Positions 1 to 64,000 of a stretch of DNA of 64,000 bases are shown one piece after another. The notes under the pieces are model-generated. The model was not told the origin of the DNA and did not search any database. It saw nothing but the letters and a program-made list of their open reading frames with translations. Each line of letters begins with the position of its first letter. The first letter of the stretch is position 1. Source of the DNA: Symbiodinium sp. CCMP2592 (taxonomy: Eukaryota > Sar > Dinophyceae > Suessiales > Symbiodiniaceae); assembly GCA_905221615.1 (NCBI GenBank), contig CAJNDT010002835.1, positions 623,426 to 687,425 of the forward strand. The letters run 5' to 3'. Position numbers and translations under genes: made by a program.

Positions 1-2410
1 TATGAACATGTATGCAACTAGTGATGACGGCGTGCAAAAGGGATACTGAAACAGGGCTGTATAGGTCCTTCGAAAGACGTGTGCTTGCACGGCGAGCGAG
101 AGTGAGGGAGGGAGATAGACGCATCCTTCAACCCCAAGGTACTGACATCCCCCGAGCCACTGGGCCACTGGAGCCCTCATCGGGGCCTGCGTTCGTTTTG
201 GTCTAGACCCAGACCCATGGCACTGGACCCCAAAGCAAAAACATGTTCGAGAGAAAAAGAGGAGAGGGCATCGGTGAGCGCAACTTAGGTTCACCTGCTG
301 TCGCCCGAGCGCGCCTCTGAGCCGGATGGTTTTTCTGGCTGGGGCAGCTTGTGGCGGAGTTTTGTCATAATTATAACAGTACGAGGCAAGGAGGACAGAG
401 AGTGAGGTGCATGGCTCGGCAATGGACACGTTGGCATCGACAGAGGAAGTCGGACAGTAGGGTCAGCACGTCGCATCACACTTCCTGGCTGGAAGCCTGA
501 AGTAGGGGTTTGAGATATGGGTACTGGGATAAGGGCAAAGCTTAGGCAAATTGATCGTTTCGGATTTCATGCTTTGTGAATTATGGAGAGCCAGGGTGCA
601 GGGTGTCTTGAGATTTGGATTTCGAAGGCCAGCTGCACCTCTATGGGGCGTGTTCGCCTTGGAGTTCGGATCGAATCGGGATGTGGGTTGCGGCTATGCA
701 AGTGCAAGTTTGTGATCGAAGCTGACAGATCTCTTTGCGATAGGGGGGGGATTTTAGGTCGGCCCTTTGGATCTATCCCTGTTTGGAGAGGTTGCAACGT
801 CGCCAGAGGCGACGGCGCCTTCTCAGGCCGAGGGTAGGTGCGTTTTGCCAGTAAGCTTTGAGTTCAAGGTATAGGTAGGGTTCCGGCTCATCGTGCCTGG
901 TGTCCTGGGATCGAAATCGCAGCACGCCATACAGCTTTTACTAAACCTTCAGACCTAAAACCTTCGCAGCTGCGGCCCGAGTCAAGATCTGTATGCGGGC
1001 CGCCTAAGCGACTGCTCCTCTTTTCACTCGAGGGTGTGTGAAGTGGCGTCCTTTTTCATCGCAGCGAGTGTTCTTTCAACACGTTCAGTCAGGAAGAAGC
1101 CGAAAGCATGATTAACGGGGTCGCTGGGTGCAAAGATTGGTCTGTGAATTTGACATTGGAGGTTTAGGTCCTCAGCTTCTTGATGCTCCAGGACGACAGA
1201 GACAGCCAAGAGATCAAGAACCTCTACTGTCACCGCCACAACAAGACCCTGAATGACAAATTTTAGTTTCAAGCCCCATAACACATCTGAAGGCACGCTT
1301 CGTCCATGCTATAGCACAAGAGCATGATGTATGAAGAGCCAACGGTGCCTCTTCACTTGCACGCACCCGTCCCATTCCTGCAGCAGCACAAACATGAAAA
1401 CGACTGTAACAAAAGTGCATGGCAATACCAGTAGCTTTTCGTACTACAGTAGCTACACTACGGGCATAATAAGACTTCAGCTCACGACCTGAACAGCAGA
1501 CCCAGAATCCCAAGCCTGGCGAAGCCAGGAGTCACAGCGTGCAGGAGATATCCCAGGAGGAGGGAAACTTAAGGTCAGCTGCGGCAACTTGGTAAGACCA
1601 TGCTTGTTTGCAGCTTCAGCATATCCAGTCAAGGTTGAAACATTAGTTCCAAGGGTGAGAAAGCATCAGCCAGTACCACATCACCCGGGGCTCCTGCTGA
1701 GCGCTTCTTGGACGCGCACCCCGATCACCATGAGAGAACAGGAACGAGATCGCAACCTCAGCAAGCTCTCGCTGTTTTTGTGTGGGCCAGGGTGCTGTAT
1801 CGACAAGACAGGATTGAACATCACATCAAGCAAGCCCATTGCGTGCTGAGCTGAGCCTCCAGCGCCTCGTAGGCCTCCATGAATTGTCATGCTCTTCTGA
1901 GTTTTCTAGGGCTTTGATAAATGTGTTAGTGGCCACTGGGCATTGGGTCCTTTTGCAGATAGGAGTGTCAACGTCCTCTCCAAGAAACTGAAGACAGTAA
2001 ACTGAACCCTGAAAGTTTCAACTTCGAAGGACGAGCATTGGCAACATCACCACGTCATATTGTGTGCAGGAGACCTGCCAAAGCGGGTGGTGACATTGCT
2101 TCCTGCAGAGGGCCATGGCCTCAAGGGCATGGCACCGCAAGAATTTCAACTTGCCTAGTGGTACGGCATTCTACGAAAATCAGCCAGTCACTCACCAATC
2201 TAGGGTTGGGACAGCTCATGCTGCATGGATATAGTGCTTTGTGCTTTGCAGTGGCTGTGAGAACGCATATGGTGCTATGAAGGATGTGTAGCCTTGTCAT
2301 GATCCTCTAGGGCAGTCCTAAGCCAGGCTTCAGGGAGTCTTCCCAAATCGGTGACTTTTTTGAGATTGTGCTTGCATTTTGTCGTTCGTTTTCAGGTCAG
2401 GAATGAGGAG

Positions 2411-2441
2411 AGGGAGGGAGAGAGAGAGAGAGAGAGAGAGC
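2411..2441. repeat. (GA)n microsatellite
   Basis: A short, almost pure run of GA dinucleotides preceded by GGGAGG steps. No gene is adjacent. Confidence 0.9.
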
Positions 2442-4326
2442 GAGGAATTTTAAATTAAAAGGCGAGAGGCGATCCAAGACATGCAGCCTTAGGATCTGTT
2501 TCCTGACTTGCAAGCGGCGCGCGACATGTTAGTTTGTTTCAGGCAAGAGTGAAAGCTTAGTGAGTATTTCTCTAGACAGAAATCAGAGAGAAAGGGCTGT
2601 GAGAGATAGTTCTGGTTCTAAGGAAGAGCTTCCTTACGAAAGGAAGGAGTTGCCACCATCGTCTGCATTGTTCCAGAAACTCATTGTGACGGGACAAGGC
2701 ATGCCCCACTTCTTGCGAAAGGATGAACCAGCCGTGTCACATGCGCGGGAGCTCTCTCATGTCGCAGTCGGCGACAGAACACAGCTTTCTATATCTTCCT
2801 TTCATGTCCGCACCTTGGCTTCGTTTCATCCGGAGGACCGACCATCGCGCCAAAACCAGCAGAGGCGCCGGTGTTGTCGGTACTGGTTGAGGGTTCAGCT
2901 CGACGGGCTCTGGGGGTTTTATGCAGAAGCTTTTATTTATTGCGCAAGGACAAGGTTGTTGAGATTTGAGATTTGTAGCAGGTGTTTAGTGATTCGTGCT
3001 GTTGCATAATTGGTTTGTTTTGGGAGATATTGCTGATTTTGTTGCAGGGTTTGCGCACTCCTCCATCAGTGTCGGAATACGGCTTTGGGGTGGGGTCACC
3101 GCGGCTTCCGGGCTTTTGCCAAAATTTGAGCCTCGCAGAATCCACCGACCCTAAGCAAACCCCAAACCCGAATGCAAGTGCGTGAGAACGATTGAGAATG
3201 TATGAAAGGAGCTGTACGTATCTGCTGCTAGAGACTAACGCGAGAACTGACGGCTCACGGTAACAAGTACTGAACTCTGGTGCGGCGCGAATTTGGAACT
3301 CAGCATGTTTGTGCTGCATGTTCACCGGCTGACCCCTGGAACGTGCGGTTGACTCTGTTTGGGAGAGGACTGAGCCAGGCTTGTTTTTTGCGGGAACTTG
3401 TTCTCGTGGATAGTATGAATCGAAATCCCAAACCTGGGATACCTTGGGTGGGGCCCTTGCTGTCAAGGCTACGCGGCCTCAGGAACCTTCGGCAGACTCA
3501 GGCACAAAGACGGCAACGAAAAATATGTCAAGTTTTTGAGGGCTAGGCACGGAGTCCTAATATAGTTAGCATAGCTGCAAGTTCAAACATGTTGCGGTTT
3601 GGATGTTGGTTACTTGGGATCGACTACCTTCGCTCTTTTGCCGACTCATCTCCAATGTGCCACCATTCCAACCCGACCACTCCTCGCCTCTAAGTCTGAG
3701 TTGCTAGTGCCCAAACATGCAGGATTGAGGTTTGCAGCCAGTACCATTGCCTTGGACGGGAAAGCATCACCACCCACTTGGCGCAGATTTGGACTTTGCC
3801 CACCAGACCTGTAAGTGCTGCAAGTTGCTTCATCAGTCTCTTTCACAGGCCCCTAGGCCCTAGGCTCACCAGGAGCAGCTGAGCCCCGAGGCGTCGAGGA
3901 AAGCCACATCCTCCGCCTCCGCGACTACGAGCGAGATCTTCAGGCGGCGGCCGCGCGTTTGAAACGGACGCTTTGGACTTCTGCAATGTAGGAGTCTTAA
4001 TTATTGGAATAGGGTTTGGGGGTATGATACTGTAGCTATGATAAGGAACCCTCAATACCCTCTTCTAGGTATTAAGGCCCCTACAGTGGGGGATTGGCCG
4101 TAAGGTATTCGACTGCAGGGTTTGAATTGTTTTCTCAGCTCGTATTTACCCGGTGTGCAAAGCTTGGTCTTTAAGGAGGGGGTGCTTTAGACTCGGGCTC
4201 CTGCAACTCCTTCACTGTAGCTAGATTGGGGAGATGCTTGTGGATGAGGTTTTGGTATTGGACTTTGGGAGAAGCCGTCTTGATCGGGCTAGGGATCGGC
4301 TGAAATTCAATAGCAATAGCGACGCA

Positions 4327-4388
4327 GAGAGAAGAGAGAGAGAGAGAGAGAGCGAGAGACAAAAGAAAGAAAGAAAGAACGAAAGAAG
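4327..4388. repeat. (GA)n followed by (GAAA)n
   Basis: A GA run of about 30 bases passes into GAAA/GAAC steps, giving a purine-only strand over about 60 bases. It is a simple repeat. Antisense reading gives only a Leu/Ser-rich chance frame. Confidence 0.85.
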
Positions 4389-5163
4389 CAGGCACTATAA
4401 GGGGAAATTGTCGATGTTTGTTCTATCATCAATGGCAGAAGGTGTAGGCTTTAGGGCAAAGGTTTCGAGAGATACAGTATACTCTGACTAAAATGTCTTT
4501 GTTTCTGTGGATTCTGCCATGTTCAACTAGACCACGGGAAGTTTCTTCTCTGCGCTGAGCAGGGACTTGAGATTGAGGGTTCAGGTTTCGGGTTTGCAAC
4601 GTACGCTTTAGGGTCTGCAGTGCAGACCTCGGCCAAGGGTTGAAGGCACAGGGTTCTAAACTTTAAACTAGGGCGGAAGGCTTAGTTTCCCAGCTCTTAT
4701 CAGAGACAGGACTATGAAATGGCCAGTCAGTTGGCTTCCTGTGGAACGACAGATGTCCTGGCACTGCACGGAAGAGAGTGGTGAGTTGTTTCCCGGGCTC
4801 TAGGCTTTGGGTCGGTCGAAAACCACAGGGAAAGGCCCCTCCAACCTGGGAACCCGAAGCCGCGCACACCCGCGGGGTTGAAGATTGGGAGTGCGAAGCT
4901 GTACTAGCAGCCGTCCGCTTGGTCCTGCAGGCGCGCTTGGCGAAATCTGAAGGCGACCGCCTGGTTACACAGGCGACCGTCGACATGTATATGCAAGGTG
5001 CAGAACGTGGAGTCTTCCAGGGTTCAGGGTGAACCTTGACAAGGGGCGGAGGGTGCAGGCAATCGTTCGGATGTTGGGTGTTTGGGGCTTTCAGACCTGG
5101 AGGGTCTTCAACGTCATCTGTCGTCAATCTTATGCTGGCAAGAGCCCAAGTTGACACGCAGAG

Positions 5164-5185
5164 CCCGAAACCATTTTGGCTGAAG
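5164..5185 (+). other. Relic of the dinoflagellate spliced leader
   Basis: The bases match the conserved dinoflagellate trans-spliced leader (DinoSL) at 18 of 21 positions by eye. An uninterrupted core CCATTTTGGCT lies at 5171-5181, and the three mismatches are at 5168, 5170 and 5182. In dinoflagellates this leader is added to nuclear mRNAs by trans-splicing, so a genomic copy outside SL gene arrays normally marks a reverse-transcribed and reintegrated mRNA. No SL-gene features (donor GT right after the leader, Sm site) are visible: the following bases are AGCCTGAACC. No intact gene follows, so the retroposed message would be badly decayed. The match could be chance, but the exact 11-base core makes that fairly unlikely in 64 kb. 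Confidence 0.5.
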
Positions 5186-5698
5186 AGCCTGAACCAAGAC
5201 TATTTACAATTTACATGAGAAGCGAGTTGTCGTTTGCCCATGGCTGATTGGGTCAGGTTTTGAGCTTTCGTCTGGTGCCCCAGCCCCGAAACCTTGAATT
5301 TCGTGTCAGGCGCGTCTCGACGATCACAGCTCCGAGCTCTCATCCATGCGCCGCGCCGTCGAAGACAGGGTTGCCAGGGCTTGGCGGATCCTGGGGCCTC
5401 GACAAATCTTGGTTTTGTGCGGTAGGGTTGAGGAGCTTTGCCAGCCGTGGTTTCACAGCTTTCGAGACATCGCGAACAAGGGCGTATGTCGGTGGACAGT
5501 ATTTCGGCCGGGTTCCGGAAGGACGATCGCGACGCACGTGGCGCCACATCCCTCAGCTTGTATTTTCCACCTTGCTCGAGTTCACATAGACATTGCTGCG
5601 AGTGTTCGGAGGGGCCTCTAGGGACTCTAGGGTTCCGGGCCGGCAAGCTCAGAAGCGGTCAGCTCTTAGCCACGTTTGCCCCCTCCCACAAAACAATA
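5186..5698. other. Unassigned sequence downstream of the SL relic
   Basis: This is the place where the body of a retroposed mRNA would be expected. Several frames of 70-150 codons are open on both strands, but none shows a family signature or a consistent frame. If a retrogene was here it is too decayed to recognise. Confidence 0.35.
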
Positions 5699-6030
5699 AA
5701 CCCCTAAACCAAGGCTTGTCCGAGTGTGAGTGCTGAAACCCCTAAACCATATGTGCGAGTGTGAGCGTCGAAACCATATATGCCTCGCCAGGATTGTCCG
5801 CGTGTGAGCACCGAAACCCCTACAGCCTGGTGCTGCGAGGACGGCGATCAACTGCGGCGGCAGAATTCGGAGCCGGAGCCTCGTCTTGGGTTTTTGGTTT
5901 TGTTTTGGGGCAGAAGGGGCTTGTAGAGACCCAACCTCAAGGAGTCCTTCCGACGCAGTCTCACCGAAAAGAAGATGCTCATAGCATGAAGATGTGATAT
6001 AGGCACAAGCACTGCCCTAAACCCTAAACC
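5699..6030. repeat. Imperfect repeat of a GTGTGAGC..CGAAACCCCTAAACC motif
   Basis: The unit 'GAGTGTGAGCGYCGAAACCCCTAAACC' (split here as GAGTGTGAGC and GAAACCCCTAAACC) recurs at about 5720-5755, 5756-5785 and 5800-5825 with variable spacers, and a CCCTAAACCCTAAACC run follows at 6012-6030. Related copies occur at 6080-6123 and at 58904-58930. It looks like a short dispersed element that ends in telomere-like sequence. Confidence 0.55.
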
Positions 6031-6099
6031 AACTGTTCCAATTTCACACCGACTCCGCACCTAAGAACCTCGCCTGGCTGTGTCCGAGTTGTGAGAGCG

Positions 6100-6123
6100 T
6101 AAACCCTAAACCCTAAACCCTAA
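6100..6123. repeat. Interstitial telomere-type repeat (CCCTAAA)n
   Basis: Just over three uninterrupted CCCTAAA units (TTTAGGG on the minus strand), the plant/alga telomere unit also used by dinoflagellates. The run is internal and short, so it is an interstitial copy and not a chromosome end. It follows a copy of the GTCCGAGT-TGTGAG motif seen 350 bp upstream. Confidence 0.8.
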
Positions 6124-6125
6124 GC

Positions 6126-7200
6126 CCGGGTTAGGCCTTGGGTCGTTCCTTTATCGGCCATCCTGCAAAAGACGCACACTTGGAACTCAATGTGCAGCTT
6201 TACGACGATGATCTCACTGTGCATTGTTGTTTGGGTGATGGACTTCAACCATGTTCTATCCCCACTCGGATGCCTGGCAACATAAGACCTTATTGCATGG
6301 AGCTTTTACGTTGTATGCCGCTTGGTCTGCAGCCAGCTTTTTACCTCTGACAACCTTTGGCTCTTCGGCCAGCTACAACTACGTTATGGCTGCTCTGCCT
6401 GTGAATGTATCCACTGATGCCTGGCGGTGGCTATATTCATGGACTTAGCGCTGCTTTTGTTCGATCATATATTCTGCACAGCATGAAATTGGATCCAGTG
6501 TCAATTGATCTGCGAATTGGGTGCAAGTCCCAGTGAGTACTGTAAGGAGGCGTGTTCTGTCAATGCGGAAGCTTTCACGGCATTTTGCTTGAGCTTTTAA
6601 TTGATGCAAGCTGGCTTTTGACCCAGATCTCCACTGTTTCTGCTAAGCAGTCTCGAGAGAGAGCAACGATGAGTACACCTAGGGCTCCGAGACGGGATCA
6701 GTTCAATCTTTCTGGTCACGGAGTTCTGCTCACACTTATGTGGTAAACAATGCCACGAAACAAATTAGCCGAGGCTCGAAAGCACAAGACCTCAGGCTGT
6801 TGTCAACTGTTCCAACCGAGACACCCTGCAATGCGGGCTTCGTCCTTGCTAGGTAGGAGGGAAAAAAAACCCTAAGCCCATGCCCAAACCGTAGCAACTT
6901 GCAACGACACTCCCCAACCTGTGACAGATGCCGTGACGAGGCTGAAGGTGGAGTTGGCGATCGCCAAGCGCATGCTTGGGACTTGATGGCTTGGCGTTCA
7001 CGGGGAGCAGGACAAGCCTCGGAGGACAAGCATCCTCTGAGGCAAATATAGGAGGGAAGAGGAATGCCGGCTTGCAACCGAAGTCACCCCTCTTCACCTC
7101 ATAGCAGCATCACATCTTACTCTATTACACTACATTACATCATATGCACTCTGTATGTACGCGTATACGCCTGCAGTATTGACTAGTTGCCCTAGGTATG
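6126..7200. other. Unassigned intergenic sequence
   Basis: No recognisable gene. It contains one half of a dispersed repeat pair (6792-6861) and otherwise mixed-frame short open frames. Confidence 0.45.
6792..6861 (+). repeat. Dispersed repeat, copy 1
   Basis: About 70 bp align with 45370-45437 on the same strand. Shared blocks are TCAGGCTG-TGTCAACTGTTC, CTGCAATGCGGGCTTCG and TTGCTAGGTAGGAGGGA, with small substitutions and 2-3-base indels between them. No terminal inverted repeats or target duplications were seen. It is probably a fragment of a decayed dispersed element or retrogene family. Confidence 0.75.
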
Positions 7201-7202
7201 CA

Positions 7203-7280
7203 GTGTGTGTGTATGTATGTATGTATGTATGTATGTATATAGTTTTATGTAGAGACACAGACACAGAGAGATAGATAGCC
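7203..7280. repeat. (GTAT)n and ATAG/CAGA tract
   Basis: GT dinucleotides pass into about seven GTAT units, then into ACAGAGAGATAGATAG. It is a simple-sequence block without coding content. Confidence 0.85.
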
Positions 7281-7647
7281 ATATGATATGGGTATACATG
7301 CAACCATGTGGTTGTGCACTCTGCGTTCTGAGCCCCTCTGCACCCGCCTCAATGGTATCCCCACAAAAGCCTGGGGCCTTAAGGGCGTGTTTGCCGAAGG
7401 GATCCTGATCTACGGGGCAGGGGGAGGGAGAGTCCAAGCCGCTTTAGAGGGGGGGAGGGGGGATGATCACATGTAGAACAAACCAAACCACCAAACCATT
7501 CTACAGAAGAACTGAAGGCTCAAGCCCCAACGGGGAGGGGTACGAGCAAATGGTGTGATATCATTGGGGGTGGGGGCGTGCCGCCCGGCCGCAACCATGC
7601 CTGTTTACATAGCTCTAAATAAATGAACACATACATGTGCAAATTAT

Positions 7648-7650
7648 TAT

Positions 7651-7683
<33 letters not shown>
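7648..7683. repeat. (TA)n(TG)n microsatellite
   Basis: A run of TA dinucleotides joined directly to TG dinucleotides, a common compound microsatellite. Confidence 0.9.
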
Positions 7684-7856
7684 CTGTGTGCACACGCCTT
7701 ATTGTTTTGTCGTTCGCGGGCGTCTAGTTGACGAGCGACAGCTTGAAGTTCCCGGAGTATCGGCCCGGAGCCACCGGCTCGACCGACATTGAGCCAACAT
7801 AGTAGGATGGTTACTACAACAACCCCCAGACAAGGGAAAGTCTAAGAAACTCAAGT

Positions 7857-7990
7857 TTACGGTTTCCATGTAGGGGAAGCTCCGAGCTCGGGGTAGACAA
7901 ACTTGAGTTGTTCTAGATGGTGGTTTCCTTGCCAAGGTCTGCGGAGGTATGCACGACCTGCTTGGGCGTTCCCTCAGGGTGGTGTATAAG
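7857..7990 (-). pseudogene. Possible relic of a copia-type RNase H C-terminus
   Basis: On the minus strand one frame reads VVHTSADLGKETT and a neighbouring frame then reads HHLEQLKFVYPELGASP..KP followed by a stop. This resembles the end of Ty1/copia RNase H, where a T..N/SADLGTK motif is followed by a short helix containing LE-L. A frameshift separates the two parts and the conserved K is displaced, so the match is weak. No upstream reverse transcriptase was found. It may be a chance similarity. Confidence 0.2.
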
Positions 7991-8280
7991 ATAGCACTTG
8001 AGTAGTATAATCCCCGGCAGAAATCTGAGAGATCTCTGCCCGAAACCCCGGTGTCGTCATCGGCCATGGCTCAGCCAAAGCCCAAGACGGTCATCGTGGG
8101 AGGAGGTGGGAGGGGAGGGATGCTCAGGGGAGTAAGGCGAAAGGTTTCGTTTTGTGTTGCGAAAGTCGAAGCAAAAAAGCCCCTTTGCAAGCCTCATCAG
8201 TTTCGGCATAGGTTTCGGAGCTCATGCATACATACGCGCAGTGGGAAGTTTTGCGGCGCCAGAATCCCCCGACAGATAGC

Positions 8281-8332
8281 GGGACAGAGAGAGGGAGGGA
8301 GGGAGACCCAGAGAGAGAGAGAGCGAGCGACA
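8281..8332. repeat. (GA)n-rich tract
   Basis: Purine-rich GAGAGAGGGAGGGAGGGAGA followed by GA and GAGC steps. Simple repeat. Confidence 0.8.
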
Positions 8333-11300
8333 GTTAATTAGTTCTACCTGTTGGCTGATTATGGTTTCGACGGTTTGCTTCAGAGCAGTTGCTATTTGCA
8401 TCTTGGCCATGGCCGCGCGCTGTACCTTTATGCCGCTCATAGCTTCCACTTTGTCAGACTCGCCTTCACTTCTATGCCTATGACGAATGCAACCTCGTGC
8501 TCGAACTAGCACTGCTTGGGATGTGTACATATTGAGGAAAAAGAATTAAGGTTTTGCGGACAGTCAGCGCCCAAACTTCTCGAGTTTCCTTTCCAAGCCT
8601 GAACCGCCGCAGCTCCACCAGAACAGGAATTGGTGGCTGCGCAGCTGCCATCGCGTGACTAGGCCGCAGAGCTTTGTGGTGTTTTGTAACTCAATATTCT
8701 ATGTGAACGAAGTGCCCGAAACCCTGTAGCAGAAGCCTACTGTTCGCCAACAACCTCGCAAGTCCCGTCAAGCCCTTATTAACTTATGCCAGGGTTCGAA
8801 TTGCCGCGAGCGACTATGACTAAGCCCCAAAGCCGCGAAGCGACAGCGGCTAGAGATCCCACCATAGAACGCAACTAACTAGCAGCGCGCGAGCCGAATT
8901 AATGGCCAGGTTATGAAACCCAACCCTCTTAGGCCTCCCCAAGATTCTCGGAATCAGAGTCAGGCTGTTCCGTGCCGGCGCGGACGTCACAGTCTACGAG
9001 GTGCAACGGCATGTCGACGTCGACGTCAAAACCTAGATGGAAGTGTTCGAGGCTTGTTGACCATTCATTGCAGTGCTAGCGCTGTGGCGACGATGATGAT
9101 GAGACGGATGAGGTTGGGTGATGGTGATGGTGGTTGGTCGTGGTGATGGTGGTGGTCATAATGGTGGTGGTCATGATGATGGTGAAGCTGAGGAGTAAGA
9201 GAAGGAGCAGGATGACGATGGCGATGACGACGTGGTGGTGATGATGATGATGATTCTCGTCATAGGTATAGTTTCCAGTGTTCAGACGGAGAAGTCAGAC
9301 TTCGTTCCTGCAGGCAAGCAGCAAAGCAGTGCCTCGGAGATTGAACGACCCAGTGCTAGGAGCTTCCAAGACGCGTCCCTCTCTTGCTTTGCGGTCCAGC
9401 GCAGGCTTGGGGCCCAAAGGGCATAGGCAACCACACACTGACACAGAAAAGTCCGAATCTTCATCAACACCCAACAAACGCTTTCTGGGGCCACTACAAT
9501 TCCCTGTCCCTCCGCAAGCTCCAGGCGGCAAGTTCTCTTAGAGAGATCGGAGCTGGGATCAACGTGCAGGCTGTGGCGGTAGGCGCTTGCACTGCATGCC
9601 CCTTAACCTCCTTCATCCCCTCCAATCGTCAAATCATAAGTTCTTAACACCCAGACTGTCCGAAAGACGCAAACCGCCGGTGCTCAAGGTTCGAATCTTC
9701 TTGGTGTCTCGGTCTCTTCTGGTGATTCCGATTCCGGAGATATTGCAAGCTCTTCTAGGAATTATTGCACTGTATGTCCGGCGTACACTACGTTGTGGAA
9801 TTCAGGGCACTGCTTCACCCTTTGTATACAGCCTTGCTACAGAGGTTTGCCACTCACACGGGTGTTCCTCTACTTCTGTCCTATACCCTACACCGAATCT
9901 GAGAGCCAGAATTCCAAAAGCTTGAAGCCTCAATTCAAACCTCAAGGCGTCGAAGCCATGCAGCCAAATCTAAGCGTCCTAGACGCAATAGTCGCGAAGA
10001 ACCCGTGACCATCAAAATTCATCAAGCTCATGTTGTGTAGGCTCTTATGTGCCTGTGCGTTTCGTGACCAGGGAGCCTAAAGGCCCAGCAGTGTTTCGTG
10101 TTTCAGCTAGGCCGATAGACGTCCCGGGACCCTACCCCCATAATTTCGGCTCTCTGCACCCAGCGCCGTGAAGAGGTGCACTGATCGACCTCGGCATCCC
10201 CTTGGTGAAGTTCCATGACGAGGAGCAAGGACAGGTAATTCAATCTGTCACGAAGTAAGGAGGTCAAGGCAATTTCCGGGTTTAGTTTAGCGTTTAGGAA
10301 GGGTTCAGGTAAGCTTGACCAGCTTGAAAGACGACATGCTCTACAGTTGTCCAGTGTCTTGTGACATGTTGGAATATGGGGCACTCGAGGGCAGCTTTTC
10401 ATTTCGAAGGCTGGCTTGCTGCTGATGTGACTTATGCAACAGTTGCGGGTGATTCTTAGTGGTTGCTCAGATTGCGCCGTGCATGAGATTACTGCATATT
10501 ACTGCCAATTTCAGGTGCTTCCGATAAAGTACGTGAGCCAGCCCGGCAAAGTGTACAATAGCTAAAGGCTTGCGAGCTTCGAGCCCCAAGTGAACCTCCA
10601 TAACTCGAGGATGGAACCTGGGCTGGTTGAAGTTTTGCTCAGTGTTCAGGCTTTGCTGGTGTTGTAAGCGTCAAAGGGTTCAGTTCAGGATGTCAGAGTT
10701 GTAGGATTGGCCGTTCGCGTGATTGGCCTCAACCCAAAAGCTCGAAAGCCGCGAGAAGGAGATAGTATCCTCACGTCCTCCGTGGAGTACTTCACCAGTG
10801 ACGGTATCTTCATTGCCTCCGAAGCCGTGGGGTATTTTGCATGAATTTGTTTGAGGGTGAAGGAATAAAGTGTTAAGTTTGGCGGAGAACGTCCGATCGA
10901 TCAATCAAGCATAAGTCTGTAAGATCAAGAGGGCCGACCCAAATTGCAGGTCGCCCCTTTCCAGAACATGAATCAATGATTGATTACATGATGCCCTTGT
11001 CTGTCTATACCACAATGAGGATCGAATCCCCGAGTCCTAAAACTGTAAATCAGGGCCACAAACAGCAAACCCTGGGTAGCTTAAGCAAAGCTTAAGCTCT
11101 TGCACTCCTACGGCTTGTCAATCTAGCTTGGTTCTGTTTCCTGCAAGAGCTTACAAAGCCTTCGTCCCAGCCCTGTAACTTTTCGAATGTTTGACATGAC
11201 AGTTCTAGCCCGGCCAGTCCGAGAGCGATGTCAAAAAGGCGCTAGCCTAAACCCCAAAGCACCCAAACCCAAGCCATCCTAAATCCCCTAAGCCCAAACC

Positions 11301-11760
11301 CTGCATCGTAGGTTCGTCCTAGCCAGGCGAGAGGCAAAAAAGCCCAAACCCTGGAAACTCAGACCTCTCAAAGACCATCCAGGCTCAAGGCTGGCGCGCC
11401 GCACCCGCAGTTGTCGGCCCACCGAGCTCTTCGGATCTCCGATCGGTTTGACCTTCACCCGAAAAGCCCCGAAAAGTCTATAAATTGTGCAGGTTCCCGG
11501 GAGTTCATAGTCAGCTAGGCAGGTGTGTAAAATGCTTGAGATGCATACGTTCTCGCCATCCTGTCTCCTGAACCGGAAACCGACCTGCTCTCAGCGCCCA
11601 AGCAGACAAAGCCCTTACGTGCAAAGCTCGGAAGCCTGCGTCCTGCTCGAATCACAGGCAAAGTTTCACAGCACCCTGGTCGCCGAATGCCGCCGGTTGT
11701 TGGGAGAGGAGCCGCCGCAAGTTTTAGAGCAAGAAGGGTTCGTAAGGGGTTAAGGGATCG
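8333..11760. other. Unassigned intergenic sequence
   Basis: No family signature in any frame. It contains a GAT/GGT block (listed separately) and AAACCC-rich degenerate words at 11240-11360. Nothing else can be supported. Confidence 0.45.
9086..9253. repeat. GAT/GGT-rich trinucleotide block
   Basis: Mixed GATGAT, GGTGAT and GGTGGT steps, imperfect and interrupted. A similar composition recurs at 57419-57600. Confidence 0.75.
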
Positions 11761-11784
11761 ATCTGGGTAGCAGAAGCAGTAGTA

Positions 11785-11824
<40 letters not shown>

Positions 11825-11881
11825 CAGCATCAGTAGTAGCGGTAGTGCTAGTGGTAGGGGTAGTGGTAGTGGTAGTAGTAA

Positions 11882-11930
<49 letters not shown>

Positions 11931-12033
11931 TGTTGTTGTAGTAGCACTAGCAGTAGCAGTAGCAGTAGCAGTAGCAGTAGCAGTAGCAGTAGCAGTAGCA
12001 GTAGTAGTAGTAGTAGTAGCAGCAGCAGCAGCC

Positions 12034-12071
<38 letters not shown>

Positions 12072-12180
12072 CAGCAGCAGTAGCAGCAGCAGTAGCAGCA
12101 GCAGTAGCAGTAGCAGTAGCAGTAGCATCAGTAGTAGCATCAGTAGTAGCAGTAGCAGTAGCAGTAGCAGTAGCAGTAGC

Positions 12181-12217
<37 letters not shown>
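11761..12217. repeat. Long (TAG)n/(AGC)n trinucleotide tract
   Basis: About 0.46 kb of TAG units interspersed with blocks of AGTAGC, AGC and GGTAGT. Frames through it translate to long Ser, Leu, Val or Thr runs on both strands, which are repeat artefacts and not genes. The same TAG/CTA family occurs at 14522-14675, 26855-27192 and 49078-50045. Confidence 0.95.
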
Positions 12218-12218
<1 letters not shown>

Positions 12219-14520
12219 GGCTTCGCCCCCGGTGCGACGCCAAGAACTCTCATTTGTTGACTTCGTGTTGTCGGAAATGCTGTGTTTTGCCGCACTTTCT
12301 TTCGCAGTGGTTGAAAGGTTGGAAGGCGCATGGGTGTTTTATTCTTTGTTTTTTAACCTGACTCATCAATCTCGCAGCCAAATGCTGGTACTTGCAGCAC
12401 GTGTTTTGCTGATGTTCTTGATTTGTTGCTGTTGTTTGATGTCTCTTTTGTTGTGCACAAGAAGTAGCGATCAGAATGATATTTTTGTTGGTTGCTTTTG
12501 GTCTGGATACTCTTCAAAATGGTTTGAGAAGAGAGCGTCCATGGACCATGGTCTAGTGCAGTAGAGAAGAGAGCATCCATGGCGACCTGATGACGTCCAT
12601 GGTCGCATGACGGTGGAAAAAGGAGAAAATGAAACAAAATCCATGCTTTGGCGCATTCAAGTTGATTTCTTCTTTGCATCGCAGCTGCCATACCACATGT
12701 TCGACATGAACATGCTGCGCGACGGGCGTCGAACCACAGGGGAGCAAGAGTTAGTAGTAGTAGTCGTCGGCGGCGAAATTGCCTCAAACATTGTAACCTT
12801 ATACTTTTGCACCCCTTATAAGCATCAGCCAAAGATTTTAAGCCTCATCAGCCTTATCTTTAAACTCGGCCCGGCCCACAAGGAAAACGGATTGTCGGAA
12901 GACTGTCCCCCGGCTCGAGGAGGTGTGAGTTGCTAAATCTCCTGTCTTCTTCACATCCTCCGGCTGAGGGGATGGTTGCCTGCGCAAGCTTCTTCTTGAC
13001 CTTGTCCTAGCACGAGCTGCTTACTGGGTTACTAGGTGTTGAAGCCTAGGTTGTTTAGCTCTTGACTTCATTGCAGAAAAGTGGAAGATGACTTGAAATA
13101 TTCTCCACCTCATCCAAAGGATGAAGTGATAAGTCGCATTGGCAAGCTTCTTCCTGACCTTATCCTAGAAAGCTTTGGTGGGAACCTTTAGAGACGTCCA
13201 AAAAAACGAGGTGGCGCTGAAAGATTTTGTTCTAAACCTCGTCTTGGAATCATATTATCGATAATAGCCTTAACTCCTTAACCAAATGAGTCTCAAAACC
13301 CCCAACTTACACTAAAGACGTTGGTGACATTGATGCACCGCGGCAGTTCTTGAACCGGAAACCCGTTTAATCCTAAATTCAATGTCACCGGCTGTTCATT
13401 CTAGCAACCGGTTAAATCTAACCACCCCGGCCGCTTGGCCACTCTTACCTTCCAAACTATGTGAAACATGAAAGCCTGTTTCAATCAACTGTCTTCAGGA
13501 TGAGGTCAAAAGAGCCTGCTTTTCTTTCCACAGAGAACCGGTTAAATTCTTGACACCCTTGCTATCTTAAACCCGGAAACCGGTTGATTTTGAGACGCCG
13601 GTGAAACTACAGCACCCCATCCCGGACACAGTGGCCGGAGACGACAGTCTCACGACCATAGGCTCGAAAGTGCCCTGGGATAACTTTGCGACCGGTTACC
13701 GCTTTGAAGAGGTTATAAGCTTGCGTCCTAGAAACCGCTTCTTGTGGTGATATACGGGTTCCTACACGACGCTTGTCAGATCCTTGTTATGAGTTGCCAC
13801 CTCATCGTTTCCAGGTGCGCTCGCTGCAGAGGATCGTAGACCACACGCAGTCCACGGACTTCCATCAAGCACTACCATGCTACTGATGCAAAAGCGGACG
13901 TAGGGATCTTATTGGGATCTTATTGTCCAAACTGACGCATGCTCTCATGTTTTGGGCCTGCTGTACCAAACCGCCTGCGAAGACATTGTGCAGCAGCAAT
14001 GAAGTCCAATTAGTTCGCAGCAAGCCGCAATAGGCTTCCCTCGAAAGCCGCGGGATGGGTAGCCTACCTCCTGGATGGTGTCGAAAGGCTACGGTCTCGC
14101 CTCGTTAAGGAGATAAGGTGGAAAATGGGCATTGCTTTGAACCTCGTGCAAAAGATAGAATGGCAAGGTGTTGAGCTTCTCGAGTTTAGAAAAGGAGAGA
14201 CAGGAGCCAGTCCAGAGACCCGAAAATGCAGCACGGGAGCCAGTCCGCAGACTCAGACTCGCAAACGCGAGACACAAAGCAGTCCAGAGAGAGATAGATA
14301 GAGAAGAGTGAGGTGTGGAGCATCTCTTTGGCAGCAGCTGGTTCTAAAGCTCTTGCTCGGGGGGGCGCGTTGGGGTGAGCAAGCAGCAGAAAAGGTAGTG
14401 TCACAGAGCACTTCGGAGACAGTGATGCCCGGACCAAATGCGGTAAAGAAAGGAGGTGAGTAGGTGATAAAAACACAAGACCAGGCAACAGGCCAATGAT
14501 AAGGTGAAGAATTGGAATAG
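12218..14520. other. Unassigned sequence with internal short repeats
   Basis: No gene is recognisable. A 27-bp word with the core AAGCTTCTTC occurs at 12984-13010 and again at 13142-13168 with two differences. Between 13350 and 13700 the palindromic core ACCGGT recurs at 13407, 13538, 13579 and 13690, three times followed by T(G/A)AT. This may be degraded repeat or regulatory DNA; its function is unknown. Confidence 0.45.
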
Positions 14521-14521
14521 A

Positions 14522-14675
14522 GTATATGCGCCTTACCGACTTAGTAGTAGCTAGCAGCCAGTAGCAGATGCAGCAGCAGCAACAGCAAAAGCAGTAGCCG
14601 GACTGGTACTACCAGGACTACTAGTACGGGTACTAGTAATAGTAGTAGGAGTGGTAGTGGTAGTATCATCACACT
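14522..14675. repeat. TAG/AGC-rich tract at the 3' end of the LINE-like element
   Basis: Imperfect TAGTAG, CAGCAG and ACTAGTAC steps lie immediately beyond the 3' untranslated segment of the minus-strand element. Read on the element's strand this is CTA/TAC repeat, the same repeat and orientation as the tract at its 5' side. It may be target microsatellite DNA or the element's own simple-repeat tail. Confidence 0.8.
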
Positions 14676-14790
14676 CGCTGCGGACGGTAAAGTCGCAATG
14701 CGCTGATTGGAGCAGGAATCACCTGGCGCACTGTGGCGCACGATCACACTTGGATCGTCTCGGAACTGACTACGTTGTGCCCCGAAGGGC
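14676..14790 (-). other. 3' untranslated segment of the LINE-like element
   Basis: About 115 bases separate the stop codon of the protease frame from the CTA-rich tract. The segment has no poly(A) run and no open frame of note. A GC-rich inverted pair (GCCCTTCGGGGC) lies right after the stop and could form a small hairpin recognised by the reverse transcriptase, but this is inference. Confidence 0.5.
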
Positions 14791-15600
14791 CTATGTGGAA
14801 GTTGCAGCACTCCTCAGTCTGTATACGAGTATGTAGCTGGAGGTAGAAAGGGCATCCAGGCGAATGGATTGTGCAGCTCTGTTGTCATCGGTGTAATGCC
14901 AGAGGGATGTAACATCAGAGCGAGGCTTGAGTGCAGCACGGTAGTGCCCCGTGACCGTAGTAGGTCCGATGTGCTGGACAATCGCTTGAAGCTGATAAGT
15001 TCTCCATATGACTTCAGTGGAGGTGGGGATCCATTGAGGAAAGAGGACTTCCTGATCTGCTTCGATGCGATGGTCACTTTTGGTAGCAATGCCCCGCTCA
15101 TTGCAGAATCTGTTCAGCTGTACAGCCACAGCTTCAGTACCTGAGATCAAGGCGTGGCGACGTTTCTGCGAGTACCAACGATTGATGCAGGACTGGGCTG
15201 AGGTAGCAACGGCAGTAGAGGCATCTTGAATACCAGAAAGGATGAGTGGACAAACCCCGCCTTCATCCTGGAGCACTCTGCGGTCATCATAAGATTGCCA
15301 GAGGCCTTGGAAGCAGGGTGCATTTAACACCTGGTGAAGGTGTAGTAGGAAGTCCGCGGCATCGTGCTGTCTGGCAGGATTAGTCCAGCGCCGGAGTGCC
15401 TGTCGCCATGGTAGAAGGGACCACAGCGTCAGTTGTTGCTGCTTGCGCGCCTGCGCAATGAAGCTCCTTATCGGTTCCCGGTCCAGTACCTGAAGGGATG
15501 AGGTTGACAGGGACACAATCCAAAGATAGGTCAGGAGGCAAGCGTGGGAGTAGCAGTAGTTGGATGGGTTGTGAAGCCGCAGTATCGGAAGTAATGCTGA
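14791..15600 (-). CDS. Ubiquitin-specific protease (peptidase C19) domain of the LINE-like element
   Basis: About 265 residues in the frame one base back from pol. The Cys box reads NPSNYCYSHACLLTYLW, with the candidate nucleophile codon at 15555-15553. Further on come QLNRF, the equivalent of the LxRF strand. The His box GHYRA follows the usual Y-L-A-V-HxG segment, and then WHYTDD with the third catalytic Asp, and a YILVY end strand. This order and spacing fit USP/UBP deubiquitinases, which cleave ubiquitin from proteins. The zinc-binding Cys pairs of the fingers subdomain are absent and the domain is shorter than most host USPs. It has no ATG of its own at the Cys box. It is joined to pol either by a -1 shift near 15575-15640 or by an unseen intron. 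A role in shielding the element's RNP from degradation is conjecture. Confidence 0.75.
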   Translation of the reverse strand, partial: SALLPILRLHNPSNYCYSHACLLTYLWIVSLSTSSLQVLDREPIRSFIAQARKQQQLTLWSLLPWRQALRRWTNPARQHDAADFLLHLHQVLNAPCFQGLWQSYDDRRVLQDEGGVCPLILSGIQDASTAVATSAQSCINRWYSQKRRHALISGTEAVAVQLNRFCNERGIATKSDHRIEADQEVLFPQWIPTSTEVIWRTYQLQAIVQHIGPTTVTGHYRAALKPRSDVTSLWHYTDDNRAAQSIRLDALSTSSYILVYRLRSAATST

Positions 15601-18600
15601 GGTCTCGGCTGCTGACGTGGCATGGGAATGTTCATGGATTGCAAGAGGGTCTGGAGCTGCTGCGCCAGGGCTGAGCGTTGGAGGCGATCCGGGCGAAGGG
15701 TGCAGCCCACCATGAGGAGAGAGGAGTTGTGCGAGAGGAGCTGGAGTAGCTCCCAAAATCGGGCTGTCTGCTCTCCTCGCCATCCCACTTCCAGAAGCCA
15801 GGTGACTGTGCTTCCTTCCATCTTCTCTTCCAGTTGCCTCGTGGCGTGAAAGCGATTGAGCAGCTGTGGCTGCACACTCAATGTCGCCAGCTCCTGAGCC
15901 ACCTCCACCACCTTCTGGGCCAGTAGCGGCTCTCTGTCCGGGATGGCTTGCATGGCACCTTCCTTGTTGTTCCACTTGCGGTAGCCAAATCCCGTATTCG
16001 GGTTGTACAGCTCCATCTGAACAGCCTGTTCCCGTGCGTCCGCCTGGTCTATCACCTTCTGCGCACGCTGCGCCAACTCCATCATCAGCTTCTGCCATAG
16101 GATGATGCGCATCGGCTGCGTGATGGCGTCCGGGTTGTTCCATCGCAGGTCGTGCCAACCTTGGGCTGTGGCGAACAGCTTGGGGAGGATGGTGCTTTCC
16201 GTCTGGGTCGTGAGGAAGAGAATCCAGGTGGTGGATTGCTGAAGCACCGAGAGGGCGTCCTCGTGTCTCATGAGGAGCCTGGCCATGGTGTGACACATGA
16301 GGTGGAGATCTGGGCCGGAAGTAGGCCCGTATCCCTGTCCTTGGCGCTGCCAGGGAGGCTGAGGGTGGTACCCGGAGGGGCGACCTCCTGGCCGTCTTGT
16401 TTGTCCGCCTTGGTGGGGAGACCGTCCTGCTGGTGCCGACTGGTTCGGATGGCCTCGGCCCGCCGCGCCTTTCCCTTTGCCCGGAGGAGGGGCTCCTTTG
16501 CTGTTGTCGCGGTGCCACTTGGAGGGTCTTCCCGCTGTCTCTTCCGCCGGTGGGGGATGTGAGGTGTCCATTGGTTCGCTCTGGGCGGGGAGGTCTGCTG
16601 CCTTCGGCGCCGGTGACGGAGGGTTCGGGATCCCTGTGCCTCGATACTCTTGAGCTCCATGGTCGCCTCCTCCAGGTCCTCCGGGTTGACTTGATGGGTG
16701 TTGAACATCGAGGGCAGGGTCATGTCGGACCTGGGTCGTGTGAGCGGTACTGTGCATTTCGAAGGTGGCTTGCAACAGGTGGACCAGGAACAAAACTGCA
16801 CACTCAGTGGCGTGCTTGATGGGTGCTCCCGTAAGAGACAGGCTGCAGTAGCGACAGGTTTTCCCCAGGGCCAAAAGCCTGCGGTGGGTCTGCATGCGGC
16901 GGACTGCTTCTTCACAGCATGCAATCATGGGAGGGTGCTTGGCTTTAATGTGTGCGCGGAGGCCGCGGGCTTGGGTCAGCCATTGGTGGCAGTACGGGCA
17001 ATGTTGCACTGCCTGAGGAAACGCCTTTTTCATCCAGGAGGCAAGCTGTTCCCAGGTGCCTAGGAAAAAGGGGTGGCACTCGGATCTATGGTAGAGCGGT
17101 GTCGGGTTTAGGTTGAGTTTTGGGGGTAAAGTGTGAAAGCCGTCTGGTACAAGGGTGCGGCAGGATTTCGTGGATATATGCACGCGCAGGTTGTGCCAGG
17201 AGTCACACTGCCGAAGGCAGTGTCGGCATTGCGGTAGACCTTCGCGGCCATGTTGCCAAACAAACAGGGCATGTTCATCCGCCGCAAATGCGGGCTTGGG
17301 GACCAGGGTCGTGGCCGCGTCGGGATCCATGGTCACCGCAGCAGCTGAAGAGGAGGATGGAGGTGGACCTGCGGCAAGGGTAGGTGTGGTGGCAGGGGCT
17401 GATTCCGGCGCAGGAGTTGATTGTCGGACCTGTGTCTGGTGGGACTTGCGCATGTGCAGACGCACAGCTTGCAGCGTGCTGTAGCCGACCCCGCAGATCG
17501 GACAGCATAGCGGTCTATAGCTGAGGGCGCTGCTGAGTGGTTTAAGGTGGGCCCGGGTCGATCCTGTGTCCTCCGAGGCAGGGATTCCGGTGGGGTCTGA
17601 GTCGATGACAGCAGATGTGGTCGAGTAGTCCTGCAACTGGTCGAACCAGGTCTCCTGCGCATCGGTCGGGAATTCTGGAGACTGTTGAAGGTGGCGTTGG
17701 ATGCGCTGATCCAAGGTGTCTCCCGGCGACTCAAGGTGGCTGCGACGAAGGAGTTCGCACGAGGTGACCTTGGTAACATGGCCCGGGAGTTTGTGTATGA
17801 GTCGGAGTTGGGCGTGGACAAGTTGGGAGAGGAGTGTGCGGGAATGTGGGGTTACACCTGTGGCCTCAAGGGAGTAGAGGGCGACGGGGTAGACACAAGT
17901 CTTCCAAACTCTGATTTTGCTTTCCAGGGTTAGGGCCCGGCAGCGGAGGACTTTGGCCAGTCGCCAGTATGCCTGCCATCCGAGGTGCAGACGATGCTGC
18001 AGATTGAGGGTCTCGTGGCTCTGGTATGCTATTCGAGCTCCCAGGTACGTGTGATCCTCCACTATTTTGATGGGCATGATACTGCGACCAACTCGGAGCT
18101 TAATGGCAGTTTCGCCTGTGTCCAGCTTCGTGAGCCTGGGGCGTAGAGTGCTCCGGGCCGCGGTTCCTTGTAGGTTTAGCAAGAACACCGTTTTTGTAGG
18201 CGAGACGCGGAGGCCTGAGTCGTGGAGGAGCTGGATGAGCAGCCCTGCGGCACGCAGGCTGGAGCGAAATTGCTCCTGGGTGCGTATGGTCCAGGAGGCC
18301 CAAATGTCGTCCGCATAAAGAGTGGGTTCTCCCAGCAGCTCCTTCTTCTGGCTGGTGATCTCCTTGAACCTCAGATAGAGCGTGGTGGTGGCCATGGACC
18401 ATAAGAGGGGTGAAAGTCCGCATCCTTGGCGAATCCCTTGCGAGAGCGCGACCTCTTCGTGGTGTCCCGCCAGTTCAAAATTGAGCACGGCTTGGTCATG
18501 TATATGCAGTGCGAGCGCCACTTCCTCAGTGGTTAGCCCAGCGGCCAGCATTGATTCCACAAGCTGGTGTCTGGGCAACGAGTCAAAGGCTTTATCGACA

Positions 18601-21560
18601 TCAAGGCTGAGTGAGAGGCCGCCAGCAATCTGGCTTGGTGTCGCCCCTGAATGGCGCAAGTGGCGTTTGGGGACAGCCGCGGCTGCCAGGGTACGGGCCT
18701 CATGGAGGTGGCTGCAAACTCGGCTGATAGCGTCGGTGGTGCTGCGGCTACGTACATAGGCGAACTGAGGTGCCTGGCGGATGTAGGTCTCTGCTCTGTC
18801 CCTGATGCGGTCTGCCAACATCATCGCAAGTATCTTGCTGCCTGGAGAAAGAAGGCAAATGGGGCGTAATTGTTTCGGAAGGCGTGCCATGGAAACCTTC
18901 GGGATGAGGCATACATGCACGCGGTGCCAGTCCTCCGGGAGGTGGTAGGAAGGGGGCAGAAGGCAGTGGTGTAATCCCGCGGCAATGTCCTGTCCTATGG
19001 CATCTGAGGCAGCCTGCCAAAGTCTCGCCGGCACATAGTCCGGGGGAAGTGCCTTCCGGACTGGGAGTCGAGCAAGGGCACTAGTTACTTCTGCATCGGT
19101 GAAGCTGATGTTCGTGGTGGGTTGGGGTGGAGCGGGGCAGGTTTTGGCAGTTTGATAGAGACTCTCGAAGTGCTGACGGATAGCTTTGAGCTCGTCTCTC
19201 GGAGCCATTAGCATTCCGTCGCTATCGCGAAGTTGAATGCGAGAATGTCTGGTCTTGGGGGCCAGCAATCTGGTGGCTTTGTAGAGAGCGCCGGGCTCAG
19301 TGCTCTGTTCAGCTTCGCTGAGAATGTGGTCTAGGCGCTCTTGTTTGCGAAGTTTGCCGCGTTTGTGAAGGATGTTCTGGGTCTGCCGAATCTGCTGCGC
19401 AAGTTGGAGTGCCTGGGCCTTCTGCGCAAAGGTGTCCGTAGGTTGTGATTGCTTGAGGCGCTTTAGTCTCCAGAGCTCCTTGACAGTGATAGCAGCATCG
19501 GGCTCGTTGGTGTCCTGGCGGGTCTGCCCTGTCGGGTGGAGTCCAGCCGATGCGATAAGGTGTTCCCAGGTTTTGCGGAGGAGGTCGTTGATGTGTCTGC
19601 ATGGGTCCTCCCCCAGGGGGGTGGGGTGGAGGCGCAGTTGGAAGGCCATGGAGTGCGCCAGTTTGGGACCAAGTTCGGGGTCCTGGGCCATGGCCGCGCG
19701 CACAGCTGCGGCGGTACAGATCTTGGATGGTGGCTTAGGTGATTTAGGTATCAGTTTGGGGCCAGGCCATGGCATCGTGGTATGCATGGGGAGGTGGCGG
19801 TTGCCTTGTAGGGGAACAAACGGTACCTTGCGCAGAGCTCCTGCGCGGCGGGTTTGACGGTCAGATTGGCCCTCACGGCAGAGGATATAGTCAATGCGGG
19901 TACGAGTGGCATGCTGTCCAGTGCCCGCAACGTATGTAGCCGCATTGGCCTGGCGGCCGAAGGTGGTAACGGCCAGGAGCTGATGGTCCTTGAGGAGGCT
20001 CTGGAGTCTACCGTAGTCCTTCTGTGGTGGCGTTGATTTATCCACTCTGTCCGCTGACCGCGCAAGTCGGGGGGCGTCCGGCGGTGGCACACATTGGGTG
20101 TTGAAATCTCCCAGTACCACAAGCTGATGACGCTGGGCAATACGGCCGATTAGGGTTGAAAGAGAGCTCCAGACCTTTTCTCTGCACTCCAAAAGCTTTT
20201 CCTGTGTGGGGGTGGTTGTGGAGTTGGTGGACCAGCAGTGCTGGTAAAGGCTGATGAAGGAGATAGGTGGCTCAGTAGCGAGTTTAGTGTACAAGATCCT
20301 GCCTGGCAAAACATGGTCCGTGCGCACCTGATGTGTGCTGGCCAAATCCTGGTGGATCAGGTGGAGGATGCCTGCGCTGCGGGACTTGCCATCCAGGGAA
20401 CTGTGCAGGTGCCAGTAGCCTTGGGCCTGCCATTCGCTGGTGAAGGTCCAATGGGTCTCCTGGATGGACAGAGCGTGGACCGGTCGTCCTTGGAGGGCCT
20501 CCAGGTGTAGCCAGACATAGATTTCATCAAGATTGGCAGTACTGAGGCCTCCGGCGTTCCAAGAGAGGATTCTGAATCTGTCCAGGGTAGTGGCAGTCTC
20601 AGGCGGGGTGTTGGCAGAGGCCTGGGCACAGGATTGAGATGGCACGGGGGTGTCGGAGTGATAGAGTCGGCCTTTGTATCGTGCGGTTCCTGTGGTGGCA
20701 AGTCGTCGCAGGAACCTGGCATAGGAGCGTTTCTTGACAGATGAGGTAAGTGCTGCAGGTGGCGATGCAGTGTCGCCTGAAGTAGATGGCGCGCGAGGCT
20801 TCGCCGCACTGTGCGGCCTTCGAAGTGCAGTGATAGCGACTTCAGGGGAGTTCGCGACTGTCTCCCCAACCCTCGCACCTGCCGAACTCAGAAGCTGCGA
20901 TCCTAGTATGATGGCCTTGAGATAGGCTGGTGTGTGTCCTTTAGTTAGCTGCTGAGTTCGGGCCCCGGATTTGGGACCGGGGCGGCTCGCTATGGTAGAG
21001 AAGAGGGTGTGTGTGTTGGGTCCACTCCATGTATTGTAGGGCTCACTGTCGCCCAGGAGGGATATGTCAGACTCAGACTGGCACTTTTTGAGCCTGAGGG
21101 CATGCACGGGCTGGGGGGAACCAGAACACAGTGCATGATTGCAGGCTGTAAGCAGTTTTCGCATGATCGTCAGTGGTGGTCCGTCCAGCCTCACCCGTCC
21201 TTTGGGGAGGCAGATATAATTCCTCCAGGGAGGTCTAGTCCAGGCTGTGCAGGTCCAAGGCCAAGGCCAGGGCTGCACTCGGCGTTTGGATGGTCGAGGT
21301 GGAGGCGGAGGCTGGTACCAGGCGTTCGGGGTGAGCAGGCTCGACAGCGTCTGTGCGGTCTGGCGCAAATTGATGGTAGTGGAGCCTGCACAGTCCGCAT
21401 GCCGGTGACGGCACAAACTCCGCTGGGTCCCCTGCCACGACGTGTTCGGCAGTAGCGGCATCTCGGAGCTCTGCTCGCCAGGCACTGTGGCATAGGGAGA
21501 TCTGGGGGCGACGCTGCATTTGGCGTGTGGGCCTGGCTTGGGCGAGGACGTCCCTGACAC
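15531..21560 (-). CDS. LINE-like pol: EEP endonuclease, reverse transcriptase, zinc fingers
   Basis: The frame has 2009 codons without a stop. Residues about 328-600 form an endonuclease/exonuclease/phosphatase fold: SWNAGG (N335), QETHW (E368), LGDFNT (D495, N497) and RIDYIL (D557). The terminal SDH motif reads N-R-H (587-589). Residues about 876-1140 are the reverse transcriptase: HVCLIPK, LRPICLL, SLDVDKAFD (D987), SQGIRQGCGLSPLL and LYADD (1081-1085). Four zinc fingers follow: C1353/C1356/H1369/H1374, C1445/C1448/H1461/C1467, C1521/C1524/H1537/H1542 and C1569/C1572/H1583/C1587. After a Pro/Gly-rich linker (about 1610-1740) comes a helical, Trp-containing region up to about 1985. The first 130 residues overlap another open frame that stops at 21235, so Met133 (codon at 21164) is an equally good start. 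The product would nick target DNA and copy the element RNA in place. Confidence 0.9.
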   Translation of the reverse strand: MSGTSSPKPGPHAKCSVAPRSPYATVPGEQSSEMPLLPNTSWQGTQRSLCRHRHADCAGSTTINLRQTAQTLSSLLTPNAWYQPPPPPRPSKRRVQPWPWPWTCTAWTRPPWRNYICLPKGRVRLDGPPLTIMRKLLTACNHALCSGSPQPVHALRLKKCQSESDISLLGDSEPYNTWSGPNTHTLFSTIASRPGPKSGARTQQLTKGHTPAYLKAIILGSQLLSSAGARVGETVANSPEVAITALRRPHSAAKPRAPSTSGDTASPPAALTSSVKKRSYARFLRRLATTGTARYKGRLYHSDTPVPSQSCAQASANTPPETATTLDRFRILSWNAGGLSTANLDEIYVWLHLEALQGRPVHALSIQETHWTFTSEWQAQGYWHLHSSLDGKSRSAGILHLIHQDLASTHQVRTDHVLPGRILYTKLATEPPISFISLYQHCWSTNSTTTPTQEKLLECREKVWSSLSTLIGRIAQRHQLVVLGDFNTQCVPPPDAPRLARSADRVDKSTPPQKDYGRLQSLLKDHQLLAVTTFGRQANAATYVAGTGQHATRTRIDYILCREGQSDRQTRRAGALRKVPFVPLQGNRHLPMHTTMPWPGPKLIPKSPKPPSKICTAAAVRAAMAQDPELGPKLAHSMAFQLRLHPTPLGEDPCRHINDLLRKTWEHLIASAGLHPTGQTRQDTNEPDAAITVKELWRLKRLKQSQPTDTFAQKAQALQLAQQIRQTQNILHKRGKLRKQERLDHILSEAEQSTEPGALYKATRLLAPKTRHSRIQLRDSDGMLMAPRDELKAIRQHFESLYQTAKTCPAPPQPTTNISFTDAEVTSALARLPVRKALPPDYVPARLWQAASDAIGQDIAAGLHHCLLPPSYHLPEDWHRVHVCLIPKVSMARLPKQLRPICLLSPGSKILAMMLADRIRDRAETYIRQAPQFAYVRSRSTTDAISRVCSHLHEARTLAAAAVPKRHLRHSGATPSQIAGGLSLSLDVDKAFDSLPRHQLVESMLAAGLTTEEVALALHIHDQAVLNFELAGHHEEVALSQGIRQGCGLSPLLWSMATTTLYLRFKEITSQKKELLGEPTLYADDIWASWTIRTQEQFRSSLRAAGLLIQLLHDSGLRVSPTKTVFLLNLQGTAARSTLRPRLTKLDTGETAIKLRVGRSIMPIKIVEDHTYLGARIAYQSHETLNLQHRLHLGWQAYWRLAKVLRCRALTLESKIRVWKTCVYPVALYSLEATGVTPHSRTLLSQLVHAQLRLIHKLPGHVTKVTSCELLRRSHLESPGDTLDQRIQRHLQQSPEFPTDAQETWFDQLQDYSTTSAVIDSDPTGIPASEDTGSTRAHLKPLSSALSYRPLCCPICGVGYSTLQAVRLHMRKSHQTQVRQSTPAPESAPATTPTLAAGPPPSSSSAAAVTMDPDAATTLVPKPAFAADEHALFVWQHGREGLPQCRHCLRQCDSWHNLRVHISTKSCRTLVPDGFHTLPPKLNLNPTPLYHRSECHPFFLGTWEQLASWMKKAFPQAVQHCPYCHQWLTQARGLRAHIKAKHPPMIACCEEAVRRMQTHRRLLALGKTCRYCSLSLTGAPIKHATECAVLFLVHLLQATFEMHSTAHTTQVRHDPALDVQHPSSQPGGPGGGDHGAQEYRGTGIPNPPSPAPKAADLPAQSEPMDTSHPPPAEETAGRPSKWHRDNSKGAPPPGKGKGAAGRGHPNQSAPAGRSPHQGGQTRRPGGRPSGYHPQPPWQRQGQGYGPTSGPDLHLMCHTMARLLMRHEDALSVLQQSTTWILFLTTQTESTILPKLFATAQGWHDLRWNNPDAITQPMRIILWQKLMMELAQRAQKVIDQADAREQAVQMELYNPNTGFGYRKWNNKEGAMQAIPDREPLLAQKVVEVAQELATLSVQPQLLNRFHATRQLEEKMEGSTVTWLLEVGWRGEQTARFWELLQLLSHNSSLLMVGCTLRPDRLQRSALAQQLQTLLQSMNIPMPRQQPRPQHYFRYCGFTTHPTTATPTLAS

Positions 21561-24500
21561 ACCGCGCAGGTCTCATCGGGCCGCACGGCTTGGTAGCAGT
21601 GTGGCCACCCTTCCATCCAATGATCTCTGCACACAGGGATAGAAATGGCCGAGGCGTTTCTGAGTGAAGTGGCTCTGGCACGGCGAAAGCCTGATAGTCT
21701 GCGTGCTTCTCTTCGCGCGGACCTGTCTCCAGGAGGGCCAGTGGGCCGTTGCATGCTATATGACCAAGGTACAACGGCGCAGCTGAGGCCGGCGCTGTTG
21801 CGAAAGCGGGTGGTGCGCTGCCACTGAGATCTGACATCCATACAGACTCTAGAGATGGGGGCTGCAGCGTTTGGTCAGGCAGTGAGTGTGGCTTCCAGGT
21901 CCCCAGCCACAGCTGCCACCCGTGAGATGGACCTTGGGGTTGAGAAGTTCGGCGGGGCACGCAGGTCCGGGCTTTAGTGTGGCAGCAGAGTGAGTGCGTA
22001 AGGCAGCTAGGCAGGGTAGAGCCGCAGAGGGTCGTACTCACTTTTTGTAGCGGAAGCAGCCTGATCTGGGAGGAGTCACTCAGGGCTCTCCAGGCTCTCA
22101 AGGCTCGCAATGCTCTCAGTCTCCGTGGCAAGCGTCCAGGCCGACTCACACGAGGGCGATCTCTCGACTTCAACTTCCACGGTGACCCGCTGCTCCTCAG
22201 ATTCCGGGTGGTCAATATCCGGGATCCTGGCTTCGAACGGAACACGGGGAGGACGGTACCTGGTTTTGGCCTTGGAGTAGTCGGAGTCCAGCTGCAGGAC
22301 GGCAGCTGGTTCGTCCCAGTCAGGCTCCAGATGCCAGATGCTGGGTGCCGCCGCTGGGCCAGATGCCAGGGGCGGAGGTGCTCCCTTCGCCGATTTCTTG
22401 GGCATCTTTTTGGGCTTCGGCGGCATTCTCTTGGGGACCTCCTTCGGCGCCACATTGGAGCTGCTGCCCTGGCTGCCCTTGCTGGTTGCTGGGAGGCCTG
22501 GTCCTTCTGGATCGTGGTGTCGTGAGGAGCCTGGACCGGCAGCTTCTGAAGACGCTCGCGGGCGCTTCTTTGGAAGAGGGCGAAGCCTGCCTTCCGGCGT
22601 TGTCGCCAGTTTGGGCCGTGCCCGTGGCTGTGGTTCGGAGGCCGGCTGAGAGTCCTTCTGCAAGTCGTCGGCCTGGGGCTCATCAGCTTCCGGATCTCCT
22701 GCCCCCGCCCGCATCGACCGCCAGATGGCCATGGAGTACCTAGTGATAGGTGGAGGCACTCGTCTCCAGCGGGCTCTTTGCAGAGCGCGTCGCGTAGCCA
22801 GTTGTCGGGTCCTTCTGAGTGGGCATTGTCCTTGTCGTCCGCGAGGACGGAGTAGCCACCGAGGGTTGATCGGAACCATTGTGCACACGGCGGGTTGCTC
22901 ACGCTACACGAGGCAATGGCAGGGCGCCTGGGACTAATGCAAGCCTGGGCCTGTCTAGGAGTGCCTAGCATGGGGCTATGAGTCAAGCTTTGCACCGGGG
23001 TGGAGGGGAATTGGTCCTCCCTTGGAACCTGTGCTGCTCCCTGGACGTGTGCCATGCTGTTCTGCTGTGAGCAGCTCAGAGAACAGGCATCTTCAAGTGA
23101 GGCGCTGCTGGCAACAATGGCAGTCAGCTGCAGCAACCGGTGTAGCATGCAGTAACTTGGGATCCGAGGCCGCAGCAAGTCTGGTGCCGGAGGAGGGCAC
23201 GTATTTCCTTCGGCTGCGTCGTGCTTGGAGAAGGTACCTGCACTGGGACAAGTAAGGCAGTGTCGCCGCATGGCACGGTTGCAGCAACGAGTGTGGTGGA
23301 GGCAGGCACACCGGGCATGCCGCTGGAGAGCCACCTTCGGTGGCACAGTGCCAGCTAGGACACAAGTGTCGCGTGCAGCTCCGGCTGGGCCCCTGTCGTG
23401 GCAGGAGACGAGGGCGGTGCTAACCTCAGTACGGCATGCTTTGGTTGTGGTCGGCCCGGATGGCTCAGAGTGAGAAGGCTGAGCACTGCAACTATTGCTG
23501 CTAGCAGGGTGCCTGTGAACGGCAGTGCAGTAATTTTTCCGCCGGCTTGAACAGTGGATGACGTCCGGGTGAACCGGAAGAAGAGCACGCCAAGGAGGCA
23601 GTACCTGAGGCCAGTAGCCATGTCGAAGATGCTGTGGAAGAGGTTCTGCTGCACTGCTCCTTCTAGGGACCACCAGATCCAGATCCAGGTCCATTGGGCC
23701 CACTGGGACGGATATGGATCGTAATTGTCCATCCTTGAGTGTGGACCGTGGTAGTGGTGGAAGTGGGGGCAGCTGCTCGGATCGGTCGAGACGGAGGTCT
23801 GGGTCCCGGGTTAGAGGGGCCAGGGCTGACAGGTCCGCATCCTTTCGCAGGTGGTCTGGCTCCAAGCTCGTCGCTGGTGTAGGCAGTGGCGGTCCGCTCG
23901 GGGGACTGTTAGTCGTAAGTGGGCCTGGCGGATCCGTTGGCACAGCTGCTGGTAGGGGAGCCATGGCTCCTGCAGGGGCAGCCCATGGCAGCGGTGGGGC
24001 CGGCGAGGCCTCGGCGGTTGTCGGCACCGGAGGTGGCGGACCTCGTGGCGCGGCACTGGAGTCTGCCGGCGCATCTGGTGAGTCAGGGCTGCTGGGGGAC
24101 GTCGGCTCACTAGTGCTCTCCGCCGCAGCGGGCTTAGCCTTTGCTGAGGAAGCTGCAGAGCCCCTGCCTCTGCCACGGCCTCGCTGATTCCTCGGTGCCA
24201 TGAGGCCTTCCGCCTGTTGCCGGGCTGGCCTACAGAGTCTAGGCGGTCTCGAGCCACAGCAGCTACCGTGATTCCTCGGGTGACTCTGAGCACAAGGATG
24301 TAGTAGTGCACTGTGCTGCTGGGGCGGCTGCAGAGGAGCCAGTCTGGGCTGGCAAGGTGAAGGCTGCAGTCGCTGCAGTCGCTGAGGGCTCCCTGCGGGA
24401 TCGTGGGTAGCGGGAGTTGGCTCTAAGCATGGATGTCTCGGCAGGTGATGCCCGCACGCCAGGCTAGTTTTTCTCTGCATGCCTGGTCCTAGCTGAGCTC

Positions 24501-24795
24501 GGGTCCTTACGAGAGAAGCCTCACACTGTAGTGGATGAGGGCGGGCTCTGGTCACAGTCCTGCACCAAGGATCACTGCAGTGGTAGTGGAAACAGAGTGG
24601 CTGCAGCAGGACAGAGCTGAGGTGTCGACATGCTTTGGCACGGCTCTTGGCTGAGCTGGAGGAGCGAGGTCGCGAGGGCCGGCTGCCCGTGGTGGCGGAC
24701 TGGAGGAGTTTGGTGATGAGCTCTCCCGCTTGGAGGGGGCTTCCGGTTACAGGGCAGGTGGTGCCCGTTCTGGACCTCGGTGGATCGGTTGACAC
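21235..24795 (-). CDS. Long upstream open frame of the LINE-like element (ORF1-type region, composite)
   Basis: This is 1186 codons without a stop, upstream of pol and overlapping its first 108 codons. The most protein-like parts are the stretch from the Met at 24201 (MAPRNQ, then RGRGRGRG and a long Pro/Ala/Ser-rich tail), a segment near 22800 (NWLRDALCKEP) and the last 200 residues from the Met at 21837 (MSDLSG to the stop). That last segment has scattered Cys/His residues such as CGLCRLHYH. In between, other frames read better (22732-22076 and possibly 23732-23355), so the true products are probably several shorter proteins or a frame-shifted or spliced one. LINE ORF1 proteins bind element RNA. 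No CCHC, RRM or esterase signature is visible here, so the function is inferred only from position. Confidence 0.4.
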   Translation of the reverse strand: MSTDPPRSRTGTTCPVTGSPLQAGELITKLLQSATTGSRPSRPRSSSSAKSRAKACRHLSSVLLQPLCFHYHCSDPWCRTVTRARPHPLQCEASLVRTRAQLGPGMQRKTSLACGHHLPRHPCLEPTPATHDPAGSPQRLQRLQPSPCQPRLAPLQPPQQHSALLHPCAQSHPRNHGSCCGSRPPRLCRPARQQAEGLMAPRNQRGRGRGRGSAASSAKAKPAAAESTSEPTSPSSPDSPDAPADSSAAPRGPPPPVPTTAEASPAPPLPWAAPAGAMAPLPAAVPTDPPGPLTTNSPPSGPPLPTPATSLEPDHLRKDADLSALAPLTRDPDLRLDRSEQLPPLPPLPRSTLKDGQLRSISVPVGPMDLDLDLVVPRRSSAAEPLPQHLRHGYWPQVLPPWRALLPVHPDVIHCSSRRKNYCTAVHRHPASSNSCSAQPSHSEPSGPTTTKACRTEVSTALVSCHDRGPAGAARDTCVLAGTVPPKVALQRHARCACLHHTRCCNRAMRRHCLTCPSAGTFSKHDAAEGNTCPPPAPDLLRPRIPSYCMLHRLLQLTAIVASSASLEDACSLSCSQQNSMAHVQGAAQVPREDQFPSTPVQSLTHSPMLGTPRQAQACISPRRPAIASCSVSNPPCAQWFRSTLGGYSVLADDKDNAHSEGPDNWLRDALCKEPAGDECLHLSLGTPWPSGGRCGRGQEIRKLMSPRPTTCRRTLSRPPNHSHGHGPNWRQRRKAGFALFQRSARERLQKLPVQAPHDTTIQKDQASQQPARAARAAAPMWRRRRSPRECRRSPKRCPRNRRREHLRPWHLAQRRHPASGIWSLTGTNQLPSCSWTPTTPRPKPGTVLPVFRSKPGSRILTTRNLRSSGSPWKLKSRDRPRVSRPGRLPRRLRALRALRAWRALSDSSQIRLLPLQKVSTTLCGSTLPSCLTHSLCCHTKARTCVPRRTSQPQGPSHGWQLWLGTWKPHSLPDQTLQPPSLESVWMSDLSGSAPPAFATAPASAAPLYLGHIACNGPLALLETGPREEKHADYQAFAVPEPLHSETPRPFLSLCAEIIGWKGGHTATKPCGPMRPARCVRDVLAQARPTRQMQRRPQISLCHSAWRAELRDAATAEHVVAGDPAEFVPSPACGLCRLHYHQFAPDRTDAVEPAHPERLVPASASTSTIQTPSAALALALDLHSLD
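22076..22888 (-). CDS. Lys/Pro-rich acidic-tailed ORF within the LINE-like element
   Basis: An open frame of 270 codons. A more natural start is the internal Met at 22732 (MAIWRSM), giving 218 residues. The first part is acidic (DPEADEPQADD). The middle is strongly basic with KKRPR and PKPKKMPKK motifs that could bind nucleic acid or act as a nuclear signal. The end is acidic and Ser/Glu-rich (ETESIASLESLESPE). It overlaps the long frame described at 21235-24795, whose translation here becomes Arg/Ser/Pro-rich in the way a shadow frame does. The handover from the long frame to this one at about 22735 is a -1 step, the same direction as the pol-to-protease handover. No known family is recognised. 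A gag-like or RNA-binding role is inference. Confidence 0.4.
   Translation of the reverse strand: MCTMVPINPRWLLRPRGRQGQCPLRRTRQLATRRALQRARWRRVPPPITRYSMAIWRSMRAGAGDPEADEPQADDLQKDSQPASEPQPRARPKLATTPEGRLRPLPKKRPRASSEAAGPGSSRHHDPEGPGLPATSKGSQGSSSNVAPKEVPKRMPPKPKKMPKKSAKGAPPPLASGPAAAPSIWHLEPDWDEPAAVLQLDSDYSKAKTRYRPPRVPFEARIPDIDHPESEEQRVTVEVEVERSPSCESAWTLATETESIASLESLESPE
23355..23732 (-). CDS. Small hydrophobic ORF within the LINE-like element
   Basis: An open frame of 125 codons starting at its own Met (MDNYDPYPSQ), in the same phase as pol. It has a Trp-rich stretch at residues 11-22 and two hydrophobic segments, roughly residues 41-53 and 69-90 (TGTLLAAIVAVLSLLTLS), which could be membrane helices. 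It overlaps the long frame of the region, and only one of the two can be the main product. Membrane-type proteins are unusual in LINEs, so this may be a chance frame. The regular amino-acid composition and clean start argue weakly for coding. Confidence 0.25.
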   Translation of the reverse strand: MDNYDPYPSQWAQWTWIWIWWSLEGAVQQNLFHSIFDMATGLRYCLLGVLFFRFTRTSSTVQAGGKITALPFTGTLLAAIVAVLSLLTLSHPGRPQPKHAVLRLAPPSSPATTGAQPELHATLVS

Positions 24796-24970
24796 TGCCT
24801 GGGTGTGGCTGGCTCTGAGTCAGAGTAGTAGGAGTAGCTGTCGTCCTCCAGTGGTCGGCCTTGGTCTGCCCTGTGTTGTCTATAGAGGGCTGGGGGCATG
24901 ACAGGGGGACCTGGATGCACTGCTCTTGGTCTCGTCGAGGGCCGGTCAACTTGTCGAGAGGGGGAGGCAC
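24572..24970 (-). CDS. Short ORF in the leader region of the LINE-like element
   Basis: An open frame of 132 codons starting MPPPLDKLTG, rich in Gln, Thr and Pro, with no domain recognised. It lies between the frame ending at 25036 and the long frame starting at 24795, which it overlaps. It could be an untranslated leader that happens to be open. Listed because it continues a chain of open frames in one direction. Confidence 0.18.
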   Translation of the reverse strand: MPPPLDKLTGPRRDQEQCIQVPLSCPQPSIDNTGQTKADHWRTTATPTTLTQSQPHPGSVNRSTEVQNGHHLPCNRKPPPSGRAHHQTPPVRHHGQPALATSLLQLSQEPCQSMSTPQLCPAAATLFPLPLQ

Positions 24971-25035
24971 TTTCCCGAGGGGAATCCTTCTGTTGGACAG
25001 TGGTGCCGTTGGGAGCTGTATTCCGGCGTGGCTTC

Positions 25036-26059
25036 TTAGGCCGCGACGGTGTGCCCTGGGGCCGCGCTGGTTTGGAAGGAGGTGGCCTGTTCGCAGGGCT
25101 TCGAGACCGGGGTCTGCGCCTGGGCTTCGTGCTGGGCGGTCGTCGGGAACGCGAGGAGGAGCGCCGGCTGCGAGTCAGCGGACCTCAGGCGAATTGGGGC
25201 CGTCTCTGGCCTTGGTTCCAGGTCTCTGCTGTCTGGCTGCTGTTCTTGCATAAGCTGCTCATGTAAGCGCTGCATCCAACCTGGAGAGCGATGATAAAAC
25301 GCCTCGGAGTAGATGGTGCAGGGCGGAGGTGCAGCTTCTCGTGGGTGTCGAACAGCTTCACACTCCTGAGTGTACAGACGGTTCAGCCTGCCAGGTCGGG
25401 ACTGATCACGTCGCCGCTTGCTGTCTGACCGCGGCATCCCGTCAGGGGCCCTGAATATCAGGTCTATAGGGGACCAGGGCTGGTTTCCTGTTTGAGAGGT
25501 ACCCAGCTGCGTCAGAGGCCGGTCACAACACGACAGAGGAGCAACGCTGGCTGCAGGCAGTGGCGGTGGCCTGCTCGATGAGAGGGCCTGTGTGGTCGAC
25601 GGAGGTAGGCAGGCCTGAAGGTCTGTCAGGAACGGCGCCAGGCAGTTGCGGCAGGACAGAGCCGACATGTGTCGGAAGACTCTAGCACATGGGTCAGGGC
25701 AGTGACAGTGAGGCGCCGGCTCGGCGAGAGCTTGCGCCTGAGCATCGCGTGGGGCGGTCACATCGGCGTCCATGGAAGCAGGTGCCGAGAGACAGGCCAC
25801 CGCAGGCGAGGACCCCTCTAGCCTGGGTGCACGGGCAGAGGTGAGGGAATGACTGCAGACATAGTGCTCGGTGTGAGTCACGGGCAGTGTAGTCCTCATA
25901 GTAGGGTCACCTGGGCCAGTACAGGGGCAGGACAAGTGGGGATGGGTGTTAGCAGGGCCAAGAGCACAGGTCGTGAGCGCAAGCCAGTATCGATCTTTTG
26001 CTGTGGCCAGTATCAAGTCGGTGCTGCACTGCTGGGCAACTTGGCTGAAACGGCTTCCA
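25036..26059 (-). CDS. Second open frame of the LINE-like element, function unknown
   Basis: This is the lower part of a longer open frame (open upstream to 26823) that becomes protein-like just after the first small ORF stops at 26060. It has Cys/His-rich stretches (PHCHCPDPCARV, SALSCRNCL), then SPIDLIFRAPDGMP, and from the internal Met at 25437 a 133-residue segment with GWMQRLHEQLMQEQQ that looks helical. The Cys/His spacing does not fit CCHC or C2H2 patterns. The start is uncertain: Met 25437 gives a tidy small protein, but the sequence upstream also reads well. It may be an ORF1-type accessory product. Confidence 0.3.
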
Positions 26060-26515
26060 TCAAGACTTGTCTGTAGAAGGGAGAGAGCCTGGTGCCTTTG
26101 GTGTGGTCTCCGTACCGACAGGAGAGCGGGATCTCGATCGAGGGCGCTTTGGATCCTTAGAGCTGGAGGGCTTGGCCAGGGAAGCAAGAGTCCGCTCCGC
26201 TTCTTCAGCAGCTGCCATGAGATCCGCCGTGTCAATGGAGTCCGGAGAGCCCGGCTGGGCCTGAGGCTTCTGACAGCTCTGGGGCTCGTCAGTGGTCGGC
26301 AGGGGACCAGGGCGCAATGCAGTCGCTGATCCGATGCGGTCCCAGTTATTGGTGTTCCATACCTGATGGTGCAGCCCTGCCCTGTAGCGTTCTCGGACGA
26401 TCGTGTTGTCCAGGGTCTGATGCAAGCTGGCCAGCGTCTCGGCAAGGTTGACCTGCTCTGTGGGTGGAGGCGATCCTGATGGTGCCGCAGGTTGTTCTGA
26501 GGTTGGCCGCGACAT
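26060..26515 (-). CDS. First ORF of the LINE-like element (ORF1-type candidate)
   Basis: The frame encodes 151 residues from MSRPTSEQ to a TAA/TAG-type stop. It has a Pro/Ala-rich start, then a likely helix (NLAETLASLHQTLDNTIVRE) and the WNTNNWDRIG segment. Near the end there is an Ala/Glu helix (DLMAAAEEAERTLASLAK) and a basic RS-like patch (KRPRSRSRSP) that could bind RNA. It is the most upstream well-formed frame of the element, about 340 bp inside its 5' microsatellite edge, which is where LINE ORF1 would start. No family match can be named. Confidence 0.4.
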   Translation of the reverse strand: MSRPTSEQPAAPSGSPPPTEQVNLAETLASLHQTLDNTIVRERYRAGLHHQVWNTNNWDRIGSATALRPGPLPTTDEPQSCQKPQAQPGSPDSIDTADLMAAAEEAERTLASLAKPSSSKDPKRPRSRSRSPVGTETTPKAPGSLPSTDKS

Positions 26516-26854
26516 GGTTCGGCAGGGCCTCTGGGCACAGCAGGGGCCGGTATGCTGACACTAGGCAGTAGCTTGAGCCTGCAAGTATCGGCAGGAGCGC
26601 TGAGAAGGGACGGCAGGTCCTGGCTGTTGCTCCATATGCAGGGTAGCAGTACTAGCTGAGGCTCGCACCTCTCAGGCCAGAGCAAGTCGGCCACGGGCGG
26701 AGATTTGGTCCCAGCGGCTTGCGGATGGGGTGGAAAAGGATTGGGAGAGAGAAGGCAGGCCAGGAGGAGAAGGTGTGTAAGTACCATCCTGCAGCCTACT
26801 TCTACACTCACACACACACACACACGGACAGTCTTCGTTCGAGCCCAGATGCTT
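26516..26854 (-). other. Probable 5' untranslated region of the LINE-like element
   Basis: About 340 bp lie between the 5' TAG/CTA tract and the first ORF. It contains a short (TG)n run on the element strand (26809-26825). An open frame passes through it but is Leu/Pro-rich and shows no domain. Internal promoters of LINEs usually sit here, but none can be read by eye. Confidence 0.4.
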
Positions 26855-27121
26855 GGTAGTGGTAGTAGTAGTAGTAGTAGTAGTAGCAGCAGTAGCAGCA
26901 GCAGCAGTAGTAGTTGTAGTACTAGGTAGTAGTAAGTAGTAGTAAGTAGCAGCAGCAGCAGCAGTAGCAGCAGCAGCAGGAGGAGTAGTAGTAGTAGTAG
27001 TAGTGGTGGTAGTAGTGGTAGTAGTAGTCGTCGTCGTCGTCATAGTAGTAGTCGTCGTCGAAGTACTAGAAGTCGTAGTGGCAGTAGTAGTAGTAGTAGT
27101 AGTAGCAGTAGCAGTAGCAGT

Positions 27122-27153
<32 letters not shown>

Positions 27154-27192
27154 TAGTAGTAGTTGTTGTTGTAGTAGTAGTAGTAGTACCGC
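26855..27192. repeat. (TAG)n-rich tract at the 5' side of the LINE-like element
   Basis: Blocks of TAG, AGC, TCG and GTAG units span about 340 bp. On the element strand it reads CTA/TAC, the same orientation as the tract at the 3' end. Ser/Val/Thr-rich translations through it are artefacts. Confidence 0.92.
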
Positions 27193-30100
27193 ATGGTGGA
27201 ACTGAGTGCGAAGAATCGGCGCATGAATTATGAACGTTTGCAACCACTCTAAAGACAGTCATGGCGGCAACATCAAAGTATTGATTTTGTCGCGGTTCAG
27301 AAGCGTCAAGGCCTCAACAGTTCTGTTGATTCGGCAATGTTGAGCCTACTACAGACATCACCACACAAAGTCAGCCATCCATATCATTTCTCGGCGAATC
27401 CGTTCAGGAGCGGCTTATTCTCAACCACAGCTTCGTGAGTTTTGAGCAGATGGAGGCCTGCGCGGAGGGCTCCAGGACTTGGGCACAACGATTCATCAAC
27501 TGCATTCGGGTGCGGTAAGGGTTGTCTTACGGCTTCACAAGGTTTGCTTACAGACTGTTTTCGAGAAATCATGCACGCTGCAGACGAACAGTGCGCACCT
27601 TTTTGTGCTTTTCCTGGCGATGTCGTCATGTTCGACCGATTGCACAACAATAGGGTGGAAGTCCAAAGACATACCTGCAGCTTCCTATGCTCCCAGGGGG
27701 TTTTCTGATGGAAAACGACCTGAAAGCTTTTTTGGAACTCAAGGATGGCAGGCTCTCGCTGCACTTCGAAAGCACGGACGCAAAGCAGGTCTTGCCTCCA
27801 GCTTCTTTGCTGCACTCGGGGATCTGCGTCGCGATTCTCAGGATGTGGTCGGTTTGAACCGCAGCTATTTCATTGTGCCACGCCCTGCACACCCGTCTGC
27901 ATCCGACTCATGAACTACAAGGAGAGGCTGAAGGCCAACGGGCCAAGAACTTTAGCTAGTCCAGTTACCACCACATAGGAGCACGCCGTCGGCATTTGAT
28001 AGACCTTCAGTCAAAGGCCCTCGAAGCTCGACCGGCCCGGATTTCGCAGTTCTTGCTTACAAGACATGCTGAATATAGGAAATGCAAAATACCCGAAGAA
28101 TACTTGACGGTGTTGCAGAGAACACGGTGAGGCGCCAGCTAGAAGGATAAGAGGTCCCCGAATCGGTGGAGGAAAGGATTTGGGCTTCGGAATGCACGGT
28201 TTCGCTGGTAGTACGAGGTTTGCGTCTTGGGTTCCTTGTCGGGACGGGCAGTTTCAATGTCTGAAACTGTGATCAGTAACCGGCAGTTTAACCCTAGATC
28301 CCTAGATTGTAAACCGACCATAAATTCTGGAATCATGGTCCTAAAACCCAGTTTCTAGTGAAGTGTAAATCCCAACTCCAGGCCGGAGGCAGACCATGAA
28401 CCCGAAAACCTCCTTGTAGCACCCAAGGTTCATTGTGACTTCCTGGTCGCTGCGGACGGTGCCCCGGCACATTTTTCATGGTAGCGAAGGGGAAGTTTGA
28501 AGTTCGAGGTTCAAGGTCTATGGCACGGTTCTCGTCAGGTTGCCATGACCGGTCTTCCGGAAGGTCGGTTGTGTCATCATGACGGAAAAGACCTCTTCTG
28601 AATCAACCCAGGCTCCCAAGTCTCTCACAACATCTCTCAAGCGTCCTCTGAAATAATACTCTTCGGGCTCTTCAAGCTACAACTGCTTTACTGACGGAGC
28701 TCGAAACTCGAAGAGACCGCTTAGAGTCCGAAGCAGCGCATTGCTCAGAGACGTCAGTCTCATTCGCCGTGTCACCAGCAACCTATTGAAGTGTCAGTGA
28801 AGGCTTATATGGACATGTATGGGATGGAGCCTTATACACCCGAGCTTCAAACCCGAAAGGTAGCATCACTCACACGGCAGCAGGAGCCTTTTTAATCTCT
28901 AAGCACCCACACGCTGAATGCCGAAATCTCCACCCTGCGAGATCAAAGAGCCAATAGCCGGATCGTGCCCCTTCGATGAAGGTTTAACGTCTTCAAGTCA
29001 CCTCCGAGAAGTGGATGAGCTGCCCCGTAGCAGAGCGAGAAGTCGATGCAGACCGCAACACCGGCGGGTTTACGGAATAAACGCCGCACCATGCGATGCA
29101 GCACAATGCACCACACAGACAAAGACCAGTATGGAGAAGAAGGTGACCAGATGTTGCCCTGCACAGGGACCTGTTGCCGAAGAACAGTGCCACGAAGTGA
29201 GCAGCCGCAGCTGCACCTCAAGGAAGTTCCCGCCCATCGTTGAGCAGCATCGCGACCGTAGTCGAGCGTCGCCGAGCCAGCAGCAAAAGGCTGCAGCACC
29301 AAACGAATCAGAACCAGCGGAGCGGAGTCCGCCGGGAGCCGACCACCAACCACCGTCTCGCCCACGAAGAGCCAGAGGTAACAAAACCAGAACAAAATTG
29401 ACGGCTCGGCTAGCTAGCCACTCTTACGCGGTGGCCTCAAAGGTCGTCAGCGACACAAGTGTCTCCCCATCCACACCCGCGTAGGAAGTGTGACGGCCTA
29501 GGTGGGGCCGAGCAGGCACGGCAGAGCCGTGGGAAACACGCCAAGACCTCCTCCCAAACAGAAAAGCGGCCTGTAGGATTCCTCAAGGCCGGCGCAAAGC
29601 TCGTTCGCCCGTAGGAACCCGTAGGCTGGCGGAGCGCACGCCCCGGCGCTGGCCACCGCAACACCTAGTGCTCACGACCCGGGGTCGTCGCCCAGCGGGC
29701 CGTGCTCCTTGATGAGCAGGCCACCACATCACCCACTCTTACGATGCAGGTCTCAGATTTATTCCAGGTTGACTCCCGCCGCTGCTTCATACAGCGGCCC
29801 CTCTCTGGAGAGGGGGATCGCGCCCCTGCGAAACCACAGAGGTCACATGGATTATATTGGAGGAGGCTGCAACAACTGCAAGCACTTTTTGTCGTAAACG
29901 CAGCAGCTTAAGCCATGAATGTTAACCCTAATATTCACAACGACTGGTCCATCGGACTAGGTCTCAAGAGCCGAGTTCGTGCTGCGCTTTTGGGGGCCGC
30001 CGAGCCCAGGCGATTCCGCTTCAAGTGTCTGGGTGTTGTATTCCTGGTTACACGGACTAAGTTGCCCGTGTTTGCGACTATTACTCGAGCAAGGCGTAAA

Positions 30101-32548
30101 TATTCAGTCGTTGCAGGCGTGTGTGATTGTGGTTTACTTGGCAGTGCTGCATGTTGTCAAAGTTGATTCTTGTTTATCGTGTTTGCGTTGCGGTTGCCAG
30201 CATAAACCTGCTTGCTGCAGTAATATCGTCATGGTCGTTGCTAGTTCCCAGCAAACCAGCATCACTTGTCAATTTTGCTTGCTGTCAGTAATGGTAGTGC
30301 TGCTCAGCATTGTTCGGGTTGGATGATGGCCGAAAGAGGGTTTGTATGCTTCTGAAGGCAACAACATACTGCTTGTAGGTTTTGTTTTCTCTGTACCAGG
30401 CAAGACCCACGTAGATGTTAGCAGCCCCAGGCCCTGGTGTTTAGCTCAACCCGAATACCATTGGGACGATGCACCTTTGGCAGGTGCTCGCATCGTCACG
30501 TTTTGAAGGGGTTAGAACTTGCGCAGCTACGCAGAGTTCATGCTGAAGGATTTCGCCGGGTCTACTGGTAGTTTCTTTGGAGGCCCAGTCACCTGTGGTT
30601 TCCAGTCCAGCTGTCCAGGCCTCTGTTTCAGAGTTGTGGCTGTGAAGTCTCATGGTTTACTGGTTTACACGTTCAGACGTGCCACAAGCCCGGTAGTCGT
30701 TATTCATCTCGCCGTAGTGCTTATATTTTGCAATCAATGAGTCGACAGAGCATTCCAGGATATTCTATGGTACCTCCCAATCGGGATCTGATATTTGGAA
30801 TCACGATGCTGCACATGGCTCTTGGCGTCTTGGGAGGGAAGAGTTTACATCAGCGGGTGGACCCACAAATACAAGGAAAGGTGGCAAGGACTGCTGATGC
30901 GTGCTCAGGACAAGGGAGGAGCAGCCGATGCAGCAGCGCGATCACATCCATCGTTGTCAATCATATTACTGCGGCTGTAGCAGTCGTTGGTCTTCCCTGG
31001 CTCTGCTTTGTCAGGTATACAGGCAGGACCATTTACCGCGGCCTTTGCGAGGAGCTTCGGCAGAGTTTAGATGTGCTTCTGAAGCTTCAAACAACTTCAA
31101 AGAGCCGCAGACCAAAACTGCGCAGTCTGATGCGCTAGTCTTCCTTAAGTCCAGCTGAAGCCTCACTTGGAAGATCCCGAACTGCTCCCGGACAGCTCTA
31201 TTCTTTAGAAAAAACCCAGAGCGCAGGCTCAAGGATTTCAACCCCAGCATGGATAGTCCGAGCTGCAACACCTTGAGACCCGCCCGAGTTGTGTTTACTT
31301 GTTTGAGGTGCGTCTCAGTGTCAATACGCCCAGCTTTGTCGTTTGTGACTGCCCTCCTGTGAAGACATGACGGTCATGTGCCGTATGTTCAACTCTCTTT
31401 CAGTGTGGTTTGGCTGTCGCTGGGGCTTGCGTGATCAGGTCGATGCAGTCAGCGGAGATGGACCCTTGGCTGCACTTCCTCAGCATTTCGTGGCGCCCCG
31501 AAATAGTCAGGAGTATCTCCAGCTGCTGACCCGAACAGAAAGCCTCCTCGACTTGAACCGTGAAGATGTTCCGTTGGCTTAACCAAACACATGCAAGAGC
31601 CGCAAATACCCTCAAGAACAAGGTTTTGGTATGGAAATTAAAGAATCCATGCACTGGTTACTTTGGTGCACTGGCTTTCTGCCAAGGCCGTACTGTGTCA
31701 CTCTGCGGCGACCAAACCTGCAACTTCATTTGCTATCCGATCAGCTGCCTGGCTTCTGTGGCGGTGTCTCGTGATCCACCAGCCTGCTAAGGTCCAGGTG
31801 TAAAAGGTCATGCCAAAGCAATTCCGACACAAGCTTGGGAGACTTGCCGTGGTTCAAGGTATTTTGGGTTGCTCTCGGTGAGGACCCTTTGGAAAGCCCC
31901 GCTCGTGTGTGAGTACAGGCACCTCCCTCGAGGTAGCTAGAGAGAAGAGAATTCAATCAAGATTACGAGAAGACCTGAAAAGCCGCTTGTGTGAACAGTC
32001 TGATTTTGGGTAGCATCCCAAAAAATGCTGAAGAAATTTTATTCAGAACCCTATTCGTTCTACACCCCAAACCAATCTATGCCCCAGGTGAGAAGCTGAG
32101 GGCGCAAGGGCGCTTTCACTGCAATTGGGGCTTTTGCACCTTGAGGCCTGCTCGTACAGAAAAATTGACGCGATCGGCCGGTGGCTGACATTTTGAGCAC
32201 CTTTATGTAAATGTTGGTGGGTAACGATATATGAGAAGACGTCTGCTGACGTAGACGAAGACTGATTCATGATGAATGAGATGTTCATATGATGAATTTC
32301 GGGCTGTAAAGCACCGCACCCCGCAATTGCTGACCTAAAGCTCTGAACCCCACAAGCCTTTGGTCCTTGTGCCACCAGCGCTTGATGCTGCCAGTCGTAG
32401 CAAGGCGAAGCAAGCCTGACTGCATCAATAAGATCATACACAACAACCTCAGGCTCATGCAGGCAATGCGTCAGTCAATAGTGAGAAAGCCAGCAGGAAG
32501 AGTAGCCAGAAAGGAGAGAATGATTGTATTGCCACAAGGCCAAAAATG
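27193..32548. other. Unassigned intergenic sequence
   Basis: No gene family is recognisable. The most gene-like stretch is 28918-29484 (+), an open frame of 188 codons that is GC-rich compared with its flanks, but it has an equally open antisense frame and no motif. The rest shows short mixed frames and AAACCC-like degenerate words. Confidence 0.4.
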
Positions 32549-32564
32549 AAAAAAAAAAAAAAAA
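32549..32564 (+). repeat. Poly(A) run
   Basis: Sixteen A in a row. It could be the decayed tail of a retroposed RNA, but no target duplication or retrogene body was seen upstream. Confidence 0.7.
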
Positions 32565-35500
32565 CAAGTGGATGATTCCGCAATGCCCTCTGCCATCACA
32601 GGCCGCATCCTGGCGGCATGGAGAGTTGGACGTCCATGGCCAAGCTCGAGGACGTCGGCTTTGGGGTCTTGGGCTTTAGGATATGAACAAGCTTGAGGGC
32701 GGACCCGGTAGAGGCGCCGCAGACTGGATGCAAAAGGATATGGGGATTGCAGGATGTAGGGCTTTAGGCTAAAAGTCTGGAGTGAGGCATGCTGCCTTTG
32801 CTTATGGCATGAGTTTTGCAAGGATTCTCCAGAGTCGCACCTCTGGATTTTGCAGGCTAGTTAACCTTCGTAGGAGCAGTGGCTGAATCCGAGGCCAGGT
32901 TGTAGGCTGGATTCAACTGAGTTTGAACGCTGATTTGATTTGGCCCGCCCCTAGCCTAGAATGCTTGCCTCCACCCTTTTCGTTCTCTCCTCATATTGTT
33001 GCTGCGTACGCACAGGAAATCGTGCAGCCCAATTAGAGTCAACTCTGCATCAGCTTGGGCAGATGTTCTGTTTCAGCGCTTTGCTTCAGAGCATCTTTCT
33101 CTAGATGAGACCTTGGGAGACCTGCCACAGCTACCGATGGTCTCCTGCCACACGTGCATAGCATCACCGCATAAGTGTTGCATTCCCAGCTTTGAACGTG
33201 GACAGACATAACTCACATGACTCTTTCGGAACAAGAACCCTGGGCCCTAGATCCGGTGAAACAGAAACGGCCTGGCTGCGCGGCCTACGAAGGCAAGATC
33301 CCGAAATTGAAGGCTCAGCTTCCCTGCACACCGAGAGAACTCTGGAAGTCCTCCAAGGCCTCACGACAATCTTGTAAACTTCGCTGCGCCGAGGCTCAGA
33401 ACAGAAGGCCTTGTAAGAAGGACGGTGCCTGAAGATCTTCCCTTGTCAGGCTTGACGGTGTAGGGTTCGTTTGCTGACACTACTCTCCCGAGGACATCCG
33501 AGAGGCCTGGAGACGATTGCGATGTTTCTGCACTTGGCTTGCTATGTGCCGTTAGGTGTGACTGAAGGATCCAATCAATCCATGGCTTTCTGTACGTGTT
33601 TTAGACCGTGGTTCAGCGATGTTCATTCTGTTTAGGGTTCAGGCAGCCGTGAGTTCGAAGCTCAGTCCTACGCTGCACGGTCTGGAAAAGCAAGGTTGAG
33701 CCATTTACAACTCCAAGACGCCACGTCTTAAATCAGCTCGACATCCAACCCTACAGCAACTTTTGCCTACTGCAAGTAAGCGGCTGTAGAGGAGTTGAAT
33801 GGGCCATAGGAAAGCCGGGCCCCAATGCCCAATATGGGACTCATCGCGATCGAATCCCAGAATTGAAGAATCACGTTTAGCAGTGGCAGGCTTTAGAGCT
33901 GGCGTCTCACCTTCGGATGAATTCGCGACTCAATCGTTCTCCGTCTGCATGAAAGCACCGTTAACGGGAGTGCCCACTTGTTTAATCCCAAGTCCAGACC
34001 TGCTGACCCTAAAACCTTTGACTTCTGCACCCGGCATGTCCCCAACCCAGAGCTTTCTAGCGAGTCTACCCGATGCAGGAGCTTGAGCGAATGGGTGCCA
34101 ACAGCTTCGCTGGACCGGGAATTCAAAACATGCCTGGCGAATCCTGCTGCTGAGGGAGGTGGCCGATGTTTAAGAGCTGCCTAAATAAGTTCAGACAGCC
34201 CCGCTCTGCAGTCTTTCAAGGACTTTCACCCTTGCAGATGGCGGCCACCAAGCTGAATGCAGGGTTTGAGAGTGTGGATCTTCAAGACTTCACGACCACA
34301 CGCTGCAGCAGTTGTCGGGGTTTGGGATGCCAAAAGACACTGGTACAGTGAAAAACCTTTCCTGCTGGAGTGTATACAAGCGTTAAGATTGGTTGGTCCG
34401 TGTCAGCTGGGGTTCGAAGAGCGGCAGTGGTGCGTCAGCAAATGCCGAAAATGCCGGTGCGTCACATTCGCAGCGCGCGTTTGTAATGCGGGAGCTTCGG
34501 CTGTAGCAACATCTTTTGAGAACAGCATGACAGACTGGTTTTGAGCACTGCACACATATGGTTCAATCTGGTTGAACTTACACATTCTTCAGTAGTCTGG
34601 AGCATAGCGGGTTCCAGCAGTGTGGTGAACTGGCTTCAGGGCCTCTGTCTGTTTACGAGGGATCTTCCCAGATTCGGCACAACTAGCCCTAAGTATAAAC
34701 ACTCAGAAAGACCCCCATGGTTGCCCAACCTCCGAGGAGAGAAGCGACAGTATCATCGGCTGGGCGCTTTTCGATCGAGATCCCTTGGAGACCTTCGACT
34801 TCGGAAACGCCTCTTGCTCGAAGTCCTAAAGGCACGAATGCCCAAGTTTCGGAAGGGGTTGAGGGGCGACGGTTGAAGAATGTACAGGGCCAAACGTGTA
34901 GGGTTCAAGATGTTGTATACAGATGCTGTCAATGCTGGAGCCATCGTTCGTCCCAGAAGCCAGTAATCCCAAAACACGGACACCCGAAAATCCACAAAAT
35001 CGGATAACCACAGCATGTAAAAAACAGCGATTCCCTTCAACTCTTGCAACGCTGTGACCCTGTAGAGCGCCCCGATGCAGAATTCTCAAAGAGTTTTGTA
35101 CTTGGGTCCTATGTTGAGGTGAGATTGTCAGGGCCTCCTCAAGGCTTCTTGGGCTGCTAGGAGCTACAGCGCTAGGAGTGCTATGGGTATGGAATTGTGC
35201 AGCATCTAGGCGTTCGCTCCGAAGTCGGTTGGGGTCATGAACCTACTTCCGCTTTACACAACTTGCGTGAACGCACGGCAAACCTCGACTGCTCTGTTCG
35301 ATGCACAGTGCCTTTGCCAAGTGAACACATGTTGGTACCGCTAGGACCTAACTTAGGCGGCACTGTCTATCGACGCTGACTCCACCTGAGTCTGGAAATT
35401 ACGGCTGCGCGAAGCCCTCTCCATCTCAATGCCATGAGCTTAGGTAACTTTGCTTGGTGACGCCGCCCATCCACTGTTGCCATATGGTAGCCAAGGCGCC

Positions 35501-37469
35501 ACTCAGGTGCCCCAGAAGCTGTGCAAAATTCAGCACACGACGTTGTAAAGGTTTCCCACTTGTGATTGTTCCAAGGAATCACAGAGTTTGCTTCAGGCTG
35601 AGGCTTCAGGACTACACCGCAAAATTTGAACCCCGCAAAACCTGGAAGTGCCATGCTGGCCTTGAAACCCAGACATTGAGGAGCCCGGTCCTGCTACAAG
35701 ATGACTATGCGTCCCACAAGACTTCTTTAGGTTCAACGCGAAGTTCCCACAGGTGATTGTCCCAGATCGAATATGGCCACCTACGGTCGCATCAGAATTC
35801 AAGCAAAAACGGTCCATGGCATGTGTCATGTGTCTGCCCAACAGCACGGACGCAGTCTGGGTGAAAACTTGTGTATCTTCCTATGTCTTAGGTCTCCTTG
35901 GAGGCAGGTTGACTTGCCCGCTGCAAGTTTGCAGCCTCAGGTAAGCGAGTGCCTAGGGCCGAGACCTGAAACAGCCAGCAATGAACCCACGGCCTGGGCT
36001 CCTGCACCAACGATCTGAGCCTGGTTCCCAGCATGGTCTCACAGTTTTTTTGTGTTGTAATTCGACTATTAGAATTTTGGAGCTCCTCGTGCACGACCCC
36101 TTGTGGGATCCTGACCTTGTTCAAAACCAGTTAAGTCTTTCTGTTGACGGACCATTCAGCAGAGATACTTGAAGCTTGGGTTTTGCATAGGGCTGTAGGG
36201 GGTATCTGTAGGAAGACTAGCTCTGACTAGCTTGACAACCCGGGCAGGCCATCATGGATGCCGAAGCTCTGGGAGTTTGCTACCAGAACGCCATGCAGAG
36301 CGGAACAGGCCGCAGTCTGCACTCGGCGCTGCAAGATTTCCAATTCTGATTTGCCAACTCGAGAACACCTGCACTGCTACGTGGGTTCAAAGGCGCCGAA
36401 TTGCCTTCAACAAGCGAACCATCAGTGCAAAGACGAAACAACCAATTGATTTTGCTCGTAATGGTTTGGGCGACAGCAGCACGGCAGTTGGGGGGTAAAG
36501 CTTGCAGGAGCTTGTTGGCCAAGCCATGGAACTGCCAGCTGCAGATGCTAAGAGGAGCTGCTTTGCTTGGCCGCGTCCGGCGAATGACTGAGACGCCCGC
36601 GACCGTGTCGATCTTCAGCGGGTCCGCAGCCAGGTCATGTCCTTACGGCCACAGTGTTTGGGATGCAGTTGGGAGCAGCGCTCGCAGAAGAGGGCTTTTC
36701 TTCGACGACCAGGCAGTCATGATGGAAGAGTCTTCCACTGGCCATGTGCATCTGCTTCCGGTGCAACACGAGAGTAGGGAGCACCTGCCTCAGCCGCGAC
36801 GGCCCTTGCGCTTTGGCCGGGCGGCCCCATCCCTACCAGACTCGGTGACCCTCGGATTACACCTCGAAGAGCTTCCGTGTAAGTCATGCAGACACGAACC
36901 TCCATCTAGGATCGGCACTCCAACAGATATCTGCTAGAGTCTAGAGGTGAGGAGAGGCAGAAGATGAGATGTGCGGGATGCCCAAAATCACAGCCCAGGA
37001 CCACCTGGGGTCATTCTGTGCATTGCCCTGTCGCCGAGCTCGCTCGTCGAGGAGTCTCCCTGCCACCACGGGCTCCAAATGTAAAGCTGGCCGTGGTTGT
37101 CCTGCCGCAGGACACTGGGTCGTAGTCGCGACGCGACCATCACGAGGTTTAGTATTGGCGGAGGGCAGAGTCCAGGGTCCGTGTGCCCTGTAGAGCTTGA
37201 GCTTGGTTGCCTTCCCAAGAGAGAACATATGCTGCTGGAGCGGAACAAGACATGTCAAACGCCAAACCTGTCCGCCAAGATCCGAGGGTCGAAAGCCACA
37301 AAGTCGAGGACCCCAGTGGCCGCGTGTTGATCACGCAGCGCGCCGCACACATGCGAACGTTTCCACGATGCTGGGTCTTTCCGGGCGGAGGCGTTGATGA
37401 GGGCGAGCTGCTGTTCTTAGGCTCTGTTTAGAACACAAGGCTTCAAAACACATGCCAAGCGCCTGCATC
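32565..37469. other. Unassigned intergenic sequence
   Basis: Only short or mixed frames are present. An open frame at 36401-36937 (+, 178 codons) has antisense counterparts and no domain. No repeats longer than a few units were seen. Confidence 0.4.
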
Positions 37470-37492
37470 TATATATGCAGTGCATATGTATG

Positions 37493-37536
<44 letters not shown>

Positions 37537-37590
37537 TTTGAACCATGAAAATACGTGTGTGTGTGCACATATGTTATATATACATACATA

Positions 37591-37627
<37 letters not shown>

Positions 37628-37735
37628 AGGTATATATATATATATATATATATGCGCACTCAGGTATTCATCCGCAGTGTGTGCAAGCATGCATGCATGT
37701 ATATATCCATATATGCATGTATGCATGTGCAGGTG
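37470..37735. repeat. TA/TATG/CATG-rich simple-sequence block
   Basis: Long (TA)n runs at 37497-37525 and 37596-37655 alternate with TATG, ACAC and GCATGCATGT steps. The self-complementary TA runs can extrude as cruciforms. Confidence 0.9.
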
Positions 37736-39998
<2,263 letters not shown>

Positions 39999-42900
39999 GG
40001 CTGCTCGGATGACAAAAAGGTTTTGGTAGGGTCGGGTTGTGAAAGTCCGAAAAAATCCCGGGTGCTTCGAGCCGAGAGTGGGCCTACAGTGGTTCTGGTT
40101 GCACGTTGGAACATGTGGGCGTGTTAGGACTTCACGAAACGGTTGTTTCGGAGCACTACTTGGCTAAGTTGTTTCGTATGGGTTTAGTCTAGCGAGCCTT
40201 GAAGCACTTGGACAACGAGTACCCGGTAAGTTTATGTATAGCCTTCTGTATCAGGGATTCAACATTCAACCACGTGCTATGCCCTAAACATCCTGAACCA
40301 TTATCCGTAAAGATCCCATGAAGCCCTCCACGCATAGTTCACTGGGTTCATAACAGCCAGTATGCCGATTCAACAATCCAGGAACCCATGCACGTTCCAT
40401 GGAGACGAGTCCCCTGTTCCGGAACCGTGGATTGGTTCTGGCCTTTAGCTCAACGTCTTCCCCGAAACTCCGGAGCAACCCCGAGTCTGCTCCAGCTGCA
40501 ACCTAGGTGAGGAAGGCAGACGGGGAAACAGAAGAGCTCGACCTGGCAGCTACAACGAAAAAGTAGAAGTTCGAGTCTATTTTGGTCTGGGCATTCGGAT
40601 TCTCCACAAGCACTGTAGAAGCTGCAGGATTTAGACTGTCCTGTTTCGGTAGGTTAGGTTTACCAGTCGCCGACTGTGATTGTAGGAGGGAGATTGGCTT
40701 TAGTCTGAGTGGGGACTTCATCTGTCGTGAATTGCAGCAGTCAGTTTTTGAAGGTTCCGTTGAGACTTACAAGGAAGTTCTGGCGCTGATCATCACCATG
40801 AATGAATCTGAAGCACGAAGCAGAACACAACAAAAGTTTCCAAAACAGCCTGACCATGAGCGAGGCCGCGAGGCTCCCGAGTCATGGCGACATCGCCTCA
40901 TGTTGTTGAGCACCAAGCTGGATGATGCCAACTGTAGACTGTACGAAGGCGGGATCCCCATGTTGCCGTTTATAGTTTGGCAGAAGTCTGAACCCCAGGC
41001 AAGGTGCCGAATCGAAGCTTCTCAGCTGCAGGGCACCCTGGCGGAGTCAGCTAAATGTTTTCCAGCAGAGTTTGGGATTTGGGTAAGGCCAGGAAGGGAA
41101 AACCGGAAGGGTGGAAGTCTAGGTGAAATGAAACAGACCTGTTGATGAATCCTTCGTCAAACCTACATACAATGAATGTTACAATGCAGCGAATAGGATG
41201 TGATTCCCGAATAAAGTAGTAACAGTACATTCATTAGCACTATGTCCATGCAGCACTAGGGACAGTAATCCTCATGCTGATCGTGATTGTGCAAGACTGG
41301 CATAGTCGCCAACACAAGTCTACAGCAAACACTCCTGAATCTACGTAATGTAGACATAGTTCTTACCAAGAGGCTCTATTATTTGACATGGGCTTGCAAG
41401 ACCATTTCGAAAGCGTAAACCCAGACCAACCTGATATGTTGAGAAGGTCGGAAAGCACTGGCAAGGTGAGTACTTGGCCTCTTGTTGTCAGCATGTTTCG
41501 CGCTATCAAGGTGTTGCTGTTATCCCTAACTTCCCAGCCGCTTGTGACTGTTTGCACTGTTTCGTATTATTGCCGGTCAGGCCGAAGGCTAGGATTCTTT
41601 CTTGTCAGGCATCTACCCCAATGCCATCGGAGAAGGTGTCGGCCAGGGGCACCTCTACGCCCTCAGCATGCTGTCAGAGGAGACTTCCGAAGTCTCGAAC
41701 CTTTGAGACGGCCTGCGGGAAAGAAAAAAGCGCATGTGCATCAAAATCAACATGTACAAGAGTGGCAACCAGTGTAGTAGACATTTTGTTCAAACCATGT
41801 GAAGCCGGTGTCCTTCACAAGTGAAGGAAAGCCCACACTGCTTAGGCTAAACGAATCCAACTGAGTGTTTACCGCATGTCCCAGCGGCTTTGGGCGACGC
41901 AGTATGCAGTCGTGGTTGGGAGATAGAAGTCTCGTTGGCGAGCCTTGTTCGGATAGTTGAGTAGAATGACGACAACCGACAACCGAGAATGAAGAAAGAC
42001 TTGATGCTGGTGTCGGCCCCCACGAGTGCACATCAACAGCAGTTTGCGTGCGTGGTAACTGCACGAACAGACTGCGTTTAAACCTCACAACATCCTGAGG
42101 CAGAATGCATCCAAACGCTGGCAGAAATCTGTAAAAAATGCACGAAGTCCGGCTTGCCAGGAGCATGATCAAGATAGCAGCATGTACTCGCAATTTCACT
42201 GTCGCAAATACACACACACACACGGAGACAGACAGAGGCACTCCGTGATCGCAGTAAGTCACTAAGATTCTCCTTGTAGCGCTTGATTTCGAAAGTTGGT
42301 ACTTGCAGCCGGCGTGCTCTAATGTGCTTGTTTGAGTCAAGTCCAACCATCCTAGTCCTAGCCTCGCGGAGCTTCGCTGCATCTTTAGTCTTGAGGGCTG
42401 GTAGTGGGGCATGGCATGGAAGCCCAATCAGAGGACAGCGGATTCTGGAACAAGGATGGCATAGGATGAATTGGGCCACAGGTCTCTGGAAGTGCAAGGC
42501 TTGCGGCCTGAATCTAATCCTCAACCTCGCGCCGAAAACCGCAGCCACGCTCCTGACATCCTTCACCACCTGGGTTGGGGTTGAGGGTGAGGCAACCCCT
42601 GAAGCTTAAGACCTCAAACACAGGCAGATCGGCAGATGGCCCAAGACCTAATCAAAACTTGGGGTTACACGGCGAAGTCTCTGCAAAGCCCTGTCCAGGC
42701 GTCCATGGTTGCATCAAGGCAGCGCGGACCTGGACTATCACCAATCACAGGGTCTGAACTTTGAAGGGCAAAGGTGTTGAGGCTTAAGTTTAGGGCTGAT
42801 CCAGACGCCTTATATGAAGCGTCTTTTGGGTGGTGCTTTAGAAGCTTTCGCTACTAAGGGCTATCGGAGTTTCACACAGGGCCTGAAAGATGCGATTCTG

Positions 42901-43674
42901 ATTGAGGTTGAGGCTATCGAAAGCCTTGTGCATGGTGATTTCATTCAGGCGCTTAAGGGTAGATTGTGCTCAGTCTACGAAGTCAGGTTTGCCACGCATG
43001 AGTCGAGCTATCGTAGATGGTTGCATGTAGAAGCACTGACTGCTGACATGACATTGGACTCTTTATGCTCTAGCTTGAAGGTTACCTATCGGAGGGGTGG
43101 CTTGAAAGCTCCCCTAAAAAGGCCTTCGCAAAGACAACTTTAAACAGTTGCGCGGCCCGCAACTCCAAAGCCTCCAGGCTTATTCGGACCTGCGGTGTGA
43201 AGTCACGGGCAAGGCGCGGGTGGTAAGCGGCAGGCTGAAGCTTTAACGGGTTACGTAAACATTGGAAGCCCATTTAGCCACCGTTCTATACCGGGCCCTT
43301 CCTATCCTGAGGTTCCATGTTACTGGCATAGGTTTCATCGGTAAGAGAACCCCGAAACGGAAGGCAGCCGGAGAATGGCGCCAACACCCAACCGTAACTA
43401 GCGCCACGCCCTGTAAGGAAACCAACCGAACAGCATAAAACATACATCAATTACGTGCGCAGACACGTTTATTTGTTTTTTACCTGGCACCTGGCAATCA
43501 TCGTAGTGCAAAGTTTTAGCATTCCATTCTACAACCATAAGACTTCAGCTTCTTGAAGGTTGGATGCCTTCTTCTTGTAGTTAATTCGTTCTCATTGCTA
43601 CTGCCAGTTGTCTTCATCTTCTTGTGATGCGGATGGTTACACTTAGTGCATCTGAACAGAGTGACGACCATCAT
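39999..43674. other. Unassigned intergenic sequence
   Basis: Open frames of up to 226 codons occur (41747-42427 minus, 40582-41145 plus), but none has a motif and each has open antisense frames. A short CA run lies near 42210-42225. No gene can be supported. Confidence 0.4.
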
Positions 43675-43708
43675 GACAACCATCATCATCATCATCATCA
43701 TCATCAAC
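43675..43708. repeat. (ATC)n microsatellite
   Basis: About ten CAT/ATC units. Simple repeat. Confidence 0.85.
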
Positions 43709-45369
43709 ATCTTCCTCTTTGTCCGGGCACCGTTCACGCATGCCCGGCACCGCAGTGGATGCTACAAACGCAGCTGGTTGCTGTGTGGGCTGGCTTTTCT
43801 TTGCTACCCAGCCCCTGTGCCTGTTGCATCGGCGTCTCGCTTGGGAGTTTATTACTTGGTGTTTGTTTCGCTCCCTTCAAACGAGCTTGAAAGTTTATTG
43901 AACAGGCTTGACACCTGGTGCAGAGTAGGCAGTGTGGGATCACAAGCCGCCGTGCTGTTTTTCTACATCAACAGGTTCAAAAGATGCTGGGTATTGAAAC
44001 TTTGGATGGCTTCCGGACGATCCGGTGGGTGCATATCGCAAGTAGGTACGTATGAGCGTGCTACGCGTGATAGTTAGCAAATTTGAGTTTGGGTCGAAGG
44101 AGATATGTTTCGAGCCGGGCATCGTTCTGCTTTGCACCCAGGCTTCGAACACGCTCGTCGTGCAAGATTGCCCTTGAAGCAGAAAACACCTGGCACTGAT
44201 AAAGCTGCATTGAAACCACGCTTTTGTTTCCACTCTTCCAAAGCCACATCTCGACGCCTCGTACCCCACTCTCAAGTTGTTCTCACCCCGGAGGTCGTCA
44301 TCGCAAATCGTGAGATGGGATCAACGGCAGTGCTCAAAGTCGTCGACGAGCAAACTCAGGCCGTGCTGGCCAACGTCCCTGACACCACATCTATTCAAGG
44401 TTCTAGTTCTCATGCGTATACACTTTGCGCTTCCATGGCCCGATGCGACACAGCTATATACCGGCACAGTACGTAATTCTGTGTCATAACCTTCCCCAGG
44501 CTAATCTCCGATCTCATTCGCAACACAGGGCATGGACTTGGGGGCCAAGCGCCGGTGGTGCGCTGAGCACGGCCCACGGCTTCACGACGAGGTTGGGCCT
44601 ATGGAGAATCGTGGGTCGTGGGCTCCAGAGACCCACAGTGTCGTTATACAAGAGGGGGTCCTTATTATGCGGACACTGATATGATTAACGGCCCAGGATT
44701 TGGCCGGGTCTTGTCATGAGCTGAGCTTGCATTGGTGCCTTTTCTTGCTTGAGCTTATGTCGGGCCCTGTGGTTGAAGGGTTTTGCTGTCTGTGTGCGTA
44801 GGTAGGTAGGTAGGTAGAGCGGATTTTTAGCGGTTTGGTTGTCTCCTTGGGGCTTCAGCTCGCAAATGCTTGGCTTCTTTCTCTTGGCTGATAGTGGGCT
44901 TGACGGGTTTGTCGCAATACGTCGCAATGTACGATGGTACGTCCCAGCAGCTGCTTCTGAGAGGAACCGCTTGTTTTTGAAGAGCCGGCAAGTGAACCCC
45001 TTTCTTTTTTGTAGAGTGCCGCTATCTAGTTCGACACACTGGTGTCGGCTCATTTGCTGAGTGGTTCATTCGGCAAAACCTCGAACTCAAACCCTCAAAC
45101 TCCAATTCCCGAAACGTATGACATTGAAGGTTGGCCGCCCAACTTGAATCCGAGGAGAACCCCCACTCATCCCCGTCCACATCCGAGTTTTCCCATGCAA
45201 AGCCCTGGCAATGGCAAGACCAGATGATGCACACTTGCACATTCGAGCCTCCCCAATCTGATAGGTCATGGTATCACAGGCTTCCCCAAAACATACTGTC
45301 CTGTGAGTATTGGCTTTGGAACACGTTTGAGGCAACCCTAGGCCTAAACCGCAAAACCCACTGAAGTCG
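43709..45369. other. Unassigned intergenic sequence
   Basis: No family signature. A (TAGG)n run of about four units is at 44799-44816. Confidence 0.4.
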
Positions 45370-45437
45370 TCAGGCTGATGTCAACTGTTCTTCGGAGTTA
45401 CGCTGCAATGCGGGCTTCGTTGCTAGGTAGGAGGGAG
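45370..45437 (+). repeat. Dispersed repeat, copy 2
   Basis: Partner of 6792-6861. The best shared blocks are CTGCAATGCGGGCTTCG and TTGCTAGGTAGGAGGGA. Flanks beyond the block do not align by eye. Confidence 0.75.
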
Positions 45438-45883
45438 AACCAATGGCCCGAGAGACCGAAGCTAACGTTGGGCTTGTTTTCAGGAGGCTTCCAGGGATTT
45501 AAGGTCAACGGTGGAGGGTGAACGAAAGTGGAGGGGGGCACTAGATGAGACTCTTGACACCCCAAGCATCTAATTGCTACAGACGAACACGATTCGAAGC
45601 CTTAAAATGGATCAGATCCCGAAGGCTGAAGGTCCTTGGGCTGACGGAAAAGAGTTGGTCAGTCAGAAGATGACCTATGACAGAAAGTTATAGCCCTGTC
45701 GCACCTGGGCACCAAAACACGTACCCGAGAGTCCAAACGCCATCCGGCCATCCACAAGGAAACATGCAGGTTTTGAAGCCATCATAAGAATAGTACGAAC
45801 CACAAAATATCACAACAAGTATCTCGGCGGCGGCAGGAACTGCAAGAAAAACGATACGACCAGCCTTCATTGATGATGACACA

Positions 45884-46110
45884 CCCTACACACACACAAA
45901 CACAATACGTTACTGTCATAACAGCAGCGCGAGCGACAGCTGCAGCAACAACAACAACAACAACAACCAGCAGCAGCAACAACAACCGCAACGGCAACAG
46001 CAACAGCAGTAACAACAGCAACCACAACGACGATGACGATCAACCACCCACCCACAGCAGCAGAAGCGGCAGCAGCGGCGGCGACTGGCAACAGCAACAG
46101 GTGCACATAT
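45884..46110. repeat. (CA)n and AAC/AGC trinucleotide block
   Basis: A short CA run (45884-45904) is followed by AAC, AGC and CAACGG-type units at about 45940-46110, imperfect throughout. Frames through it are Gln, Ala, Thr or Asn runs or their antisense and are not treated as genes. Confidence 0.88.
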
Positions 46111-49009
46111 CTTGAGACTGCATTTATTCGCTTAACGCCACAACACGAAGAGGTGATCCAGAAGTACCGAGCCTCCATGCCAAAGAGCGTTCGAGCAACG
46201 AAGCTGGCGTCAGCAGCATCTGCCTAGGCGGGGATGCGGGCTATGCATACGTTGTTGCATTGGGGTTGTAAGAGGGCTCGGAGCCGCCCGCCACCCCTCC
46301 CAAACACGCCATAGTGGCCCATAGTGGCTTCCCGCCTGTGTTGCCTGTGTTGTGGTCCCCTGGTGCGGTTCTCGCTTGCACTTGGTTTTGGAGGTGGGTT
46401 GTGCTGCACACTTGCCGCAAATCATGAGGGTCATGCCGGCTCATCCCAGCCTCCGAATGCTTGAAGTTGTAAATTGTGCACTCACGTCGGAATGCGATTC
46501 GCCTCTGAAAAGTTTCGTAGGGCTTGCATAGGATTAAGATAGTCAAAAGTTGAGCTACACATGATGGGAGTCTGTACCTGTGGTTTGGATGGCATGAAAT
46601 GTGCTTCTGTCCCGATGTACACTCAAGCCACAACGTAAGGAAGAAGTGGCCTCGGCGCATCTAGAGATGCCACGGCACTTGACCCTGCACACTCCTTTGT
46701 TCTTGAAGATGAACCTAGACATGCTCTTCCTCAACCTGTCTGTAAAGGCTGCCTCCTCCTGCCTCCCTTTTCGCTCGTTGCCTGGCTCGCTCACTTTTGC
46801 TCTCAATTCTGCTCTTGCATGTCTTGCTCTGTTCCTGTCTTTTGACTGAAACGGTGCAGCCGCCGCAGGCACTCGACTCTTGGACTGCCGACGCTGCGTC
46901 TCACATAATTTTCCATCCTGGCACGCATGGTCCCTGGAAAAGGCTTGCGTGTACTGAGCGGATGTCGGGTCATGGGTGCATGTGAATAGAGCTCGCAGGA
47001 ATGCTGCGTCAAATCGGCGGCATAGCTTCGACAGCGCCTTTCGGGTTTGGGCTTGTGGACCTGCCGCCATCAGAGAAGTAACCCATGCGTAGGCAATCCG
47101 ACCTTCCAGTGGGGCAATCCCAAGCCACGGTCACAAGCTATATGTAAGGGCGGAGCATAAAGCTTTCTCAGTGTCAGGCAATCGCGCACGAAACCCCGAA
47201 GACCCCAAGCCGAGTTTTAACCTTGCCTGGAGTGCCCGAGCCGCGAGAGCTCGAAAACATCAAGCGCAGCGGTTTCCGAAAGGAAGAAACTCTCATTGCA
47301 GACCCCAAGAAAGAAAGGCCAAAGCCCGAAGCTAAGCCTAAGGACCACAGAAACTCGAGACCACCAAACTCACCAAACCCTGTAATTAGTGCGGCTCGAC
47401 GAGTCCGTTAACGGAGTTTAGTGTCTTGATTTGCAGTCAGCTAGGCGGCTGGGAAAACTCTAGAGGCTGTACTTGATTGATTACCCCAACCCCCAAACCT
47501 GAGTCCTAGTGTCAGAAGCCCCCATGTGGCTTCCGGGTCTGCTTAAGCCAGCGGCAACTGGGCCGGCACTTCGCGGCCTCCCTCGAAGCGGAGGTGGATT
47601 AGCCATGGCTGAACATTTGGGGATGTCCAGAGTGTAGGGACGTTGACGGTTCGGGGTTCAGGGTTTCAGCAAGTATGAAATTGCAACTGAGTTCTCGACG
47701 GACTGGCTGACTGCAGTTATTTCTTTCAGCAGTTGCGCACTTACAAGTGTCGCGGCAGTCTCCATGCAAAGCACCACGAGGACCTCCATACCTACCCTAG
47801 ATCCTACTTCCAAAATGCTGTCAAACAAGTTGAACGCTCCGAGGTTCCGTCCGGCGTCTGGCGGCACCCCGCCGCGGAAGCGCCGTTGAGCCCTTGCCGA
47901 CAAGAGTGGGTTTCAGCCTCATGCATTGGAATGGCCATGGCCTTTGGCAAGCTTTCCATATCGCAGTCCTGCAATTCAAGGTCGGCCAAGGCACGAACAA
48001 GGGAGCTCATTCAAGAGAACTAGTTGCACCCAAGCCAGTTTTGCGTTGAAGCAGGGGCTCACGGAGTTTGGGTTTCCTGGGGGAAGGATGTACATAAGCT
48101 CAAAACCTGTCTGGGTTGAGGCAGACGCTTCTTGTCGATAGGTTCTGTCGAACCCGTACATGTCGCTAAGGTCGAGCTTGAACTTGACACCATTTTGCTG
48201 GAGCTGTATCAGGCAAATCCTCATGTCAAAGCACATGGCTTAAGTATCCTCCTCGAAGCCATGCCTGCCTTGTGCAAGTGTGTGAGTCACAATACCCTAG
48301 AAACACTTCCTGGCGAAGCCTTGAAGTAACGGAAGGAGGTAGACTATAAGTGGACCCATTCTAGTGGGTGAAATGTTGCATGTATTTGGGCATTGTTGCA
48401 GAACCGATCCTCTCAGGACAGCTACAAGAAAGTGGCAGTTCTTTGCTCCACCTGTGGTGAGCTTTTGGTGCGAGGCTTAGCCCAAAAGTGTAGTGGACGA
48501 ACTTAACTTTGCTTTCGGAGCTCCAGGGCCAATTTCACTCTCACATATTACAAAGTGTCCTCAGTTCGGGTGCCCAAGTGCTCAAAAGGTTTCCGGAAGG
48601 TGAGATCCCCAAGCTGTCAGATGGAACAGTGTCAAGCCTTAGGGTACTGTAGGCTAAGGATTGCCCACGGACTCAAAATTTCTGGAATGCCGTTCGTGGG
48701 TGGCAAGTACGGTTGCGTGGACCCAACTCCAGCTTCGCTGTCGCGATCGTCGATTGATGCTAGGCTAGGCCTAAGGGTGCCTCCGAGCCTCCCAGCGATT
48801 TTTCTTCAAATTGTCCGTGAGGCTCGCCTCTTGTTTGTGTCCTGTGTCCACGATCAGAATAATTCTTTTGTGTCTACAGCATATGGTGATTCGGGCAAGG
48901 CCCTCTATCGCAAGCGAAACGGCACGAAGTCTTCGCTTGCGCGGCCCCCAATCGCCAGAGACAGAATAAGAGCCAGTAGGCGTCACAGTGCATCATAATG
49001 TAGCAGTTG
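46111..49009. other. Unassigned intergenic sequence
   Basis: No gene recognised. Short AAACCC-like words recur (47480-47505, 47655-47670). The open frame at 46555-47070 (minus, 171 codons) has basic stretches but no motif. Confidence 0.4.
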
Positions 49010-49194
49010 GTGCTGTAGTTGTTCGTGGAGTTGTAGCAGAACTACGGGTGGCAGAAGCGGTAAAAAGTGTAGGGGCAGTAGCAGAGTAGCACTAGCAGCA
49101 TCTGCTAACAGTAGTAGCTCTAGCAGTACCAAACCGCCAGCAGCAGCAGCAGCAGCAGGGAGGAGGTGGAGGAGTTGTAGTCGTCATCGTCGTC

Positions 49195-49240
<46 letters not shown>

Positions 49241-49560
49241 TGTTGTTGTTGTAGTAGTAGTAGTAGCAGCAGCAGCAGTTGTGGTAGTGGTTGTCGTGGT
49301 GGTGGTGGTCATGGCAAATGTAGTGGTAGTGGCAGTAGTAGTCGTAGTAGTAGTAGTAGTAGCAGTAGTAGCAGCAGCAGTAGTAGTAGTAGTAGTGGCA
49401 GCAGTAGTAGTAACTGGCGTTGTTGTTGTAGCAGTAGAAGTAGCAGCAGCAGTAGTCGAGTAGCGCTGTTTTATGTAGTTTCGTCGCCGTAGTAGTAGTG
49501 GAAGTGGCAGTGGCAGTAGTAGTCGTCGTCGTGGCAGTGGTGGTGGTAGTGGCAGCATGT
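49010..49560. repeat. (TAG)n/(AGC)n tract, first arm
   Basis: About 0.5 kb of TAG, AGC, GGTAGT and TTGTTG units with TAG on the plus strand. It forms the first arm of an orientation-switching block with 49575-49995. Confidence 0.93.
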
Positions 49561-49574
49561 GAGGCAGTAGCAGT

Positions 49575-49872
49575 GTACTACGACGGCGACTACTACCACC
49601 ACCACGTCTACCACGACCACGACCACCGCCGCTACTGCTACTGCTACTGCTACTGCTACTACTACATCTACTCCTACTGTTACTGCCAATGCTACTATTC
49701 CTACTGCCAATGCTACTGGTCCTGCCACTGCCATCGCCACTGGCACTGCTACTGCTATTGGCACTGCTGCTATTACTAGGCTGCTGCTGCTGCTGCGACT
49801 ACTACTACTCCTACTCCTACTCCTACTCCTACTCCTACTACTACTACTGCTACTGCTACTACTACGACTACG

Positions 49873-49933
<61 letters not shown>

Positions 49934-49995
49934 ATATTACTACTACTACTGTTGCTGCTGCTACGACGACGGCTGCTACTACCGTTGCAACCACT
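49575..49995. repeat. (CTA)n/(TAC)n tract, inverted arm
   Basis: The same repeat family as the preceding arm but on the opposite strand (CTACTA, CTGCTA, CCTACT units). A short TAG arm resumes at about 49996-50045. Together they make an inverted repeat with a spacer of only about 15 bases. Confidence 0.93.
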
Positions 49996-50000
49996 AGTAA

Positions 50001-50042
<42 letters not shown>

Positions 50043-50045
50043 CAG
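49996..50045. repeat. (TAG)n tract, third arm
   Basis: A pure run of TAG units after the CTA arm, then AGCAGCAGCAG. The orientation switches back to that of the first arm. Confidence 0.9.
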
Positions 50046-53000
50046 CAGCAGCAGAGGGTACGCCGGCCATTGGGCACGTTGGAAAGAACTGCTAGCAGCA
50101 ATAGGTATGATCAAGATGGCAACGCAATGCAATGTTGTTTTGCATGGGCTTTCAACCATCCACAAAGGCAAGGGAAGGCATACCGATATATTCGCCGCAA
50201 CGTGTAGGAACAATACTTACGGGACCGGCAGCAGTTTTTCAGACTATGATCCACCAAGGCTTCCTGTTTCTTGTCACTACGAATCCGAACTCCGAGCAGG
50301 CTCCGTTACCGTAGACACTCAGTTGCAGAGTCCATTCCTCCGTGCCGAAATCTTCCAAAAAGCCTTGACAACGAGTCGCCCCAGGTGAAGATGTACTTGG
50401 AGAGGGTCGCCGAGGATCCCCACGACATCCTTGGTTTCGAAGGGCGCATACCGGCATCTCGATTTATCCAGGCTGTTGGGGCTTGAGAGCTTTCGTGTGC
50501 TTCCGTTTAGACTAGTGCTGCATGTCTGTTCGATTTCAAGGACAATCGTTTGCCTGTCATGACGCTTCTCGCGGTAGCGGGAGAAATTTTGGCGACGCCA
50601 AGGTTCGCCAAAAGAGTAGATGTCGGGCACTCGCACGGCTCGAACATAGACGGCAGGAAAGTGAGATTTCTGCCTTTGTTTCCGAAAGAGAAAGAGCAGA
50701 TGGTAGTTCCTGGTAGTTACCTGGTAGTTGTTTTCAGCAAAGCCCCCGCATCTCAGGCATGTGGCGAAAACCAGGACACTCGAAGACATTGTTCCGCTCA
50801 GTTGTGTGGGAGTCCTTCTGAATCCTTCTCTACTTCTACCGTGAAGTGAACCCTTATTCAGAACATTGCCTTTTGTGTGGAAGGAGCTTGCCTGCCCGTC
50901 CTGCCATCGCAGCTTCTGCAGAGGCCCACGGCCCCGTGCAATGCGGCTCCAAGCCAAAGAACATGTAGCGGGCGGACTCTGTCAAACGGTTGAGAGAAAG
51001 GTATTAGGCACATTTGCGCATCGTTCTCATCCTGTGGTCTAGCTTTCAGTTGTGGATGCAAGCCTGTAGATCGTCGGATGCGATTCGTACTCTGCCTGTG
51101 AACTTAGGACACCATGGCTGGCTGCAAGTCTACAAGTCCAGTTTATTTAAATGCTGCTATGAAATTTCCACTTCAGCGGGGGCAATTGCTCGTGACACTG
51201 CTTGCAACTATCAGTAAGAGAGCCCAGTCGCAAGCAAGAGCCCTGAAAACCGGCGAACGGTGAAGCTGAATCTCGAATCCATCATACTGACAACGCCTGC
51301 CACGGAGCGATAGTGGTCAGTTGCGCCCCTTTCGATTGCATAGCAAGCTCTACAATTCCTTGCTTGGCGTTCCAAGGGGTCTGCATCCAACCGTATTGCA
51401 ATTACAAATTTTTGCGACCAATACCTTAGAAAGAGACGCAGCATCAAACGGCCCACGATCCCCTTGCAGCAGGGCCGCGGCTGGTGAAGGGGCGCCCAGC
51501 ATGGAAGATGATTTCTGGGCGAGTCCGAATGAAGTAGGATCCGCGGTAGGAAACAGTGAGACTTCGGCGGCGTGCGAAAATGTTGCATGTGAGGGCTAGT
51601 GGCATCTGGAGACTGAACTCAACCTCAAACCTTCTTCGCGAGCTGCCATCTGTGCCCTCCGTCGTGTCACGGTACCTTTGGAGCCTTTGCCACGAGTTGC
51701 TTGAGGCATCCGGAACGCTCACCACGAAACTCTAGACTTGTAGGCATTGGATTTTGGATAGCTTGAGGAAAGAAATTCCGATTAACGAACCAGAGGCTAA
51801 CCTGCCGAGCAGAAGAGGCACAAAAGGTTTGGGATTTGCAGGCGTACCTGGTGAGTCTGTGAACCCGGCAACCATGTGGGATGCATCCTTAAGGCCAAAA
51901 ACATGGGTTCTGTGACCTGTGGACAGAGCTTGAGTTTGCTAGCCAGAGGTTGTGCAGCAACTGCAGACCCAGGCAAGAGACGCTGCGGGCCGATGCTAGC
52001 GACGAAGCCGCATCTGCGGAGAGGTGGGAATCTCCACTAAGCCCCTATGCATGCTACCTCGAACGAATCAATTGAAACCCCTTTTCTCATAGGGACCTGT
52101 GGAACTTCAGCAGTTTTGGTATCACAGAGATCCCGGGACGATGCTCCGAACTCCTAAGATGAACCAAGTCCTAAGCACTCAGTAGCCTTCCTGCCGGGTC
52201 TTTCACAAGGTTTGGCTAAGCCACGCAAGGAACTTCCAGACATCAGATTTGACCCCTTGTGCATCCGCCTCAAAGCGGAAGTCGCCAAAAACTCAAACCT
52301 CCATGCGATAGAACGGTCACAACTTGTTGGTACTATGCGTTGAGACCTGGTCGGACTCCGGTCAGTTAGGGATGTATAAAAAGATCCAAACTCAACGGAA
52401 CATGTCACACGCGGGCTATTCTCCCTTCGCCATGGTGCACATGTCTACTGCATCAAGATCACGAGCGCAACAACATCCGGAACCCTTAACGGCAGAAAAC
52501 GGACCTGAGTCTGCTGGAAAATCGCCTGAAACGTACAGTCGCTCCTACTCGACGATGCATTGAATTTCTGAAGGCTATACACACGCTTCTGGTTCACATC
52601 CGCATAGTTTTACCGTGTGCACATCAGGCAATATGGATTGGCGTGGGGTTGAACATAGCTGCGAATGGTTAGGATACGTGTTATCAATGTTCGCAGTTTG
52701 CTCTGAGAATTTTTATTGTCGGGGCTGAGGTCTGAAGGAATTGACGCCTCGGACTACCAGATTTCTGAATTATTGAGTGTATGGGGCAGAGGGCTTTGTT
52801 GTTTTCTTTGATGCCGCAGCCGTCCATCTGCGTGTCCTTGCATCGACTGTGCCAAAAGTCGCCGCTTCGAAATCCTCGGTTCCAACCTTTCGTCCGTGAG
52901 CGAGGATGTAGCTGTATTGTCGGGGAGTTCGTTCCAATGCGGAAGAAATAGATTCGTTCCCAAACTCCGTGGGAAGGCTTCGGTAGGACCCACCCGTTGA

Positions 53001-55999
53001 AAAGCCGAAGGGGTCCTGCACTAGGAGCTCTTGGGATGGATCATAGTTCACCCTTACCAAGAGAGGCTGCGCCGTCAGCTGGAGATGTCCGAGGCAGGGA
53101 GCTGCATCACACCGTGCCACACCACCTTTGCTGCGACCCAAGCTTTTGTTCGGCTCAAGCATTTGTTCCAAGTTCATCGTCAATCCTTAACCAGAAATGC
53201 CCTAAACATCAGCGTCAAGCCTCCGTCAGGGTTCTGTTCTTAGCGGTTTTCGCAAACTGGGGCCACGGCGGTCTTTGCAAGTTCTATTGTTCTTCTCCTC
53301 GCCTTTGCCTTAGCGACCTGCTGGCCACCATGTCGCAGAAGGTGTCGGCTACTTCATGTAAGTTGGATACGAAGTGCGAAATACAGACGATATCACCGAG
53401 TGTCTGGAGCGCCCGAACATTTATTCATGCCGGCAACACAAGTCATCACTGAGGGCGGGCTGCCAATTGTGCAACACAGGGGCCACTCCACTTCCAATCG
53501 CAACCCCGAGGTCCAGCGGGTCCAAGCCACAGTGCTCAACATCGCGAAAGACGATAATCGCCAGCACCAAAAACCACATCTTGCTTATTCTCGAGGGACA
53601 CACCGGGTCACTTCAAAATGAGCTCAATGCTTTCAGCATACATATTGCTGAAGAGTAGCTTAGGGTTGGAGCAAAGCAAGCATAAAAAGGAGAAGCGTGG
53701 CAGATGCATAATTCATGGCTCCAGGCTCTCAACGGTCTTCGGTGCTTGGGGTCAATATCGTTCCGTGCTCTATGGATACAGATTTTTTCGCCATCAGCTT
53801 CAGATCCTAGACCGAGCAAAGAGCTTAGAGTTGCTTCACCGCCGGGATGAAATGACGGAGATATCCTTCCCACCGCTTCCAGAGAACAACGCTGCCCATC
53901 AGTTCCGCCTCCTAGCCCAAGGGAGGATTGAACGCCTAAATCTTGGAAAGGACAGGTTGGCGCTGGACTCTCTTTCGACAGGGCGGCAGTGAATCGGCCC
54001 GTCGTTTTCGCTTGGCTTCCTTTGCCTCAGCATCTTCTTTGCTGAGTACTTAAACGGACCCTCCGATGTCGTTAACTTCTTGCTGGGAGATGGTCGACGT
54101 CAACCTGTTCCTGGACGGGCAGACCGAGTGGTTCGATGTCGTGGTGGTGTCAAGGATGCGAATTACACGCTTCAAAGACCCAGGACCGACTCTGAAGCAC
54201 ATGATGCTTCCGTCGGAGTGGCAGTCAACTTTCCTCAAATTGCGTAAGGTGGGGTGGAGTGCGCTTGGTACGGATGTTCGGTGCAGTCAAAACTGCCTGC
54301 ACAACCAACGGACGCTTAGCATCGTCGGCTCGCCTGATGAGAACTCAATTCCAGTCTTCACCGCCAGCGACGAGTGGTTGATTTTGCAGCCCAGAATACT
54401 TCATCTATAGCCTTGCAAATTCGACGGACAGCGTTGACCTGTTTGCGATACACGACGATGTTCGCTGGTGATGTTCTTTGTTAGTGTGTAAGTTGCGGTG
54501 GGTCTCAGTGGAGGCGGGCTTGGTCTTGGCGATGGCAGCGAGAGCTTGCGCTGCGCGTGGAGAGTTCGTTGCTCACAGTCAATAGTGCAGGTCCCCTCAT
54601 GAGGCCTTTATTTGTAGCGGTTCATCGTTGTTGATTGTTTTGTCTCCAGTGGTTCCTCCCTTCCAATCCACTTTGAGACCAGTCATCGCCTTGCCGGCCT
54701 GGTGCGAGCGTGAGAGTCAAAACTCAAGGTCTAAATGCTCCCGGTAGCACCCACGTGTATGTCAGAGGAACGCAGACAGACAAGCTTCATAACAGGAGTG
54801 CCTTGAGGCGGCGAAAGAGCTGATAGGACGGCCCAACCTGACCAGCAGGTGCACGAATGGTGTAGAAGCTCCAGTTAAGCCCCAATGCAGGAAGTAGAAG
54901 CAAAGGTTGACAAGGTTTCGCACAAAGCTAGTTTAGCCCATTCTTGAGATGCATGATCACGCCCTCGCAGCTGTGCTCCAGGCGTCTGTCAAGGCCCGGG
55001 CCGCTCTTTTTCCCGTAGCCGGCAGCATGCGCTTTAGTGGTTGATTGAGGGCAAGCGGTGTTAGAAGTCTCTAAGTGAAGGCTTGTTCGCCTGTCCCTTG
55101 AGAGTGTGAAAAATCACCAACGGAAGGTGCCTTGGGTTCGGTGGCTGGGGTGCTTGTAGTGGAGCGCAGTTCTGGCTTCGCAGATCTTGCTGGTGCGATC
55201 GTTTGGTTTTGTTTCGGTTGGTTGCTCGTTTGCACAAGCACATGCGTATGCTGGTGTCCCATCATGAATACTACAATCTGTATCGACATGAACGCGTTCC
55301 GCGACCAGCAGAGTAGAGCCATCTTTCGAAAGGCTTACAGCCGAGTGCGATTCGGCTTTCTTTTGCTGCTTTGCCGGTTTGCAGAATCTCACGAAGAGGT
55401 TTCATTTTCTCCGATGTGGGAAACTTGTACAACCCGACGTTTCTGAAAAGTCAAGGAGGCAACCATGTCTCTGCCCACCAAGGAGTACGATAGCGCTGCC
55501 AGGTTTCCTAGTTGAAACTTCGGGCGTCCTTCAGAGTACCAACTGGGATGTGTGTCGGCTGGACCGTTTTTTTGTTGCGGGGGTCGGCAACCTAGTGGCG
55601 TAAACTGCGGCCTTTATCAGTCCGCTTCGAGTCGTGTCTTGATCCTGAGCACTCGACAAAATCGGACTCGGCAGCAGCAGATGGACGACCCACCAGTTTG
55701 ACACATACTCCACTCTGCGCGTTAAAAATGTTCCAGAAAGCTCAGTCTCGCCCCTAGCCCACCGCCAAACACAAAAGCCTTTCAACTCTCGACAGTCACA
55801 CTTCGCACTTCAAGCCGATCCAGGCGGAAGCCGCCAACATGACGCAGAAGACAGCCCAGGAGGTGGTGCACGCAGGGCTTGAGTGTGGGTTGAGGGTTTA
55901 AGGCAGGGGTCATTCAGCTTCTGGGTTTGGGTTGTCAGCAAGCCCAGTGTCAAAAAGGTAGGACCTTAGGAGAGGTGTTGGGTGTTGAAGGTCTGAAGC
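50046..55999. other. Unassigned intergenic sequence
   Basis: No recognised gene. The frame at 54066-54410 (+, 114 codons, DVNLFLDGQTEWFDVVVV) and the one at 53618-53992 (+) have fairly protein-like composition and could be exons, but no family or splice structure supports them. Confidence 0.4.
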
Positions 56000-56024
56000 G
56001 TTTGTGTGTGTGTGTGTGTGTGTG
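56000..56024. repeat. (GT)n microsatellite
   Basis: Twelve GT units. Simple repeat. Confidence 0.9.
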
Positions 56025-57418
56025 TCTGCAAAAGCTCTTACTACTAGACCAGATGTATTCATATAGTATATGAGTTTCTCCTTTAAAGGTTCCTTTACGG
56101 GATCTATAAGGATATCATACAGGTTCAGGGTTGAAGGGTCCATGTACTCTTATAGCGCATACTTAAAGCTTCAAGGACTCCATGAGTCCAGACATTCCCA
56201 TGCACATAAGTTCATCCACATGCACACCCCCACAACGGGTATATAGCACATGACCTGCATGAGGTTTCCGTTTTGTGTTCAGAATTTAGGCTTCTTTTGG
56301 CCGGAGCACTGGCAGTTGGACAAAATCGCCCATGTCTGCGGTTTCCGGCGAAGGATACAGGATCCTGCGCGGAGCTGACCGCCAAGCCGCCGCAAGGGCT
56401 TCCCGTTTGGCCACCAAGACCTAACACGACAAAACCTCGTCCATCCTGACACGTTCTCATGTTTGCTGTTGCAAAAAATCATATAAGCCACGTAAGCCCG
56501 GCAATGTTTCCAGAGACCCCTCTGGACAAATCTTCACTTCAGGCTCTTCAGCTGCGTGCACGCGGTGCGAACCTGGAGGACTGATGGAGTTTAGATCTCG
56601 CATGAGAGGGTTTGCAAACGGCATAATGGTTTGTGGATAGTTTGAGGCGACTTGCGGATTCTGTGTGGGAGTTCAATAATAATAATAATAAGGTCCTTAC
56701 AGAGTCGCCGAGCTCCTTGTCCAGCAACGATGCTTCCCCTGTGTCCTATCAACCAGTCGGGAAAGCCATTGCACACGAGGTATATTGCAGCGGAGGATCA
56801 GAAACTCACCGCCAAGCAATCGTGGATTCAAATCCAAAACACACGCTTGCCTCCTTTTGAGGCCGAGCTGGCAAGGGCTCAAAAGGTCGCTGCCGGGTCC
56901 CCGGAAGGTTTGGAAGGGCCTTAGTTTAAAATGCTACGTGGAAGCCTGAGGGGTCAGACGGGTCAGACAGAGTTACAACACGGAATTCTGCATTGCGGAG
57001 AGCTTTCTCTAGGCCTTACATTCACGCTCGTACAAAGTCGCAAGTACGTCTAGAGATATTTCATTCGTGAGTCTGTCTAGTCGCAACTCTTAGTTGCCAC
57101 AGTTGCGAGCTTCCTGGAACATGGTAGTGCGGCTTGCCAGAGATTAAACGTAACCCCTGAAGCACCGACTAAACAGGTGAGACGAAGGCAGAAACGGCAC
57201 CTCAGGGATTGACAGTTGAAGGCTTCGATTTCCCTCTGAGCCTGACAATGTCCAGGCTCCACTTCAACAAAGTTTTTCGCCTCAAAGCGCATCAAGACGC
57301 GCAAGTCTATGAAAGCCTCAACACCCTGGAAAGAGTCTTTGGCGCCAGCTCTTCACATAGCTATTTTGGCATTCGACCTTCTGATCTTTGGACACCCATC
57401 GGTACTTTGACTAGTGTG
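56025..57418. other. Unassigned intergenic sequence
   Basis: No gene recognised. A short (AAT)n run is at 56675-56692. Confidence 0.4.
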
Positions 57419-57600
57419 GAAGGTGGTGGTGATGACATGGATGGTGGTGGTTAGTAGTAGTCGTGATGACCATGACGATGCTGCGACACTTGGCGATGAT
57501 GCCGGCGCTTGTGGAGGAGGAGGTCTGGCGACAGTCCCATGACATGTTGATCGTATGCAGTCAAGGTGGTGCTGACGATGGTGGTGGTGATGGCATTAAG
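57419..57600. repeat. GGT/GAT-rich trinucleotide block
   Basis: Imperfect GGTGGT, GATGAC and GTGGTG steps, similar in composition to 9086-9253. Confidence 0.7.
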
Positions 57601-60490
57601 CATGGCATGCAAGGGCGTGCGTCACACTCTAGACAGGCAGCGGTGGGATTCAAACGGCAGCATCGTTCCAGTTGCTTTGCAATGTCTTCTTCGTTTCTAA
57701 GGACCAGATGCAGCAGGATCTGGCCGCCGAAGCTGGGCTGGCTCCGGGCCCTGGTATTAAAACTCGCTTGGATGTGGAGTAAACAATTGTAGACTTGAAG
57801 CCATCTCCAATGCCCCCTATCGCGGCAAGCTCGGCCCTTCACGCAGAGTGGTAACATGTTGGTGCTTTTGAGGCTTTTGCTTTGCTGTTCAAACTCAGAA
57901 CACAGTCGAAACATTCCGCACTGGATCCTACGTTTGACTTCTCTCTTCAGAAAGTTCTTTGCACTGTTGCCCTGGGGCCTCCTGGCACAAGTTCCTGACT
58001 TTCAGGCAGAATTGCCAAAAAAAACAGGCCCGAAAAACAAACAGAACTAGTCTGGCACACAGGCACCCAGGCACGTACGCGAGCGAGCGGGCGAACAAAC
58101 AAACGTCAACATGAAGCCCAAACATTGCAACCCCAAAAGCATCAAAAGGATACTGCCCTGGCAGCCGGTCTCCTGCCTCAGCATCTATCCATCAAATCTT
58201 GGCGGCTCCAGCGCAAAAAATGCCCAACGTATTCTAGAGTCCATAAACCAATGTTCAAAGGCCCAGAGACACAGCCAAGACCGAGTGCTTCCTCGGCATT
58301 TGTCCGTCGAAGCTTAGCGGCTCTACTGCAGACCGCCTGTGCAAAATTCAAACCCTAAGCCCCAGAGACGAAAACCCCACGGGTCAAACCATGAGGCCAG
58401 CCTAGATGTATAAACAGTGCTAATGCTTCCCCTGCACAGGCCATTCTGTCAAAATACCACAGTAATGGTAGGGAAAGGCACATACACGAGGCAAACGGAT
58501 AGAAAACACGAAACCGCCGCGATAAAAGATGCGGAACTCATCTGGCGACCCCCCAAACCTACTGTATCATGCAAAGGTTGTCGCAAGACCATATCGCTGT
58601 ATCTTAGTTTTACTCCCCAAGCTCCTCTCCGGTGCGATCAAGTACCAATGGACTCCCAAAGATCCTGTGGCCTGCTCTTCCGAAAAATACCCATCCACAG
58701 CAGCCAAAACCTTAGCAACCGGGAGGCCTTACCGTGAAGTCCGGAAATCGCAAAGTCCTTGTCCAAAGCCACCCAAGCCTGGACCTACAAAGCACAAAGA
58801 TATTGGCTCTGAAAATAATGAGAGGCTCACGAAGCCATTTCGGCCAGCCAAAGCAAATCTCTGGATCATGGCAACGCTACTACAATCCCATCAGTCTGAA
58901 TTGTGCGAGTTGTGAGCGCCGAAACCCCTCAGTCTTCAAAAGCGAGCCTCAGGTGGCACAGCTGCGCTCGCAGCTGTCGATGGCCGAGGCTCTTTCGGAG
59001 GCAGCCCGGTTTGCGCACTCAGACGTTGTGGCTTCGCGATGTTTGGGAGAGTTTGTATAAGACGGATCTCAGAGCCCTTACAACAAAGGAAGGATAAGAG
59101 ACTATGGACATAGGCAATGTGGACTGCAGTCCCGGCTCAAAATCGTTTCTTTGTGCTTTGGGCTATCAGAACATAGCTCGACAGAGGCTTCGCGCCGCGG
59201 AGTTCCATTCTTTTGTGGTTGTTCGGGCGCTCATGGGTTGCTGTTGCAGGGTTCGCCGTGCTTCATAGTGTCGGGATCGCAGAGGTCTCGACTCTGATAA
59301 GGGCTTGGTAGGTTTTGCGATGTTGCGTTTCAGGTTTTGTTCCCTAAAATCGAAAACGCGTGGCCGAAGCACGCGTGAGGCAATAAAGCCCCCGAGACCC
59401 TGACCGCGCCGGACCAGATGAAACGGTGCGGCTTCTTTTTCATACATCTGAAAACACCAACAAAGACTAAAAGACTAAAACGGGATCCCCAAAGGATCCT
59501 AGTTTTGCACAAAGTGCCCCAGTCAAGGAAAGACAGATCGGGAAATCCCAAAAAGGATCCTTCCGCAGCCTCCGCGATCTCGGCGGCCCTTGGTGCTTCG
59601 CGGCGGGACCGTGATGCCGAGGAGTTGACTTTGTGGGGTTCCTTCGGGCTTAACGGTCACGGTACAGAAAGGTTGAAAGTTGCTTCGGTATTCCAACCAG
59701 CATGCAGACTTTACGGCACGTCAAGGCCTGGATATCACAGAGTCCCATCGGGTTCAGTCGCCAGCGTCACGAAGCTGCCAAAGTCAAAACCCCAAAACTG
59801 AGTCAGGGTTTAGGGTTGCGGGTTGCGGCAAATTCAATCCCAAAGAGGAGCTGGTGCGTCAGCTTGAGGCGGAGCGGCAAAAGGCTGCTGCCCTCAGATG
59901 AACGGCTGCCTCTGACTGTCTACTTTTTTGAGGCTCCATCACGCACGGATTCCCAAAGCCTCCCCTCAAAAAATGGCAACGAGACGTGAGTGTGGGTTGT
60001 CAGTCCTACGGAACTTCTGTGTTAAAGGGGTACGCATAGATCAGGGGCGCAATTTGGCAAGTTGTTTTGTTTTGCGGGTGGGGGCCTTTATGCGCGTACA
60101 TCGAGATTTTCTCAAATTCGTTGGTTTTTTATGGGCCTGCGGAGATTTGTGGCTGGGGCACCAGCAGAGAATCCTTAACTCCGACATGAGCGTCTCCGTG
60201 CCTGTGTGGGCGCGTACTCAACTTGCTAATCATGTGGGAGATATGCTGGGACATGTCTATGTCTGCGCTTAAAATTTTGTGTCGCATATCATGTATTCAT
60301 ACACGCTGTGTATGTCTTTTGGCCTCCCAACCATTACTTGCGTGTGCTGTGTTATCTTTCTGAAGTGGCCTTGCCTTATGCATGGCAGATGTACATGATA
60401 CAACAAGTACCCCAATTTAAGGAATGCCAGGCAAATACAACGATTGTATTGTACGCATCCGTTGCATGGGTGTGTGTAACATACACACAC
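57601..60490. other. Unassigned intergenic sequence
   Basis: No gene recognised. It contains another copy of the GAGTTGTGAGCGCCGAAACCCC motif (58904-58930; written here in full at 22 bases it is GAGTTGTGAG plus CGCCGAAACCCC) and a GGGTTTAGGG word at 59806. Confidence 0.4.
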
Positions 60491-60557
60491 GCATATATAT
60501 ATATATATATGGCTATATCCGTGCTAAGGTATACATATATATATATATATATATATG
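60491..60557. repeat. (AT)n microsatellite pair
   Basis: Two runs of AT dinucleotides (60494-60510 and 60535-60556) with a short spacer, about 380 bp upstream of the copia-like gene. Confidence 0.9.
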
Positions 60558-60935
60558 TACACATCTACACCTACTGTAGTGACGTGGCAGTACAAGTAGG
60601 TTTCGCGCGGCTTTTCTGGCAATGTGCCATTTACCTGTAGCTTACTAGTTCTGTGAAATTTCCCTGTCTTGAAGCGCCGTGTTGACATGTCCTCATGCGA
60701 GCGTAGTTTTTGTGTTAGTTCTGAACGCACCCTGTACGACAGACGTCTTGGGCTCAGACCAAAAAGTGTGCTCGTTTGTGTGGTTGGACACTCACTAATC
60801 CAGTTCCTGCTTCAAACGGTAGCGGAGCTGTGAGGACAACCACTAGTGTTTCACCCCCGTTGAGCCTGTGGTCCGGGGTCCGTTGGGTAGAGTAGTGATA
60901 GTCGCGGCGCAAAGGCCCCTTCTATCCTCGAAGCC
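60558..60935 (+). other. Leader or LTR-proximal region of the copia-like element
   Basis: This is where the 5' LTR and the primer-binding site of the element should lie. No TG...CA ends or duplicated LTR can be defined, because the partner LTR would be beyond the window. A TGGTCCGGGG word at 60869 is in a suitable place for a tRNA primer site, but the tRNA cannot be named. An in-frame TAG at 60888 fixes the first possible start of gag at 60936. Confidence 0.3.
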
Positions 60936-63900
60936 ATGAGCGTGGCAGGTTTGCGTTACCAGCCCAATCTCTGGTCACAGAACCTGAGCCCTGCAGAAAC
61001 CAAAAGCGGCTCGTGCATATACGACGGGTCGGCTGCTGGCTTCCACGATTGGTGCTTCCGGACACAGATCCGTGTGCTGCAGCATAAGGAGAAGCAGCGG
61101 CGAGAAGCTCTGAAGGACCTGCGTTTTGCCGAGTCAGCAAGGTCAAAGAGCGAGTCACCAAGGAAGTGGCGTGGCAGGGCCAGTCAAGGGACCAGTGCAT
61201 CCCCCACAGAGGGCGATGCGAGCAGCGGTATACCCGCCAGTCCGTCCAGCGCAAAACGGACTAAGCCCGCGTCCGAGGCAGAAGATGAGGATGCGGAGTC
61301 GCTACCGTCGCACCCCAGCCAAGTGGCGGGCGACGATGAGCAAGAGCCGGACACAGATCCGGCGGTGTACACCTTGCGAGACGTCAAGGACGAGTCGCTC
61401 GACATGAGCGAATGCGTTAGCAAGATCCTAGAGGGTCTCCGAGGAGATGCCTTTTGCATCGCTCGCGACGTCGGCCTGGAACGTCTGCTTCGCCATGACG
61501 GCGTCGACTACCTGATAGAAGAAATCAGGAGGCAAGCCTTCCCTCTTCAATCCGAAGAGGCGTCCGAACTTTTCCGTCAGGGACAGCTCCTGACGGGCCC
61601 ACTTGCAAAGCAACCTGGCGAGCCTATGTTGTCTTACATAGCCCGCCGAAAGCGGTGGTGGTCGACCTTGCGTGAGCTGGATCCTGATATCCGCCTTTCT
61701 GAAGCAATGAGGGCTAATCTCCTTGTTGAGCTTTCAGGGTTGGAAAGGTCCGAGCAGCTAATGGTCAAGACCGCCGCCCGCGTACACAGCGTGGATGAGT
61801 ACGCACGCGTCCTTGTTCAGCATCACTCAGTGGTGCACATGAAGGAACGTCTTCTTACCCAGAAGGACCCTAGTGGCCCAGGTAAGACCTGGAGACGTTT
61901 CGACGCTAAGCCCCAATACCCTAAGTTCGGCTATATGGGGTATGATGGTAGTGCCGCAGAGTATGGTTACCAGGAACAACAGGAATCCGCGGAAGGCTAC
62001 GGTGACGGCTACGGCGAAGAAGCATACCAGGCCACAGCGTCTGGGGGAGATGATGCGGATGAATGGATTGATGATGAGGATCTAGCATTGCAACTCAACG
62101 CCTATACGGCAGTGGCATATGAAGCTGAGATTGACGATTTGGATGATTCCTATGCCGAGTCAGTTCAGCTTGCGTACGCGGCACAGACCGCCTTTGCCCA
62201 GGCGAAAGGAAAAGGAAAGGGGAAGAACAAGGGCAAGTCCCCCGGAAAATCCGGAGGGAAGGTCGTGCGTAGCAATTTGACCATTGCTGACCGTAAGGCC
62301 AAGTTAGCAGAGCTTAAGGCAAAGAGTAGGTGCCTGAAGTGCGGTGTGATCGGCCATTGGGCCGGAGATGCTGCCTGCAAGTTTAGCGGTAAGGGCAATG
62401 GCTCCAAGGGCACCGCAACCCCAGCACAGTCTGGGGGAACTGCCAATGCAGCCGCAAAGTCGGCGGCGCCGAAGCCTCAGGCGTATTTCGCCGCAGTGGA
62501 GGAGGATGACACAGAGTGTGTCCATCTGTCGAATGCGAGCGCTGGTAGGCTCGAGGGTTACCCAGCCAACCTTGAGCTGACTCCCTCAAAGACCAATACC
62601 GGCAAAGGCCGCGGCAATGAAACCCTCTTCTCACCACAGCTTCGGCGCACAGCCGCCGCTAGGATCATGCGTGACAGCCCGCCTGAGGGTTCCGATCGCG
62701 TTTTCTCCTTTGGTCAGCATAAGGGTCTGACTTATGAGCGTGTCTTGTATACGTATCCTGGGTATGTTCTTTGGGGACGCACGCAGAAGTGCCCATCCAT
62801 AAATTTGGCCGACTTCTTGGATTGGGTCACGGAGTACTTTGATGTGCGTGATGATAACCCCATTAGCATTACGAGAAGGGATATCCCTCTCAGCCAGGAA
62901 CCCCCGCCTGAACCCTTCCAGCCCGAGGTTCGCCTCGCCGCGTCAGCTGCTTCGTCCAGCGAAGGCCCCCGGAAATGCCGGGGAGGTTGCAAGGAGTTCA
63001 ACAAGTCGGGGAGTAACGCATACATAGACATGCGGACCTGTAAGAAATGCGGCACCGTCACCAAGACGAAGAAAGAGAAGCCTGTCATAGATCAGGCCAC
63101 ATGCCCCCACACCTCCACCGAGAGGTCGGGTAGCAGTAGGAAGACCTCCCGCATTAAGTGCAAGCTTTGTGGGATGCTTCTAGATGAGCAGCCGCAGACC
63201 GAGCGAAAGGCTAGGGATGACGCAGCCACAGTGCTGCGGGAGTCCAACACCCTGGACTTCGATCTTCTGCGCAGCATAGTCGGCAGCACGGGGGATAGCC
63301 TCCCCGTAGAGGTAGTAGTTCCGGCTATTGCCCAGTTTCAAGAGACCATAGAGGGTCACTTCGTAACCGAGCCCGTGATATCCCGCGGTGACCTTCTCGC
63401 ATACCTGCAAGAGGCCTTAGACGATCACTCTGCGCCATCGACCAACAACAGTTGGGAAGTGGCGTCGGCGAGATCGCGCTCCTCGAGGGCCTCCGCGACG
63501 AGGCACGCCTTCGTGGCTTTTACTGAGGGGGTCACAGATATCCATCCGGCTTTGGTTGATTTGCCCGTAGTAAATATCTACGAGGATAAGCACGTATACG
63601 CCGTGTTGGATGAGGGCTGTAACTCGACTGTTCACGGTAGCGATTGGATAGCAAACGCGGCGGGGAAACTTGCGAACTTCGGTTACAGCACGAGGTTTAA
63701 ACCTGAGGGCAATCGTACCTTCAAGGGTCTTAGCGGTGCTACCGAGACCTTGGGTAGCAGGACCATACCTTTCTCTATAATGGGATTGGAGCAGGACTTG
63801 AGAGTTCCGGGCGTCCTTGATTCGCATGAGATTAAGGGTACAGCCCCTCTCCTTTTGTCCCTTTACGCGCAGGCCCAGCTTGGTATAACCAAAGATCTTC

Positions 63901-64000
63901 GGTTTGGTGAGTGTGGTGTTAGACTTCCTTCAGAGGATAGCATCATTAGGATCAAGCTGTGTCGGACACATGACTCAGGGCTGTTATGCATAAACATAAC
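60936..64000 (+). CDS. Ty1/copia-like gag-pol polyprotein, 5' part
   Basis: 1021 codons are open from the first ATG after an in-frame stop to the window edge. Residues about 1-130 are a basic and acidic gag start. Residues about 150-330 are helical, gag-like (LSYIARRKRWWSTLRELD). A Tyr/Gly/Glu-rich linker and a KGKGKGKNKGK basic run precede a CCHC knuckle C466-x2-C-x4-H-x6-C481. Residues about 587-640 (FSFGQHKGLTYERVL, YPGYVLW) resemble the ExoX-C-like domain. Residues about 681-755 hold paired Cys (CRGGC, CKKC, CKLC) and probably bind zinc. The retropepsin-type protease starts near 875 and reads AVLDEGCNSTVHG, with the candidate catalytic Asp892 followed by Glu in place of Thr/Ser. Integrase, reverse transcriptase and RNase H should follow outside the window. 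No stop or frameshift breaks it, so the copy looks young. Confidence 0.85.
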   Translation, partial: MSVAGLRYQPNLWSQNLSPAETKSGSCIYDGSAAGFHDWCFRTQIRVLQHKEKQRREALKDLRFAESARSKSESPRKWRGRASQGTSASPTEGDASSGIPASPSSAKRTKPASEAEDEDAESLPSHPSQVAGDDEQEPDTDPAVYTLRDVKDESLDMSECVSKILEGLRGDAFCIARDVGLERLLRHDGVDYLIEEIRRQAFPLQSEEASELFRQGQLLTGPLAKQPGEPMLSYIARRKRWWSTLRELDPDIRLSEAMRANLLVELSGLERSEQLMVKTAARVHSVDEYARVLVQHHSVVHMKERLLTQKDPSGPGKTWRRFDAKPQYPKFGYMGYDGSAAEYGYQEQQESAEGYGDGYGEEAYQATASGGDDADEWIDDEDLALQLNAYTAVAYEAEIDDLDDSYAESVQLAYAAQTAFAQAKGKGKGKNKGKSPGKSGGKVVRSNLTIADRKAKLAELKAKSRCLKCGVIGHWAGDAACKFSGKGNGSKGTATPAQSGGTANAAAKSAAPKPQAYFAAVEEDDTECVHLSNASAGRLEGYPANLELTPSKTNTGKGRGNETLFSPQLRRTAAARIMRDSPPEGSDRVFSFGQHKGLTYERVLYTYPGYVLWGRTQKCPSINLADFLDWVTEYFDVRDDNPISITRRDIPLSQEPPPEPFQPEVRLAASAASSSEGPRKCRGGCKEFNKSGSNAYIDMRTCKKCGTVTKTKKEKPVIDQATCPHTSTERSGSSRKTSRIKCKLCGMLLDEQPQTERKARDDAATVLRESNTLDFDLLRSIVGSTGDSLPVEVVVPAIAQFQETIEGHFVTEPVISRGDLLAYLQEALDDHSAPSTNNSWEVASARSRSSRASATRHAFVAFTEGVTDIHPALVDLPVVNIYEDKHVYAVLDEGCNSTVHGSDWIANAAGKLANFGYSTRFKPEGNRTFKGLSGATETLGSRTIPFSIMGLEQDLRVPGVLDSHEIKGTAPLLLSLYAQAQLGITKDLRFGECGVRLPSEDSIIRIKLCRTHDSGLLCINI

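Follow-up and report, generated by a model that had tools for sequence, protein, structure and literature searches.

The window, a 64,000-nucleotide stretch of DNA from Symbiodinium sp. CCMP2592, carries on its reverse strand an APE-type LINE (non-LTR retrotransposon) whose coding part ends in a ubiquitin-specific protease (USP) domain (Table 1). No LTR-like direct repeats were found between positions 10 and 30 kb of the window. The APE-like endonuclease lies upstream of the reverse transcriptase (RT), and profile matches placed both on the strand of the USP, as an earlier note on this DNA had proposed. The RT has its YADD motif at 18317; in PDB its sequence matched four L1 ORF2p sequences (best E = 1.8e-9) and also 8c8j, an RNA-directed DNA polymerase (8.3e-10). 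Four zinc fingers had been claimed as well; four motifs were recognized, but Pfam supported only some of them, with zf-C2H2_4 matching two stretches at 1.2e-4, below its cut-off. The LINE had been placed at 14791..21560, which holds these domains, but the element extends beyond on both sides. An ORF with CxxC motifs upstream of the main frame, over whose region dN/dS was 0.25, is a candidate ORF1 judging from its sequence. Another ORF upstream, at 22903-22076 (-), is likewise +2 to the frame of RT and USP. When five window ORFs between 14.8 and 27.3 kb were scanned against Pfam, the shorter upstream ORFs being left out, there was no RNase H match at E ≤ 1 and no DNA methylase match, and the sole protease match was the C-terminal C19 domain, with no N-terminal Ulp1-like (C48) domain.

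Table 1. Features of the USP-bearing LINE in the window (positions from the first letter of the window)
Feature	Position	Strand	Evidence or remark
Whole LINE element	14665..26854	-	12,190 bp; junctions with (TAC)n-type flanks; ends common to other copies
5' target-site duplication	26855..26866	-	ACTACCACTACC; borders (TAC)n array 26856-27188
Upstream ORF with CxxC motifs	21191..21874	-	+2 frame relative to main frame; codon-position bias
Open frame of window copy, 2013 aa	15531..21572	-	APE, RT and zinc fingers, fused to gene B via 7-nt deletion
APE-type endonuclease domain, residues 336-568	19869..20567	-	Pfam Exo_endo_phos PF03372, E = 1.1e-6
Reverse transcriptase domain, residues 890-1138	18159..18905	-	Pfam RVT_1 PF00078, 2.3e-16
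Zinc-finger region, four C2H2/C2HC-like motifs	16800..17507 (approximate)	-	motifs by eye
Overlapping gene B, ATG 16723	15531..16723	-	in intact copies, +1 to RT/USP frame; broken here by 7-nt deletion
Main-frame linker overlapping B	15607..16723	-	stop-free in intact copies; without amino-acid constraint
7-nt deletion	16633..16633	-	breaks RT-USP frame and frame B in window copy
USP (peptidase C19) domain and stop codon	14791..15606	-	Pfam UCH PF00443
3' target-site duplication	14653..14664	-	ACTACCACTACC; read by eye

The 5' end of the element, AAGCATCTGGGCTCGAACGA, meets the repeat flank at 26854, where the letters read AAGCATCTGG; the 3' end at 14665 is GTGTGATGAT (GATGAT). Target-site duplications were examined by eye in three copies, namely the window copy, C5129 (GCTGCTTCAATG) and C5274 (CAACTACTGCT). 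The exact limits of the window duplications are ambiguous because they lie inside a simple repeat; those of C5129 and C5274 are less ambiguous because they are less repetitive. The 3' end was identical in all 21 copies (the window and 20 others fetched), and ACT/GCT-type repeats followed directly 3' in 20 of the 21 (by eye), the exception being L023. Repeats of the (TAC)n type also preceded the 5' end in the window and in all four other copies fetched for that end. The family is found in (TAC)n-type microsatellites. Among five distant loci, (TAC)n-type repeats lay downstream of the USP in L039, L040 and L041. None was present within the fetched 0.75-0.8 kb of 3' flank in L038 and L042, so this target may not be common to all USP-LINEs. 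Long trinucleotide arrays of the GTA/TAG/CTA type at 11767-12218 and 49195-50042 resemble the array at 26856-27188 and could host relatives of the LINE. The window also contains a (GT)n array of about 214 units (99% matching) at 39559-39987.

The C-terminal domain had been read as a peptidase C19 with its catalytic boxes in order up to a stop codon, and profile and structure searches bore this out. Pfam UCH matched at 5.9e-10, above its curated cut-off, in the frame 16719..14791 (-), and the boxes followed one another correctly: the Cys box at 15570-15532, HDAADF at 15366-15349, GHYRA at 14949-14935 and WHYTDD at 14901-14884. An AlphaFold2 model built from 17 sequences (pLDDT 83.4, pTM 0.85) gave 295 Foldseek matches at E ≤ 0.001; the best 50 of these were all USP chains with probability 1.00, some sitting inside larger complexes, and had query-normalised TM-scores of 0.49-0.72, mostly above 0.6. 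As modeled, the C-terminal domain has the USP fold. The closest PDB sequence was that of USP30 (9f19, a USP30 chimera; 3.8e-11). In an alignment of 32 USP domains (the window plus 31 proteins), the Cys was kept in 31/31 domains reaching that site (P0044 is cut there), and the His and Asp likewise in 31/31 (P0002 is cut there). Within the own genome, all three residues were retained in 21/21 family copies (the window copy and 20 that were fetched) and in 5/5 distant loci; motif patterns missed two of these residues, Cys in L032 and Asp in L031, both of which an alignment showed to be present. The USP is probably an active deubiquitinase, which would work as part of the RT polyprotein or after release from it.

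The own genome (1.098 Gb, 5383 contigs) was searched with the USP and with the RT. Scoring of the best 136 of 2157 candidate USP places gave 16 near-full copies at 97-100% identity, 32 near-full copies at 77-83%, 20 fragments of family copies and 68 distant USPs at 30-42%, all of these counts being lower bounds because only the best candidates were scored. For the RT, the best 150 of 2587 candidates were scored, and 108 of these 150 rows were compared with all 136 USP rows; rows with at least 74% identity counted as family RT places, and 52 of these 54 entered the comparison, without the second fragments of C137 and C791. A USP lay downstream of the RT on the same strand within 13 kb at 49 of the 52 family places and within 4 kb at 43 of the 52; no USP was present within 13 kb at C4855, C5324 and C1424. 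Diverged RT places had a USP downstream in 38/56 cases; at the other 18 none was found among the scored USPs, and theirs may simply be unscored. In NG86 comparisons of L011 with L023 and L024, which represent one subfamily pair picked for long open frames, dN/dS was 0.09 for the APE-RT-fingers part and 0.113-0.116 for the USP, indicating that RT and USP are under the same purifying selection. The USP is also inside the 12.2-kb unit enclosed by target-site duplications. It belongs to the mobile unit. Neither outcome that the earlier note had named as refuting its reading, absence of the USP from other copies or a C19 profile search without a match, came about, and its suggestion that the protease is under selection was supported.

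The window copy itself is a degenerate member of this LINE family. Its RT and USP do not share a frame, because 7 nt are deleted at 16633; of seven other copies compared, six (L002-L007) carry these 7 nt, and L008 was too divergent around this position to judge. Against L011, to which it is 98.2% identical over 9428 nt, the window copy also lacks 65 nt in the upstream ORF 21191..21874 and 1 nt upstream. With codon usage learned from the ORF2 core (15735 to about 20570), the ORF2 frame was preferred as far as about 15.6 kb and the USP frame at lower positions. In intact copies the USP is in frame with the RT, from APE to USP: one frame spans everything fetched in L011, L023 and L024 (at least 3123, 3128 and 3131 aa), a single open frame of 1394-1430 aa was present in 5/5 distant loci, and RVT_1 and UCH fell within one ORF in 3/3 distant loci scanned. 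The longest open-frame totals in the own-genome USP search, up to about 4100 aa, probably take in the 5' region as well as the (TAC)n array, which is stop-free in every frame. Amino-acid constraint on the main frame was clear from near window position 20939. A programmed -1 frameshift into the USP was first considered because seven protein models (P0001, P0002, P0006, P0048-P0051) appear to change frame upstream of the USP; it was rejected, since the window copy has the 7-nt deletion and intact copies have one RT-USP frame.

Between the zinc fingers and the USP there is a second conserved gene, B. Across this interval, substitutions between subfamilies fell at third codon positions when read in the +1 frame, but not when read in the RT/USP frame (29, 5 and 0 at main-frame positions 1, 2 and 3, for example). 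The overlap had a dN/dS of 0.096 in frame B versus 1.77 in the main frame (NG86; L011 vs L023/L024), where 1.77 is the off-frame level and NG86 values in overlapping frames are only indicative. B is about 340-420 aa long. Of the 20 family loci that were fetched, 14 had it at full length, with 466 or 459 aa between stops, and in six it was shortened or fused. All five distant loci had a B homologue of 343-391 aa in the same place and frame (24-34% identity in tblastn). Identity of B was 18-37% between four lineages; among subfamilies within two of the lineages it was 82% (L011/L024) and 59-80% (L030/L031/L033). An AUG precedes the conserved N-terminal part in 7/7 subfamilies, and a Gly-Lys tract is conserved. 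Searches with B gave no convincing match in Pfam (best E 0.1) or PDB (best E 0.29); its AlphaFold model was poor (pLDDT 51.6). Judged by its sequence, B probably acts as a partner that binds nucleic acids. Purifying selection acts on each of RT, B and USP. Gene B, the frame break peculiar to the window copy and the microsatellite target were absent from the earlier note.

The main frame opposite B forms a linker of about 340-390 residues. When the B protein was kept and synonymous codons were resampled with B's own codon usage, a mean of 7-9 main-frame stops was expected across B and none was observed, in each of nine copies from seven subfamilies and four lineages (P ≤ 0.0005 each); third-frame stops were near expectation. 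As a control, the comparable frame of the RT-finger region in eight copies had 26-40 stops vs 29-46 expected, with a slight deficit in four of the eight loci (P 0.03-0.08). The nine copies had been picked for open frames, which biases them towards zero counts. A tally of unselected rows softens this bias without removing it: among near-full family rows 36 of 48, and among distant rows 51 of 68, had a frame that stays open for 650 aa or more and ends in the USP, sufficient to span the linker. The tally took in 116 of the 136 USP rows, with the 20 fragments left out, and two of the 68 distant rows had an internal stop. Since the linker is stop-free without amino-acid constraint, translation of the main frame seems to give APE-RT-fingers-linker-USP, B being overprinted on the linker; a segment that stays open while its protein is unconstrained seems the signature of a spacer that is overprinted and translated as part of a polyprotein. 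A separately initiated USP was rejected: the whole linker is stop-free, not only its end, and Met positions vary among subfamilies.

The same arrangement recurs in distant proteins. P0007, which is 23% identical to the window ORF2, shares the RT-finger-USP order, and a search with it listed 40 further proteins. In 29 of these 41 proteins (P0007-P0047) the USP domain covered more than 60% of the profile, and in P0043 it was present in part. RT, fingers and USP were ordered as in the window LINE wherever the members of this group and P0052/P0053 were complete; USP identity to the window was 21-26% for aligned members of the P0007 group and 36-37% for P0052/P0053. Named sources were Cladocopium goreaui and Symbiodinium sp. 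CCMP2592, and the database names were automatic or empty. When P0007 was compared with the own genome, 31 places were scored, all within query residues 7-633 (RT and some fingers) and with RTs 26-31% identical to P0007. None of the 31 reached the USP, so related LINEs with other C-termini, lacking a recognizable USP of that type, may coexist here. In viral contigs, scanned twice, no relative was found. The public models P0001, P0048, P0049, P0050, P0052 and P0053 disagree in the frame changes by which they traverse B and the linker; these changes are perhaps invented introns.

Taken as a whole, the data are probably best explained by a LINE that targets (TAC)n repeats, has one APE-RT-fingers-linker-USP ORF with B overprinted on the linker, and uses a deubiquitinase to protect its own RNP. 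RT, B and USP could instead form one product through two frame changes, +1 into B and -1 into the USP, by frameshifting or splicing. Such a product would fit the end-to-end tiling of the constrained blocks (RT-fingers in frame A, B in +1, USP in frame A), and two gene models of Symbiodinium sp. CCMP2592 (P0052 and P0053) join B directly to the USP while P0048 and P0049 join B to the main (A) frame upstream of the USP. However, it does not need the main frame to be stop-free across B, as was observed; B has its own AUG in all the subfamilies; and no obvious slippery site was visible by eye in the window. We regard it as unlikely.

The USP might also act mainly as a polyprotein protease in self-processing, or on SUMO or another ubiquitin-like modifier, and not as a deubiquitinase. 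USPs for other modifiers exist, as the part of the literature consulted describes for USPL1 on SUMO and a structure entry title indicates for USP18 with ISG15, and the unconstrained linker could be a cleavage zone. However, the sequence and fold are nearest to USP30, USP12 and USP1 among the best matches listed, and linkers share no motif between lineages by eye; we consider this reading quite improbable. That the USP is a host fragment lying beside, or carried along by, a dead LINE would agree with its being out of frame in the window copy, but is hardly credible given the copy number, the common ends and target-site duplications, the in-frame linkage and co-occurrence of RT and USP, the purifying selection and the identical domain order in distant proteins, and adjacent host debris is ruled out.

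Under the self-protecting, B-overprinted LINE that we favor, the ORF2 product would nick (TAC)n-type DNA and prime reverse transcription there. The C-terminal USP would remove ubiquitin from the element RNP or from nearby host proteins or factors at the target, and the large ORF2 product would thereby escape proteasomal removal long enough for target-primed reverse transcription. From the sequence evidence, it is plausible that the USP protects element proteins from ubiquitin-dependent removal, as the earlier note had suggested. The spacer between RT and USP would have no protein-level role, its open frame serving only to let ribosomes get as far as the USP. RNA binding is a possible role of B, which could be initiated from a spliced-leader mRNA starting inside the element, by internal initiation or by a frameshift. 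That these elements form an old, diverse dinoflagellate LINE lineage with an active C-terminal deubiquitinase and a stop-free spacer overprinted by a separate, conserved protein B is slightly better than an even prospect.

Ulp1-like cysteine proteases are of the kind that acts on ubiquitin-like modifiers. Gains of enzymes by LINEs are known, including Ulp1-like proteases and RNase H in the passages available from PMC4640811 and methyltransferases in those from PMC5890265. A near parallel, SymbioLINE-Dnmt, comprises dinoflagellate LINEs with a captured DNA methyltransferase; like the window LINE these are Symbiodinium elements carrying a host-type enzyme under purifying selection, whereas their methyltransferase lies in ORF1 upstream of the RT, as the passages of PMC5890265 describe, and the USP here is C-terminal. 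The terms 'ubiquitin', 'protease' and 'peptidase' do not occur in the main text of PMC5890265. NeSL and nematode Utopia elements are, in the passages of PMC4640811, also non-LTR elements with a cysteine protease; theirs is N-terminal and Ulp1-like and is combined with an RLE endonuclease, in contrast to the C-terminal USP (C19) and APE endonuclease of the window LINE. Dualen/RandI elements resemble it in having APE and RT; Dualen encodes both APE and RLE and is reported to have RNase H in the same passages (PMC4640811), whereas the window ORFs gave no RNase H match. The earlier note had cited a cysteine protease in Dualen/RandI, for which the literature passages gave no confirmation. No description of a USP in a LINE appeared in the titles and abstract openings of the open-licence PMC matches listed, subscription journals, preprint servers and Repbase lying outside this search. 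In the parts of the dinoflagellate genome papers PMC8045281 and PMC6123633 that form their main text, 'ubiquitin' had no occurrence. Nothing close to overlapping frames in LINEs was found among the literature matches listed.

Gene models of these loci look untrustworthy across B and the linker, and counts of USP genes in such genomes may be inflated by LINEs. The overprinted B is a natural experiment in dual coding, for which the sequence-level tests were positive. If the favored explanation is true, a LINE would combine an overprinted gene of deep conservation with a counter-defence of mobile elements against ubiquitin. An active USP would point to restriction of retrotransposons by the ubiquitin system in dinoflagellates, with the elements fighting back.
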